Part shown: one piece after another, positions 1 to 64,000 of the stretch
Layout: each line of letters opens with the position of its first letter
Numbering within the stretch: position 1 is the first letter of the stretch
From: Tupaia tana
Taxonomy: Eukaryota > Chordata > Mammalia > Scandentia > Tupaiidae
DNA: 64,000 nucleotides
Assembly (NCBI GenBank): GCA_026018925.1
Contig: JAKSZU010000011.1
Span: 7,240,985 to 7,304,984, forward strand
Reading direction: 5' to 3'
The notes under the pieces: generated by a model
The model's input: only the letters and a program-made list of their open reading frames with translations
Database searches by the model: none
Told to the model about the DNA's origin: nothing
Position numbers and translations under genes: made by a program

Positions 1-238
1 ATAGTTTAAGAATGTGGACTTAAAAGTCAGTCTCCCTAGGTTCAAATCCTGGCTTTGCCACCTCTAAGCTGTGTCACCTTGAATAACTTATTTAACTTTT
101 CTAAGCTTCTTGTCTTTGTTCGCAAAAATGAAGATAATACCTAGCTCATAGGAGTTTAAAACAATTTGTAATTGTCATGTGATTAGAACATACCTGACAT
201 AAAGTATATACTTGACAAATATTAGCTATTCCTACTGT
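1..238 (+). repeat. MIR SINE
   Basis: Nearly full-length MIR. The tRNA-like part carries GGTTCAAATCCTGGC, followed by the typical core (TGCCACCTCTAAGCTGTGTCACCTTG in two pieces) and the 3' part with AAATGAAGATAATACC. Old placental repeat, cut by the window edge. Confidence 0.9.
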
Positions 239-1085
239 GTATATATTATTATTCTCTTGAGAAATTGCTCAGTATATTTTATCCTGCCATGCACAAAAAT
301 TAAGCGTGTCTGTACAGGCACTGGTGTGTAGATATCACTCAGTTTTCACCTAGGCACAAAAAGGGGGAAGACAATTTCCACATTGTTTTTGACCAAATAA
401 TTGTCTCTCAGTGGAACATTCTAAACTTCCAGTTTCAAGCTGTTCTAACGTACTAAAACCACAACTCCTCTACTAAGCACATTTATAGAAATGAGATAAA
501 CTGTTTATCACATGAGCCGGAAAGGGCAATCCCCCTGGAGAGCGAGCTCCTTCTTCCGGATGTTGCCAACAGGGAGCTGGAGGCAGCAGACTTTTCCCCG
601 AGGAAGGCGGCCTCCGCAGCACCAGAGCAAGCCTGGCTTACGCTAAAGCTGGATTGACCCACTTTGCTCATTAACCACTTAGATTACTGTAGCAGTGTCA
701 TCAGGCTAATGTGATGGAGGATTAAGGCGCATCTCAGCTGCAATTTACTTCGCATTTCACTAGAAAGCAGGTCAAGTCAGACAAAGGCCCAGTTTCTTCC
801 CTGGATTAAACCACCTGCAACTGGGCCATACATGAGAGGTCCATATTCAGAACCGGTGTGATCACACGGTAAGAGAAAATCCAGTTCCCGAAGTTGGGCA
901 GGGCCACGGTGGAGGGCTGGGTTGAGAGGCTGTCCCAGAGCATCACTCTGACCTAGTGTGGGCTTTGACATCGGGCCAACGGCTCTCAGCACTGTTTGGG
1001 GATGTCATGGCCCTGAACAGGTAGGTTACTTCACCTGTCTGTCCACGCTACAATTTTCTCATCTGAATGGTGCAGGGGGAAAAAA
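239..1085. other. Intron sequence, nothing recognised
   Basis: No repeat family, conserved coding frame or RNA gene could be recognised. Short open frames here lack codon bias or homology that I can see. Confidence 0.5.
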
Positions 1086-1308
1086 CGTTGGTGGTCCAGC
1101 TGCAGTGGCACCCACAGCAGGGCATCACCGCGGAGGCCCAGGCTGTGTGAGAGGCCCAGGTTTGCTTCCCTAATTGACCGGGTGAGGCCAGGCATGGTAA
1201 TGGGCACCTGTGGTCCTGGCTGCCTGGGGGACTGGAGCAGAAGGACTGTGGCATGACAAGACCCTGTCAGAGAGAGAAGCTGGATTTCTCTCTCTTTCTC
1301 GTTTAAAA
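1086..1308 (+). repeat. tRNA-7SL chimeric SINE, old
   Basis: The tRNA-like head ends in a degenerate B box (AGGTTTGCTTCCC near 1157). A 7SL/Alu-like segment follows: GGCCAGGCATGGTAATGGGC near 1188, CACCTGTGGTCCTGGCTGCC near 1206 and ACAAGACCCTGTCAG near 1256, then a short A run. Same architecture as the copies at 18.2 and 21.3 kb. Confidence 0.65.
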
Positions 1309-1312
1309 AACA

Positions 1313-1545
1313 GAAACCTCGTAGTGCTATGGTTAAGCACTGTGCTGTGTGTAGAAAGCTGGATCCCACGTGGCCAACCGTGGTCCAATTCCCAGGCCCT
1401 AGCGGGTGGTTGTAGCATACCTGGCCGAAATCCTGGCCGGATAGATTGCAGTGTGCCCATGCCCCACTGAGGGGAGGGGGCACTTTCTCTCTCCTTCTTT
1501 CTCTTTCTCTCTCCAGAGAGCACATTTGTACTCTGGCAATAAACA
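1313..1545 (+). repeat. Old-type tRNA SINE
   Basis: Diverged copy: head with TAGTGCTATGGTTAAGC, GATCCCACGTGGCCAACC, then the pyrimidine tract and CTCTGGCAATAA end. Its tail grades into the AC repeat that follows. Confidence 0.7.
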
Positions 1546-1588
1546 CACACACACACACACATAAAAAAAAAAAAAAAAAAAAAAGGAA

Positions 1589-1630
<42 letters not shown>

Positions 1631-1632
1631 TA
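1546..1632 (+). repeat. (AC)n-(A)n-(AC)n microsatellite
   Basis: About 8 AC units, an A run of about 20 and a second run of about 18 AC/GC-containing units. It grew from the tail of the preceding SINE. Confidence 0.95.
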
Positions 1633-2124
1633 CACAAGGAAGATGACGTCCACTCCCTTGGGTTTCTGAGAGGACTACAAAACCAGCCTTGGTACCAGCT
1701 GGGAACGTAGTTGGTGCTAGGAACACGTTGTCAATGATCTCCTGTTGACAGGACCTTAGCAAGGAAGCAAGGGGCCTCATCACCCTTTCCATCTTACCCT
1801 GCAGAGGGGCAGCGGGGAAGGCAAGGTGCAGGAAGGCAGGGTTCGCCTGCAGCCTGCCTGGGGCCCTCGGCCATCTCTGACCCGTGGTGCCTGGGGTTCC
1901 TCAACATCCCAAAAGAAGGATATGTGGGTAACTGAACGAGAGGCTAAACTGGCAGTTGAGAGAAAACCACCACATAATAGGACTGATAAAAAGGCATGAA
2001 GTCTGGTAGATTGAGTATTTTTTTCAGAATGTGTCCATTTCATCCAATTTGATGATGTACAAATATTTCTAATATTCTCTCAGAATGTTTTTCATTTCTG
2101 TAAAATCAGTAATATCTCCACTTT
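1633..2124. other. Intron sequence, nothing recognised
   Basis: Single-copy looking stretch with no recognisable repeat or gene. Confidence 0.5.
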
Positions 2125-2140
2125 CATTTTTTTCTCTTTT

Positions 2141-2321
2141 TCTAAATTTTTTCTTTAATTATTTTATTTATCTTTATCCATTTATTTATTTATTTTTATT
2201 TGACCATAGAGGGATAGAATGAGAGAGAAAGTGAGAAAGCAAGCTGCCAGGTCTGGGACTCGAACCAAGATCAGCCATGCGAGAGTCCAGCACCTTTAAC
2301 CACCATGCCACCTGCCGGCCC
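2141..2321 (-). repeat. Type B SINE
   Basis: On the minus strand: GGCCGGCAGGTGGCATGGTG head, degenerate B box, GAGAAAGTGAGAAAGCAAGC on the plus strand, and an AT-rich tail. Flanks CATTTTTTTCTYTTTT (2125-2140 and 2322-2337) form a target-site duplication. Confidence 0.85.
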
Positions 2322-2410
2322 CATTTTTTTCTTTTTTAAAAATGTTTTACCACAATTAAATGCAAATGAGAAATCATATAATAAAAAAGATGTATTAAAA
2401 AAAAAAAAAA

Positions 2411-2692
2411 GGCATGGTGCTGAAGGCTGTTGGACTCCACCTGGTCAACTATGCAGTTTAAGTCCCGACCCAGTGGCCTGGAAAACACACTGGGCACATG
2501 TGCACGTGTGTCCAAATCCTGACAGAAGAATGGAGGACAAGTGATTGTGGTATAGCCATCCTCCATGGGGAATACTTTCTCTCTCTCTCTCTCTTTCTCT
2601 CTCTCTCCCTCCCTCTCTCTCTCTCTCCCTCTCCAGAAAATGCACATACATTCTAGCAACTTAAAAATAAATAAATAAATAAATAAATAAGG
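2411..2692 (+). repeat. Old-type tRNA SINE with long (TC)n
   Basis: The head is 5' eroded. GGCCTGGAAAACACACTGGG, then GAATGGAGGACAAGTGATTG, a 60-base pyrimidine tract and a tail of AAAT units (about seven) at 2669-2692. Confidence 0.8.
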
Positions 2693-2876
2693 GAAATGGG
2701 AGACCAACCATAAATAAAGTGTCCTTGAGCTGTGAGCAGATTTATTGTGCTCAATGGCTTGCTGGTACCCCCAAGCATATGGGGTACCAGCTGTGGGGTA
2801 CCAGCTCCCCAGGATGGTCTGGAGTTTGTCCACATGTGTCAGAAAGCACTCAAGGAGCCTCGGGATATATTTTGAT

Positions 2877-3149
2877 TCTTTTTTTTTTTTTTTTTTGGAG
2901 AGGTTTTTCGCTATAGGGCGCGTGCGCTCGCCAGACAGAGAGAGACATAGAGACAGAAAGCAAGAAATCACCCCCCAGGGGGGATGGTCACGCCACAATC
3001 CCTTCTCCTCCATTCTCCTCTCGGGATCTTGGGCACGCACGCACACGCGCCCGGCGTGAGTTTTTAAGCCACCGGGTCCGGGACGCGAACCGCGGTCGAC
3101 TACGTGGGAGTCCAGCGACATAGCCATTACGCTAACTGCTGGTTCCCGA
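2877..3149 (-). repeat. Type A SINE
   Basis: Close to the family consensus on the minus strand, with A box TAGCGTAATGG and intact 3' part CGCCCTATAGCGAAAAACC. Poly(A) appears as T run at 2878-2896. Approximate duplication GATTCTT/GATCCTT. Confidence 0.9.
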
Positions 3150-4190
3150 TCCTTGTCAAAATAATGGAGCGAGAGAACTACAGCTGTGACAAAGAGATTT
3201 CTCAGCCCTCCTCCAGAGGCTCAGGGGCCGCGCTCTCCGTGGTGTACTTAGTCACAATGAGTGGCTGAGAAGCGAGGTGCACTGGGTTCTTAATCATGTC
3301 AGCAGCTGCATCCTGAACCCACTCCTCAGGCTGCCAGGGGCACAGCTGTAACAGGCCCTGGGCTCGGATGGCACCTGGTATCTCTCCAGCACACACCTGT
3401 GGATCCTGTTTAAGAACACATGACGCCGCAGCCCTAGTGAAAGCGCAGCAAGGAAGACTTCATGCAGGCTCATCGCCTCGGGAACAGGGAGCCTGCGAGG
3501 GGGTTTCCCAAGGAGGAGGGATGGGGCTGGACACCTAGCACAGCTTGGGCAGGTGGGAGTTTATAGCCAAGAAGCAGGGGTGTGAGATGGCGGGGGTGGT
3601 TAGGGGGTGGAAAGTTACTAGGAAGGAAACATCAGGCCAGGGTGACCGGACCTCACTGGTGAGTGGAGGCTGAGGAACTGATCAGATACCAAGGATAGCT
3701 GGATTCTTGCAAAGATGACTGAGGAGGGTTCTTTGCTACAAGATGGCCCTAGGAGAAAGTTCAGGAGCCTATAGTTTGGTCAAGCGGGGAAGCGTCGTGA
3801 CACCACTGGGGAGCACAGCGTAGCCTGAGAAGCGTGTGGAGAGCTCCTGGCGCAGAACTTCCCAGGCAGTTTCAGGCAGGGCCCTCTTTCCCCTTCAGCT
3901 GCTCTTCTCTCCCCACCGCCCCCTCAACCCACCCCAGGTCCTGAAGCAAAGTCCTTATTAGGAGTGTCCTGGGTCCACCTTCTTCTTTCCCTCTCCTCCT
4001 CTGGTCCTGCTCTCTTGCCCTCATGAGAAACCTCTCTCAGCTCAACAATGGCTCAGAGAAGGAAGGACTGGAGGGCCCGCATGCCCATCCCAGCCACCCC
4101 AGCAGCGGATCCAGGCCCAGGCTGGTCTCCAAAGTGAGCACATGCAGGTTAATTGAGCTGCCCATTATGAAAGCCAGTTTCTCAAACGGA
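3150..4190. other. Intron sequence, nothing recognised
   Basis: About 1 kb, moderately GC-rich and G-rich near 3490-3640, without a recognisable repeat or exon. Confidence 0.5.
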
Positions 4191-4191
4191 T

Positions 4192-4420
4192 AGTCATAGC
4201 TAATAATTATACAGTGCTTTGGAGTTCACAAAGAAACTTTCACATACATTATCTGATTTAATCCCTCAAGACGAGCCTTTGAGGTGGGTAGTATAATCCC
4301 CAATTTACTAATGAAGAAACTGAGGGTAAAGGAGAGAGGGTGACTCGCTTGAAGGTGGGTCCCCAGCCCTCAGGTCCAGGAGTTGGGACTCGGAATCAGC
4401 TCTCCTGACGCTTCGGTCAC
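4192..4420 (-). repeat. MIR SINE
   Basis: Reverse MIR: TACAGTGCTTTGGAGTTCAC, TTATCTGATTTAATCCCTC, TGAAGAAACTGAGG, followed by a worn tRNA-like end. Confidence 0.8.
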
Positions 4421-4997
4421 CACCCCCCACCCTCCTTTGTTTCTCCTTAACACGATTAAGAACCCACGGAGCCACACACCTGCCATTGCTTTAAATGGGT
4501 ACCTGTCTCTTCTTTTCCTTACTCATAGATAAGGATCTTAATAGTGGGTATTTCAGTACTAATCAGATCATCGCTGATCATAATTGTTCAAATATGAGTC
4601 AGATTTCAAAACAATAAACCTCTTGGGTTCACACACTCCCATTGTTAACTCTATCCTATGGGGTCTGGAAAATTACCAACCACCGCAACAGCTCCTCCCT
4701 TTAGCGCCCCTTCTCCCCTCTTTTCCACACAGGTGGGGGGCTACCTCTTAGGAAAGCCCATAAACGTGGCAGAGCAAGAACAGACTGTGAAGCCAATGAG
4801 GCAAGGCAGTATCTCCAGTCCAAGGCTCAAGGAGTCACTGCTCCCAGCCCATGGGAAGTCCCCTGAGGACAAGCTTCAGACACCAAGCAGGCAGGTGTGT
4901 CTACCAGTGAATGTCAGTGATGGAAAACAGAAAAGATACCACCTCTTCAGTTAAACCTAAGGGGTGAGGCAGGCTTGTCACATGAAAACTTGCCGTG
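4421..4997. other. Intron sequence, nothing recognised
   Basis: No repeat or gene recognised. The 98-codon open frame at 4658-4954 shows no homology I know. Confidence 0.45.
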
Positions 4998-5229
4998 TGC
5001 AGTAGCCCCATCGTCTAGGAGTTAAAGAAGCTGGATCCCACATGGCTGACTGTGGCTTAAAAAACACACCGGGTGCATGTGCATGCATGCCCCAAATCCT
5101 AACAAGATGAAAAACTGAGGAGCAGGTATGTGGGTGACCACAGCCACTGGGGGAGCTTTCTCCCTCTCCCTTTCCCTGTCTCTTTCTCACCTGTGTCCCT
5201 CGTAATTATAAACAACAACAATAAAAAAA
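4998..5229 (+). repeat. Old-type tRNA SINE
   Basis: GATCCCACATGGCTGACTG head, AAAAAACACACCGGGTGCAT middle, CTTTCTCCCTCTCCC tract, and a CAACAACAATAAAAAAA tail. Confidence 0.8.
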
Positions 5230-5349
5230 TGCACAGGGGTGACAAGAACAATGAACTTCTGAGAACTCCAGTGAGTTGACAGAGGACCCTGAGACCCAGG
5301 AGGGCTCGAGAGGTCTTTTCTGGGCTCTCAACTAGTTTGCGGTATTTAT

Positions 5350-5516
5350 AAGAAAGTCATCACCTCTGTGCACACGAGAACCACTGAGGGAGCTTTAGCA
5401 GGCACTAAATGCTGGGGCCCCACCCCAGACACTGACTCAGGTGAATGGGGCCCCAACATGGGAGTGTTTCAGAGAGTGCTACTGCACAGCCAAGACTGGA
5501 AACCACTGTTCTGTGG
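5350..5516 (+). mobile_element. MER5A-like hAT-Charlie MITE
   Basis: Carries GGGGCCCCACCCCAGACACT and a GAAACCACTG end, the familiar core and terminus of MER5A, a non-autonomous hAT element of early placental age. Confidence 0.75.
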
Positions 5517-5825
5517 TTTCGGTGGACCTGCCCTTGTCATGCGCTTCAGTCACTGACTTCACTGATGAAATTTAAGTGCACCCAAATGGAGACACTGGAT
5601 ACAGAAGGCCACCAGGGTGAGGAGAAATAAGAAACAACATTGTGAGCAGAACTAAAAGTCGCTGAGCCAATTCAAGACTTAACATTTGGGTCAAAGGCCT
5701 AGCATTAAGGCTGGAGAACTAAGGGTCATACTCTCAGCTGACAGTAGACCTTGTCCCAAAGCAAGTGAGGGTTCATGCCCCAGTGGTCTAGGAATTGCAG
5801 AGATAAGAACAAATAAAATACAATC

Positions 5826-6072
5826 CAGCTGGGCTGTTCCACAGTCCAGTGATTTCAGCTCTGTGCAATGGGAGCTGGATTCCACATGGCTGATCAGGGT
5901 TCAAATCCCAGCCCCAACTCTTTGACAAACACACCAGGCGCATGCACATGCATGCCCCAAATACTGATAGGATGGAGAGATGGAGGAGAGAGTATGATTA
6001 TGCTCCCTTGAGAAGTTCTTCCTCTCTATGTGTCTCTTTCTCATGTGTGCATGTGCAAGAATGAATTTTAGA
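5826..6072 (+). repeat. Old-type tRNA SINE
   Basis: GATTCCACATGGCTGATC, B box AGGGTTCAAATCCCAGCCCC, ACCAGGCGCATGCACATGC, then CTCATGTGTGCATGTGCAAG. Tail lost in an AT-rich stretch. Confidence 0.75.
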
Positions 6073-6109
6073 AAGAATTTTAATTTTAGAATTAAAATTA
6101 AAAGTGTGA

Positions 6110-6374
6110 GGGCCAGCAGTTAGCATAATGGCTATGTTGCTGGACTCCCATGTACTCGAGTCGAGTGCAGTTCGAGTCCCGGACCCGGTGGCTTAAACTC
6201 ACACCAGGTACGTGTGCATGCGTGCCCAAGATCCCAAGAGGAGATTGGAGGAGAAGGGATTGCGGCGTGGCCATCCCCCCTGGGGGGTGATTTTTCACTT
6301 TCTGTCTCTATGTCTCTCTCTTCTGGCAAGCACACGTACCCTATAGCAAAAACCTCTCCAAAAAAAAAAAAAAT
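6110..6374 (+). repeat. Type A SINE
   Basis: Full length with A box TAGCATAATGG, B box AGTTCGAGTCC and CCTATAGCAAAAACCTCTCC end. TTAAAAGTGTGAG before and TTAAAACTGTGG after the tail form the duplication. Confidence 0.9.
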
Positions 6375-7064
6375 TAAATTAAAACTGTGGTAAGCTAAAC
6401 ACTATCAGGCTAATGCAAAGATAAAAAAAGAAAATTTGTTGCACACACACACACACACACGCACACATACCTCTGGCAGTTAGTTATCAAATACAAATCA
6501 GGTTACCAGTAAAACAAAATAATACAAACTATAGAAGAAAGATAAGGCCATCTTCTGTGATAATGAAATGCTAACAGATGCATCTAATCCTTTCATCATC
6601 AAAGGTCAGATAATATCAACATAAGCAGAAGAAAGAAAAACAAACAGGTGAAGAATCCTATCAGTATTACATTATCTCATTTATGCGTTTGTCAAAGTTC
6701 ATTGCTTCAAATGAAAATAAATTCTCTTAAAAAAAATCCCATAAAATAAAATGAATGAATGTTAAAAATGGCTACCAGGCTATTTTTTTCTTGACTAATC
6801 ATGAGGCAGGATGGAGAAAGTAGATGGGCAGAACCACACGTGAAGATTTAGACTCCCAAGCCCAGGTCAGAAATAACCTTTTTTGGTGCCTTTTTTCTCT
6901 AGATCAGAGAAGACAGCTGAGCAGGTGAGCCTACTGCCTGAAGAGACATTTCTCTGGGGGGAATGGCTACCCTCAGGCTTTGCAGAGGTAGAGTTTACCA
7001 CTACCTGTCTCTAATCTTCATGGGACTCTGAAGTTCTGTGGCTAGAAGCAAACTATCAAAAACA
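6375..7064. other. AT-rich intron sequence with (CA)n
   Basis: A short (CA)n tract lies at 6441-6471. The remainder is single-copy looking and unrecognised. Confidence 0.5.
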
Positions 7065-7073
7065 AACCTTCAG

Positions 7074-7364
7074 GGAACCAGCAGTTAGCGTAATGGCTAT
7101 GTCGCTGGACTCCCACATAGTCGACTGCGGTTCGCGTCCCAGACCCGGTGGCTTAAATCTCACGCCTGGCGCGTGTGCGTGCGTGCCCAAGATCCCAAGA
7201 GGAAAATGGAGGAGAAGGGATTGCGGCGTGACCATCCCCCCTGGGGGGTGAGTTCTCGCTTTCTGTCTCTATGTCTTTCTCTGTCTGTCTGGCGAGCGCA
7301 CGCGCCCTATAGCAAAAACATCTCAAAAAAAAAAAAAAAAGTAAAAAAAAAAAAAAAAAAAAAA
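7074..7364 (+). repeat. Type A SINE
   Basis: A box TAGCGTAATGG, B box GGTTCGCGTCC; ends AGCAAAAACATCTC with a 45-base A-rich tail. CCTTCAG/TCTTCAG flanks fit a target-site duplication. Confidence 0.9.
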
Positions 7365-7370
7365 TCTTCA

Positions 7371-7608
7371 GACCAGCCCACAGCCAAGAAGTTAAGGGAT
7401 CAGGTCCCCTCATGGTTCAAATCCCAGCACTGGTGCCTTGAAAAACTCACCAGGCATGGGTGTATTTGCATGCCCAAAATCCCAACAGGGTCGAGAAATG
7501 GCGAAAGGAGTGCAGCATGACCATGCTCCATTGGGAGGTGATTCTTACTCTCTTCTCTCTGTCTCTCACCTGTGCCTAGTGACACACATGCCCTCTGGGA
7601 ACAGGAAA
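7371..7608 (+). repeat. Old-type tRNA SINE
   Basis: Directly follows the previous tail: GACCAGCCCACAGCCAAGAAG head, GGTTCAAATCCCAGC B box, CTTGAAAAACTCACCAGGC, ends at CCCTCTGGGAACAGG. Confidence 0.8.
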
Positions 7609-8084
7609 TTAGAATGAACCAGAGAAGTTCTAGAAAGCTCTATAATTCCGATGTTACCCAGTACCGAGTGTTGCCCTAATTTTCTTTTTCTGCTTCTTCC
7701 TTTTCTCAGGTGACACTCTACTCCTATAATCCAGCAACTGAACTTATTGTTTGAACTGGTAAATTACACAATCATAGAAAGGAAGATTATTGAAATAGGC
7801 ATAACCTAACTTGCTACAGTTGAACAGATCCTGGGACATTTGTGAAAAATAAATGATGGGAGTTAATGAACTTCAGAGAGGACCAGCAGCAGCCCATGTT
7901 GAGTTGGGGTAGGCCATCTTCAAATCCAACTGAGGACAGCTTGGGAGGAGACAGGGGAGCAGTGGGTCTCCCCTCTCCCCTATTCCATGAGGAGAATGAT
8001 TTCCTTACTCAGCTACACAAACACCTCATATTTTCTCAACTCCAACCAAGATTTTTGTCCCTCTTTTTTAAAATTTACTTTTCT
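7609..8084. other. Intron sequence, nothing recognised
   Basis: No recognisable repeat, RNA gene or exon. Confidence 0.5.
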
Positions 8085-8325
8085 GGCCCAATCTGGAAAT
8101 AGTAGCACACTGAGCTACAGTTCAGTGGCTGCTGCATGTGGCTGGAAGCCACATGGCTGACCAGAGTTCAGATCACTGGTTCTGCTTGAGAAATATGCCA
8201 GGATCCTGATGAGCTGGAGGGCCAAGGAAATGGGACTGCAGCATGGTGGAACCCTGCAAAGGGTGTACCCCCGACCCTGTTTTCTCTAGTGCATACACAT
8301 TGTCTATCATGAATACAGTCAGTAA
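8085..8325 (+). repeat. Old-type tRNA SINE, strongly diverged
   Basis: GGAAGCCACATGGCTGACC, AGAGTTCAGATCACTGG B box, then CTGCAGCATGGTGGAACCC and TTTTCTCTAGTGCATAC. One of the oldest copies here. Confidence 0.6.
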
Positions 8326-8343
8326 ACTTTAAAAATTTTCTTG

Positions 8344-8608
8344 TTGAGACCAGCAGTTGGAATAATGGCTATGCCGCTGGACTCCCACGTAGTCGACTGC
8401 AGTTCGAGTCCCAGACCTGGTGGCTTAAACTCACGCTGGGCATGTGTGCGTGCGTGCCCAAGATCCTGAGAGGAGAATGGAGGAGAAGGGATTGCGGCAT
8501 GGCCATCCCCCATGGGGGGTGATTTTGCGCTTTCTGTTTGTCTCTCTCTGTCTTTCTGGCGAGCGCACACGCCCTATAGCAAAAATCTCCCCCCCGAAAA
8601 AAAACATT
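8344..8608 (+). repeat. Type A SINE
   Basis: Head GACCAGCAGTTGGAATAATGG, AGTTCGAGTCCCAGACC, 3' end CGCCCTATAGCAAAAATCTC with an unusual C run before the A tail. Confidence 0.9.
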
Positions 8609-8624
8609 TACTTGTTAACTTACA

Positions 8625-8750
8625 TACAGTAAAAATCATTCTTGGTGTCCAGTTCTATGAATTTTAACAAATTCATAGAATTATGTAACCATCACCACCA
8701 TCAAGATACAGAACAGCTCAAACATGCCCCAAATTATCTTACATTATCTC
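8625..8750. repeat. L1M-like fragment (tentative)
   Basis: TATGAATTTTAACAAATTCA followed by TATGTAACCATCACCACCAT and GATACAGAACAGC resembles a stretch I know from old mammalian L1 copies. Orientation not determined. Confidence 0.35.
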
Positions 8751-8837
8751 TTCCAAGGGAGATTTTACAAGTTCTCCCTAAAGAGTCAAAGATGGCCTAA
8801 TGCCTTGTTTTGACATTGTTTTTGGGTAAATATAAAA

Positions 8838-8956
8838 TGATTTCCAAAAGTTAATGGAAAATGGAATTCGAGAACAAATTTGGTGAAAATAATTTCAAAA
8901 TCCAAGTATAGTTTATTCACTAGGTGTCCTTTCCATGAACTTTTTGAGGACCCCAC
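8838..8956. mobile_element. Mariner-like MITE copy 1
   Basis: Right end CATGAACTTTTTGAGGACCCC; left end TTTCCAAAAGTTAATGGAAA is roughly its inverse. Shares termini and the central ATTTCAAAAT block with the copies at 35.6, 38.4 and 39.7 kb. Confidence 0.6.
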
Positions 8957-8983
8957 GTACTGACTGAGATGAAAAATGTCAGG

Positions 8984-9247
8984 GTGGTCCAGTGGCCCAG
9001 CAATTACGGGAGCTAGACACCACACGGCCAACTACGCAGTTTGACACCTGGATCCAGCAGCAGGAAAAACACGCCAGACATGTGTGCATGTCCCCAATAC
9101 CAAACAGGATGAAGAAATGGAGGAGAAGGGATCGTGAGTAACCATGACCCCCTTGGGAGGCTTTCTCCCACCCTGTCTCTTTCCATCTTCTCCATCTCTG
9201 GGAGCGCATATGTACTCTGGCACTTATAGAAAAAAAAAAAAAAAAAA
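8984..9247 (+). repeat. Old-type tRNA SINE
   Basis: GACACCACACGGCCAACTAC, GGAAAAACACGCCAGACATG, GAAATGGAGGAGAAGGGATC, ends GTACTCTGGCACTTATAG plus an A run. Confidence 0.8.
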
Positions 9248-9272
9248 CTGAAAAGATATACCCACTGTTGTT

Positions 9273-9440
9273 TAAAAAAAAAAAAATTATTATTTTGTTT
9301 AACTTTATTGATTCCAATTTGACCAGAGAAGGACAGAGAGAAAGAGAGAGAGAGAGAGAGCCACCGGGTCCCGAACTCGAACCACAGTCCGTCATGTGGG
9401 AGTCCAGCATCCTTAACCACCACGCCACCTGCTGGCCCCC
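9273..9440 (-). repeat. Type B SINE
   Basis: Minus strand GGCCAGCAGGTGGCGTGGTG head and (TC)n; flanks CTGTTGTTT / CTGTTGCTTT at 9262 and 9443 look like the duplication. Confidence 0.85.
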
Positions 9441-9865
9441 TCGCTGTTGCTTTAAAAATTAAAAAGACATGGCTTTCGTGAAGGTCTCCATGCTCCTAAC
9501 TGGGATGTCCCCTTGGCCACATTCCTGACTTCTGGGTGTCTCAGCTTTCATGTCTGCAAAATTAGCCTAGCCAAGCAGGCTGCAGTGGTTCTGCCTCTTC
9601 TGATAAATCATTCTGACAACAATCCCAAGGGCATTAGCCAGGAAGTGGTAAGGTCGCACCAGTTAGCTTTGCCACAAAGCCCAAACCCAGCCTCTGAGAA
9701 CTGACAACCAAAGTGCAACAAGGAGAAATCCTTACAAACAGAAAATTCAAGGACTTCCAGGAACGTTGAGTGTTCCCCATCCAAGAAAGTCCTCACTCCT
9801 AGCATCTGCACAGTCACCAACAAATCCATCTAGGAAAGAAAGATGCCTTCTTTTTGTTGTTGTTG
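9441..9865. other. Intron sequence, nothing recognised
   Basis: No recognisable element. A (GTT)n-like T/G tract at 9851-9868 belongs to the tail of the next SINE. Confidence 0.45.
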
Positions 9866-9868
9866 TTT

Positions 9869-10145
9869 TCCTTTTTTTTTTTTTCTTTTTTTTTTTTTGA
9901 GAGGTTTATGCTATAGGGTGCGTGCGCTCGCCAGACAGAGAGAGAAAGAGAGACAGAAAGCAAGAAATCAACCCCCCAGGGGGGATGGCCACACCGCAAT
10001 CCCTTCTCCTCCATTCTCCTCTCGGGATCTTGGGCACACATGCACACGTGCCCGGTGTGAGTTTAAGCCACCGGGTCCAGGACTCGAACCGTGGTCGAGT
10101 ACGTGGGAGTCCAGCGACATAGCCATTACACTAACTGCTGGTCCC
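9869..10145 (-). repeat. Type A SINE
   Basis: Full length in reverse; CTATAGGGTGCGTGCGCTCG marks the 3' part and CACTAACTGCTGGTCCC the 5' head. Inserted beside an L1 3' end. Confidence 0.9.
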
Positions 10146-10300
10146 ATATCTGTTATAATCTTAATAAATGTACTACTTAGTTTTGGGATGTTGACAAGGG
10201 ACAGGGCTGAGGGTACACAGTAAACCTCTATATAATCCTCTCAATTTTGCTGTGAATCTAAAATGACTCTAAAATATAAAGTCAATTCAAAAATAGAGAT
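10146..10300 (+). repeat. L1M 3' end fragment
   Basis: GTTTTGGGATGTTGACAAGG, CTCTCAATTTTGCTGTGAAT and CTCTAAAATATAAAGTC are the classic 3' end of L1MA/L1MB-age elements. 5'-truncated LINE. Confidence 0.75.
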
Positions 10301-13087
10301 GTGAAAAAATAGTAGGATCCGATAAAGATTCTTTCTCTCTGATCCAGCCCTACTCAGGCTCCTCTGAGCTTTTCATCTAGGCCCGAACTTTGTAATTCCA
10401 TGTTCGTCTCTGGCTTGTCCACTTTTAGCAAGAATCCTGCTAGGATGGGTTAGCTAGTCTCCTCATCCTCCATAGCGGATCACCCTCAGGTCTCATCTTA
10501 TTCTCATCCTCCTCACACCCCAGGTGATGTCTGGTCGCCCCGCTGTGTCTCCAGCAAGAATCCTGGTAGATTGGTTTAGCCAGCATTCCCCTCACCGCCG
10601 ATGTTTCCTCTTCATCATTCTCCATCCACTGACGCACCCCCCAACTCCTTCCTGCAAATCCCCACTCTTTCAGCCAGTCTATCGTTTTCTCCTGTAAGGA
10701 AGAATGGGGCCTCATGCCCTTCACGAGGCCAGCAGCCCAGGGACGATTCTCCTCACTGTTGTTTTTTAGCACTCAGCGTCCTTGGTGCCCAAGAGCGAGG
10801 GCTCTCCGTGGGATGCCTGGGATGCCGGGAGAGGCACAGCCTTGCCGGTCTTGAAACCCACAGGAGCCTCTTCAAGCTTAGGCCCAACCACTCAAGAAAG
10901 AAGAAATACCCTTTGTCTGACTTAGGTAAAACAGATTCGTCAAAGCTAACAAATGGCTTAACCTAAGACATGCAGGGAGGAGACGATGAAGGAAAGTAGA
11001 AGGGAAGGAAAGAAGGAAGAAAGGAGAGGTTGCATTTCATGAAAGGGCGCCCTTTGGTTACCTGCCGAGTCAGGGCCACCCAAGCCCTTGGAGCTGAAGG
11101 TTTTGCTCTGCCCTATTGTACCGTGAGAAAATGAGCACAGAAGGAAAACGAAGGCCCCAAGAACCAGAATAGCAGAAGTTGGGGACTTTATTTTAGGCTC
11201 CACATTTGCCTCCATCTTCCCATCACAGGGAGGTCATGAAACCCGCTCGGTTGGCCCCCCTGAAAGGGCAGTGAGGTCCGGTAGGGGAGGGGAGAGGTGA
11301 GGACCCGTCCCAGAAGCTCACTTCACAGCTGCCAGCCTAGACTCAGAGGCGAGAGACGCCAGCAGGTCTGGGAGGGGGCACGATGTTACTTACTCCAGAC
11401 CAAAGTGTTAAAGAATTTTCAAAAGAAAGAGCAGGTCATTACAGCCCCCACCACAGGGTTTTCTGTAGTCACAAGCAAGGGTTAAACTACGCTCTCTGAA
11501 GTCCCGTCTACCAAACACACTGCTCACCCCCCAACGTCCTGGTATCTTTCCATCTCAGGACATCATAAAGTGCAGTGAGCCTTGGGGACAAAAAAGACAA
11601 GAGTTAGCCTCTCTTCCCCCTGGTCTTGAACAGAAAAGGAACTCTCCCCAGAAAACGAACACAGTCCAGGGGACAATGACAGAAGAGAGTTGTAACTTGA
11701 ACCTTAAGCTGCAACTCTGGGAAGTTTCCTCTTTAAAGCCCGTTCTCCCCAGGGGGTTGGGTTTGGCGGGGTGGAGGGTGGGAGGCAGATGGGTATCAGC
11801 CCAATCACCTTTATCTGGAACCTCCTTCCTCTCCTAAGAAGCCTCTAAGCCCACGGGTTCTGAGCGCCCCTTCAAAGGGCCACATCTCCATAAATAATGA
11901 TCTCCATTTGGGGGAGATCTTTGCATATCAAAGAACTCCTTTGGGAGTGTTGAAAATAATTTAAAACGAAATTGTAAATAGTGTCGGCTCTCCATTTCAG
12001 TCTAGCAGTAGGCCCTCTGTGGCTGCCGGAAGTGATGTCATCATTCATTAAGAAGTTTATTGAGCCTTTTTTCTTTCTCTGTTTCTCCTTTTTTTTTTTA
12101 AAGGTAGTGGGGAGGAAAGAAGAAAAATAACAAAGGATGGACTCCCCAGCCCTCCTCCTCTTCAACCCTCTTTCCTTTCTCCACTCCCAGTCCCCAACCC
12201 CCACCACAAGGATTTGGCCTCCATTGTCCTAGAATTTCAATACTGCTCAGAAAATGAAAAGCCTTTGAATGCCATGAGGGGGTGGGGTGCAAAAGAGCAT
12301 CTCCCTGCTCCGGGTCAACTCCAGATCCCTTTCATTTGGGCAGAATCCTCGGTTATAGGCGCTGCTTCACAAAGGCCACAAGTTCCTGTTCCTGGAAGAG
12401 GCTGGGGCTGGGGCTTGGGGGTGGTGGTGGAGGGAGGGTTTCAATTAAAAGCTAATAGCCTTTGTGGGGGAGCTCTCTGGTGAATTGCTCGCGTTTATTG
12501 GACCTCACTATGTGCAGAGACAAACCACGTGAAATCAGAGTGATCTGTGTCCCATTTCCTAGGGGAAAAAAAACTTCAAAAAAATTATTAGAAAGACAGG
12601 AAAAAGAGTTTTCTGGGAAGCAGACTTTTCAGAAAGGAAAATCAGCCCTGCCAATGGGCAGGGGTGGGGCGGAGTAGCCAGAGAGGAGGGGAGTGGGACA
12701 CAGAATGTCCCTGCAGGGGATAGGCTCTGCTTTTCCCTGCTTGGACAGATCCTCCTCTGCACCGAGGGGCAGGCGTGTTGTCTCCCATGAGCTCAGGCTT
12801 CAGTGCCACTAACACACTTCTTGAGATGCCAGGGCCTGAGCCCTTGGTGGGATATTTCCCTACAACGAGGACCAGTCCACCCCCAGCCCCGCCCCGGGCC
12901 AGTTTGTATTTTTCACATGTGTCTCTACATCCTCTCAGCTCCAGACTTCATCCCAAGAAAAGCTGCCTTCCCTCGTGTCCTTGGTAACACAGAGCAAATG
13001 TTTGTAAACAGGCCTTCCTCCCAGAGCTTCTGAAACACTCTGCAACACCAGGCAACAGGGCTGATGAAAACCAGTAACCAGTGGATG
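10301..13087. other. Repeat-poor intron block
   Basis: About 2.8 kb without any lineage SINE, unusual for this intron. It includes GA-rich patches near 10970-11030, a CTTTGCATATCAAAG-containing stretch near 11920, and G-rich runs near 12400. No exon recognised; unusual enough to be a candidate for regulatory sequence. Confidence 0.45.
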
Positions 13088-13128
13088 CCCCCCCCACACA
13101 CACACACACGCACACACACGCACACAGA
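13088..13128 (+). repeat. (CA)n microsatellite
   Basis: C run followed by about 17 CA/CG units. Confidence 0.95.
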
Positions 13129-13398
13129 GAACCAGGGTACAAGGGAAGAGGGCTTCCCAACACTGGGAATGAATGCAAGGCGGGCACTGGTCATAGGGAA
13201 CCCTGGGGCCCAGTTCCTGCCCCGACACAGACAGGAGGCTGAGGCATTGGATGAGGTATTCGAAGATTTGGGCTGTTTCCCTGTGGTATATAAAGCAAAT
13301 GGATTGGTTGAAAAGGGTGTTCTTCACCTCTGACATTCTATAAGGTGATCCTTAAAACCACCCTCTCTCTCCATTCCACCTCCTCCTAAAGCCAGCAG

Positions 13399-13527
13399 GG
13401 GCCAGCAGGTGGCGTGGTGGTTAAGGCATTAGAATTACCACATGGCTGACTGCGGTTCGAGTCCCGGACCTGGCGGCTTGCTTTCTCATAATCTCTCTGT
13501 CTCTTTCTCTCTCTGGCAAAACATATG

Positions 13528-13558
<31 letters not shown>

Positions 13559-13574
13559 AGTAATTTTAAAAAAA
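13399..13574 (+). repeat. Type B SINE
   Basis: GGCCAGCAGGTGGCGTGGTG head, exact B box GGTTCGAGTCC, TC tract, (AAT)n tail of nine units. Flanks AAGCCAGCAG / AGGCCAGCAG look like a duplication but also match the SINE's own first bases, so they are ambiguous. Confidence 0.9.
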
Positions 13575-13782
13575 AGGCCAGCAGAAAGTTGGCACAAGGT
13601 GGCACAGATTAAGGAAAACCCCCAATCTTCATAAATATCTGATGAGTGAACGTGTACACAATGTACCTCAGGGTCATCAGAATAGACCACCTCCTTAGGT
13701 GTAGTTGAGGTGGAGGTCTCTGTCCCTAAAACGAGGCACCACGTGTTAATCAGACTGGCGAGTGGAAAGAAAAGTGGGGTTT

Positions 13783-14029
13783 AGGTTGGCCCGAGGCGGA
13801 GTGGTTAAGCTGGTTGGCTCTCACATGGCCGACCACAAGCTTCAAGTCCTGGCCCGGGTGGTCTGAGAAACATGATGGGAGCACGTGCACGTGTGCCCAG
13901 GTCCCAGCAGGAGGAAGAAATGGAGAAGGGACTGCGGCTTGACCATTCCCTACGACGGGTGCTTGCTCACATCCTCTTTCTTTGCCCCCCTCACCCCCCG
14001 CCATGCATGTGCTCTCTGGCCAAAGGAAA
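13783..14029 (+). repeat. Old-type tRNA SINE with exact duplication
   Basis: Inserted into a MIR. AAGAAAAGTGGGGTTT occurs exactly at 13767-13782 and 14030-14045. Head GGCCCGAGGCGGAGTGGTTA, 3' end TGCTCTCTGGCC. Confidence 0.9.
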
Positions 14030-14045
14030 AAGAAAAGTGGGGTTT

Positions 14046-14135
14046 GAGGACAAGCTGTGTGACTTTAGGCAAGTTGCCCAACACGTCTGTGCCATCTGCA
14101 CTCCCTTGTAAAATGGAAGCACTTGTCCTTCCACT
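14046..14135 (+). repeat. MIR fragment
   Basis: AAGCTGTGTGACTTTAGGC, then TTGTAAAATGGAAGC. Its 5' part probably continues before the SINE at 13783. Confidence 0.65.
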
Positions 14136-15247
14136 TTTTACAAAGTCATTTTGTTTTTTTGTACAATGAGATGCAGTTTTTAGGTGAAAGCAGAAAAAAA
14201 CGCAACCTAAAGGTAAGATGAAACCATAGCCCTCTTCTGGTCTCTTTGGCTTGTGACTCTAGATGAGACAAATCCTGTTATGGAAAAGGAGTCGTAAAAT
14301 GGGTTTTTAAATTCAAAGACTCCTGTACAAACAAATCTGTGCCTTTCTCTTTCCTGACAATCCCATTTTGGGACCCTTCCTTCTGAGTTCCGCTGAAGCA
14401 TGTGGGAGACAAAGGAAAACTGCACTTCCCTTTGGGGGCTGACATTACTGAACTCATGGGATGATCCAAGCCAGAGAGGCCTGAGAAACGGGGCCGCTTC
14501 TAATAGAAACACAACCTACTGCGGTGGATTTTTCTTGTAACATGGCAGAGAATGAGGCTGACAAGGGCAAAGTAACCACGCGTGATGGGCAGAGGGTCCA
14601 TCCGAGGCCAATTGCTGAGCCCAGATCTAAGTGGTGAAGACCTGATAAAACCCCCTCCTGCTGGTGGGGCCAGAGAAATCCCCACCAACTCTTCAGGCGA
14701 AGATAATGGCTCCTTCCAGCCTTTGCTCTCCCCTGCTCAACAAACAGAACCCCATTTTACGGTTATCAACGGAAAACAGTACAAAGTCAATTAGGTCGAT
14801 AAAAATCTTAAGACAGAAGCTTGCGTTTAGTTCAAGTGAAGGGAAATGAGTGCAAATAAACGGTCCCTTATCATGCTTTACATAGCCCCAGCACATTTTA
14901 GGAAAGCAAAGCAGTTCTTTGGAATCGGAGGGGAGGGTAAAACTTGGAGAAGCGTGGACAAAGCAGAGGCTGCAGTGTCTTATCTTGCACTCCTTTTTGT
15001 CATCAGTCCTTACTTCTTCCTGGTTGAGCTGTCGGTGTGCTTGAGGTTGACCAAGAGCTGTCTCAGGGAAGTAGGAGACAAGGCAACACCAGCGGAAATT
15101 CTAACTGGACGTACTATCAATTCAAGTGTCCCCTTCTCCAGCCTCTTTGGGATTCTCAGCTTGTGAAGTCGGGAAGATTCCCAGAGTGTTTCTTCAGTGG
15201 GAAAATAAGTCCAGCCTTCCCAAATGCTCATCTCTTCATTGTCATGG
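14136..15247. other. Repeat-poor intron block
   Basis: About 1.1 kb without recognised repeats or exons. Confidence 0.5.
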
Positions 15248-15259
15248 TCAATCACTTAC

Positions 15260-15532
15260 CCTTTTCTTTTATTTTCTCTTTTTGAGAGGTTTTTGCTATA
15301 GGGTGCGTGCGCTCGCCAGACAGAGAGAGACGGAGAGACAGAGAGCGAGAAATCACCCCCCAGGGGGATGGCCACCCCGCCGCAATCCCTTCCGCCATTC
15401 TCCTCTCGGGATCTTGGACACACACGCACACACGCCCGGCATGAGTTTCAAGCCACTGGGTCTGGGACTCAAACCACAGTCAACTACATGGGAGTCCAGC
15501 GACATAGCCATTACGCTAACTGCTGGTTCCCT
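15260..15532 (-). repeat. Type A SINE, unit 1 of a three-unit array
   Basis: Complete reverse copy. Together with the next two units it lies between TCAATCACTTA (15248-15258) and TCAACCACTTA (15969-15979). Confidence 0.9.
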
Positions 15533-15806
15533 TTTTTAGTTTTTCTGTTTGTTTGTTTTGAAGAAGTTTTTGCTATAGGGCGCATGCGCTTGCCAGAAAG
15601 ACAGAGAGAGACAGAGAGATAGAAAGCGAGAAATCACCCCCCAGAGGCGATGGCCACACCACAATCTCTTCTCCATTTTCCTCTCGGGATCTTAAGCACG
15701 CACACACACGCGCCTGGTGTGAGTTTAAGCCACCGGGTCCAGGACTCGAACAGCGGTAGACTACGGAGTCCAGTGACATAGCCGTTACGCTAACTGCTGT
15801 TCCCCC
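15533..15806 (-). repeat. Type A SINE, unit 2 of the array
   Basis: Head-to-tail with unit 1, joined through a T-rich linker (GTTTGTTTGTTTTG) that is the A-rich tail of this unit. Confidence 0.9.
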
Positions 15807-15968
15807 CTTTTTTAGGATTTAAGAGAGATTTGCGGGTGCACTTGCCAGAGAGACAGAAAGTGAGAAATCATACCCAGGGTGAGTTTCAAGCCGCTGGGTC
15901 CAGGGTGAGAACCACTGTCAGCCACGTGGGAGTCCAGAGACGTAACCACCACCCTATCTGTTGGTCCC
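15807..15968 (-). repeat. Type A SINE, unit 3, internally deleted
   Basis: Retains the 3' end and the tRNA-like head but lacks about 90 bases of the central body between AAATCATACCCAGG and GTGAGTTTCAAGC. Confidence 0.8.
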
Positions 15969-16085
15969 TCAACCACTTATTCTAACAGTTCAGTATATTT
16001 GCAGCAAACTACTACACAGTTTCCAAATTGGCTTGTGTGTGATCTATACTATTTGAGTGGATCCCTTCATTATTTGATTCATTTT

Positions 16086-16322
16086 TTAAGTTTTTTGCCA
16101 TAGAGTACGTGCACTAGCTAGAGAGACAGAGACAGTGAGAGGGAAAGTGAAAAATCACTCACTCCAGCGGGAATGACCACACCGCAATCCCTTCTCCTCC
16201 ATTCTCCTCCTGGGATTTTAGGCAGGCATGTACACGTGTCTGGCATGATTTTCAAGCCACCAGGCCTGGGACTTGACCTGTGGTCGGCCATGTGGGAGTC
16301 CAGTGCCTTAACCACTGCACCC
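16086..16322 (-). repeat. Type A SINE, diverged
   Basis: TTTTTTGCCATAGAGTACGTG 3' part; head with CATGTGGGAGTCCAGTGCC and CCTTAACCACTGCACC. Confidence 0.85.
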
Positions 16323-16383
16323 TATTATATATAGCCCTATGAGAACTTTTTGGTAGGTGATGCTGTCTAACTGAAGAATCTTT

Positions 16384-16588
16384 TTTTTTTAAAATGTTAT
16401 TTATTTATTCATTTTATCTATCTATCTATCTATTTATTTATTTAATTTGACAGAGAGAGACAGAAAGAGAGAGAAAGAGAGAGAAAGAGGGGAAATGAGA
16501 AAGCAAGCCATCAGGTCCAGAACTTGAACCATGGTCAGCCATGTGGGAGTGTCCAGCACCTTAACCACCACGTCACCTGCTGGTCCCA
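16384..16588 (-). repeat. Type B SINE
   Basis: Exact 15-bp duplication TAACTGAAGAATCTT at 16369-16383 and 16589-16603. The tail contains (TATC)n and (TTTA)n. Confidence 0.95.
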
Positions 16589-16603
16589 TAACTGAAGAAT
16601 CTT

Positions 16604-16966
16604 AAAATATTTTTTTAGCAACTCTTCTGTGCTTTAGACAAAGTGTCCCCATCTCCGTCCCCGAAGGGAACAGAACTGTGAGCACCCAGGGAATCAAATG
16701 ACTATGTGGTCAGTGAGAGCGCTGCTAAGAATTACAGGCGAGATTAGCCTTTTACTCTGCATCAGCCCAGTGGCAACCTAACCCTGTAACTGCTTTTCAG
16801 CCTAATGACAATTTCTAAGGACAGCTTGTCTGGTTGACTCTTACCGCCTTCCATGTTTTGTTTTTTAATTTGTTCAGACTGTACAATTTCAAAAATGTTT
16901 ATCTTCACACACACACACAAAACAAATACATGTCAAGGCATAGGAGGTCTTGAAAACATTTATTGA
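16604..16966. other. Intron sequence with short (AC)n
   Basis: Unrecognised apart from an (AC)6-like tract near 16906. Confidence 0.5.
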
Positions 16967-17215
16967 GGTACCAGTAGATGGCGTAATCGTTACGTCGTTG
17001 GACTCCCATGTAGTCAACCGCAGTTCAAATCGTGGACCCCGCGGACTTAAAACTCACACCGGGCGCATGTGTGTGCGTGCTCAAGATCCTGAGAGGAGAA
17101 TGGAGGAGAAGGGATTGCGGCGTGGCCATCCCCCCGGGGGGGGGGGGGGTGATTTCTCACTTTCTCTCTCTGTCTCTGTCTCTCTAGCAAGCATATATAC
17201 CCTATAGGAAAAAAA

Positions 17216-17247
<32 letters not shown>

Positions 17248-17254
17248 AAAAAAA
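16967..17254 (+). repeat. Type A SINE
   Basis: Head TACCAGTAGATGGCGTAATC; a 14-base G run sits where the family has CCTGGGGGG, and a (CT)13 run has expanded before the A tail. ACATTTATTGA flanks it on both sides. Confidence 0.9.
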
Positions 17255-17867
17255 TACATTTATTGAAAGAACCAATAAATGAATGAACAACAAGGAATCA
17301 ACTAATGATGCTTGAAGCTAATGACTAGAGGCCATGATACAAATACAGAAAGAGAACTGGGGGTAACACGGGATAATAAATCACCTTGGGAGTCGAGATG
17401 GAAAATGGTAATATTCTCAGTATTCCAACGCCCGACGTGATACGCTTCAGTGTCATCACACTCATTACATTAAGTGACACAATTACATTAAGAGGCCATG
17501 CACATAAAGAAGGTCTTGAACTTGCATGTTATGCCCAAGCACAGAACAAGGGTGGCCTAAGATCACGGTTAATTATTTTACCTATGGGACAGAAGCAAAC
17601 CAAACCATGAACTATTGAACTCAATGCCGTATGTCTGGCTGCCGGTAACAAACCAGGCCTTTTCTGTCCAAACTAATCAGCGTTTGCTGTTAACAGCCAG
17701 CAGCACTGGCACCATGGTTCCACGATGTTCAGTGGTGCTGGACTCACTGGGAAGGTCCCAGCATCACGTCTAGAGGTCACAAGCCTGGTGTGAGCACAGT
17801 CCCATGATCTGGGCTGGAGGTGGATCTCGGCGTGAAGACCCTGTAGTGTTGCCCCACTCTCTTTCGG
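17255..17867. other. Intron sequence, nothing recognised
   Basis: No family recognised. Confidence 0.5.
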
Positions 17868-18110
17868 GGTCAGCCTGTGGCAGTTGTTAGACCTGGTGGT
17901 AAGAAGCAGAATCCTGCCATTGAATCCCAGCCTCCGTGGCTTAAAAGCCACACGGGACACATGTGCATACATGTCCCAAATCCTGATGGGTTGGAGCAAT
18001 GGAGGGAAAAGCACTGTGCTATGATCACACCTGACTGGGGAGAGGGTACACGCTGCCTTTCTCTTTCTCTGGTGAGCACATGCACACGTTGGCAATTAAA
18101 AATAAATAAA
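17868..18110 (+). repeat. Old-type tRNA SINE
   Basis: ATTGAATCCCAGCCTCCGTG, then AAAAGCCACACGGGACAC, TCTGGTGAGCACATGCACAC and an AATAAATAAAATG tail. Confidence 0.75.
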
Positions 18111-18119
18111 ATGGCTGTT

Positions 18120-18330
18120 ATTGCCAGATTTGTATTAATCATTGCTATTTTGTAGGCAAGGTCTTACTATGTCATGATCTTTCTGCCTCCACCTTCTCGG
18201 TGGCTAGGACACGCCACCACGCCCAGCTCTCTAGGTGGGTCCAGGAATCGCACCCTGGCTTTTCAGATGACCTCCCCACCAGCAGAGTAGCAGCATCTTG
18301 CTAGTGTGAGCCACCACACTGGGCTGACAA
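18120..18330 (-). repeat. tRNA-7SL chimeric SINE, old
   Basis: On the minus strand the order is a tRNA-like head (GTGGTGGCTCACACTAGCAA, B-like GGTGCGATTCCTGG) then a 7SL-like part: GCTGGGCGTGGTGGCGTGTC, GGTGGAGGCAGAAAGATCA and GTAAGACCTTGCC. The reading resembles an Alu left arm fused to a tRNA unit. Confidence 0.75.
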
Positions 18331-18446
18331 TTACATGTCATATTGACATGGATGATGAAGGAATCAATGGCATGGCCACCAAGCGTTGCTATGGGGGTGA
18401 TTGTCACCCTGCAGGGGCTGACTGCTTAGTTAGAAAGAAGTTCCAC

Positions 18447-18711
18447 TGGGACCAGCAGTTAGCGTAATGGCTATGTCGCTGGACTCCCACGTAGTCGACC
18501 GCGGTTCGAGTCCCGGACCCGGCGGCTTAAACTCACGCCGGGCGCGTGTGCGTGCGTGCCCAAGATCCCGAGAGGAGAATGGAGGAGAAGGGATTGCGGC
18601 GTGGCCATCCCCCCTGGGGGGGTGATTTCCTGCTTTCTATCTCTCTGTCTCTCTCTGTCTGTCTGGCGAGCGCACGCGCCCTATAGCAAAAACCTCTCCA
18701 AAAAAAAAAAA
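18447..18711 (+). repeat. Type A SINE, young copy
   Basis: A box TAGCGTAATGG and B box GGTTCGAGTCC are intact. AGAAAGAAGTTCCAC is repeated exactly at 18432-18446 and 18712-18726. Apart from one G in a G run it reads the same as the copy at 61.1 kb, including shared variants CCTGCTTTCTATC. Confidence 0.97.
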
Positions 18712-18726
18712 AGAAAGAAGTTCCAC

Positions 18727-19311
18727 GCAGGAATTTCACCAGTACACATTGTATGCTTGGCTCAAACTGAGGCACGGAAGCACCCAGAAGGTGTTTCCAC
18801 TGGGACAACCGATACTTCCTGGAGAAGGAGAAAAGGAGCAAAAGACACCATTTAGCTTGAACTTTTATATAAAAGACTTTTATATAAATGAAATTATGTA
18901 AGAATAAATGGATTCCTGAATGGGAAGGGGGCAGTGGGAATGACAAAGAAGAAGCAACTAATTCAAAAACACTTTGAAGGAAGAAATGAGGAAAAGCTGT
19001 CCCAGACTACGTACCAGGAAAGGAACAAGGGAGAAGGCACCGTCTGTGACACCAATGTCACTTCACCCTAAGCAGCAGCTTCCCAGGAAGCTTTCAGGGA
19101 AGGGCAGCAGCAGAATGTAGGTGCTCATCCCCAGTATGCTATAAACAAATGAAGATTGAGGTTCTCACGTCAAGTGTAAAAACAGAAATTGAGAGAGGGC
19201 CAATATCACCCCAGATTCTAGGTGAGAAAAGATGTCCTGGGTCTAAAAAGGCCAATTCTGGGCAGACAGGGCTGCCCAGGTTGGGAATGGCGTTGGGGAG
19301 GCCATCTTTGC
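18727..19311. other. Intron sequence, nothing recognised
   Basis: No repeat, exon or RNA gene recognised. Confidence 0.5.
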
Positions 19312-19497
19312 GAGGCCAGCCAGTGGTGTGGTGGTTGGGGCGGCTGGATCCCACAGGGCCAACAGTGTGGTTTGAGTCCTGAGCCGGTGGCTTGGCAGAC
19401 ACACAGGGCATATGTGCGTGCATGCCCAGGGTCACCAGGAGGAGAATACAAATGACACACCCAAAGCAAATTACTGTACACAATAATAATAATAAAG
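19312..19497 (+). repeat. Old-type tRNA SINE, 3' shortened
   Basis: GGCCAGCCAGTGGTGTGGTG head, GGTTTGAGTCCTGAGCC, CAGACACACAGGGCATATG; the pyrimidine tract is missing before an (AAT)n tail. Confidence 0.8.
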
Positions 19498-19876
19498 ACT
19501 GCCTCTCTCTGAAATGCTCGGTGGTGCTCTCCGTTAAAGAGCGTTACACTGTGTTTCCAGGTGAATCTAATCCCAAGTCCCTGGCCCAGGGATACAAGGG
19601 CACTACACCCTAAGCAAACAGCAGCTGAACGAGAGAATAAGCGATGTGCCCTCTTTGCTGGGTCAGGAAATTAGTCAAGTTTAAACCTCTCTGTGGGCAA
19701 GGTTCTCCTGGGTTGGCTAAATACACGTAGGTTCATTTATCACAAGAAGGCCGTCAGGCCTCCAATAACAGACCAGCGAGTAGAATCCACCGACTTATAA
19801 AGAGGCTCTAAACTCAGGGCGGGAACCGCCTCCTCACACCTGATATGAACATACCTCATTGCAAATGGGAGAGAGT

Positions 19877-20139
19877 TTTTTGTTGTTGTTTTGTTTTTTA
19901 AATTTTTCCAGAGGGTATGTGCGCTTGCCAGTGAGAAAGCGGGAGAGCACAAAGCACTCCCTATGGGGCGTGGACCCACAGCTATCCCTTCTCCTCCATC
20001 TCTCTTTCCTTTCAAGATTTTGTGTACCCATGAGCACATACCCAGAGTATTGTTCAAACCACCAAATCTCAGATTCCAACAGTAGAGTAGGCCATGTGGA
20101 ATCTAGCAGCTTCAACCACTAGGCTTCAGGGCTGGCCCA
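19877..20139 (-). repeat. Old-type tRNA SINE
   Basis: CCAGAGGGTATGTGCGCTTG 3' part; GTTCAAACCACC and CTTCAGGGCTGGCCC at the head end. Confidence 0.8.
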
Positions 20140-20147
20140 TGGAACTT

Positions 20148-20427
20148 TCTTTTTTTTTTTTTTTTTTTTTTTTTGAGAGAGAAAGAGAGATTTTTGCTAT
20201 AGGGCTCATGTGCTCACTGGAGATACAGAGAGAGACAGAAAGTGACAAATCACCTCCTAGGAGGGATGATCATGCCACAATTCCTTCTCCTCCACTCTCC
20301 TCTCAGGATCCTGGGCACATGTGCACACATGCCTGGCGTGAGGTTTAAGCCACCAGGTTCAGGACTCGAACTCTAGTCGACTACATGGGAGTCCAGCAAC
20401 GTAACCATTACACCATCAGCTGGTCCC
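20148..20427 (-). repeat. Type A SINE
   Basis: Long T run (tail), CTATAGGGCTCATGTGCTC, GGACTCGAACTCTAGTCGAC, and head CACCATCAGCTGGTCCC. Confidence 0.9.
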
Positions 20428-20681
20428 ATGAAAAGCTTTCTGTATGAGACAAATACGTCTACCCAAGAAAGGACCCCCTTTCCTGGGCCTCTCCTTCCTT
20501 TCAATGTAGATAGTTCTCTGCTTGTTTAGATCAGAAATGGAGCTTGTTAAATATCAAGGCGGAATGTTACCCTTTCTGACCGCAAAAATAAGTCTACAGA
20601 TCCTGCAGAACAGTCTACATAAAGCAGACATCATCAGGTTTCTTTTGTCTGTTTTTGTTTGTTTGTTTTGTTTTATTTTGT

Positions 20682-20956
20682 TTTTTTTTTTTTTGCACTA
20701 CAGGATGCATGCACTAACCCAAGAAGACAGATAGACAGACACAGAGAGAGGGAGAGAGTGTGTGAGAATGAGAGGGAGAAATCACCCCCCCGGAGATGAC
20801 CATACCACAGTCCCTTCTCCATTCTCCTCTCCAGATTTTGGGCATGTACACACTTGCACACACTGTGATTTTCAAACTGTTGTGTCTGGGACTCAAACCA
20901 CTCAGTTGCCCATGTGGGATCCAGCAGCCCTAACATCCATGCCACCTGCTGCCTCA
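20682..20956 (-). repeat. Old/type A intermediate SINE
   Basis: CACTACAGGATGCATGCACT at the 3' end, GGACTCAAACCACTCAG at the B box and CATGCCACCTGCTGCC at the head. Confidence 0.8.
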
Positions 20957-21264
20957 GGTCCTACAACTTTTTGGAGTTGCAGAGAATCTGAGAAAAGGGA
21001 CTGTCTTTCTGTGCAACAAAACACACATGCATGACACACTAACGTCATCCGAAAAGCCATGACGTATTTTTCTGTTTCTATGAAAAAAGGCATCATGACT
21101 TTTCTGACATGCTAATATAAATGGACCTCATTTCTCAACTTCAGGGTCCAGAGACTACAGGCCCATCCACAAGCCACAGTAAGAGCTCCTGACACAGCCC
21201 AGCCACTATTTGCCAGCCACTGGTCAGCTGTCCTGATCTAAACCCTGGTTGAAGGCCCAGCCGC

Positions 21265-21450
21265 AACAGCTGGTGCTGGTTCATGCTCCCACTCAGCCCG
21301 CCGAGGCTGCATAGGAGGAGGCCTGGGTTTCACTCTTGGCCTAGGAATCAAATGCTGGGCGTGGTGGTGCATACCCATAGTTCCTGTTCCTCAGGAGGCT
21401 GAGGCTGCAGGACCACAACACAACAAGACCCTGTCTTAAAAACAAAAAAC
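21265..21450 (+). repeat. tRNA-7SL chimeric SINE, old
   Basis: The clearest 7SL-like copy. After a tRNA-like part with GGGTTTCACTC come GCTGGGCGTGGTGGTGCATA, CTCAGGAGGCTGAGGCTGC and ACAAGACCCTGTCTT with an A-rich end, matching the conserved blocks of an Alu monomer. Confidence 0.8.
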
Positions 21451-21452
21451 AC

Positions 21453-21683
21453 TGGGGCCCACCCTGTACAGGAAGAGCCGATCTCACACGGCCATCGGTT
21501 GTTTGAGTCCCAGTCCCAGCAGCTTGAAAAACAGGTGGTCCATGTGTGTGCATAGACTCAGAATCCTGACTAACGGAGCGAGGGAGGAAAAGGGACTGCA
21601 ACGTGATGGTGCCCCACCGCGGGTGCTTTCTCCTTCTCTCTCTAGGGAGCACGTGCACCCCCTGGCAATAAAAAGAGAGAGAA
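21453..21683 (+). repeat. Old-type tRNA SINE
   Basis: GATCTCACACGGCCATCGG, GTTTGAGTCCCAGTCCC, CTTGAAAAACAGGTGG, end CACCCCCTGGCAATAAAAAG. Confidence 0.85.
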
Positions 21684-21705
21684 AATGTTTTCAAAAGCCT
21701 AGCTG

Positions 21706-21977
21706 GGGACCAGCAGTTAGTGTAATGGCTATGTTGCTGGACTCCCATGTAGTCGACCGTGGTTCACGTCCTGGACCTGGTGGCTTAAACTCACGCCAGG
21801 CGCATGTGCATGTGTGCCCAAGATTCTGAGAGGAGAATGGAGGAGAAGGGATTGTGGCATGGCCATCCCATTCCCCCAGGGGGTGACTTCTCACTTTCCC
21901 TTTCTCTTTCTCTCTACTTCTGTATAGTGCCCTATATCAAAAACCTAAAAAAAAAAAAAACAAAAAAAAAAAACAAA
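21706..21977 (+). repeat. Type A SINE
   Basis: GGGACCAGCAGTTAGTGTAA head, GGTTCACGTCCTGGACC, end CCCTATATCAAAAACC with A/C-interrupted tail. Confidence 0.9.
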
Positions 21978-22012
21978 AACAGACTTCCCTTCTTATCAAA
22001 AGATGTCTCTAA

Positions 22013-22200
22013 GGACTGGCAGGTGGCATGGTGGTTAAGAGTGTTGGATTCCCACATGGCTGATCGCAGTTCGAGTCCTGGACCTGGCGGCTTGCTTTCT
22101 CACTTTCCCTCTCTCTCTCTCTCTCTCTGTCCCTCGCTGGTCAAATTAAAATAAATTAATAAATAAAGTTAAGTAAAATAATTCTTTGAAAAAAAAAAGG
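22013..22200 (+). repeat. Type B SINE
   Basis: GGCATGGTGGTTAAGAG, AGTTCGAGTCCTGGACC, (TC)n, GCTGGTCAAATTAAAATAAA tail. Confidence 0.9.
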
Positions 22201-22700
22201 ATGTCTTTCCACCTGTGCCATCAGGATGTCAATTTTTATTTATTTTTATTTTAATTATCATCATAATCTTTATATTACATTGGATTGCATATAATTTTAC
22301 AGTGTACTACATTGCTTTTTCAAAAGGGAATGCCATGCATGTCAGTCAATACAGAGACATTAATCTCCCCGCTTTATCATTCAATCTCTTTTCTATGTTT
22401 TTCCCAATCATTATTATTATTATTCTAATTATTTTTTAAAACAGCCAATCACTATTTCTCATTTTGCTTGTAAAAAGACTTTACCCATCATGAAATACTT
22501 CTCAGACCAATCCAGTTGAGAAAACTATACATGTCATCATCAACAGGTAATAAGCCAAATCTGTTTCTCACTAACGTCCTGCCTCTCTATTGTTCTCTTG
22601 CTATCTATGGTAGAGAGCGAAAAATTGGAAGACATAAAAGCAGTGAAGGTACTTAACGAGAATAGGACAGTGTGGAATGGGGGGATAAAGAGAAGAGGAT
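22201..22700. other. AT-rich intron sequence
   Basis: Two (ATT)n-like stretches near 22245 and 22410; otherwise unrecognised. Confidence 0.5.
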
Positions 22701-22714
22701 AGGATGTCAATTTT

Positions 22715-22983
22715 TTTAAGAGGTTTTTTGTTATTTTATTTTTTTTTTAAGAGAGAGATTTTTGTTAAAGGATGTGTGTGCTTGCCAGAGAGACAGAAAG
22801 AGAGAAATGATCCCCTGGGAAGATGGTCATGCCGCAATCCCTTCTCCTCCATTCTCCTCTCAGGATTTTGGGCATGCATGCACATGTACCTAGGATGAGT
22901 TTTAAGTCACCAGGTCCAAGACTCGAACCATGGTCGACTACATGGGAGTCCAGCAACATAACCATTATGCCATCTGCTGGCCC
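22715..22983 (-). repeat. Type A SINE, distal unit of a dimer
   Basis: Joined without a long A tail to the next unit. Both share one duplication, AGGATGTCAATTTT, at 22701-22714 and 23222-23235. Confidence 0.9.
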
Positions 22984-23221
22984 TGAGATGTTTTGCTATA
23001 GGGCACAGATGCTCACCAGAAAGACAGAGACAGAAAGTGAGAAATCACCTCCCAAGAGGAATGACCACTCCACAATCTCTTCTCCTCCAGTCTCCTCTCG
23101 AGATCTCGGGTATGCACTATACGCACGCGGAATGACTTTAAAGCCACTGGGTCCAGGACTCGAACCACAGTTGACTACATGGGAGTCCAACGACATAACC
23201 ATTACGCCATCTCTGGTCCCC
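22984..23221 (-). repeat. Type A SINE, proximal unit of a dimer
   Basis: Reads GGGACCAGAGATGGCGTAAT from 23219 on the minus strand and ends CCTATAGCAAAACATCTC directly against the head of the distal unit. Confidence 0.9.
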
Positions 23222-23309
23222 AGGATGTCAATTTTAAGAATTCTTTGTCCATAGCAAAAGAATAAATATTCAGGATCTCTTTGGCTCACTGTAACAACCT
23301 TCTTCAAGG

Positions 23310-23415
23310 GCTGTCACCTCAATTTTAAAGCTGAGGAGAGTGAGGCTGAGAGAGCCAAGCAGCCCAACATTAAGTACTGGGCAATGGCAAAGCGAGGACT
23401 CCTAGACTGCTGAAA
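23310..23415 (-). repeat. MIR fragment
   Basis: AATTTTAAAGCTGAGGAGAG followed by GTGAGGCTGAGAGAGCC, a worn reverse MIR core. Confidence 0.55.
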
Positions 23416-23427
23416 TCCAAACCTCAA

Positions 23428-23672
23428 GCTGGCCCCATGGCCGGGTGGTCAACGGAGTCAGATCCTACATGGCAACCGTGATACCAAGCCCAGCCCAGTG
23501 GCTTGGAAAACATGCTTGGTGCATGTGCATGTGTGCCCAAATTCCCAGAGGAGAGGTGGTGGAGAAGGGACTGTGATGTGACCACACCCCATTGGGAAGG
23601 AGCTTTCTCCCTTTTCCTATTCGTCTGTCTCTCTCCGGCGAGCACATACGCCCTTTGGCAAATAAAAATTTA
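23428..23672 (+). repeat. Old-type tRNA SINE
   Basis: CTGGCCCCATGGCCGGGTGG head, GGCTTGGAAAACATGCTTGG, ends CGCCCTTTGGCAAATAAAAA. Confidence 0.85.
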
Positions 23673-23775
23673 AGAATCCAGATCTGATGTTCATCTCAAT
23701 TCTAAGGTTCTCTAAGATCACAATACCCAAATATAGTAACTCTCCTACCTTAGACCCATCTGTAACCGAAGGCAC

Positions 23776-23957
23776 CCTCAATCAGGGCGTGGTCACATCA
23801 AAATCCCTTTTCCCCAGTTCCTCTTTCCCGTCAGGATTTGGACACACACACACATATGTACCCAGCATGTTTCGCAAGCTACCAAGGCTGCGATTCAAAC
23901 TACGCTTAGCCACGGAAGATCCGACTCCCATAACCCCTAGGCTGCAGGGCCAGTCTG
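23776..23957 (-). repeat. Old-type tRNA SINE, 3' shortened
   Basis: CGTCAGGATTTGGACACACA, GCGATTCAAACTACGC and CTAGGCTGCAGGGCCAG on the plus strand. Confidence 0.7.
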
Positions 23958-24887
23958 GGACCATGTCTTACAGTAAAAGAGAAAGAAAAAAACAAATCCT
24001 GAAAATAATCAACTTAGCCTTCTCAAACCAAAGCCCTCACTCCATGTCACAAACCCTACTCTGCATTGTATACCTTCAGCCTTATTTTTCCACTGTTCCA
24101 GCGTTTCGCAGAGGAAAACCCTACCTGTCCCAAACCCTGGGACCAGTATCACGGGCTAGAATTGCACGATGTAGCTCACCCAGAAGGCTCTGCTGGAAGG
24201 AGGGAAAAATGGAATCTCACAATGCACGTTCCAGATACTGTGGACAGATGGGCCGACCTGAGGCTATCCTCTGCTCGCCTCCCTTTAAATAAACTGAGCA
24301 TGTAAAAGGAAAAGAAAGCTGATTCTAAATGTTCCGGGGCAGAAGTCACAGCTCAATCCATCTTTAGGAGAGGGGAGATACATGACGCTGTGCCAGGCTG
24401 AACAAGCCTCTCCAACCAAGAAACAAACAGGCTAATAAATTAGTCCCGCTAAGCCACTGAGCCGAGGAGCAGGAATCAATCCAGTAGGCTGCCTCTTCTT
24501 CCCGCTCATTAACTATCTGAGATTACCATCACATGGGGAGTAGCCGCTCAGCTGGAAATTAAATTAGCCTAGCTATAAACCAGGAATGCGGAGTGGAAAG
24601 TGTCTGATGAGCCAGCAATCCCGGGGAAAACTCTACCACCCAATGCTCTCCCTAACTCCACCCTCCTGCCCTCCAAGACGGCCCCTCCTTTGCCATTTCT
24701 CTTTCAACAGCAGCACTGACAAAAAAAGGGGCCAGACCTTCTTACTCTGGTGTTTGATAAAAGCCGAGTGGACCAGGGTTGCTCCCAGTAAAGGCACAAA
24801 AGAGATGGCTTAATGAGACGAACTGGTCAGAAATTAGGCAATCCACAAAAGCCACAGTAAGAAAAGGTTCCGATCAGAAATAAAAAG
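23958..24887. other. Repeat-poor intron block
   Basis: Nearly 1 kb with no recognised repeat. The sequence around 24420-24580 (CTAATAAATTAGTC, GGAAATTAAATTAGCC) looks like constrained non-coding DNA, judged by eye only. Confidence 0.4.
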
Positions 24888-25108
24888 GGGCCATGGTGGT
24901 GCAGCAGTAATGCAACTGGACCCACAAGGGAAAGGTCTTGGGTTCGTGCCCCGGGGCCTCCCTAAGCATACCAGGTATACATGCATGCCCACGATTCAGG
25001 TAGGCTGAGATGGGAGAATCAGCGTGAAGATTTTGGGTGCCTAGCTCTTTCTCTCTCTCTCTTTCTCTCTTTGAATATGTGAATAAGCTTAAAAAGAAAG
25101 AAAGGAAA
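24888..25108 (+). repeat. tRNA-7SL chimeric SINE, second form
   Basis: Head GCCATGGTGGTGCAGCAGTA with B box GGGTTCGTGCCCC; then CATGCATGCCCACGATTCAG and GGCTGAGATGGGAGAATCAG, the Alu-like block, then (TC)n. Closely matches the copies at 34.1 and 41.9 kb. Confidence 0.75.
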
Positions 25109-26305
25109 GGGGGTAAAGGATAGAGGATGAAGGGAAGGGTTGGGGAAAAAATGTGCACCCATGCCCCACTGTCCCTGCAATCAGTCTCTGCAGAGGGCTG
25201 AGCTCCGTGAGAAGGGCAACAGGCTCCAATTGCACACTCAGCACAGGTGTGTGCCTGCAAAGCCACCTCTTAATGACCAGGTTGGGCATTTTGGCACCGG
25301 CAGCCTGGCCCTGCTCAGCTTCTAAGAATGCTGAGCGGAACGTCCACGGAGCTGTTCCTGTTGTCGGTCCGAGGAGCTGAGAAGTGGAATTTCTAATTAC
25401 ATGGCTTTACCCTAATGAAAGGCTCCGTGCAGACAAGCAAAATGCAGCCAGCTTCCAGGACGTGGATCCTGGAACAGATCCCGAGAGGACCTCCAACGCT
25501 TGCCTTTTCTTCTGGGTGGCATCTTTTCTGACTACCAGCAAAAGCAATACCTGTCTGACACAATGCAATGGCATCTGGTAATTCCCACTTCCAAGTGGAA
25601 ATACTTGACGGGACAACAAAAGCACCGGACAGGCTTTCTAGTTACCCTTTGAAGTCATGATGTTAAGGCTGACTCACAAAAGACCTCAGCTCCCCCATGC
25701 TTCCGACCCCATTGCACTTTCTGCTGGTTCTTCCTTGAATCTGCCATATTTTTTCAAGGAAACCTCCTTGCTTTTTCACGTTCAGTCTTTCTGCCAAGGA
25801 CATCCCCTTTGCTACGTGGCTTGCGCATGAACTCCTACGCATCCATCAAGGCCTCGCTCTGGTATCACCTCCTCTCTGGAGCCTTTCCCGAGCTACACAG
25901 ATTTACCCCCTCCTCTGCGGTATTTCTGTACCTCGAACACACTTCTGCGTTGGGGTCCACCAGGCCTTGTTCACCACACCTTCATGCTCAATCTCTATGG
26001 TGAAGCACCACAAAGCAGTCAAGGTTCTTCTCAAATATAGGGCAGGCCCTACCCCTCACCCCATTCGCACACCCCCCCACTAAGTGCACCCCGCATGGAA
26101 CTGCCTCTCTGTCCCCCCCCCCTCCCTTTGCCCTCTTCATTCTGGTCACAGTGTTTTGTCACTGGGACATTCTCCCACTCTCCGGGACCCAGACACCCAT
26201 TCTCTACTCAACGTCCCCTTGTCAAAAAGGCCTTCCTGACCTCCTGCCTTTCCTTCTGTCCCTTTTCCCGTTCCCCTCTGTCCGCTCATGCTGAGTAGCA
26301 TTATT
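25109..26305. other. Repeat-poor intron block
   Basis: About 1.2 kb, no recognised repeat; C-rich tracts near 26070-26130. Confidence 0.45.
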
Positions 26306-26590
26306 AGTTTACTTCTTTCTTTCTTTTTAATTTTTTTTTAAGTTTTTGCCACAGGGTGGGTGTGCTTGTCAGAGAGAGAAAGAGAGAGAGACAGTGAGAA
26401 GGAAAGCGAAGAATCACCTCCCAGGCAGGATGGCCACGCTGCAGTCCCTTCTCCTGGATTCTCTTCCTGGGATTTTTGCACACATGCAAACATTCCCGGT
26501 GTGATTTTCAAGCTGCCAGGTCCAGGACGCAAACCGCGGTCCACCATGAGGGAGTTCAACACATTAATCGCCATGCCGCCTGCTGGCCCA
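26306..26590 (-). repeat. Type A SINE, diverged
   Basis: TTTTTGCCACAGGGTGGGTG 3' part, GGACGCAAACCGCGGTCC B-box region, CCGCCTGCTGGCCCA head. Confidence 0.85.
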
Positions 26591-26689
26591 CTTACTCACT
26601 TCTTTTCTGCCCATCTCCCTACTAAAATGTAAGCCACCTAAGGGCAGAAACAGAGCTAATAGAATAGGCACTCAAAATACTGGTAAGTG

Positions 26690-26742
26690 AGGAAATCTTT
26701 GAAATCACAGAGCCTGGCACAGGGTAGGTGCTCAATAAATTA
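26690..26742 (+). repeat. MIR 3' end fragment
   Basis: AGAGCCTGGCACAGGGTAGG then TGCTCAATAAAT, the usual MIR 3' terminus. Confidence 0.6.
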
Positions 26743-26884
26743 ATAGACTCAATATGCAACTCTCGGATGCAAAACTGCACTCAGTCAACATTCAAATACA
26801 GAGAAGCCGAGGCCAAGTGAAATCCAGTCAGTTCCTCCTCACTTTCCCGGGGCCATTGCTGATTGCCAAATAGATACCATTCTT

Positions 26885-27077
26885 TTTTTTTTGAAAGAAT
26901 TACTCATTTTATTTTATTTTACTTATTAATATTACTTTTTAAATTTGGCATGTATGCTTACCAGAGACAGAGAGAGAGAGGGAAAGAGAGAAAGCAAACC
27001 GCCAGGTCCAGGACTTGAACCGCAGTCACCCATGGGGGAATCCAGTGCCTTAACCACCATGCTACCTGCTGGCCCCC
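26885..27077 (-). repeat. Type B SINE
   Basis: Exact duplication AGATACCATTCTT at 26872-26884 and 27078-27090. Confidence 0.95.
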
Positions 27078-27181
27078 AGATACCATTCTTGGAGAGCTAA
27101 TGCTGATTTCCTTTGGAAGGAGGGGACCTGGTGCCTAGCCATTCAATACATTTGAGTGAGAAAAGAGAAGCCAAAGGCTTT

Positions 27182-27493
27182 GGGACCGGCCCCACAGCAT
27201 AGTGGTTATGCACTGTGCACAGATAGCCAGATTGCATACAGACAGCTGTGGTTGGAATCCCAGCCCTGGCAGCTTGCAAATCATGCCAGGTGCCTGGAGG
27301 CCCCAAATCATGACAGGATGGAGAAATGGAGGAGAAGGGATTCCAGTGTGACCACGCTCCACTGGGGAGTGCTTTTCTCTTTCTCTCTCTCTCTTTATTC
27401 TCCCCTCCCCCCCCCTCTGGTGAGCACACATGCTCTTTGGCAATTATAAAAAAGAAAAAAAGAAAGGAGGGAGGGAAGAAGGAAGAAAGAAAA
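27182..27493 (+). repeat. Old-type tRNA SINE with duplication
   Basis: GACCGGCCCCACAGCATAGT head, GGTTGGAATCCCAGCCC, ends TGCTCTTTGGCAATTATAAA plus a purine-rich tail. AGAAGCCAAWGGCTTT flanks it at 27166-27181 and 27494-27509; the second copy was then hit by the composite element. Confidence 0.9.
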
Positions 27494-28504
27494 AGAAGCC
27501 AATGGCTTTTTTTTTTTTTTTTTTTTTTTTATTTTTCTCAGATTAATTAAATTCATTTTACATAAAGTTCCCATTATGATGTATACAATATACATATATG
27601 TATATAGTTTTCAACAGAGAACTCTACTTTTTTTGGTGTTAACTGATTCCTCCTTTTGCCCCCCACGCCCACTTTCTACCACCCTCTCCTGACCACCCAC
27701 TCCCCTCCCTTACAGGCTCCGGCATCCACATTTATCCTTTCCACTATCATATCATTGGATCTTTTTCCTTCTGCCAGAGTGCCGATAATGTTATCATTAT
27801 TTTTTTTTCATTGGACATCTTTACAGTGTACAGCATGGTCCCTTCCAGCATGAGTATAGTTAACATTAGCCAAGACAATGATACCCCCACATACATCATC
27901 TTCAACAGACCACCCTTCACCCCTGTGTCCATCAAACGTGATGATCGTTCCCTGAACCGCCCTCCATCATTCATTCCCATTACCTCTCCCGTGCTGTCTC
28001 CAGCATCCGCAGTTGCCATCCCTGCGACCATACCCTCCAGATCTTTCATCCTTTTTTTTTTTTCCTTTTTCAATTATGAGCTCATAAAGTTTTCCACAAT
28101 AGGAAACATAGGTTCTATTCAGGGTTGGGTCAAGGGTGGGTCTCGTGCAGCTCCGCAGTTGTAGGTGAGTCTCTATGGAGTACAGTTTCAGGAACGCAGT
28201 TCTGGTAGGCAGAGACGGTTATCAGCTGATGCAGCACAGCATCCATCCTGTGATTACCGAGGATGGTGTTGTGGGGATCTGCAGCGTGAGTCATCCTCGA
28301 GTATCTGGCTTCCTTAAGAATGGTAGAATAGTTCTTATTTTTCCCTGAGGTAATGCAGGGCTGGTACCATCGCCTTCTCACTGCCCATAGGCAGCGAAAA
28401 TCCTCCTATACCATACATTTCTCAATTGGTTTAAGACATCCAAGGTTTCCTTCTTCTGCTTATATTTGCAAGATCTTAATCCTTGTTTTCGGCTTCAGTT
28501 TGCT

Positions 28505-29062
28505 GCTCGCAACCGCCGGTCACGTGCAGGCCCCGCGGTCACGGGCAGGCTCGTTGGCCACGCCTGGGCGCAGGCCCGGCAGCCATGCGCGGGCCCGGCG
28601 GCCACGCGTGGGCGCATGCCCGGCGACCACGCACAGGCCCGGCGATCACACACAGGCCCGGCGGCCACGCACGGGCACAGGCCCGGCGGCCACACACAGG
28701 ACCGGCGGCCATGCTCAGACCTGGTGGCCACTCGCCAACCTGGAGGTCATGCACAGGCCCGGGGGCCACTCGCAGGCCCGGGAGCCACACGCAGGCCCGG
28801 CGTGCGCCGGCCCAGTGACCACGCTCCGGCCCGGGAGCCATGTGTAGGCGCAGGCCCGGCGGCCATGCACAGGAGCAGGCCCGGCAGCCACACTCAGACC
28901 CGGCAGCCACTCGCCAGTCTGGGGGCCATGCGTGTGCCCAGCGGCCACTCGCAGACCCAGCGGCCATGCGCTGACCCGGCGGTCACGTGTAGGCCCGACG
29001 GCCACACGTCAGCCCCAAGCGCGCGCAACCACGCTCAGGCCCGGCGGCCACGCGCGGGCCCA
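28505..29062 (-). repeat. 19-bp minisatellite array (VNTR A)
   Basis: Plus-strand unit GCCCGGCGGCCACGCACAG, 19 bp, with a 25-bp variant carrying an extra GGGCACA-like hexamer. About 25 imperfect units. CpG sites alternate with TG/CA variants between units, as expected from decay of methylated CpG. Confidence 0.9.
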
Positions 29063-29244
29063 GCGGGCACACACCAGCCCCCGAGCACGCGAATGCGCGC
29101 GGGACCCAGCGCCACCTCCGGTTCGCCTGCCTGGTCAGAGTGCTGCCAGGCAGCGTCGGCGCCGAGCGCGGGACACACCCAGCGCCGGAGGGGCAGCAGG
29201 GGCTGGGCGGCCTCGACTGCGGAACGCGAAGCAGAGGCGCCGAG

Positions 29245-29586
29245 TGCCCAGAGTCGGGCAGCCCCGGTCCCGCGCGGGCCCAGAGGCGGGCGGCCCCGGT
29301 CCCGCGCAGGCCCAGAGGCGAGAGGCCCAGCGCGCCGGCCCCGGTCCCACGCAGGCCCAGAGGCGGGCGGCCCCCGGTCCCGCGCGGGCCCAGAGGCCGG
29401 CGGCCCCGCGCGCTGGCCGCGGGCCCAGAGGCGAGAGGCCCAGCGCGCCGGCCCCGGTCCCACACAGGCCCAGAGCGCGGGCCCAGAGGCGGGCGGCCTA
29501 GCGCGCCGGCCCCGGTCCCGCGTGCGCCCAGAGGCGGGCGGCCCCCCGGTCCCGCGCGGGCCCAGAGGCGGGCGGCCCCGGTCCCC
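29245..29586 (-). repeat. 32/45-bp minisatellite array (VNTR B)
   Basis: Plus-strand units start GGTCCCGCGCGGGCCCAGAG and end GGCGGGCGGCCCC (32-33 bp); a longer 45-bp version adds CAGCGCGCCGGCC. About eight to ten units, ending exactly at the target-site duplication. Confidence 0.9.
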
Positions 29587-29599
29587 GCCAATGGCTTTT

Positions 29600-30354
29600 A
29601 TAATTAAGACAAAACACCAAATCTAAGCAGCAGCTGGAAACTTTGTGTGGCAGTGACGTCTCACAGAACAGTGGAGCACAGGAGAGCCGCCATTTAGAAC
29701 TCTGCCCACCACTGTACAAGCCGGGGAAGCCCAGGGCCCCGCTGTCCGCTAGTGCCTTCCCCATCCTGACCTTCGGAGACCCACAGCCATGTACCATCCA
29801 ACCACGGGGGACCCACGCAGCGAGGCGACGAGCCCTTGCCCTTCCCGCCTCCTAAACGCATCCCCAAAACATACATCTGGGTAAGATGAGGCAGCCTCAG
29901 TCAAAGTCCTTGAATGAATGAAAGCTTAAGTCTGGAAGAGGCTGGTCCCTCTGCACCTCGGAAAATGCTCTTTTCCAGAACACAGAATGGTCCTGAGCCT
30001 GTTCTGGACTTCTGTTTGCTGCTGAGTCTGGAAAAAAAAAATAAAACACACAACCCTAAAAATAACTGGATGGCTGAACATTCCATCCGAGGGACAGATG
30101 GGCAGGAGCCGGGCCAGTGCGGGGGACCGCCCAGCTCTCCGCAGCCCCTAACCAGGAGCCCTCCATCGCTCTCTGAGGCAGACCACCCGCCTCTCTTCGG
30201 GGTTTCCACCCAACAGAAATAGCCTCTGGACCAGAGACATGCCATTCCAAGCAGTATCCGGTGACAACTGCAGTCACCCTTTATAAGCTCCCGAATGTGA
30301 ATGGGCGCCTCTACAGCAAACGACGACGGCGACAAGACTGCGTCACCTTGGCCT
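29600..30354. other. Intron sequence, nothing recognised
   Basis: No repeat or exon recognised. Confidence 0.5.
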
Positions 30355-30356
30355 TT

Positions 30357-30617
30357 TTTTTCTTTCTTTTTAAATTTTTTTTTAGATTTTTGCTATAGGG
30401 CACGTGCTCTTGCTGGAGAGACAGAAAGATAGAAAGCAAGAAATTACCCTCCCCCCCAGGAAATGGCCACATCGCAATCCCTTCTCCTCCATTCTCCTCT
30501 CAGGATTTTGGACTTGAACACATGAACACCGATGTGAGTGTTAAGCCACCGGATCTGGGACTCGAACGGCAGTCAACTGCATGGGAGTCTAGCAACATAA
30601 CCACTGCCAGTCTTCCC
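30357..30617 (-). repeat. Type A SINE
   Basis: TTTTTGCTATAGGGCACGTG 3' part, GGACTCGAACGGCAGTCAAC; the last bases of the head (CTGCTGG) are eroded. Confidence 0.85.
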
Positions 30618-31143
30618 AAGGTGATGGGATGCCAGTCCTTGGAAAGACTGGCAATCAGGACCCAAATGTGCCTTCTCCAGACCTATTCAGGATTCTAAGA
30701 CAGAAGGCAAAAGGGTCACCCTGGCCCCACCCACTTGGCCCAGGAGCAGTGCCCACATAGCGTTCCCTGTCCCTCTTTCTCCCTCTGCTTGCTGAAGTGC
30801 CTCTACAGAAAGCCAAGAGTCCTCCCTCCCCCAGCAGAACTGGGGAAGGGAGAGGAAGAAGTGGGCAGGGCCCTGCCTATGGTCCTCACAGACCACCACT
30901 TGAGCTGGCAGTTGGAAAATGGCTCTCTTTCCTCCAAACATCAAATCACAGAGCAAGACCCTTGGGGACAGTCACCCACGTTGTCCAGGAGGGCAACAGG
31001 GAGAGCAGTGGGCTGATTCTGCAGTGAGAACAAGGAAGCAGGTCCTACCCATTCTCATGAGATCTCTGGGAAAAATGCTTGTCCCAGGAGCCCAGACCAT
31101 CTGCTGGGCTATGTGTTGTTTGTCTTAGAAAACTATCCACATG
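30618..31143. other. Intron sequence, nothing recognised
   Basis: No recognisable element. Confidence 0.5.
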
Positions 31144-31372
31144 GGGCTGGCCTCGTGACCTCATGGTTAAGGAAACCGGATCCCACATGGCCAAATACAG
31201 TTCACATCCTGGTGGCTTGGAAAACACACTGGGCACGTGTGCGTGCGTGACCCGAATCCTGACAGGATGGAGAAATGGAGAGGATTGCGGTATGCCCACA
31301 CTTCACTGGGGGGCTTTCTCTCTCTTCAGAGAGCACACACTCACAGCTTCTGGCACTTAGAAGAAGAGAAGG
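31144..31372 (+). repeat. Old-type tRNA SINE
   Basis: GGCTGGCCTCGTGACCTCAT head, GGATCCCACATGGCC, CTTGGAAAACACACTGGGC. Approximate duplication GAAAACTATCCACATG / GAAAAGACCATCCATGA. Confidence 0.85.
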
Positions 31373-31761
31373 AAAAATAAAGAAAGAAAAGACCATCCAT
31401 GAGTTTTCTTGATCTCTCTGCCTTAAAATACCAAATGACTTTATTTTCCTCTGAAATACTTGAAAAGAATTCAAAGGCACTACGCGTGTGAAGCCTGTAA
31501 TACCTGTCCAGGCTCTTCCAGCCTGAACAACTCCCGGAGGTCTGTCCCCTAACATTCTCTACCTTGGAGTCAGCCTCCCGACCCTTCTCTCCCCATTCCT
31601 GACACCCCCGGCCCACTCACCAGCTAGTACCCTACCCTACCTCTCTGGGCACCTTCACGTGCACCTCGCTGCCTCCTTGATTACCTTAACAGCTTTCTGG
31701 ACAAAATCAGCTAGTAACTCCTACCCAGACTTCAAAGCCCAACTCAATAGTGGCGTCTCTC
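31373..31761. other. Intron sequence, nothing recognised
   Basis: No repeat family or exon seen. Confidence 0.5.
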
Positions 31762-32028
31762 TTTTTTTTTTAGGTTTTTATCATAGAGTGTGTGCTCTCA
31801 CCAGGGAGAGAGAGAGAGATACAGCGAGAGAGTAAGAGGTAAAGTGAGAAATCACCCTCTGGGGTGATGGCCACATTGCACTCCCTTCTCCTCCATTTTC
31901 CTCCTGGGATTTTGGGCATGCATGCACACGCACCTGGAGTGAGTTTCAAGCTGCCAGGTCCAGGGCTTGAACTGTGTTTGGCCATCTGGGAGTCCAGCAC
32001 CTTAACCACCACACCACCTGCTGACCCC
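31762..32028 (-). repeat. Type A SINE, diverged
   Basis: TTTTTATCATAGAGTGTGTG 3' part; TTGAACTGTGTTTGGCC; head CACCACCTGCTGACCCC. Confidence 0.85.
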
Positions 32029-32206
32029 TCACACAGCATTTCTTACTTTGTTTTATATCACCTGTCACCATGGCCCCTCCGCCAAAATTTTGAGCTACCT
32101 GTGCACCAGACGACAGTTTAATCCCTTGTCTTCCCTAGTGCATGCTAACTGCTTGGCCCATCCTAGGTGTTCAAACACTGTCTGGTGGATAAAACCGTGA
32201 AAGAAA

Positions 32207-32400
32207 GGCCGGTAGGTGGCATAGTGGTGAAGGCGTTGGACTCCCACATGGTTTACTGTGGTTCAAGTTCTAGACCTGGCAGCTTGCATTCTCACTTTCC
32301 TTCTCTCTCTCTCTCTCTCTGGTCAACTCCACAAAAATTAAAAATAACAAAATATTAAATAATAATAATAATAAATAAAATGAAATATATAGAGATATAT
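32207..32400 (+). repeat. Type B SINE
   Basis: GGCCGGTAGGTGGCATAGTG head, GGTTCAAGTTCTAGACC, (TC)n, and a tail with (AAT)n. Confidence 0.9.
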
Positions 32401-33472
32401 AACTTTTAAATCATGAATGAATTCATGTCAGACATCATGTCATCCCATTAGAGTGCATCGAGACGCTCTGGTCAGGAGTTGGCGATGAGGCCGCTTGTTA
32501 CTGTCTGATGTTCACACGGCCTTGAAGAAAGAGACGGGGGGTATCAAGTAGCCCTCTAAAGATACGTAACTTTAGAGGAAGGGGAATGTGATAAGAGTGA
32601 AAAGCTAGTCGAGGCTGTGCGACAGAGGACCCCACTCTGGTGTGAAACTGTTCACCTCCAGACCACGTGAACTGACCTTGCCCAAAGCCTCCTCCTGAGC
32701 GGGGGTTCAGGGCCTGGGTGGGGAGGGGTGACACAGTGGGTGCTGGCAGGTCCCTGAATGTGAGGACCTGTGGAGAGTGCATCGGAAGGTAATAAGATCA
32801 TTATATCAGGTTTAGAGAACTTGGAGGAGAAAGCCAGATACTCCAGTAATTTAAGTTTTATACAAACAGAGAAATCAATCCCCATCTCCCTCTGTTAAAA
32901 GGTTCCATTCTCCTCCTTCCTCGGGACACCTGATCTGAAAGTTTCCTTTGTTTCTGGTGCTCTGTGACTGCAGAACACTTAAGGCGACCCCCTGGGCTCG
33001 GACACAGAAGAGGGAAATGTTTTGTTTTGTTTTGTCTTTTAAAGTTATCAGCTTTCTTTTCAGCTGGAGGCTGCCAGTGTTTACATGTGGCACTCATGTT
33101 ATTTAGCGAAGACCTCAACATTGCATCCAGGATGAGCAATCATCTCGGAGCTAGGACAAAACATACCAGACCGCGAGAGCTCGTCTGTGCCAGGCGGGGC
33201 GGAAAAAAGCTTCACCTTTTCCAACACCATCAAACATCTTTCTTTGTAAACAGCACCGACACAGAGCACTTACCTTTGAAAACAGACATAAGCGGCTTGG
33301 AGGAAAGCTGAACCTGCAATTAGCCTGCTTATGGAATAACAGCAAGGGGAAGCCTGCTAAGGAGCTTTCAGCAAGACCTGACTTGAAATCCTAATCAGCA
33401 AGTCTGTTTCCCCAGGCCTCCGCCTCAGCCTCAGCAACTTTCTATCCTGCTCCCTTGATCGACTGCAACTCT
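32401..33472. other. Repeat-poor intron block
   Basis: About 1.1 kb without recognised repeats. A (TTTTG)n tract lies near 33020. Confidence 0.45.
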
Positions 33473-34030
33473 ATTTTTTTTTTTTCTCTCTCTCTCTCTC
33501 TCTTTTTTTTTTTTTTTAAAAAAAAGGTCTTTGCCATAGAGGCCGTGCACTCACCAGAGACAGAGACAGAGTGACAAGCACCCCAGCAGCGAATGACCAC
33601 GCCACAATCCCTTCTCCTCTATTCCTGTAGGGATTTTGGGCATGCACACACGTGCTCACATGACTTTCTTTCTTTTTTTTTTGAGAGATTTTTGCTATAG
33701 GGCGCATGCGCTCGCCAGAAAGACAGAGAGAGACATAGAGACAGAAAGCGAGAAATCACCCCCCAGGGGGGATGGTCACGCCGCAATCCCTCCTCCTCCA
33801 TTCTCCTTTTGGGATCTTGGGCACGCACGCACACGCGCCCGGCGTTAGTTTAAGCCACCGGGTCCGGGACTCGAACTGTGGTCGACTACATGGGAGTCCA
33901 GTGACAAAGCTGTTATGCCAACTGCTGGTCCCACCCACATGATTTTCAAGCCGCCTGGTGTGGGACGTGAATCATGGTCGATCATGGGGGAATCCAGCGC
34001 CTTAACTTCCATACCACCTGCAGCTCCCCC
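33473..34030 (-). repeat. Old-type tRNA SINE split by a younger SINE
   Basis: 3' part at 33473-33668 (GTCTTTGCCATAGAGGCCGT) and head at 33936-34030 (GTGGGACGTGAATCATGG; CATACCACCTGCAG). The type A insertion at 33669-33935 separates the halves. Confidence 0.85.
33669..33935 (-). repeat. Type A SINE nested in an older SINE
   Basis: CACATGACTTTC (33657-33668) and CACATGATTTTC (33936-33947) are the duplicated target. Near-consensus body and head CCAACTGCTGGTCCC. Confidence 0.95.
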
Positions 34031-34032
34031 CC

Positions 34033-34277
34033 TTTTTAAAGTTCGCTCATTTCTCTCCTCCATGAGTGAGAAAAACAGAGAAAGTGAGACAGAGACAGAG
34101 AGAGAGGTTCCACAGAGGGTCCTCACACTGTGATCCACTCCCCAGGTTCAGTCAGCCCTGGCTAATGGGCATGTGAATGCCTATGTCGAGGAGGTCTCCA
34201 GCCACGAACTCAGAACCTTCCCGAGTGGGTCAGCCTTACAGAGCGATGCGTTACTGCTGCACCACCGCCCAGCCCCT
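34033..34277 (-). repeat. tRNA-7SL chimeric SINE, second form
   Basis: Minus strand: CTGGGCGGTGGTGCAGCAGT head, GGTTCTGAGTTCGTGGC B-box area, a worn Alu-like middle (CATTCACATGCCCATTAGCC) and (TC)n. Confidence 0.65.
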
Positions 34278-34407
34278 GACAGCTCATTCTACACTCTTTC
34301 CGTAGCAATTGTACGGGGGAGGAGACACAGGAGGTTTGAGATGACATCCCAAGTGTGAGATGTGTGGAATTTAACTCAAGCAACAGGAAGGGGCAGCCTG
34401 TTCCACG

Positions 34408-34426
34408 GGGTGGAGCTGGAGAGAAA

Positions 34427-34458
<32 letters not shown>
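34408..34458 (+). repeat. (GA)n / (GAAA)n microsatellite
   Basis: Purine-only GAGAAA repeat of about 50 bases. Confidence 0.95.
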
Positions 34459-34645
34459 ACGCAGTAACCTCTTAGAATTGCAAGTAACCTCAGAGACCTG
34501 TCAGACTAACATACCCCAAATTGGCATCTAGGTGAACAACACTTTTCAGGAGACGGTTGGGTTTGAATGAAAAGAGAATTCTGTACTCAAGGGATAATGC
34601 TATGCTAAACAGTATTAAGTGAATATTTTTAAAAGAAAAATTTGT

Positions 34646-34762
34646 CGGGGCCATTAGGCGACATGGTGGTTGAGGTGCTGAATTCCCCCATGGCTACTAA
34701 CAGCAGCAGTTCAAGTCCCTTACCCAAAATCACAAGTAAATAGATAAATAAGTATTTTTAAA
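34646..34762 (+). repeat. Type B SINE, shortened
   Basis: GGGGCCATTAGGCGACATGG head and AGTTCAAGTCCC; no pyrimidine tract before the AAATAG-type tail. Confidence 0.8.
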
Positions 34763-34784
34763 ATATAAATAAAAATAAAATGAA

Positions 34785-35035
34785 GGGACCAGCAGATGAT
34801 GTAATGGTTATATCAGTATCACTGGACTCCCACAGTCGACTGCAATTCAAGTCCCAGACCTGGCAACTTAAAACATGCTGAGCACATGTGCGTGCATGCC
34901 CAAGATCGCGAGAAGAGAATGGAGGAGAAGGGATTGAGACGTGGCCATCTCCCCCGGGGGAGTGATTTCTCACTTTCTGTCTCTTTGTCTCTCCAGCAAG
35001 CACATACAACCTATAACAAAAATCTCTCTAAAAAC
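34785..35035 (+). repeat. Type A SINE
   Basis: GGGACCAGCAGATGATGTAA head with a local insertion near the anticodon-like loop; ends CCTATAACAAAAATCTCTC. Confidence 0.9.
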
Positions 35036-35130
35036 TAAAAATACATAAATGTAAAAAATTTGGAAATAAAAAATTGTCATTAGTCATCTTACTTCACAGG
35101 ACTTGTCATATGCTAATAGGAAACCATTTT

Positions 35131-35282
35131 TAAAATAATTATTTCATTTAATTTTATTTATTTATTCATATATTTTCATTTAACCAGAGAAAGACAGTGA
35201 GACAGCAAGCCGCCAGGTCCAGTACTCAAATTATGGTCAGTCACATGGGAGTGTCCAGCCACCATGCCACCTGCTGGCCCCA
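35131..35282 (-). repeat. Type B SINE
   Basis: Flanks AAACCATTTT at 35121-35130 and 35283-35292. TTTAACCAGAGAAAGACAG is the usual B 3' segment. Confidence 0.9.
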
Positions 35283-35588
35283 AAACCATTTTATATACAC
35301 AGCACCTATTAATCTTTCCAGAACTTTCTGGTCATTGAAAAAATTGGAAGCAGTGCTTCTCCAAGGGTGGTCTGCAAACTACCTGAAAACTATTCTTGAG
35401 GAGATACAGACATCAAGGGGACGCATCTAAGAGCTAGTATAAGTAATCTGACATCGGTACAAATGCAAGGCCATGGTCAGCGAACTAGCTGGACAGGGGA
35501 CAAGGCAGTACGGGTGCTGCAAATGGCGTGGTAGGAGGGCGTGTGGCGTGAGCTGCACACACGTTACACGTGGTAGGGCATCATCCAC

Positions 35589-35713
35589 TGGGTTGTCAAA
35601 AAGTTACCAAAGATGTGCATTATGAAAAAACGATGCATGGATTTCAAAATGTTTTGCACCAAAATAAATTCAAACTTCAATCTATTTTTCCACTAACTTT
35701 CAGAAGTTCCCTC
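35589..35713. mobile_element. Mariner-like MITE copy 2
   Basis: Left GGGTTGTCAAAAAGTTACC and right AACTTTCAGAAGTTCCC ends are inverted relatives; interior ATTTCAAAATGTTTTGCACC. Confidence 0.65.
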
Positions 35714-35890
35714 GTAGTGGTCTGTGGTGAACTGGGAGGGAAATGTGGTCTACACCACTGTTCTCTGAGCACGGGATTAGGAAATGCTGCTGGGTCCCAT
35801 CTGGATTACGCCTGTGGGGATGCTGTCACTAGAAAACTGAAGTGGCTCGCTTGAGGTCACGAAGTGTCGAGAGTCAAAAACTGACCCTAG

Positions 35891-36179
35891 GGATCAGCAG
35901 TTAGCGTAATGGCTATGTCGCTGGACTCCCATGTCGTCGACCATGGTTCGAGTCCCGGACCCGGCGGCTTAAACTCACGCTGGGTGCGTGACCGTGTGTG
36001 CCCAAGATTCCGAGAGGAGAATGGAGGAGAAGGGATTGCGGCGTGACCATCCCCCCTAGGGGGTGATTTCTCGCTTTCTGTCTCTCTGTCTCTCTCTATC
36101 TGGCGAGCGCATGCACCCTATAGTGAAAACCTCTCAAAAAAAAAAAAAACAACAACAAAAAAAAAAAAAAAAAAAAAAA
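35891..36179 (+). repeat. Type A SINE
   Basis: A box TAGCGTAATGG, B box GGTTCGAGTCC. Tail is over 45 bases, A-rich with CAACAACAA. AAAAACTGACCCT occurs on both sides. Confidence 0.95.
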
Positions 36180-36278
36180 AAAAACTGACCCTGAGAGGAT
36201 CCAACGGAGTGGGGTGAGGGGCAGATAGAAGAAGAGCCAGGTGGGGAACTGGGAACATAAAGAAGTTCCTATTTGGAG

Positions 36279-36552
36279 GACCAGCAATTAGCGTAATGGC
36301 TATGTCGCTGGACTCCCATGTAGTTGACTGCGGTTCGAGTCCCGGACCCGGTGGCTTAAACTCGTGGGGCGCGTGTGCGTGCGTGCCCAAGATCCCGAGA
36401 GGAGAATGGAGGAGAAGGGATTGCAGCGTGGCCATTCCCTCTGGGGGATGATTTCTTGCTTTCTGTCTCTCTGTCACTCTCTGTCTTTCTGACAAGCGCA
36501 CGCACCCTATAGCAAAAACCTCTAAATAAATAAATTAATTAATTAAAAAAAA
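36279..36552 (+). repeat. Type A SINE
   Basis: GGACCAGCAATTAGCGTAAT head, GGTTCGAGTCCCGGACC, tail with AAATAAATTAATTAATT. Flanks GTTCCTATTT on both sides. Confidence 0.95.
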
Positions 36553-36880
36553 ATTTTTTTTAAATGTTCCTATTTTGTCGTCATGTCACTGAAAATGATT
36601 TCAGGGTGGTGACTGATTTTACACTGCATCTAGGCCAGCTGTGTGGCCCAGAAGTCACACACTACTCAAATGACGCCATTTCCACATGGAAGATGGCAGG
36701 CTGGGTTCTCGGTTGACCTGGATTCACTGGGAGCATGTCCGCCTAGCTGGCTGGCTGGAAGGGCTGGGGGGATGGCGGCAGGACACCCAGTTGAGGATGT
36801 TTGTCTTTCTCTCTCTCGCCGTCTTTCATGCTTATGAAAGAAAGAAAGAAGCAAACAAAATTGTTTAAAAATTTAAGTAT

Positions 36881-37170
36881 AAGGCCAGCAGTGGCATAGT
36901 GGTTAAAACTTTGGACTCCTGTGTAGCCAACCACAGTTTGAGTCCTGGGCCCAGTGGCTTGAAACTCATGCCGCTGGCATGTGCATGCGTGCCCAAAATC
37001 CCGAGAGGAGAATGAAGGGGAAGAGATTACGGTATGGCTATTTCCCCAGGGGGTGATTTCTCACTTTCTATGTCTCTGTCTCTGTCTGTCACTCCACTGA
37101 GTGCATGCAACCTATAGCAAAAATCTCTTTAAAAAATAAAATAAACAAACAAAATTTAAAATAAATAAGT
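36881..37170 (+). repeat. Type A SINE
   Basis: AGGCCAGCAGTGGCATAGTG head (B-like), full A-type body with CCTATAGCAAAAATCTC. Intermediate between the two head subtypes. Confidence 0.9.
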
Positions 37171-37795
37171 AAATAGCATCTAGCTAAGGACACCTCTATA
37201 CAGTCTCTCCCACAAAGATGGAAAATGAAAAACAAAGTCACATAGATGAAAGTTAATGCCAAACTCTAGCAAGAAGGTGCATGATAAACTGGATTAAAGA
37301 AAAATCAACCCTGAAATGCATGTAACTTATAAAAGAAGGAAAACAGTTTGCAGCCCCCCCCACCTGGTCTGGTAACAATGAATGAAGCTGGCCACATGTG
37401 AGACAATGAGGGGCAGGGAGGGGCAGGCAACCAGGAGGGCGTGCCCCTCAAGACACAGCTGCTCCCCAGCGCCAGCTGTCCCCGGAGGAAGGCAGGCCTA
37501 GCGCTACCAGGTCCATCAGCAAAGCAGCAGAAAGTCTGGATTTGAATGTGAACTCTCAATGTGGCAATATTGGCAATACGTTTACATGTCTGGGGACCAG
37601 AGAGTAGCAGAGGAAAAACGCAACAGTCTGCAAGACCCACATGGCAAGTTCTGGGCATGCCCTGGGAGCCCTCTCTGAATACTCAAGCACGTATGGACCC
37701 AGGACCCTGGAGTCCTGGAACGTTGCCTAGGACCTTGAGGTGGGGAGGGTGTCTGTCACAGAAAAAATAAACTATAAAGAATTTACATGTTGAAG
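37171..37795. other. Intron sequence, nothing recognised
   Basis: No repeat or exon recognised. Confidence 0.5.
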
Positions 37796-37975
37796 CCAGC
37801 TGGTGAAGTGGTGGTTATGGCCCTGGACTTCCACAGGGCTGATGGTAGTTCAAGTCCCAAACCTAGCAACTTGCTTTCTCATCCCCGCGCCCCCTCCCCA
37901 CCCTCGTCCCTCTCTGGTGAGCACACATGTCCTATAGCCAAAGAATAAGAATAATAATAAATAAAATGAATCATT
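37796..37975 (+). repeat. Type B SINE, variant 3' part
   Basis: GCCAGCTGGTGAAGTGGTGG head; after a C-rich tract it has GGTGAGCACACATGTCCTAT, an A-type 3' motif. Confidence 0.85.
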
Positions 37976-38044
37976 TTTCAAATGTGTATGTTTTTAAAAC
38001 CACCTGAATATTTACTGTAGGATTTCATGTAGATATAGATATTT

Positions 38045-38263
38045 AACTGCCAGAGGGTGCCTGTGCTTGCCAGAGAGAGAAAGCTAGAGAGTGAGAAAGC
38101 ATCCCCAGATGGGTGCTTCTCCTCCATAACTCCATCCTACTGGAATTTAGGGCATCACGCGTACATGTCCAGAATGCTTTTCAAGCCACCAGGGCTAAGA
38201 TTCAAACTACAGCGGCAGCCATGTGGTAGCTATCCTCCCTAACCACTCGGCTATGAGGCCTCC
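38045..38263 (-). repeat. Old-type tRNA SINE
   Basis: GCCAGAGGGTGCCTGTGCTT 3' part, GATTCAAACTACAGC and CTATGAGGCCTCC near the head. Confidence 0.8.
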
Positions 38264-38425
38264 TGTTTATATCAGTTCAACCACAGGTACAGCCATCCAG
38301 TGGTGGTAACAGTAGAAGAATGGCTGTCTTGGGATGGCGACAGTAAGCAGAGGGGATATGATGATAGCTTTAAGCATTCTAGAACTTCTGCTTCTTGATC
38401 CTGGCCCTTGTGAGCAACATCCATG

Positions 38426-38550
38426 AGGTCTTCAAAAGTTTGTGGGAAAATGGAATGAAAGTAAAAGTGTACTTTGGTCAAAGAAAATTGAAATCTATGC
38501 ATCGTTTTCTCGTAATACGTATTTGCCACGAACTTTGTGAAGGCCCCTTA
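38426..38550. mobile_element. Mariner-like MITE copy 3
   Basis: Best terminal inverted repeats in the window: GGTCTTCAAAAGTTTGTGGG on the left, CACGAACTTTGTGAAGGCCC on the right. Confidence 0.7.
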
Positions 38551-38738
38551 TATGTTCACTTTGTAACAACTCGGCAGGCTGCCCACTTCAAATTGACACA
38601 CTTCCTACAGGGGTGGACACAAATACCTGACTCACAAAACCCACGGGCCACATTCACAGGTAAAATAATACGATGTCTGGATCTCCTTAAAATAATGCCA
38701 AGGAGAGAAAACACAACGCTCTCTCAGAAAAGGTGGAA

Positions 38739-38914
38739 AGGGGGCCAGCAGGCGGCATGGTGGGTAAGGCACTGGACTGCCGCATGACAACTGCCATGTG
38801 CGTGAGTGCCCAAGTTCCCAGACGAAGAGAGGAGGAGAAGGAATGGGCGCTACCCCTGCAGGTGATTTCTCTCTTTCCTGTGAGCAGATGCACCCTGTGA
38901 CAAAAAAAAAAAAT
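38739..38914 (+). repeat. Type A SINE, internally deleted
   Basis: Head GGGGCCAGCAGGCGGCATGG; the B-box region is missing and the sequence resumes at GTGCGTGAGTGCCCAAG. Ends CACCCTGTGACAAAAA. Confidence 0.8.
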
Positions 38915-39307
38915 CTGAGAGAAAGATGGACAGAAGTCTGGGACCGGTATAAAGTATGGCCACGTGGAGAAGGGATTCGTCTCCAACTGCCACGACCTCT
39001 GTACATTTCCCCCCTGCTAAGGGAGAGTTCCGTTAACTGGGGCTGGAAGGAAGAGGAGGCCAGGCAGAAGGGCTAATGCATACAGGGGTTCTCAGCATGA
39101 GAGGAGTGGTGGCTGGTGGGGCTTGAAGCTGAAAACACAGGCCACATGCTGGGTGGAGTCCTAAACTCAGACGGGCCAGGCCGGTCTGGTTTATGCTAAG
39201 ACCTTCTCATACCAGGGCTTCGGGGAAAGTGACAGGCTGGAGCATCGATGATGTGCCTGTAGACTGCGACCATCAGTGTGGATGAACAGAGACGGGATGA
39301 AGAGAAG

Positions 39308-39324
39308 GGGGGGGGGGGGGGGGT
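39308..39324 (+). repeat. (G)n run
   Basis: Homopolymer of about 17 G; a possible assembly-sensitive site. Confidence 0.9.
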
Positions 39325-39369
39325 CAGAGAATGTAGGTATAGGAACAGAAAGGGGAATATGTCATCTTG

Positions 39370-39603
39370 GGGGGCTGGCTCCATAGCATAGCAGTTAAGC
39401 CCTGTGTTCCATAGCACAGAGTTTAAGCCCTGATCCCACATGGCCATCCATGGTTCAAATCCTGATCCTGGCAGCTTGGAGAACTTCAGGTGCATGCGCA
39501 TTCAAGCCTCAAATCCTGACAGAAGACATGGAGAAGAAGGAATTTATTCCCAATCTCTCTCTGTCTCTTTGTGGAGTGCATGTACAATCTAGTAATTACA
39601 AAA
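39370..39603 (+). repeat. Old-type tRNA SINE
   Basis: GGGGCTGGCTCCATAGCATA head with a short internal duplication (the CCATAGCA segment recurs), GGTTCAAATCCTGATCC, ends ACAATCTAGTAATTAC. Confidence 0.85.
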
Positions 39604-39732
39604 GTGCGTGTGTACGCTCTTCCAGATATTTTTATGTAGAAAAATCTGTGTTTGGAGGAAGAGGATAACAGGAAAAAAAAATGGCATAAATGGATCCAGA
39701 AGGAACATCATGTCCTATGTCAGCCATGTAAC

Positions 39733-39863
39733 AGGATCTTCAAAAAGTTCAAGGAAAATGCATATCATGACAAAATATTACGGTTGGATTGCAAAAGATT
39801 TTTTTTGCACCAAAAGAAACTCATAATTTAGTTCCACTTTTCTGTGAACATGCTTAAGTCCCT
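39733..39863. mobile_element. Mariner-like MITE copy 4
   Basis: Left GGATCTTCAAAAAGTTCAAG; interior TTTTTTTTGCACCAAAAGAA as in copy 2; right TGTGAACATGCTTAAGTCCC. Confidence 0.65.
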
Positions 39864-40649
39864 GCACATAAACCCTACAAAATACGGCATTTGAAAGGCC
39901 CTTCGGGAGTTATTCCATCCTTCTTTGGGTTGGGGGGCAGAGCTGCCTGCAGTTACAGCTGTGGCCTTAAGCAACCTCAGTGCACTCCCATTTCCTCCTT
40001 TGGAAAACAGAGGACATGGCACAGGAAGGCTCGCTGTGAGAAGCGTGCCGAGTGGGCCCGCACACGGCAAGCCCTGCTCACCCAGGCTCAGGCCTCCTTT
40101 CATCCTCTGGTATCACACAGCTACTAACGCTCCTGCCCCACCCCGCCCCCTTAGGACTCTTTGGAAAGCTCCTAGAAAAGTAAAACACAACATCCCAGTT
40201 TAACGTTTTTATGATGCTATCTCACGCTCCCGTTTCTCCTTTTCATAGTTTGTCGATTTTCCAACGATTGGACAGAACTACTATTTTTTTCTTTTATTTT
40301 TTTTTTTAAATCATGCCTACACTGTGTTGACAAATTCTGAAGCCCGGAGATTTTAGCCCACCAACTAACACAGGCTCCCCAAGGTCAACTTCAAGGTTCT
40401 TGCCCTTTCTCAAGTGCCTCAAGTGCTGCCTTGAATAGCACTTGATCAGAGCAAGAGCTCCAGTGGGATTTGGAGGGCAGTGAAAATATCCTGTACGATA
40501 CAGTCATGGTGGCTATGTGTCATTATATAATACAGATAATTACCTCTTTGGAAATCTTGGCTTCAGCAACAGGAGGAGGGGTGGAGGAAAGGAGTTGGGG
40601 TCCATCTGTGGAAAATTAAGGTGCATCTGGAAAGAAATAGATCGGGCAG
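39864..40649. other. Intron sequence, nothing recognised
   Basis: No repeat family or exon recognised. Confidence 0.45.
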
Positions 40650-41493
40650 CCAGATAATAATCAAGATGCCAGGGCATTCCCGTCTCAGATCAGGTTCAAC
40701 GTGTTCCTACCCTTCCGTGGCGTGCAGTCTGCTCTCCCCTCCTTACAAACCTTCCAGTCCAGCCTCAGCTATGGAATAGACACAGCTACTACTGTTGCTT
40801 TGGACCTTGTGAAAATTCAGACCGAAATGAGTAGCGAACACAATATGGAAGAAGCGATGGTTGAATTTTCTATAACGGATCTGGAACTAAAGCAATACAT
40901 AAAAAAAGGCCATTCAATCTACAATCAACCACGTACAAGAAGAACATCCAGAAAAAATATTTAAGTCCCAGCTTAAAATGATTAGTGAAGAAGAAATGTT
41001 TGGCTTCCTAGAATATGAATTCTGATGCAGCCTTTCAAAATACTGACAAATTTGTACCATTTGAACAACAGCTGAAAGACTTAAGGAAGCCATATGGTCT
41101 TCAAACAGACAGGGAGGTTGATGGAACTGAAGGCCTTGATGAAGGTATGATAGCGACTCAGTCAGTCCAACTTCATCTGAAATATCACCCAGTTGGAAAT
41201 GAAGAAGCTGGTGGAAAATAAAGCACGTGACCACACCTATGAAGAGGAAGCAATTGTCGCATGATCAAATCCAAGCACAAGTGGAACAAAAAAGCCTGTT
41301 GCTCTAGAATTGACTGTAGTCACATAGACATTAGGATGATGGATCTCATCCAGGATGAAGCACCTAGGAGGGCAACTGAGGGGGCCAGCAGGAGGCAAGG
41401 TGGAAGATTCCCATAGAGCTGACTGCGGTTCAAGTCCTGGACCTGGCAGCTTGCTTTCTCACTTTCTCTCTCTGGTCAAATAAATAAAATAAC

Positions 41494-41530
<37 letters not shown>

Positions 41531-41830
41531 GCAATTAAATAAATGATTCTTAAAAAAAAAAAAAAAAAAAAAAGAAGAAGAAGAGCAATTGAGATCCACA
41601 AGAAAAGACACCATCAGTCCACATAGGAAATGGCCACCTGACCACGGGGAGTTCAGCAGCCGATCTCCCACCTCAGCCTGCTGCTCAGAGATGCTTATCA
41701 AAGCAGTTAGGCACATTATATTATGGGTAAAACTGGATGGTTTTAAGTGTGATCCAAAGCATTTTTCTAAATGACACAACAAAAGTATAAGCATATTGTT
41801 TATTGTTTACTCTTCTGTAATTTTATAAAA
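40650..41830 (+). pseudogene. NSMCE2: NSMCE2 processed pseudogene
   Basis: Intronless copy of the SUMO E3 ligase subunit of the SMC5/6 complex. The reading starts at the ATG at 40666 (MPG-like start) and the equivalent of the stop is near 41624-41626. Recognisable blocks in order: VALDLVKIQTEMSSEHNMEE (40795-40854), AMVEFSITDLELKQYI, then NSDAAFQNTDKFVPFEQQLK (near 41020-41080), DREVDGTEGLDEG, HTYEEEAIV and LIQDEA. It is dead: frame is lost after about 95 codons, several later stops occur, and the SP-RING metal ligand in the VCGH motif is changed to ARDH. A type B SINE at 41381-41580 splits the last coding segment. Absence of introns and location inside another gene show retroposition; its own target-site duplication is not clear. 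Confidence 0.9.
41381..41580 (+). repeat. Type B SINE inside the NSMCE2 pseudogene
   Basis: Flanked by GGGCAACTGAG (41370-41380) and GAGCAATTGAG (41583-41593). Part of the head is deleted; B box GGTTCAAGTCC; tail (AAT)n followed by an A run. Confidence 0.95.
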
Positions 41831-41837
41831 CCTTGAT

Positions 41838-41937
41838 TATGTGCAATGGGGGGAAAAAAGAAAATCTGTACTTTCACCTCAATATTACTATGAATCTAAA
41901 ACTGCTCTGAAAAAGCCTATTAAAAAAAGAAAAAGTA
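41838..41937 (+). repeat. L1M 3' end fragment
   Basis: GTACTTTCACCTCAATATTA, TGAATCTAAAACTGCTCTG and an A-rich end, the L1MA/L1MB terminus also seen at 10.2 kb. Confidence 0.7.
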
Positions 41938-41939
41938 GG

Positions 41940-42405
41940 GCCAGGCGGTGGCACAGAAGTACAGCTAGATTCAGATGGGAAAGGTTCTGGGTTCACGCCC
42001 CAGGACCTCCCTAAGCATATGGGGTGCACAGGGATGTGCCCACGATCTGGGCCAGCTGATATGGGGGTTCCTCTCTTTTCTTCTCTTATTCTTTTTTTTG
42101 GGGGGGAGAGATTTTTGCTATAGGGCGTGTGCGCTCGCCAGACAGAGAGAGACATAGAGACAGAAAGCGAGAAATCACCCCCCAGGGGGGATGGTCATGC
42201 CGCAATCCCTTCTCCTCCATTCTCCTCTCGGGATCTTGGGCACACACGCACACGTGCCCGGCGTGAGTTTTAAGTCACCCGGTCCGGGACGTGAACCGCG
42301 GTCGGCTACGTGGGAATCCAGTGACATAGCCATTACGCTAACTGCTGGTTCCCTTCTCTTATTCTTTCATGTAAGAAATAAACTTTAAAAAAAAAAAAAA
42401 AAAGC
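41940..42405 (+). repeat. tRNA-7SL chimeric SINE split by a type A SINE
   Basis: Left half 41940-42094: GGGCCAGGCGGTGGCACAGA head, GGTTCTGGGTTCACGCCCC B box, Alu-like remnant TGCCCACGATCTGGGCCAGC. Right half 42353-42405 is the tail (AAGAAATAAACTTTAAAAA). Confidence 0.8.
42095..42352 (-). repeat. Type A SINE nested in the chimeric SINE
   Basis: Exact 15-bp duplication CTTCTCTTATTCTTT at 42080-42094 and 42353-42367. Near-consensus body. Confidence 0.97.
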
Positions 42406-42476
42406 CCTCACTAAGTCCTTGTTAGATAAATAAAAAAACAAGTAGTTAAATATGATTTATAAGAACATATTATTCT

Positions 42477-42680
42477 GGAGCCAGTAGGTGGCATGGTGGT
42501 TAAGGGGCTGGACTCCCTCATGGCCAACCACAGTTCAAGTCCCAGATCGGGCAACTTGCTTTCTCTCTCTCTCTCACTCTCTCTCTCTCTGGTGAGCACA
42601 TGTGCCCTGTAGCAAATATTAATGAAAATAAACAAATTAATTAATTAATTAATTAAACTAAATAAATAGTTTTAAAAATT
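42477..42680 (+). repeat. Type B SINE
   Basis: GAGCCAGTAGGTGGCATGGT head, AGTTCAAGTCCCAGATC, GGTGAGCACATGTGCCCTGT, tail (AATT)n. CATATTATT flanks both sides. Last lineage SINE before the SINE-free domain. Confidence 0.9.
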
Positions 42681-44104
42681 CATATTATTTATTAACTCTA
42701 GAAAAAGATTTCAAATCATCCTGGCTTCCTCTCTTAAGTATTTCCAGTCTCTGATTAAGCGAAGATCACGTCCCTACTTTTTCCTACCCCCACACACCCA
42801 CTCACTCACTTGGGGCTTCTGTGAAAGCTCTTTGGTGGGAACAGGATGTTCCCTTCTTTGTATATCTGTGTTAACTGGCAACCCCAGCATATGCTAAGTG
42901 CCTGGAGACAATGAGACCGCAGGGCACCAGGGACCAGTGGAGCCATCAGGAGGAAGGGCTAGACCCAGCCAGGACTGGCTTCCAGCCCCAGAACCCAGGA
43001 GGGGGCAGGGAGAGGCTGCTCAGCTGGGGCCAGGAGTCATCTGATCTGGGGAGGCATGACTGCTCTCTAATCGTGCCCTGTGCGTCCTTCCCCCCAGGGA
43101 GAAGGTCCGTTAATGGGAGTGAGGACCAAGTCTTCTATTCTGCAACATCTCCTGGAGCAGCGAGCACTCCCTATGCTTTTATACAGGCCATTTATCTACA
43201 CTCCTGTACACACACACACCAAAAACATCAGGAAGAAAATGTTGCCTCATTCAAATCCACAACAGAACTCTCAATACCGCGCGGAGTAAAGCCCAGGCTG
43301 AGAGGAGGCTTCTGTGGGCTGAGTCCACCCAGGGCAGCAGCGCCCAGGAGATCCCTTCTGGCCCACCTGCAGCTGGGTGCACAGAGAGGCGGCTCAGAGA
43401 TTGCCACATGGAGCCTTCCAGCTCCTGCTCTGGTTAGGGGCAGCTGCAGGTCGGGGCACCAGGCCTGAGGGAAGGGGAATGAGCCAGGAGGGAGCGGAGG
43501 GGTACCACCAGTCCAGGGGAGACTGAGCAACTGGAAGGGGGCTTGCCGGCAATTGGCCGTTTCAGTTCTGTGTTCTCTCTAATCCAAGTCTTCCCACATT
43601 TTCTCTGCAATCTGTCATTCAACTGGCCACTTAGCGGAAATGAAGCCATTTTTAGTTATCTAGTGAAGGTGCTGAATTGTCCCTTAGGCACCCATTATAG
43701 AAGTGGGCGAGCTAAGGATTATACTTCTCTTTCCCCAAGAAAGGGTTAAAAAGAGAGTGAAAGAAGGAAAGGAAATAGTGCGAGTTGGAAACTGCCAGCA
43801 AGAACCCTTGCCCCTTCCCCAAAATAAGGCCTTCGGAATACAACTCCCTCCTCCGGGTCCCAAGAACTCATTCGGGAGCACATCCTAAGGGCGCGGAGCA
43901 GAGACTGGCGAGTCTCAGTGTTCGCGCCTAGCCCTGCCGCAGAGACGCACAACCTGAAGACACTTCCGCTCCAGAAAGCACTGGAACTATTTCAAGACGG
44001 CGTGGAAAGAGCAAAGAAATAGGAAAGAAGGGAAGAGACTACAAATGATTAGCTGATAAGCTCGGCTCAGAAAACCCAGGCACTCAGGACCAAGAAGCTA
44101 GGAC
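42681..44104. other. Single-copy intron block, start of SINE desert
   Basis: No lineage SINE. GC rises to the right. No exon recognised; the 185-codon open frame at 42911-43468 has no homology I know. Confidence 0.5.
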
Positions 44105-44470
44105 AGCGGGGCCCGCCAGCTCTGCCCGCCCCTATGGGCGGGGCTTTACACAGAGGGGACGCCATTGGTCTCCCGACGGCCTCTCCAGCCAATCAACGCG
44201 CCACGGGTCCCGCCGGCACCGCCCACCGCGAGCGCGGGCGGCTCCCTCAGGCTCAGACCAACAGGTGAGACCGGAGCGCGCGGCCCCGGCAGGTCACGTG
44301 GCGGCGGTCGGCTCCCGGCCAGACCCCAGGGCAGCCCGGGGCCGGCCATGGCCCCGCCCCCGACGCGAGGAAGCTCCGCCATCTGTCTCCGCGGCTCAGC
44401 GGTCCTCCGGCCAGATGCCGTGATCCCACGCCACACCGGGGCTGTGCTGACTGATCCCCAAGGCCAGTGA
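44105..44470. promoter_or_regulatory. Intragenic CpG island, candidate bidirectional promoter
   Basis: A compact CpG-dense block 7.5 kb downstream of exon 1. Visible motifs: opposed GC boxes CCCGCCCC (44125-44132) and GGGCGGGG (44136-44143), opposed CCAAT boxes (ATTGG at 44164-44168, CCAAT at 44189-44193), an E-box CACGTG inside GTCACGTGGC (44295-44300), and CCGCCATCTG, a YY1-like core. A good donor CAG|GTGAGA lies on the plus strand at 44265. It may drive an alternative HS3ST3B1 first exon or an antisense RNA; no coding product recognised. Confidence 0.5.
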
Positions 44471-47400
44471 GCCTCCGAGCCATTTTCTCAGCCTTGGGCA
44501 GCGCCCTCGGCCACCCTTCCTGCCGGGATGTCTGCGCAGACACTCCTCCCGCTGCCAGATAGGACAGACACGTGGCCACGTGGGGTCCGTCTAGGGCCAT
44601 GTTGGACACTTCTGTCACCAGCCCTGAGAAGGGGGGCGGCCTTTTCCTTCTACTCCCTACTCCATTCATTAAATCAAGAGTGTGCTTGGAAAAAAACAAA
44701 ATTCTCATTTTTCTTCCCAATGTTTTTTTCCACTCTCCATTTGCTCCCCCAAATCTTACATTGCCCAGAACCATCTTTCAGCATGTTACGGGTTTCTAAG
44801 CAAGCGTAACCGTATGAAGTAGTGTGGAGCAGACGTGGGAGAAAGCAGGGATTCCCAATCCGGAGCCCCAAGTTGCCTGATGAACACACATGGAAACGTT
44901 CACATTCTAGTCAAAGTATTACATGCACTGACCTCTTGGCAAGAAACACGCTAGCTGGGCTGAAATACAATCAACCCCATGTTAACCCCGAGGCCTAGTT
45001 CCTCCTATCTGCCATATTGAGAAGAAAAATATTTTATCCAAACAATGTATCATGTGTGTCCTTTCTTTAATGTCCCGGAAATATAAACGCCGCTCACTAC
45101 CTGTAAAGATCTACACTAGTAATTTTTAAAATAGCGTTCTTAGGGAGGCAAAGGCTGTGTGCACAACTTTGCTATTTCCACACGTTCCAGCTGTGACACA
45201 ATGAACTAAATGTTTTGAATGACTCAGTAACTTAAGCTATTTTTAATACTTTTCGAGTGACAGAAGCGTGTATGAAAGTGTATTTAAAAAACTTAAGAGA
45301 TAAAGGAAATTAATACCACTCATCTCTGTACAAAGAAAATGATCGGTGGGTTTTATTAGCGTTAACAGCATTTTAACACATGGCCTGTTGGCTTCAATGA
45401 AAATTATTTATTATCATGTTATGAGGATGTTAATTACTTCTCACGTCCTAAACTTTCCCACAAATCCCTTGACAAGAAAAATCAGAAATAAAAATCGACA
45501 TGTGCTTATCACAGCCGTTTTATTTGATGGTACGATTTGGGCATAGTTGGAGAGAACAGTGAGATTTCTAATAAAGCAACTTTTTGAATGTAGAAAACGG
45601 TTTCACGCTCTACTTACAATTAGTTTCTAAAGATATCAGTATCTCATTTCTTTTCGGTCATGGTAGATGTTTTCACTTGAGGTAGGCGGCATATTGTTTT
45701 CATTATCCTTGAAAATATGCCACATGCTTGGAGAACTCATTTCGCTAGGATTCCTGACTATCCCAATAGTGCACAACTGAAATTTCCCGAACTGTCCCAA
45801 ATCAGACTCTGTGAAACTAGAGAGGTAGCGCCCTATTTGGAAACTAACTCTATTCACAGCAGAAGAAATGCTCATTATCCTCTGCCTTTAGAGTGGACAT
45901 TTTGTGTTTCTGTCCATCAACTTCATTTCCATGTTCATAGAGTGAGAACATAAAAGTATTCAAAAAGCTCAGGACATAGAAAGCGGTCTTAGTCACTACT
46001 TCATTCTGAAAGCTTTAACTATGCGCCACCTCCCTGATTCATAGACTAGCCGACTGGTGGGCTTGTTTGTTTTTAATCCCTCGTGCACTTCTAATTAGAA
46101 ATAATTTTACAAATTCAAACCGTCATTTTATACCGTCAGAGAACGTATGTGGACTGACAACATGTTTTAAGTAAAGAGGTCAGTCAGCATCTATATCTGA
46201 AATGTGATTTTGTGACATTACTCATTTTTCAAAATATCAAAAAGTGTTCTTTTTGTCAGACAAAACAATAAACTAAGGAAACAGAAGCTGTGACACATTG
46301 CTTACAATTTTTGAGCAATACGATTTTAACCAGGAAAACATCTTTTATAGAGAGGAGTCCAGGTGAAATTGTAAATTTTCAACAATCATGTTCCATTAAA
46401 AAGCAGACCCTACTTTAATCAGCCTTTCATTCCTAATTGCAGTATTCTATTTTGATAAATATTTTTAAGATATGGGCTGCAACCTAGTTTGTAGAGACCT
46501 GTTTAATAATAAGTTATCGGTTGAAAGATAATAAGTATAATTTAACTCATGCATTTCAGCACTTTATTTATCTAAAACAAATAGGTTGCTATTAAATATT
46601 GACTATTTTATTAACTCAGAGCATCTGGAAAAACACTTATGATTAGGTTAATTTATGTTATATTGCCCCCTCAACTTGTAAAAGATTAATCAACCATTTT
46701 ATGGTCTAATTTAGGTGCCTAATTAAAAACAGAGTTGGACACATGCTACACTGTCTTCCTAATAAATCCTGACAGCTTTGTAACATGATGGTTTGTATTT
46801 CAAATTGTTGCATATAAATGGATATTTCTGATCCTCACCCAGCAGCTTGGAAGTGAGTTACAGAGGTAGTTTGAACTCCAGGACCAAGACAGTGCAATTA
46901 TTTCAAAACGGATTATCCCCGATCAGATCTTATCTGAAATTTCCCTCAGTGAAGACAGAAATAATCATCTTTACCACCAACTTTTTGGAAATAGACTAGG
47001 AAAAATAGGAGCCAGTTTTCTCAGCATCTGTTAAATAAAAAACAGGAAAAATGGCTATTTTGAGCTATTGGTCTGAGAGAGAGAGGGAGGGAGAGATTTC
47101 TGATGTTACTGGCTTTGGAATCTCTTTTTTTTTTTAAATCTGCTCAGAGTATTCTTTAACTGTCTTCTGATGAATAAGTTCAGTCTTCATTTGGAACTCT
47201 TTTTTTAATGAATAAATTAATTCTAAAAAAAAGTCTGGGAGCATGTCATTTAACCCTATTTCCTTCTACCCTGCCCCACCTTATAAAGGGACAAATGGCA
47301 GAGAATAAATCTACTCCTCAAGAGGGGCACTTGCTCATGTTTTCTCAGCCTCTGTACTTGAGGGATATTTTTTTTTTGTCATTTTAATGACTCCTTTGAA

Positions 47401-47659
47401 AAACTGTCCCCTTGCAGAGAACTGAAACTGCCACTTGGTGTGATTATCTTCACTCTGGTGATAGACCAGCTTTGGAGATAGTAAGGAGCCTGTGTGCGAG
47501 TTGACAGTCTTTTCAACTGAATGACAAAGTGAGCAATCTGCTCCCGATTGCTGAAGGCCCGTCAGGAAACCGTCCAAGTCTAAGAGAAAAGGAAACTCGG
47601 TTTTAAACGCATCCTATATGACGAACAAGCACGTTTTGTCACGGAAACGAGAGCACAGC
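44471..47659. other. AT-rich, repeat-free intron block
   Basis: About 3.2 kb with no SINE, LINE or satellite recognised. Many homeodomain-like TAATTA cores (for example near 46095, 46720) and long AT-rich runs of ordinary complexity give it the look of constrained non-coding sequence. This is judged by eye. Confidence 0.45.
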
Positions 47660-47908
47660 ACCGAATGACTTCTGGAGCAGCACGGCTGGGTTCATATATT
47701 CGCTCTGCCACGTCGCCATATTCCAGCTGGGAGACCTCAGGCAAGTAGCTTACCCTCTCTGTGCCTGTGTTTCCCCATCTGTAAAAGTACCTACTTCACA
47801 GGCCTGTAATGAGGACTAAATTCGCTAATCCTATAAAACCTGAAACAGTGCCTGGCACATAGGAAAACATGCAGTAAGTAAGTGTTACTTAGCTAATAAC
47901 ATTGTTAA
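47660..47908 (+). repeat. MIR SINE
   Basis: CTGCCACGTCGCC, GGGAGACCTCAGGCAAGTAG, CCCATCTGTAAAAGTACC, CAGTGCCTGGCACATAGG in MIR order, nearly complete. Confidence 0.9.
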
Positions 47909-47916
47909 CTCCCCCC

Positions 47917-47918
47917 AC

Positions 47919-47964
<46 letters not shown>
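47917..47964 (+). repeat. (CA)n microsatellite
   Basis: About 20 CA units after CATACATACA. Confidence 0.95.
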
Positions 47965-47966
<2 letters not shown>

Positions 47967-49234
47967 TACCTCCTCTGACCACAGCATTGAAGTGTCAGTT
48001 TCTGCCACTGTAACATCTAAGGCATATTTCTATACAGCAAATAATAATTACACTGCATTTGGCTAACTCAATTCCCACAAAATGGATAAAATTCCCATAA
48101 CATGGAGTAAAATCTACTAAACTGTAAGGCTGTGCAAAAATAGAAACTTGGAAACATTGCACATTGAACTTTTGACCAGTCGAAGTTGAAATCAATATGC
48201 CAAGCCTAAACAGGGAGGCGTGCTTTCTCCACCTGGTCTATGTGAATTCCCAGCCACAGCCACAGCCCCGTATTTCTCAACAGAACAGAAGGTAAAGGTT
48301 AGCTTCACCAAGCCCTGATATGCCACTCAGGGGGGGTCCACGGAGCACCTGCTGAATTTAGGAGGCTTGCTTGGAGAGGGCTGAATATAAAACTGGGAAA
48401 GTAAACCCAGAGTCTTAATCACAGACTAAAAGAAAGTCTGGTTCCTACGTGGATGGACAGCATGTCCTAGCACTTCTGAGTTTTGTAGTGGTTAAGGGAG
48501 CAAAAGACACGCACTCTGGCCAGCAGCGTAGGCCACTACTTTGGTGGGCTCCATCCCACCGCGACCCCTCCAGATGCCACTGACGGTATCTCCTAAAGCC
48601 AAGTGTAAAGAACTACAATCAGATTCCAAGACGTCATGCAAATCCGCCCAGGCCCTGGGCTACTGGCTAGGCCACTAGCAGGGCTGTGTCTCAACGCATT
48701 AAACCCATTAACGACTCCCTCAGACACAGCCACGACCTCGTTCTCCAACAGATTACAACGCTGACCCTGAACTCAATCATCCATGCCCATCGGGTTTTTT
48801 TTTTTTTTCCCTTTTTTCTTAAACGCCTTTGAAATGTCTCCCCCTCTCAGGCTTCCTAATTTTAAGGACTTGTTTTAACTATGTTTCTGAATTGCAAGTC
48901 TCTCTGGTTAATTACTATTTATACTGTCCTCCAATGACTGCTGGGCTGCATGGTGGGAGCCAGAGACCCAGTGGAGCACATCTCTGGCAAAAGGCGGGGG
49001 TGGGCTAAATAGGGAGAACGCCAGCGAAGGCCAGCGAAGGCCACGGGTGCACCCTGGGCTCTAGATTTTAGGGAAAGCAGCCCTGGGCCAGGAGTTCCTG
49101 CCCAGGGTGGTCTGTTTAAGGTTAAACCGGCTGCCCGTAAAACAATTGCGAAGTTCACACATTTGCCCATACACCCAGAATAGTCTTAATTAACTTATAT
49201 ATTAAAATGGCAGCATTTAAAAGATTTTTTTTTC
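47965..49234. other. Single-copy intron block
   Basis: No recognised repeats. TTAATTAACTTATATATTAA near 49185 marks the left edge of the GC-rich domain. Confidence 0.5.
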
Positions 49235-51528
49235 CCTTCTTCTAACGCTGCGGCCCGGTCAGGCGCTGCTGGGCAGTCCGGAAACGCGGTCCGGAGCTAG
49301 CTGCTGTATTTGCAATCTGCTAGTCCCGCCACCGGTCCGCGAGGTCACCGCCGCGGGCCGGGTGCCTCCGGGTCCCGACGGTACTGCCGGCCAGTTTAGA
49401 AGATCGCTCCGGGGGGTGATGAACCTCTGGTCTCCCGCGGCCAGGCCAAACCCCCGCGGGCCTCAGGTCCAGGCCGCCTAGCACCGCCGCTCACAGCGCA
49501 GCCCCCGGGCGCGGGTCCCACCCAAAGCTCCCCGGCTGCGCTCCCAGCTGAAGGCGCGCGGCCAGGGTTTCCAGTTCGACTTCGTTCTTGATTCGGCGTT
49601 TCTAAGTTAATCGAAAAGAACGTGGCAGGTGGAGGGCAGCCGCCTAAGAGACTGTGTGAACCTTCCAGTGGGGATTTCCATAGCCTGCCCCAGGTGCTTC
49701 TAAAATGAGTTATTTTCCTGCCAGCTCCTCCCAACCCGGCCCCAAGTGTGTCTGATCTCCGAAAACCCCGGGCTGCCTCTGGCTCCGGCGGGTTCCACCC
49801 GGAAGGGCGCTAGTTAGAGCCTGCCGCCCGTCCCCCGAAATCGTCGTGCCAGGACAGGAGGAGGAGTGGTGTTTGTAAAAGCGGCAACACTGGCCTGGAT
49901 GACGAGAGCTAGCAATTAGAGGTGCCCCCGCGTGCCAGCCACGCACCTGGCTGCCCGCTGCCGTCGCCCTAGCTCTGTCCAGAACCAGCGTCAGTCCCAC
50001 TGCGCGGAGGAGCGCACCGAGGCTGGCCGGACCCGCCAGGACGTGAATCCGGGCGTCGGGCTCCAGAGCTCCCATTCCTCACCACTAGGGTCCCGGGAAT
50101 GGTGGGAAGGGTGACTGTCACGGCTGGCTACACCTCGAGATTAGAGCAACTCCTGACAGTACTAAAAACATTCAAGGCAAAAGGGTGTGGGTGGGAGCGA
50201 GGGGAGAGGGCGAGGCTGGGAAGGAAGTGGTTTTACCACCCGCTTAGTTCGCTTTTATTCTCCAGTACTATTCGGGTCCCGAAAGTGGGGTGAAGCTAGG
50301 GAGTGGGGTTCGTTCGCTTTCCTAATTTTCTTGGAAGCTAATTGGGCCTAGAGGAATCTCGGACGCGTGGGTGTTGTGCTCGCGGGGGGTAGGTGCCTAG
50401 GTCCCCGGTCGGAGACCCGGTTTCCGAGACCGGAGTCTGGTCACGCATGCCCACACGCGCCTCACCTGAAACTCGGACAACCCAACAGCTCACCCCCCAA
50501 AATCAGTAGCTGCGAGAAGCTTTAGGGAAGCAGAAGTCTTTATTATAACCCCAAGACTGCTGTCCCTTTGCGACCGGACCCACAATCCGACTCGGAACTG
50601 AATTCCGGAAGCCTCGACCCTCTAGCAACCCTCTTCTCAGTCAACCGGCTCCGACTATTCTTTGGGCCCGGATGTATAAAGGGCCTGCGGAGACACGCGT
50701 CCCTGCCCGCGTTCTCCCGGCACCAAGGAAGGGGAGGCGGAAACCTGGAGAGCGCTGCCCCGGGCGCCCTGAAGCCTTCAGCTGCGCGCGGCTCCAGCGG
50801 CTGCAGTGCGCTCCTTTGCCCGACAGGGACCAGCACCGCTCCACGCTCCGAGCGCTGCCCGCCGGGCGGAGGCGCCGACCCTCCCTCCCAGCGTGCGGCG
50901 CAGAGCCACCCTCCCAGCTCACCCTCCCAAACCCAAGCGGCTCGCGAGCCGAACGCGTCTGACCCCCTAGGGGTTCGGGTAACGAGGACTGTAAACCAAA
51001 AAGTTAACTGGCAGGGCGCCTCCTCCCCAACCCCGATCCACATCTGGGGAACAGAAGCTGCTCCAGAAGTTAGTCCAAGGAGGAGACCGCGACCAAAGGG
51101 GCATTGAACACCCCGCCCAGAGTCCCGGGCTCCGCGAGCAGAACTAAAACACCAGCTACACTGGACTGATTAGCAAAAGACAACTGCACGGCTGGAGGGT
51201 ACCCAAGTTCCCCGAGTGCGGTCCTAGTCGCAGTCCCGCTCCTTAGCGGTGAGGTTACCTAATTAATTCTAGGGCGCCAGAGACCACAGAGCCGCCAGCA
51301 CTCGGCGAGAAGTTTCTGTGGGCGGCGGCTAAGGCCGAGCTGGGTGCACGCGAGACCGCGCCGGGGCAGAACGCGCGGCTCTGCGGCCCCGCACCGCGCA
51401 GCAGTTTCTCCGTCCCTTCCCGCCCCGGGTGGTCCGAAGCTATACCCCTGCCACTTCCCCTCCATATGCCACGTCTCCCTTCGCTCACTGTCTGGATCGC
51501 GGCCGGCGCCCCTGCTCCTGGCGCGGAA
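49235..51528. other. GC-rich 5' part of intron 1
   Basis: CpG-dense patches at 49240-50060 and 50340-51430 flank the first exon on its downstream side. Long open frames on both strands are expected in such DNA and none matches a known protein. Possible first-intron regulatory sequence. Confidence 0.55.
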
Positions 51529-52412
<884 letters not shown>

Positions 52413-52972
52413 TCACTCCAGACGGTACGCGCGGCCGCTCACCGGGCAGCCTGCTAGCAGTCCTGGGAACTGAGCCTCGAGAGCAGCCGGGGTACTTCCC
52501 CGCAGAGGCTGCGGAGGAGAACTGCGCAGGCAGAGAGCTGGGGACCGGAGTGGAGTGGGCGGGCCCGGCCTTCCGGAGTGACGGGCCTCTCCACCTATCA
52601 GAAACCCTGAGCCCCATGCAAATGTGGGCACTTTGCTGAGGGCTCAGCAGCCAACCAGCTCCCGGGACTTGGGGGTGTGGAAAGGGTTCGGGGCAATGGA
52701 AAGCAGTCGAAGATTTCTATTGGCGGCAGGACAAGGGGCGGATTTAGGGGGCGGAGCCAGGGACTGGTGACTGAGCTGATGGTTGGAAGGATGCTGGAGT
52801 GACCGAGCGCTGGGAGAAGTCCGACCCCGCCGAGATGTACACTCCGGCATCGGCGCGCATTTCCTCGCTTGTGCCGCAGGAGCCAAGCGGCACTGAAGTT
52901 TCCCAGATTCCGGGCGTACTGGTGATGTTTACGTGCTGCAGAGGAGAGCTGGGCAGGAGACGCACTAAGTCC

Positions 52973-52998
52973 TCCCCGCCCCCGCCCCCGCCCCCGCA
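52973..52998 (-). promoter_or_regulatory. (CCCCCG)n tract, G-quadruplex candidate
   Basis: The gene-sense strand has four runs of 4-5 G separated by single C, a canonical quadruplex pattern and a cluster of Sp1-like sites, about 900 bases above the start codon. Confidence 0.7.
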
Positions 52999-53010
52999 AC
53001 CCGCCCATTC

Positions 53011-56000
53011 CACGCCGGGGACTAAGTAGAGGGCCTTTCCCAAGGCCATATCGACTTAGGAAGTTCAAGTGGAAGTTCAAGCATTTTTGGAAATCGCTGA
53101 CAATGCCCCCGCTCCCCCAGTCTTTCCTTCCTAGTCTGCCGGGATTTGATCTCCTCCGACCCTGGGGTTAACTGAGATCAGTGTAAATTGTCCTCACGAA
53201 AATTCTTCTCCAGTCTCCCGAACTGCGGGGAAAGGGTTGGGAGAGAGGGGGGAGAAGGGAGAAATTAACAAGGAGATAAGTCTGGTTAAAAAAAAAAAAA
53301 TTCCTCGGCTAAAACGCGCGTGAAAGTAACGTCAAAGAAGCTGTATCTCACTATTAGTTTGCTGGGGACGTTAGGTTTAAGAAAACGTATTCGTTCTCTC
53401 TCTCTCTCTTTTTTTTTCCTGAGTAAACATTAAAGCCAACATTCGCCCACATTTAGGGGACAATTTGGTTTGCTAAACTGTGACACTGGTCGTTTTTCGC
53501 CAACATTAGATTTTTGAGATCAAACGTCAGTTTAAAGCAAATCCATCACTGAGTTGTGCTTATTTAACGTAGAAGTCAACTTCCACTTGAAGCCGCCCTC
53601 GCCAGTTTTCTTCCGCAAAATGACTGGCGGAGGGCGGAGAAGGGGAGCGGGTCTTCCAAGAAAATGCAAAGGCTCTGCTGAATTCTTGCTTCAGCCTGGC
53701 GTTAGGAAGCTCAGGGTCCTCAAGTGCATCCTGGGAGCGTTCTGAAAGTTTTTGATGTCTGCAACACAGTGTCAATCCCGCCAAGGGCTTCCAACGCCCA
53801 ACTGCTCAAGATTCCGGGACAGAACGTTCCTTCCGATTCCGACCCCAGCACGGCCCCCGGAGTTAAGTGTCGCCCACGAGGTGACTCACCCGGAGCCGCC
53901 GCCCACGCTGGATTTCACTGCCCGCGCAGGCGGGCGCAGCGGAACCGACCCCAGTCGCTGTCCCAGACCAACCGCCTAGGGCCGACCTCACACGCTCTCC
54001 ATTCCGGGGTCAATGTCCCCAAGCGTCCCTGACAACCTGTAGCACTACCTCGGGAGCAAGCTGAGAAAGCCAGTCTGACTGTAGCAGCTGAAGTTCAAAA
54101 ATGTGCCGAGAGCGGCGGCGAGGACCAAGGAGAATTCAGATAATTCAGCGGCCACTTATCGACCCTCCGCGCTGAGGCTGCGCTCTGTGCGACCTTTTTG
54201 AGCTTAAGACATTTTCCTGCAAAACTTTGGAGGGGGAAAATAATTGAGGCAGAGAGTTTCCCTCCCGCTTTTATAATCTCAGAGAACGTTCGGCTTTCCT
54301 TCCTTTCTGACTGGGATGTTACATCTGTCTTCTTCGAAAGTAACTTATTCGCCTTGAATTTTGAATTAAATCAGTTCACTTATCAACTTCTTTGAAGCTT
54401 GTTAAACACTAAAACAAATATATTTCCAAGGGCTTGCTCGACTTTTCATTTTGAAATGCGAGGGGAAAATGGGTCTCCGAAGGGCGTGCCTTCACGTTCA
54501 CGTTATTTCAGTGGGAAATGAAGTTACTGATGCGTGTGTGTTCCACTAACTGTAGCCCCCACGTGACTCTCTTCAGGCCTGTCGGGGTGTGAATATTAGA
54601 GTGTTTTAAGGCTTTTGATCATTCTATTAAAAAAAAAAATGGTCCCTGCCCCGAGGATTAGAGAAGCTCCGTAAATGAACGATTACAAATGAAGGTCGCG
54701 GGATATATTAGAGATTTCTCTTTTCCGGGGTTGGAAGGAGGGGACGAGACTGTGGAAGCAAAGACGTGGGCGTCGGAAATTGCAGCGCGGTGCAGAGCTG
54801 AACGCCCCAGAGCCAAATGGCTGTCCAGGCCCACCTGGCGCCTGTGCAATCCTCGCTGTCAAAAATAACTCGGAAGTTTGCGTTGCTAGAAACGCCTAGG
54901 GGCTTCCACCGCCTAAGACTGGAGGCTAATACCCGGCCTGTGTAGCACCAAGGCGGGCTGGGAAGCGGCGCCAGCGCAGACCTGGGCCCAGGACCCCACG
55001 CTTTGGCCCTTGAGCTCACAGAGTAGACCCTCTCGCTGCACTCCAGTCCCAGACTGCGCTCTGACATCCCCACGTGCGCGGTCGCTCTGGGCAAACGCTC
55101 TCTCCGGTAGTCCCATTCTGCAGATGTGGATCCTGAGGCTCAACTCTGGACAGGGCTGCTACCCAATCTGATCGTGACGGTGAGCCAGTGTAGCCTTGGC
55201 CCTTAGTCAGGGTTGAGCCCACTCTTGGAGCCTGAGCATCAGCAAAGCGCCGCCATCAAGACCAAGAGGAAGGTTTACCTTTGATAAAGGTAAATGTATG
55301 TACCTGGAGAATATAGAAAGGAGGGGATTCGATTTCGGCGCTTGGGTATGTTTCATTTTGGCTCCTTTTTCCTTGTGGGATTACCTAATGAGGGTTGCAC
55401 CTAAGGTCTCTGAAGGTTCGAATCTGGGAGGCGGCACCACAGGAAGGCCAGGATCCAGGGGCGGCGGGGCGCTCTCCTTTGGGAAGAATCTCCCAGGTCC
55501 TGCTGCCCACAGCTGGTGCGTTACCCCAGCCAGATCAGTCCGGCTCTAAAATTTCACATCTGTAAAATGGGAGACTTGAATCAAAAGGTCCCGCAGTATT
55601 TTCTACCTGAAGTTTCTCGGATTTTGCCCTCAGGATGGGGACTCTCACCCACCAAAAATAAAATCCGCCCGCCACGCACCGCCCCGCCCAAGCTGCTGGA
55701 GCCTTCCAGGGCCTTCCTGTACGACAGGCTACCACTACCCCCGCGGGAGCAAGAGCAGGCATTTCCTGGGGGCTGCATGAACCTACGGCCCAGAGCTCCA
55801 GTTCCTGCCGCCGGAACCCGTACCCTCCCCCAGCACCCCAGGCCAACAAGGCGGCCTCTCGCGGGTTAGCAGCTGCGAGCGCACCCCGCCTCCTCCCCGA
55901 GGCCCGCAAGGCAGCGGTTCCAATGCCCGCCCGCAAGGGAGCGCTCTGGCCCGGTCCTCGCAGCTGCGGGCCATCCGGGGGCGAGCCGGCTAGCTACGGG

Positions 56001-56747
56001 GCGGCGGCCAGCTCCTCTCCCAGCGCGCGGGAAGTGGAATGTTCTGGGCCGAGGCTCCGCTGTGCCTCCCCGCGAAACCGGAAAGTCTCTGGTGCGCGGG
56101 AGCTTCTGGCCAGAGCGGGTGTTTGCCCAGCCCGATGGCTGCCCTGGCCAAGCAGATCGCGGGGATGAGACACATTTTGTGAGTGGCTGGAGGGCTCTAG
56201 CGGAAGGAAAGAAACGCTTCCTAGCGTTGAGCTCCCTCTGCGTCTTGGGAAACCTGCACTCAACGAGCCCCAGTTGGATCTCCATCCGGATTCGGAGACT
56301 AAGTACAGGAACTCTGCAAACCGCACGAGAGATGAGTGCCTGTATTTTGGAGACTGAAGAGGTTGGATGTTCAGGTTGCTTTGGTGACCTGCGTCGTGAT
56401 GAGTAAGGCTGTGCGTGCTGATTCCGAAGCCTTCCTCTCTGGCGCGCCCTGCCCTGGGCCAGAGGTTCCCGTACCCTCAAAAACGTGGAGCGGAGGCTGA
56501 GGGAGAGGTATTTATGCCCAGTGTCTCTAAGCCGGGGGTGGGGGGCTCAGCACTGGCTGCCTCTCTCCCCTAGGAGTCCCAGCTGCTTTCAGGAGTCCTC
56601 TCCAACAGCCTGACTGTCACACACCAGGTTCTGATCACGTGTCCCCGGTCCCTTTCAGGCCTAGGGTGGTAAAGATGGCTCCCTCTTCTAGAACCAAGGT
56701 GCCTTTCTGTTCTTGTGTCTTCCCTGCTCCTCCACTGTTTTTTGGTT
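53011..56747. other. Upstream intergenic sequence, patchy CpG-rich
   Basis: No lineage SINE or recognised exon. GC-rich patches at 53590-54180 and 55640-56160, AT-rich between. Poly(A) of 13 at 53288 and a (TC)n at 53396 are the only simple repeats. An upstream transcript cannot be excluded. Confidence 0.5.
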
Positions 56748-56930
56748 TATTTATTTTAAAATTCTTTTAAAATTATTTGTTTTAATTAATTAATTATACT
56801 TGACCAGAGACAGAGAGAAAGAGAGAGAGGGAAAGTGAAAGAGCAAGCCTCCAGGTCCAGGACTTGAACTGGGCTTGGCCATGTGGGAGTCCAGCACTTT
56901 AGCCACTGTGCCACCTGCTGGCCCCCACTT
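56748..56930 (-). repeat. Type B SINE
   Basis: First lineage SINE right of the desert. GGACTTGAACTGGGCTTGGC and CCACCTGCTGGCCCCC; flanks CCACTG/CCACTT + T run. Confidence 0.9.
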
Positions 56931-56939
56931 TTTTTTTTA

Positions 56940-57140
56940 ATTGCGGATGGTGGCAAGAAAGAGCGACAATGTACCCTCTAATGGGGCGGGCAGGGTTATG
57001 CAGCAATCCTTTTCCCTCCGTTTCTCGTCCCTTGGAGACTGGGACACACAGTCACTTGTCCTGTATGTATTACAAGCTCCTAGCTGGGATCTGAACTGAG
57101 GCTGGCGTGTGGGACCAGCTTTCAGCACTTCACTGACCCT
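56940..57140 (-). repeat. Strongly diverged old-type SINE (tentative)
   Basis: GGATCTGAACTGAGGCTGGC and CAGCAATCCTTTTCCCTCCG keep the order of the family in reverse, but the head is barely readable. Confidence 0.45.
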
Positions 57141-57285
57141 CACTGTCCTCCTCCCTTTTCTCTTTTGTAGATCGTCCTTTAATTCTACTCTCCTGAAATA
57201 ACTCAGCTGGTGAGCAGAGAGGGTGCTCTGTCCATCCTGCCCAGCCCCTGACATGGTATACCACACCTGCCTTGCTTTTTCTTTT

Positions 57286-57335
57286 CTTTTTTTAAGAATT
57301 ATTTATTTATTTATTTATTTTTAACGAGTAGAGAA

Positions 57336-57376
<41 letters not shown>

Positions 57377-57472
57377 GAGAGAGAGAGGGAAAGCAAGCCT
57401 CCAGGTCTGGGACTCAAACCACGGTCAGCCATGTGGGGATCCATTGCCTTAACCATCCCACCACGTCCTGGT
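57286..57472 (-). repeat. Type B SINE with expanded (GA)n
   Basis: (ATTT)n tail, 50-base GA tract, GGGACTCAAACCACGGTCAG, CCACGTCCTGGTC head. Confidence 0.9.
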
Positions 57473-58329
57473 CACACGCATGGCTTTTTTCTAATCTTGC
57501 TCCCAGACACTCCTGGCTGTGTGACTTTGCATAGATTACACAACTGTTCGGATCCTCAGGACCACTTTCCGTCAGGGCTCCTCCATTTGTCCTCCTGCAG
57601 TCCCTCTTTTTCTCTATTCTACTTTCATAATAATGGCCACCCTCCAGGCCAGTTTTGCCTTCAACCTTCTTGATAGATAAGGCCGAGGAAAACATGGTCG
57701 AGATGACAGGTTCTGCCTTTGTTTTCACACCCAATCTTCCTACGATGTCTACAACCCTCCTAGGTGTCCCCAGGCAGCCCGGTCTCCCAGTCTCTGAAGA
57801 GGTCCTTCTTATCCTTTCCTCCTACAAAATGCTTTGAAAACAGCATTTCACAAAGCTTCTCAGAACACAGACGCTGACAGCGGATTGTCTACACATTCTA
57901 CCACCAACACCATCAGCCCCCCACACCAGGGGCTCTGCTGCCCCCTTCTGCCGTCTTGTCAGTAGAAGAACCTGCAGGACAGAGAGGTGGCCCTGACTGG
58001 TGTCCTGCATCCAGCTTTTCTGGCCTCAATGGTCCCTTCCCCATCTCCCTGCCCCCGAGTCATCAGCTGTTCCCTCGGCACACACTGACAGGCCACCCAG
58101 ACGCTGCCCCAGCCAGGGGGAGCTAGCCACACAGCTTCCAGCTCCTGCCCTCCACAATGGCAGAGAGGAACCAGGCTGGCCAGGGGTTCCCCATCAGTGA
58201 CTGAAGGCCTGGTCATCTCAGCCCATGTCCAAACATCTCTGAAGGGCTGTTCACGTCCCAGAGCTTTCCAGGAGGACTGGCAAAGATGGTGGACCTGCAT
58301 CTCTGCCTGACATCTCCACCTGCCCACAC
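57473..58329. other. Intergenic sequence, nothing recognised
   Basis: No repeat family, RNA gene or exon recognised. Confidence 0.5.
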
Positions 58330-58344
58330 CTGTGTCCTCCTTTT

Positions 58345-58609
58345 ATTTTGGACAAGTTTTTGCTATAAGGTGCATGCACTCGCCAGAAAGACAGAGACAG
58401 ACAGAGACACAGAAAGCGAGAAATCACCCCCCAGGGGGGATGGCCACGCTGCAATCCCTTCTCAATCCCTTCTCCTCCATTTTCCTCTCGGGATCTTGGG
58501 CACGCACGCACATGCCCCTGCATGAGTTTAAGCCACCGGGTCTGGGACTCGAACCACGGTCGACTACGTGGGAGTCCAGCGACATAGCCATTATGTCAAT
58601 TGCTGGTCC
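58345..58609 (-). repeat. Type A SINE
   Basis: Exact 15-bp duplication CTGTGTCCTCCTTTT at 58330-58344 and 58610-58624. A small internal duplication (CAATCCCTTCT twice) is present in the body. Confidence 0.97.
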
Positions 58610-58624
58610 CTGTGTCCTCCTTTT

Positions 58625-59063
58625 CCTTTCACAGTTGTTGGCCCCACAGTTGTGCTCCTCAGCAGGCAGCCCGGCTTCTCCTGGAAACCCAACCTCTGTG
58701 CTGTGGTTCCCATCTGCATCCCAACGTATTCCTGTTTTTCTTTGCTCCTTCTCACAGCAAACTAAACGCACAGTGTCCATGCTCCCTCCTGTAATTTCCT
58801 CTTTATTGTGCTAGTTTTTTTCAGTGTTAGAGAAATTCATCCAAGCTCTGAAAAAATAGCAAGTGTGTAAGAAATAAAGAACGGAACTGTCTCCGATGAC
58901 ACACGTTGAGTATCTCTCTCCAGAAGCAGCACTGTTGCTACATATTATATGAAATACAAGCAAAAAAGTATACACTATCTCCCCCCGTTTTTACAGATGG
59001 GACCATTAAATAGCAGTCATGTCTATGAGTGTGAGTGGGTGTGTGTTATAAAAATTGTTCACT
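58625..59063. other. Intergenic sequence, nothing recognised
   Basis: No recognisable element. Confidence 0.5.
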
Positions 59064-59322
59064 ATGAGCTGCCTAAAGTCTAGTGGTTAAGGGAGCTGGT
59101 TCCCATGTGACTGACTGTGGCTACAGTTCTGGCCGCAGTGACCTGAAACATACGCTAGGCACGTATACAGGAGTGCCTCAAATCCCAACAGGAGGGAGAG
59201 GGGGAGAAGGGATGGTGGCATGACCACAGCCCATTGTGGGGTGTTTTCTCCCTCTCTCTCTCTGTCTCTCTGTCTCTCTCTGGTCAATCAGCACACATGA
59301 CCTCTTACCATTTTTTTTTAAA
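59064..59322 (+). repeat. Old-type tRNA SINE
   Basis: GAGCTGCCTAAAGTCTAGTG head, CATGTGACTGACTGTGGC, (TC)n, GACCTCTTACC end and short A tail. Confidence 0.85.
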
Positions 59323-59329
59323 AGTCCAC

Positions 59330-59578
59330 CAGGTCAGCCAGTGGCATGGTGGCTCAGGGACTGTATCCCACATGGCTGGCTGTGTGGTTCAAGACCTGGA
59401 CTCAGCGGCCCGAGAAACATGGTGGGCATGTGTGCATGTGGGCCCGAAATCCTGAGAAGAGAAGTGGAGGAGAAGGGAGTACAATGGAATCATTCCTCAT
59501 GGGGGATGCTCTCTCTATATATATATATTTCTCTCACACACAAGCTCACATGCCTTCTGGCACATTTAAAAAAAAATG
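59330..59578 (+). repeat. Old-type tRNA SINE
   Basis: GGTCAGCCAGTGGCATGGTG head, GGTTCAAGACCTGGACTC, a (TA)n stretch in the body and TGCCTTCTGGCAC end. Confidence 0.85.
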
Positions 59579-59637
59579 TTCACTATGGATAACTTCAATT
59601 TTAAAATGGAGGAGTGATTGAAGTTATGTCTTTTTAT

Positions 59638-59687
59638 TTTTTATTATTTTTTAAAAAATATTTATTTATTTATTCGTTCATTTATAA
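59638..59687 (-). repeat. 50-bp SINE tail insertion
   Basis: Only AT-rich tail sequence, yet flanked by exact ATGTCTTTTTAT at 59626-59637 and 59688-59699. An extremely 5'-truncated retroposition. Confidence 0.65.
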
Positions 59688-59751
59688 ATGTCTTTTTATA
59701 ATGGCTTTCCAAAAAGTACATCTAAAGATTTAAAAAAAAAACATGATTCAA

Positions 59752-60011
59752 TTTTTTTTTTTTTTTTTTTGGAGAGGTTTTCGCTATAGGGTGCGTGCGC
59801 TCGCCAGACAGACAGAGACAGAAAGCGAGAAATCACCGCCCAGGGGGTATGATCACGCCACAATCCCTTCTCCTCCATTCTCCTCTCAGGATCTTGGGCA
59901 CGCACGCACACGTGCCCAGCGTGAGTTTTAAGCCACCGGGTCTGAGATGTGAACCGCGGTCGACTACGTGGGAGTCCAGCGACATAGCCATTACGCTAAC
60001 TGCTGGTTCCC
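59752..60011 (-). repeat. Type A SINE
   Basis: TTTTCGCTATAGGGTGCGTG, GTGAACCGCGGTCGACTAC, TACGCTAACTGCTGGTTCCC. TCAATTTT on both sides. Confidence 0.95.
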
Positions 60012-60032
60012 TCAATTTTATGTATTATTAGT

Positions 60033-60195
60033 TTAAATTTGTTACAGGGCATAAGCACTCACCAGAGAGAGATACAAACAGAGAGAGAGAGAGGGAGGGA
60101 AGGTGAGAAAACAAGCCACCAGGTCCAGGGCTCAAACTGCAGTTGGCCACGTGGTAATCTAGCACCTTAACCACCACGCCACCTGCTGGCTCCAT
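60033..60195 (-). repeat. Type B SINE, variant 3' part
   Basis: GTTACAGGGCATAAGCACTC at the 3' end, unlike most B copies; head CCACCTGCTGGCTCC. Confidence 0.85.
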
Positions 60196-60239
60196 ACATC
60201 TAAGATTTTGAAGAAAATAAAAAATGTGTGTCTGAAGTT

Positions 60240-60311
60240 TTTGTTTCCATTTTTATTGGCTAGAGGGTACATGTACTCACTAGAGAGAGGGAGACAGAAA
60301 GAGAGAGAAAA

Positions 60312-60343
<32 letters not shown>

Positions 60344-60500
60344 CACCCCATGAAGGGGCACAACCATGCTTTAATTGCTTTTCTTCTGAATCTCCACCCT
60401 ATCAGGATTCAGGGCGCACATGCACAAGTGTCCATCTTGTTTCTCAGGCTGCTGGGTCTGGGACAAACTGCATAATCTTAGTCATGTGGGTCAGCCTGTG
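60240..60500 (-). repeat. Old-type tRNA SINE
   Basis: GGCTAGAGGGTACATGTACT, then a long GA tract and CTCAGGCTGCTGGGTCTGGG. Confidence 0.75.
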
Positions 60501-60722
60501 GCAAGTGATCACGTGACTGACTGTACAGTTTGAATCCCAGACCTAACAGCTTGGAAAACACATCAGGCATGCATACGTGCCCAAAACCACAAGAGGAGAA
60601 TGGAGGAGAAGGGATTGTGGTGTGGCCATCATCTCTGAAGAGTACTTTCTCACTTCCTCTCTATCCAGCTCTGACTCTCTCTGATGAGAGCACATGCCTT
60701 ACAGCAAAATTTTATAAATATC
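60501..60722 (+). repeat. Old-type tRNA SINE
   Basis: GTTTGAATCCCAGACCTAAC, CTTGGAAAACACATCAGGC, ends CATGCCTTACAGCAAAATTT. Head-to-head with the preceding copy, so the two are inverted. Confidence 0.8.
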
Positions 60723-60972
60723 TGGACCAGAAGTTGGCACAGTGGTTAAGGCATTGGACTCCCACATGGCTGATTGTGGTTCAAGTCCCAGACCCAGAAG
60801 GTTGAAACTCACACCAGGCGTGTGCGCATGTGTGCCCAAAATCCCAAAAAGAGAATGGAAAGAAGAAATCGCAGTGTGGCCATCCCTCTGAGGGGTGATT
60901 TTTCACTTTCTCTCTCTCTGTCTTTCTCTGCCTCTGAGCACATGCACCCTAGAGAAAGAAAAAAAAAAAGTC
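60723..60972 (+). repeat. Type A SINE with B-like head
   Basis: GGACCAGAAGTTGGCACAGT head, GGTTCAAGTCCCAGACCC, CACCCTAGAGAAAG end. Confidence 0.9.
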
Positions 60973-61105
60973 AATTGCTTGTATTTATTTTTAAAATTTC
61001 ATTTGTCTTCCATTTTACTCTACCTGACCTCTGTCTGCAGCTCACCTTTCTCTTCTGTAATTTTAGGCATTTTATTTCAAACACTGCATCTATTTCTTAT
61101 TCTTT

Positions 61106-61389
61106 TTTTTTTTTTTTCTTTTCTTTTTTTTTTTTTTTTGGAGAGGTTTTTGCTATAGGGCGCGTGCGCTCGCCAGACAGACAGAGAGAGACAGAGAGAT
61201 AGAAAGCAGGAAATCACCCCCCAGGGGGGATGGCCACGCCGCAATCCCTTCTCCTCCATTCTCCTCTCGGGATCTTGGGCACGCACGCACACGCGCCCGG
61301 CGTGAGTTTAAGCCGCCGGGTCCGGGACTCGAACCGCGGTCGACTACGTGGGAGTCCAGCGACATAGCCATTACGCTAACTGCTGGTCC
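61106..61389 (-). repeat. Type A SINE, young copy
   Basis: Exact 16-bp duplication CTATTTCTTATTCTTT at 61090-61105 and 61390-61405. All CpG-rich head positions intact; twin of the 18.4 kb copy. Confidence 0.97.
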
Positions 61390-61484
61390 CTATTTCTTAT
61401 TCTTTGATCTCATTTCTTTTTTTAGAAGGTTTGTTATTTGTAATTATTTGAAATTTCAGGAAACAACTACTGCTACTCTTTGCT

Positions 61485-61600
61485 TTTTTTTGTCATTAAT
61501 AAGATTTATTTTTTAGTATAATTTACAGAAACATTGAGTGGAAAGTAGAGAGTTCCCATATTTCTCTCCTCAACACACACACACACACACACACGCAGTT
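61485..61600. repeat. Old L1M-like fragment, left part
   Basis: AAGATTTATTTTTTAGTATA, GTGGAAAGTAGAGAGTTCCC and an AC-rich stretch. Continues at about 62560 after the LTR insertion. Confidence 0.5.
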
Positions 61601-61952
61601 TCCCCCTTGCTATCGTTGAATATGCTTTATCCCCTCCAAAACTCACGTTGAAAGTTGATTGTCAATGCTGCACTATTGGGAACCTTTAAGAGATGAGTCT
61701 AGTGACCAGCAAATGGCATAGCAGTTACATTGCAGGACTCCCACATGGTCGACTATGGTTTGAGTTCCAGAACTGGTGGCTTGAAACTCATGCTGAGCTC
61801 ATGTGCGTGTGTGCTCAAGATCGTGGGAGGAGGATAGAGAAGGGATTTTGGCATGGCCATCCCCCCTGGGGGAGATTTCTCACTGTCTCTGTCTCTCTCT
61901 CTCTCTCCCAGAAGTGCATATATTCTAAGGCAAAAGTCTCTACCAAAAAAAA

Positions 61953-62010
<58 letters not shown>

Positions 62011-62361
62011 GTCTAGTGGGAAAGATTTGGGTCATGGGAGGCTCCATCCTCCTGGGTGGTTTAGTGGGGTCTACAATACTGAGTTCTCACTTCCAGGGTC
62101 TGGATTAGGTATCTGAGAGTAGGTCATTATTGAATACAAGCAAGTTTGACCTCTTGTGTTTTTCATGTGCCCGGTTCCCCTTCCCCTTTCCTGCCAAGTT
62201 TTAGATGCAGCACAAATTTATCACCAGAAGTTGTTCAGATGTGGCCTCTCAGCTTTGAACTTCCCAGCCACTAGAACTATGAATCAGTATAAACCTCTGA
62301 GTTCATAAATTATCCAGTCTCAGGTATGCTGTTATAGCAATAGGAAACAAACTAAGACACC
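61601..62361 (+). mobile_element. MaLR LTR fossil
   Basis: Solitary LTR of the ERVL-MaLR group (MST/MLT1-like). Starts near TTGCTATCGTTGAATATGC and ends with AAACAAACTAAGACA. It inserted into the L1M-like fragment and was later entered by a type A SINE. Tens of millions of years old; no internal genes present. Confidence 0.75.
61705..62005 (+). repeat. Type A SINE nested in the LTR
   Basis: GATGAGTCTAGTG (61692-61704) and GATGGGTCTAGTG (62006-62018) flank it. The tail has grown into a (GA)n run of about 45 bases. Confidence 0.95.
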
Positions 62362-62372
62362 TCCCTATTATT

Positions 62373-62545
62373 TTTTTTAATTTTATTTATTCATTTATTT
62401 ATTTTAATTTTACCAGAGAGAAACAGACAGACAGACAGACAGACAGAGTGAGAAAGCAAGCCACCAGGTCTGGTACTTGAACCATGGTCAGTTATGTGGT
62501 AGTCTCCAGTGCCTTAACCATCATGCCACCTGCTGGTCCCCAGAT
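62373..62545 (-). repeat. Type B SINE
   Basis: Sits at the LTR's right edge. ACCTCCCTATTATT (62359-62372) and ACCTCCCTGTTATT (62546-62559); (CAGA)n in the pyrimidine tract. Confidence 0.95.
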
Positions 62546-62559
62546 ACCTCCCTGTTATT

Positions 62560-62830
62560 AACTCTTGCATTAATGTGGTATGTTTGTTACAACTGATGAG
62601 CTAATATGCATAGATTAAAGTCCACAGTTTACATTAGGGTATGCTAGGTGGGGTTCTATGAGTTTGGACAAATGTATAATGAGTGCACCTTTCATTATCA
62701 TATCATGTGGAATAGTTGTACTGCACACAATTCTCTCAGTGCCCTAGTCATTCCTCCCTCCCCAATAACCCCCAGCAACCACTTACCTTTTTTAATGTCT
62801 CCATACTTCTGTCTTTTCCAGAATTGCATT
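62560..62830. repeat. Old L1M-like fragment, right part
   Basis: GTATGTTTGTTACAACTGAT, AAAGTCCACAGTTTACATTA and CAACCACTTACC follow the order of a common mammalian L1M segment begun at 61485. Confidence 0.5.
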
Positions 62831-62910
62831 GCTATGGTTTGAATGTGTCCTTTCAAATTCATGTGTGAAACTTAATGGCCAATTTGATAGTATTAAAAGG
62901 TGTAGACTTG

Positions 62911-63179
62911 GGGACCAGCAGTTAGCGTAATGGCTATGTCACTGGACTCCCATATAGTCGACCGTGGTTCGAGTCCCAGACCCGGCGGCTTAAACTCACG
63001 CCAGGTGTGTGTGCGTGCGTGCCCAAGATCCCGAGAGGAGAATGGAGGAGAAGGGATTGCAGCGTGGCCATCCCCCTTGGGGGGTGATTTCTCGCTTTCT
63101 GTGTCTCTGTCTCTCTCTGTCTTTCTGGTGAGCACAGGCGCCCTATTGCAAAAACCTCTCCATAAAAAAAAAAAAAAAA
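62911..63179 (+). repeat. Type A SINE nested in the LTR
   Basis: GTGTAGACTT lies on both sides. A box TAGCGTAATGG, B box GGTTCGAGTCC. Confidence 0.95.
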
Positions 63180-63261
63180 AGTGTAGACTTTAGGAGGTAA
63201 TTGAGCCATGAGGGCTCCACATTCATAAATAGGATCAGGTACTCTTATAAAAGGGCCTGAC

Positions 63262-63512
63262 ACAGGGCCATCCCGAAGAGTAGTGGTTAAGGCAGCTGGA
63301 TACCACATGGATTAGCATGTGACCCAGTGGCTTGAAAAACATGCCAGGCACATGTTTAGGTATGCTGAAAATTCCAAAGGAAGGAGAAATGGAGGAGAAG
63401 GGATTATGGCATGACCATGCTCCATCAGGGGTGCTTTCTTCTTTTCTCTCTCTGTCTCTCTTTGGTGAGCACACAGGCCCTCTGTCCAATTAAGAAATAA
63501 AAATAAATATAA
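63262..63512 (+). repeat. Old-type tRNA SINE nested in the LTR
   Basis: ATAAAAGGGCYTGACA repeated at 63246-63261 and 63513-63528. Head GGCCATCCCGAAGAGTAGTG. Confidence 0.9.
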
Positions 63513-63624
63513 ATAAAAGGGCTTGACAGATAGAGTGTGTCCTTTCAAGCCCCTCCAACCGTTCCACAATGTGAGGACTCATATTCCTCCCTCTGGAAAA
63601 TGCAGAAACAAAGCACTATGAGAG

Positions 63625-63882
63625 GGACCAGCAGTTAGCATAATGGCTATGTTGCTGGACTCCCATGTAGTTAACTGTGGTTCGCGTCCCAGACCCAGTA
63701 GATTAAAACTCACGCCGGGTGTGTGTGCGTGCGTGCCCAAGATCCCGAGAGGAGAATGGAGAAGGGATTATGGTGTGGCCATCCCCCCTAGGGGGTGATT
63801 TCTTGCTTTCTGTCTCTCTGTCTCTCTCTGTCTGTCTGGCGAGCTCACGCGCCCTATAGCAAAAAAAAAAAAAAAAAAAAAA
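63625..63882 (+). repeat. Type A SINE nested in the LTR
   Basis: GGGACCAGCAGTTAGCATAA head, GGTTCGCGTCCCAGACC, CGCCCTATAGC then A tail. CACTATGAGAG / CACTATAAGGG flank it. Confidence 0.95.
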
Positions 63883-64000
63883 AACACTATAAGGGAAGCA
63901 GAGAGCCACCTCCACCAGACACCAAAGCTGCCGGCACCATGATCTGGGACTGCCATCCTCCAGAACTGTGAGGACAATTCCTGTCCTTTATACATTACCC

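Follow-up and report, generated by a model that had tools for sequence, protein, structure and literature searches.

The window analysed here is a stretch of 64,000 nucleotides, and the element under study occupies a block of 2,076 bp on its minus strand (27511-29586), enclosed by exact 13-bp copies of GCCAATGGCTTTT (Table 1). The sequence-only reading had described a 2.08 kb block between such copies, with two different CpG-rich arrays at its 5' end, an AATAAA signal and poly(A) at the other end of the minus strand, and no reverse-transcriptase coding. All of this is borne out: the two arrays have units of about 19 bp and of 32/45 bp, the signal and tail can be read from the sequence, and four frames of 27511-28515 contain no Pfam family above the cut-off (best 12.2 bits against 25). 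The description of the remaining 3' sequence, about 1 kb, as unfamiliar and unique stands in part only. It matches no Pfam family, but 430 bp of it are probably common to another repeat and the last 0.5 kb resemble old L1 3' ends.

A protein-coding role was rejected on the silence of Pfam and of the PDB, which has no match for a 91-aa frame. An RNA gene was likewise rejected, with nothing in Rfam at gathering score across the window and no tRNA found by ARAGORN. ORF1 and ORF2, the hallmark of an autonomous L1, are absent, and the 430-bp segment joins the tail without coding sequence in all 40 copies of the element that were read.

A SINE lies next to the element on the opposite strand. Its flanking repeats are identical at 15 of 16 positions, with one A-to-T difference, and the repeat at 27494-27509 overlaps the TSD of the element. 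There are thus three copies of one short target sequence around the SINE and the composite element. That both lie in one duplicated target gives independent support for insertion.

Table 1. Parts of the composite element and the adjoining SINE, with positions in the window.
Feature	Position	Strand	Basis
TSD copy at the 5' end of the element	29587..29599	-	exact 13-bp repeat
arr2, 5'-terminal GC-rich VNTR of 32/45-bp units, 8 anchors; proposed promoter	29246..29586	-	tandem repeats
Spacer between the arrays, 145 bp	29101..29245	-	aligned with arr1 in 37 copies, at least 95% coverage
arr1, diverged 19-bp units, near-constant length across the family	28510..29100	-	tandem repeats
mid, 430 bp, probably also in another, commoner repeat	28075..28504	-	36-mer counts
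Internal A-run, 12 nt here, probably a fossil poly(A) tail	28052..28063	-	family-wide A-run
Tail module 1, like an old L1 3' UTR	27808..28013	-	alignment to L034
Tail module 2, like an L1 ORF2 end and 3' UTR	27540..27800	-	colinear alignment to L048
AATAAA and terminal poly(A)	27511..27533	-	read from sequence
TSD copy at the 3' end of the element	27498..27510	-	exact 13-bp repeat
Neighbouring SINE (about 27182-27493) with its 16-bp flanking repeats	27166..27509	+	flanks 27166-27181 and 27494-27509

Elsewhere in the window, an ORF resembling a first exon is present on the minus strand at 51531-52412 and ends in sequence of the heparan sulfate 3-O-sulfotransferase 3 type, with a match of residues 237-293 to PDB 6xkg (3-O-sulfotransferase 3A1) at an E value of 2e-29. 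The Pfam Sulfotransfer_1 score of 21.5 bits is just below the cut-off of 22.

Copies and build of the element

The genome assembly searched is 2.95 Gb in 1,198 contigs. At least 40 places are 100% identical to the 430-bp mid (the best 40 of 2,871 first-look candidates) and at least 40 match a 500-bp tail query at 99-100% (the best 40 of 2,137 candidates). An exact mid 36-mer is found upstream in 31 of the 40 scored tail places. Forty copies were read: that of the window, 19 together with 10 kb of surrounding DNA, and 20 with flanks of 1.5 kb. Because these were selected by identity of mid, the family appears younger than it otherwise would.

Pattern counts across the whole genome identified 89 exact places for the mid 36-mer and 744 with 3 or fewer mismatches. 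At the same stringency there are 190 places for a module 1 36-mer, 163 for a module 2 36-mer (91 exact) and 164 for a probe of 35 places across the junction of arr1 and mid, in which the CpG sites were left open. Reversed-pattern controls gave 0 in all five counts. Among the matches listed, which carry 0 or 1 mismatch and so give lower bounds on pairing, at least 80 of the 89 exact mids are accompanied by module 2 in the same orientation and at the expected spacing, at least 77 of the 91 exact module 2 places have a mid, and at least 90 of 100 arr1-mid junctions have module 1 downstream. In the same matches, 9 of the 89 exact mids have no listed module 2 and 14 of the 91 exact module 2 places have no listed mid. 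From these counts, about 160-190 composite copies are recognisable at 3 or fewer mismatches. The family copies at C111:35934055 and 35940488 have the same orientation and a distance of 6,433 bp from each other, which could be a local duplication or two insertions.

For a family, the sequence-only reading had predicted many dispersed copies with arrays upstream and TSDs of their own, and for an L1 origin matches always followed by intact L1 ORFs. The outcome favours the family, with no L1 ORFs between the arrays and the tail in the 40 copies read. Its unique segments could have been single copy, and at least 40 identical mid places are dispersed in the genome instead. The other option that it raised, an internal deletion private to a single L1, is ruled out by the one ORF-less build that the 40 copies read have in common.

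The VNTR at the 5' end has a unit GC content of 0.87. CpG observed/expected is 0.86 in arr1 and 0.85 in arr2, compared with 0.48 in the window as a whole. Distances between CTCTGGG anchors allowed 37 copies to be parsed, with 5 to 64 anchors per copy, where counts from the 1.5-kb loci are lower bounds; the window copy, with 8, has one of the shorter VNTRs. Three 5'-truncated copies have no anchors. The spacings are mostly 32 bp (451), 45 bp (228) and 35 bp (85), and the order 45-32-32-43-32 recurs next to the spacer. Full-length arr1 matches are 95-99% identical in most of the 30 loci compared. We infer promoter activity for the VNTR because it is 5'-terminal and rich in CpG and because the monomers of mouse L1 are comparable, as far as the available part of that source describes them (PMC9022269).

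The excess of mid places (744 against 163-190) leads us to infer that mid is also part of a more numerous repeat, with approximately 550-580 places beyond what the other parts of the element account for. Older composites with other ends would be the alternative. Eleven one-mismatch mids are among the matches listed. None of these has a listed junction or module 1, and 2 have a listed module 2, which shows that some composites are missing from the matches listed. Examples of listed mid places without arr1 or tail are C111:3058653 and C220:3532775. No match in Pfam or the PDB points to a donor of mid, and mid has no significant score against four L1 ends. An A-run of 12-31 nt follows mid in 39 of the 40 copies, the 40th (L018) not fitting the search string, which is what the remnant of an old poly(A) tail would look like.

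After the A12 run comes a tail of about 0.5 kb, in which a further A-run precedes AATAAA. Module 1 is 77% identical over 216 aligned positions to a stretch in L034 that ends in poly(A). Module 2 aligns colinearly with an old element in L048, over its ORF2 end and 3' UTR; we take this element to be an L1 because it matches an ORF2 probe. The score is 54, where the best of 200 shuffles reached 47, and against the L034 stretch module 2 scores 55 (best shuffle 42). Module 1 has a marginal score with L048 (50; best shuffle 49). With the 3' ends of L052 and L053, two L1 copies with open ORF2 frames of 1,333 and 1,313 aa, the module 1 scores are reached by 46 and 8 of 200 shuffles and those of module 2 by 67 and 63, and blastn of the tail against these two ends gave no match. 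L050, also chosen as an L1 3' end, has no recognisable ORF2 end. On these alignments the tail resembles a stack of two older L1 ends rather than a present-day L1 end; the L1 origin is clear for module 1 through L034 only.

Insertion hallmarks and recent activity

The copies have a common 3' end, then poly(A), then differing flanks. A strict finder, in which the 5' copy of the TSD must abut the GC-rich start and the 3' copy follow A-rich sequence, identified TSDs in 17 of 37 copies, with lengths of 9-22 bp; among pairs of mismatched flanks the figure was 7 of 355. L035, L041 and L042 lack the exact 3' end string and are outside this test. Of the 20 copies without a TSD, 13 offered 0-6 boundary candidates, in most cases since flanks are short and the sequence read stops inside the array. 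The other seven were missed despite many boundary candidates (L001, L005, L013, L032, L045, L048 and L049). A looser finder adds TSDs for L013 and L041 and lengthens that of L047 to 15 bp; what it gave for L032 and L035, and the TSDs that it selected in L034 and L043, were judged spurious.

Target sites were compared in 18 insertions, being the strict 17 without L047 and with L013 and L041 added. There is an A at positions +1 to +4 in 16, 18, 15 and 15 of these, and a T at -2 and -1 in 13 and 12. The extension of a match to its first difference favours a non-A at -1, thus the A side is the stronger evidence.

In the 17 copies for which the strict finder gave a TSD, the VNTR directly abuts the 5' TSD, with no other domain 5' of it. 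The 5' ends fall at many unit phases, although four of these 17 starts cluster within 3 nt, at GGGACCGGGG. Truncation at the 5' end is seen in L001 and L005, in the arr1 region, and in L013, just before mid. Two copies are short at the 3' end: L042 stops at the A-run of module 1, and L035 breaks off near the beginning of module 2.

Divergence is low. In the tail, 38 copies differ by a mean of 0.43% in pairs and by 0.15% from the majority at non-CpG sites, and in the spacer and arr1 the figures for 37 copies are 1.05% and 0.27%. Few variants in these parts are common to several copies. At a neutral rate of about 2.2e-9 per year the age of the family would be of the order of one million years, a value that is biased low by the choice of copies with identical mids.

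Three copies (L037, L046 and L047) have 3' transductions, with extra DNA that closes with an AATAAA-like signal and a poly(A) of its own. The 260 bp of extra DNA in L047 have 20 matches in the assembly, of which just two, L047 itself and C264:59499581, are full length and 100% identical. The other 18 are partial, at 69-88%. The 401 bases that precede the C264 match contain no element, and the site reads TTTCCAT/AAAAGAAGTC. At L047 the 260 bp adjoin the element and are followed by poly(A) and the TSD. L047 is therefore the derived copy, as its 260 bp come after the element and end in poly(A) and the duplication. The simplest reading of these sequences would be that its source is on a haplotype outside this assembly, or has been lost. 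Because L047 carries the flank of a locus without the element in the assembly, the copying is recent.

The 69 bases of extra DNA in L046 are repetitive (the best 40 of 238 candidates were scored). Their matches are often paired 2-3 kb apart in an LTR-like manner, for example C531:105104112/105106277 and C220:21393748/21395890, as the LTRs of a short element would be.

Proposed mobility and alternative explanations

Taken together, the element is best seen as a young family of non-autonomous, non-LTR composite retrotransposons that arrived independently at the plan of the hominoid SVA, a reading to which we give a probability of about 0.86. From the L1-type site, the poly(A) and the lack of L1 ORFs of its own, L1 probably moves it in trans. 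Potential partners are present: 340 aa is a common length of the ORF1 frames in the best 150 of 43,929 ORF1 candidates, and 10 of the best 150 of 120,652 ORF2-end matches are in open frames of 1,195-1,333 aa.

In the proposed cycle, RNA polymerase II would start in or near the CpG-rich 5' VNTR. Transcription would proceed through the fixed array, mid and the L1-like tail as far as AATAAA and at times continue into the flank, as the 3' transductions support. The L1 ORF1 and ORF2 proteins may then take up the polyadenylated RNA in trans, and L1 would cut a site of the TT/AAAA type and copy the RNA in. The end products, duplications of 9-22 bp, variable 5' ends and poly(A), are observed. The element itself may have grown by the stacking of pieces that each end in an A-run.

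It is also conceivable, if unlikely, that a single L1 lineage with a 5' UTR of tandem monomers and its own 3' UTR lost its ORFs and was then amplified. The likeness of the tail modules to old L1 3' ends would fit such an origin, as would the variable 5' monomer arrays of mouse L1 in the portion of that source available (PMC9022269), and L051 has a 125-bp tandem unit upstream of ORF1. However, the tail looks like two stacked ends, neither of which matches the 3' ends of L052 and L053, and mid appears to be shared with a further repeat and lacks a significant score against the four L1 ends. Pfam finds no ORF remnants in the frames of 27511-28515. Nor are the 5' stretches of L051 and L054 like the arrays, except for A/T runs and one 26-base match (E 0.83), in a comparison that covers these two stretches only and in which L054 may stop short of the 5' UTR proper. 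The tandem unit of L051, at L051:720-972 upstream of an intact ORF1 frame, is present in two copies at 99% and a partial one near 1164; an L1 such as this may have its own monomer promoter.

It would be more surprising still if the copies were those of a retrocopied lncRNA with a CpG-rich minisatellite at its 5' end, all made from one master gene. The lack of an ORF, the 5' end like a CpG island and the poly(A) are compatible with this, and so is the near identity of the 40 copies read, which have few variants in common. Against it, L047 holds 260 bp from directly beyond another insertion site, meaning that a dispersed copy rather than one master locus served as template, and the VNTR ranges from 5 to 64 anchors among the copies. 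Segmental or tandem duplication of minisatellite DNA, which the minisatellite-like arrays and the C111 pair of copies, at 6,433 bp from one another in the same orientation, might suggest, is scarcely credible and was rejected, given the common 3' end with poly(A) tails, the differing flanks and the short private duplications.

Comparison with known systems

The host would not be a hominoid, judging by missing Alu. A probe for the Alu head has 0 hits in 254,000 bases (the window and the 19 wide loci), in which another type of SINE has 100 hits of at least 150 bp.

With HAL1 and other L1-dependent non-autonomous elements, the retrotransposon family described here shares an L1-like 3' end and a presumed dependence on L1 proteins. 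HAL1 keeps ORF1, whereas no L1 ORF was found here and the 5' two thirds of the element are not L1-like. It also differs from mouse L1, in which the monomers are about 200 bp, in that its units of 32/45 bp are much shorter and no ORF1 or ORF2 follows the array. The resemblance to mouse L1 is in the 5' UTR, which consists of tandem monomers and a tether in the available part of the source (PMC9022269); there, as here, a variable 5' array is followed by a fixed stretch and 5' ends lie inside the array.

There are close parallels with the VNTR composites SVA, LAVA, PVA and FVA, which are called hominoid-specific in the part of the source available (PMC4432496). As far as that text goes, the element has in common with them that it is non-autonomous, with a GC-rich VNTR of 30-50 bp units and a recurring unit order at one end, and that it has a segment from another repeat, poly(A), TSDs and a probable use of L1 proteins. 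In the same partial source, the SINE-R of SVA derives from a retrovirus, to which mid, as a piece of another repeat, is comparable, and LAVA has an L1-derived 3' piece, like the L1-like 3' piece found here (PMC4432496). The 3' pieces are set apart from the HERV-K, Alu and PTGR2 pieces of the hominoid families by description only.

There are also clear differences. A 5' region of CT-hexamers and Alu-like sequence together with the VNTR is given as common to all four hominoid families in the available text (PMC4432496), where the VNTR is central, whereas here it is 5'-terminal. In addition, this element has a second, fixed array of 19-bp units and two stacked L1-like ends. The presence of a 5' hexamer was judged by reading the 5' starts. 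Without a CT-hexamer/Alu-like 5' region the element is no member of the SVA group, though SVA-like in its working. The likeness to SVA drawn in the sequence-only reading is limited to the plan: the VNTR lies 5'-terminally and no Alu-like part was seen.

Among the titles and abstract openings listed from the open-licence literature, none describes such an element outside the hominoids. We consider it likely, with somewhat less assurance than for the family itself, that this is an independent, still segregating non-hominoid VNTR composite and that the SVA plan arose twice, here with the VNTR as a 5' promoter and with no Alu-like part. If so, VNTR composites would be a repeatable product of L1 systems, in which the Alu-like domain is dispensable. 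If source copies do segregate, as the one traced transduction suggests, the family could provide population markers. A second family with the SVA plan and no shared Alu-like part would be a natural replicate of the hominoid elements, through which one could test which of the VNTR, the 5' domain and the L1-like tail an RNA needs for L1 proteins, and whether CpG-rich VNTRs recur as promoters.
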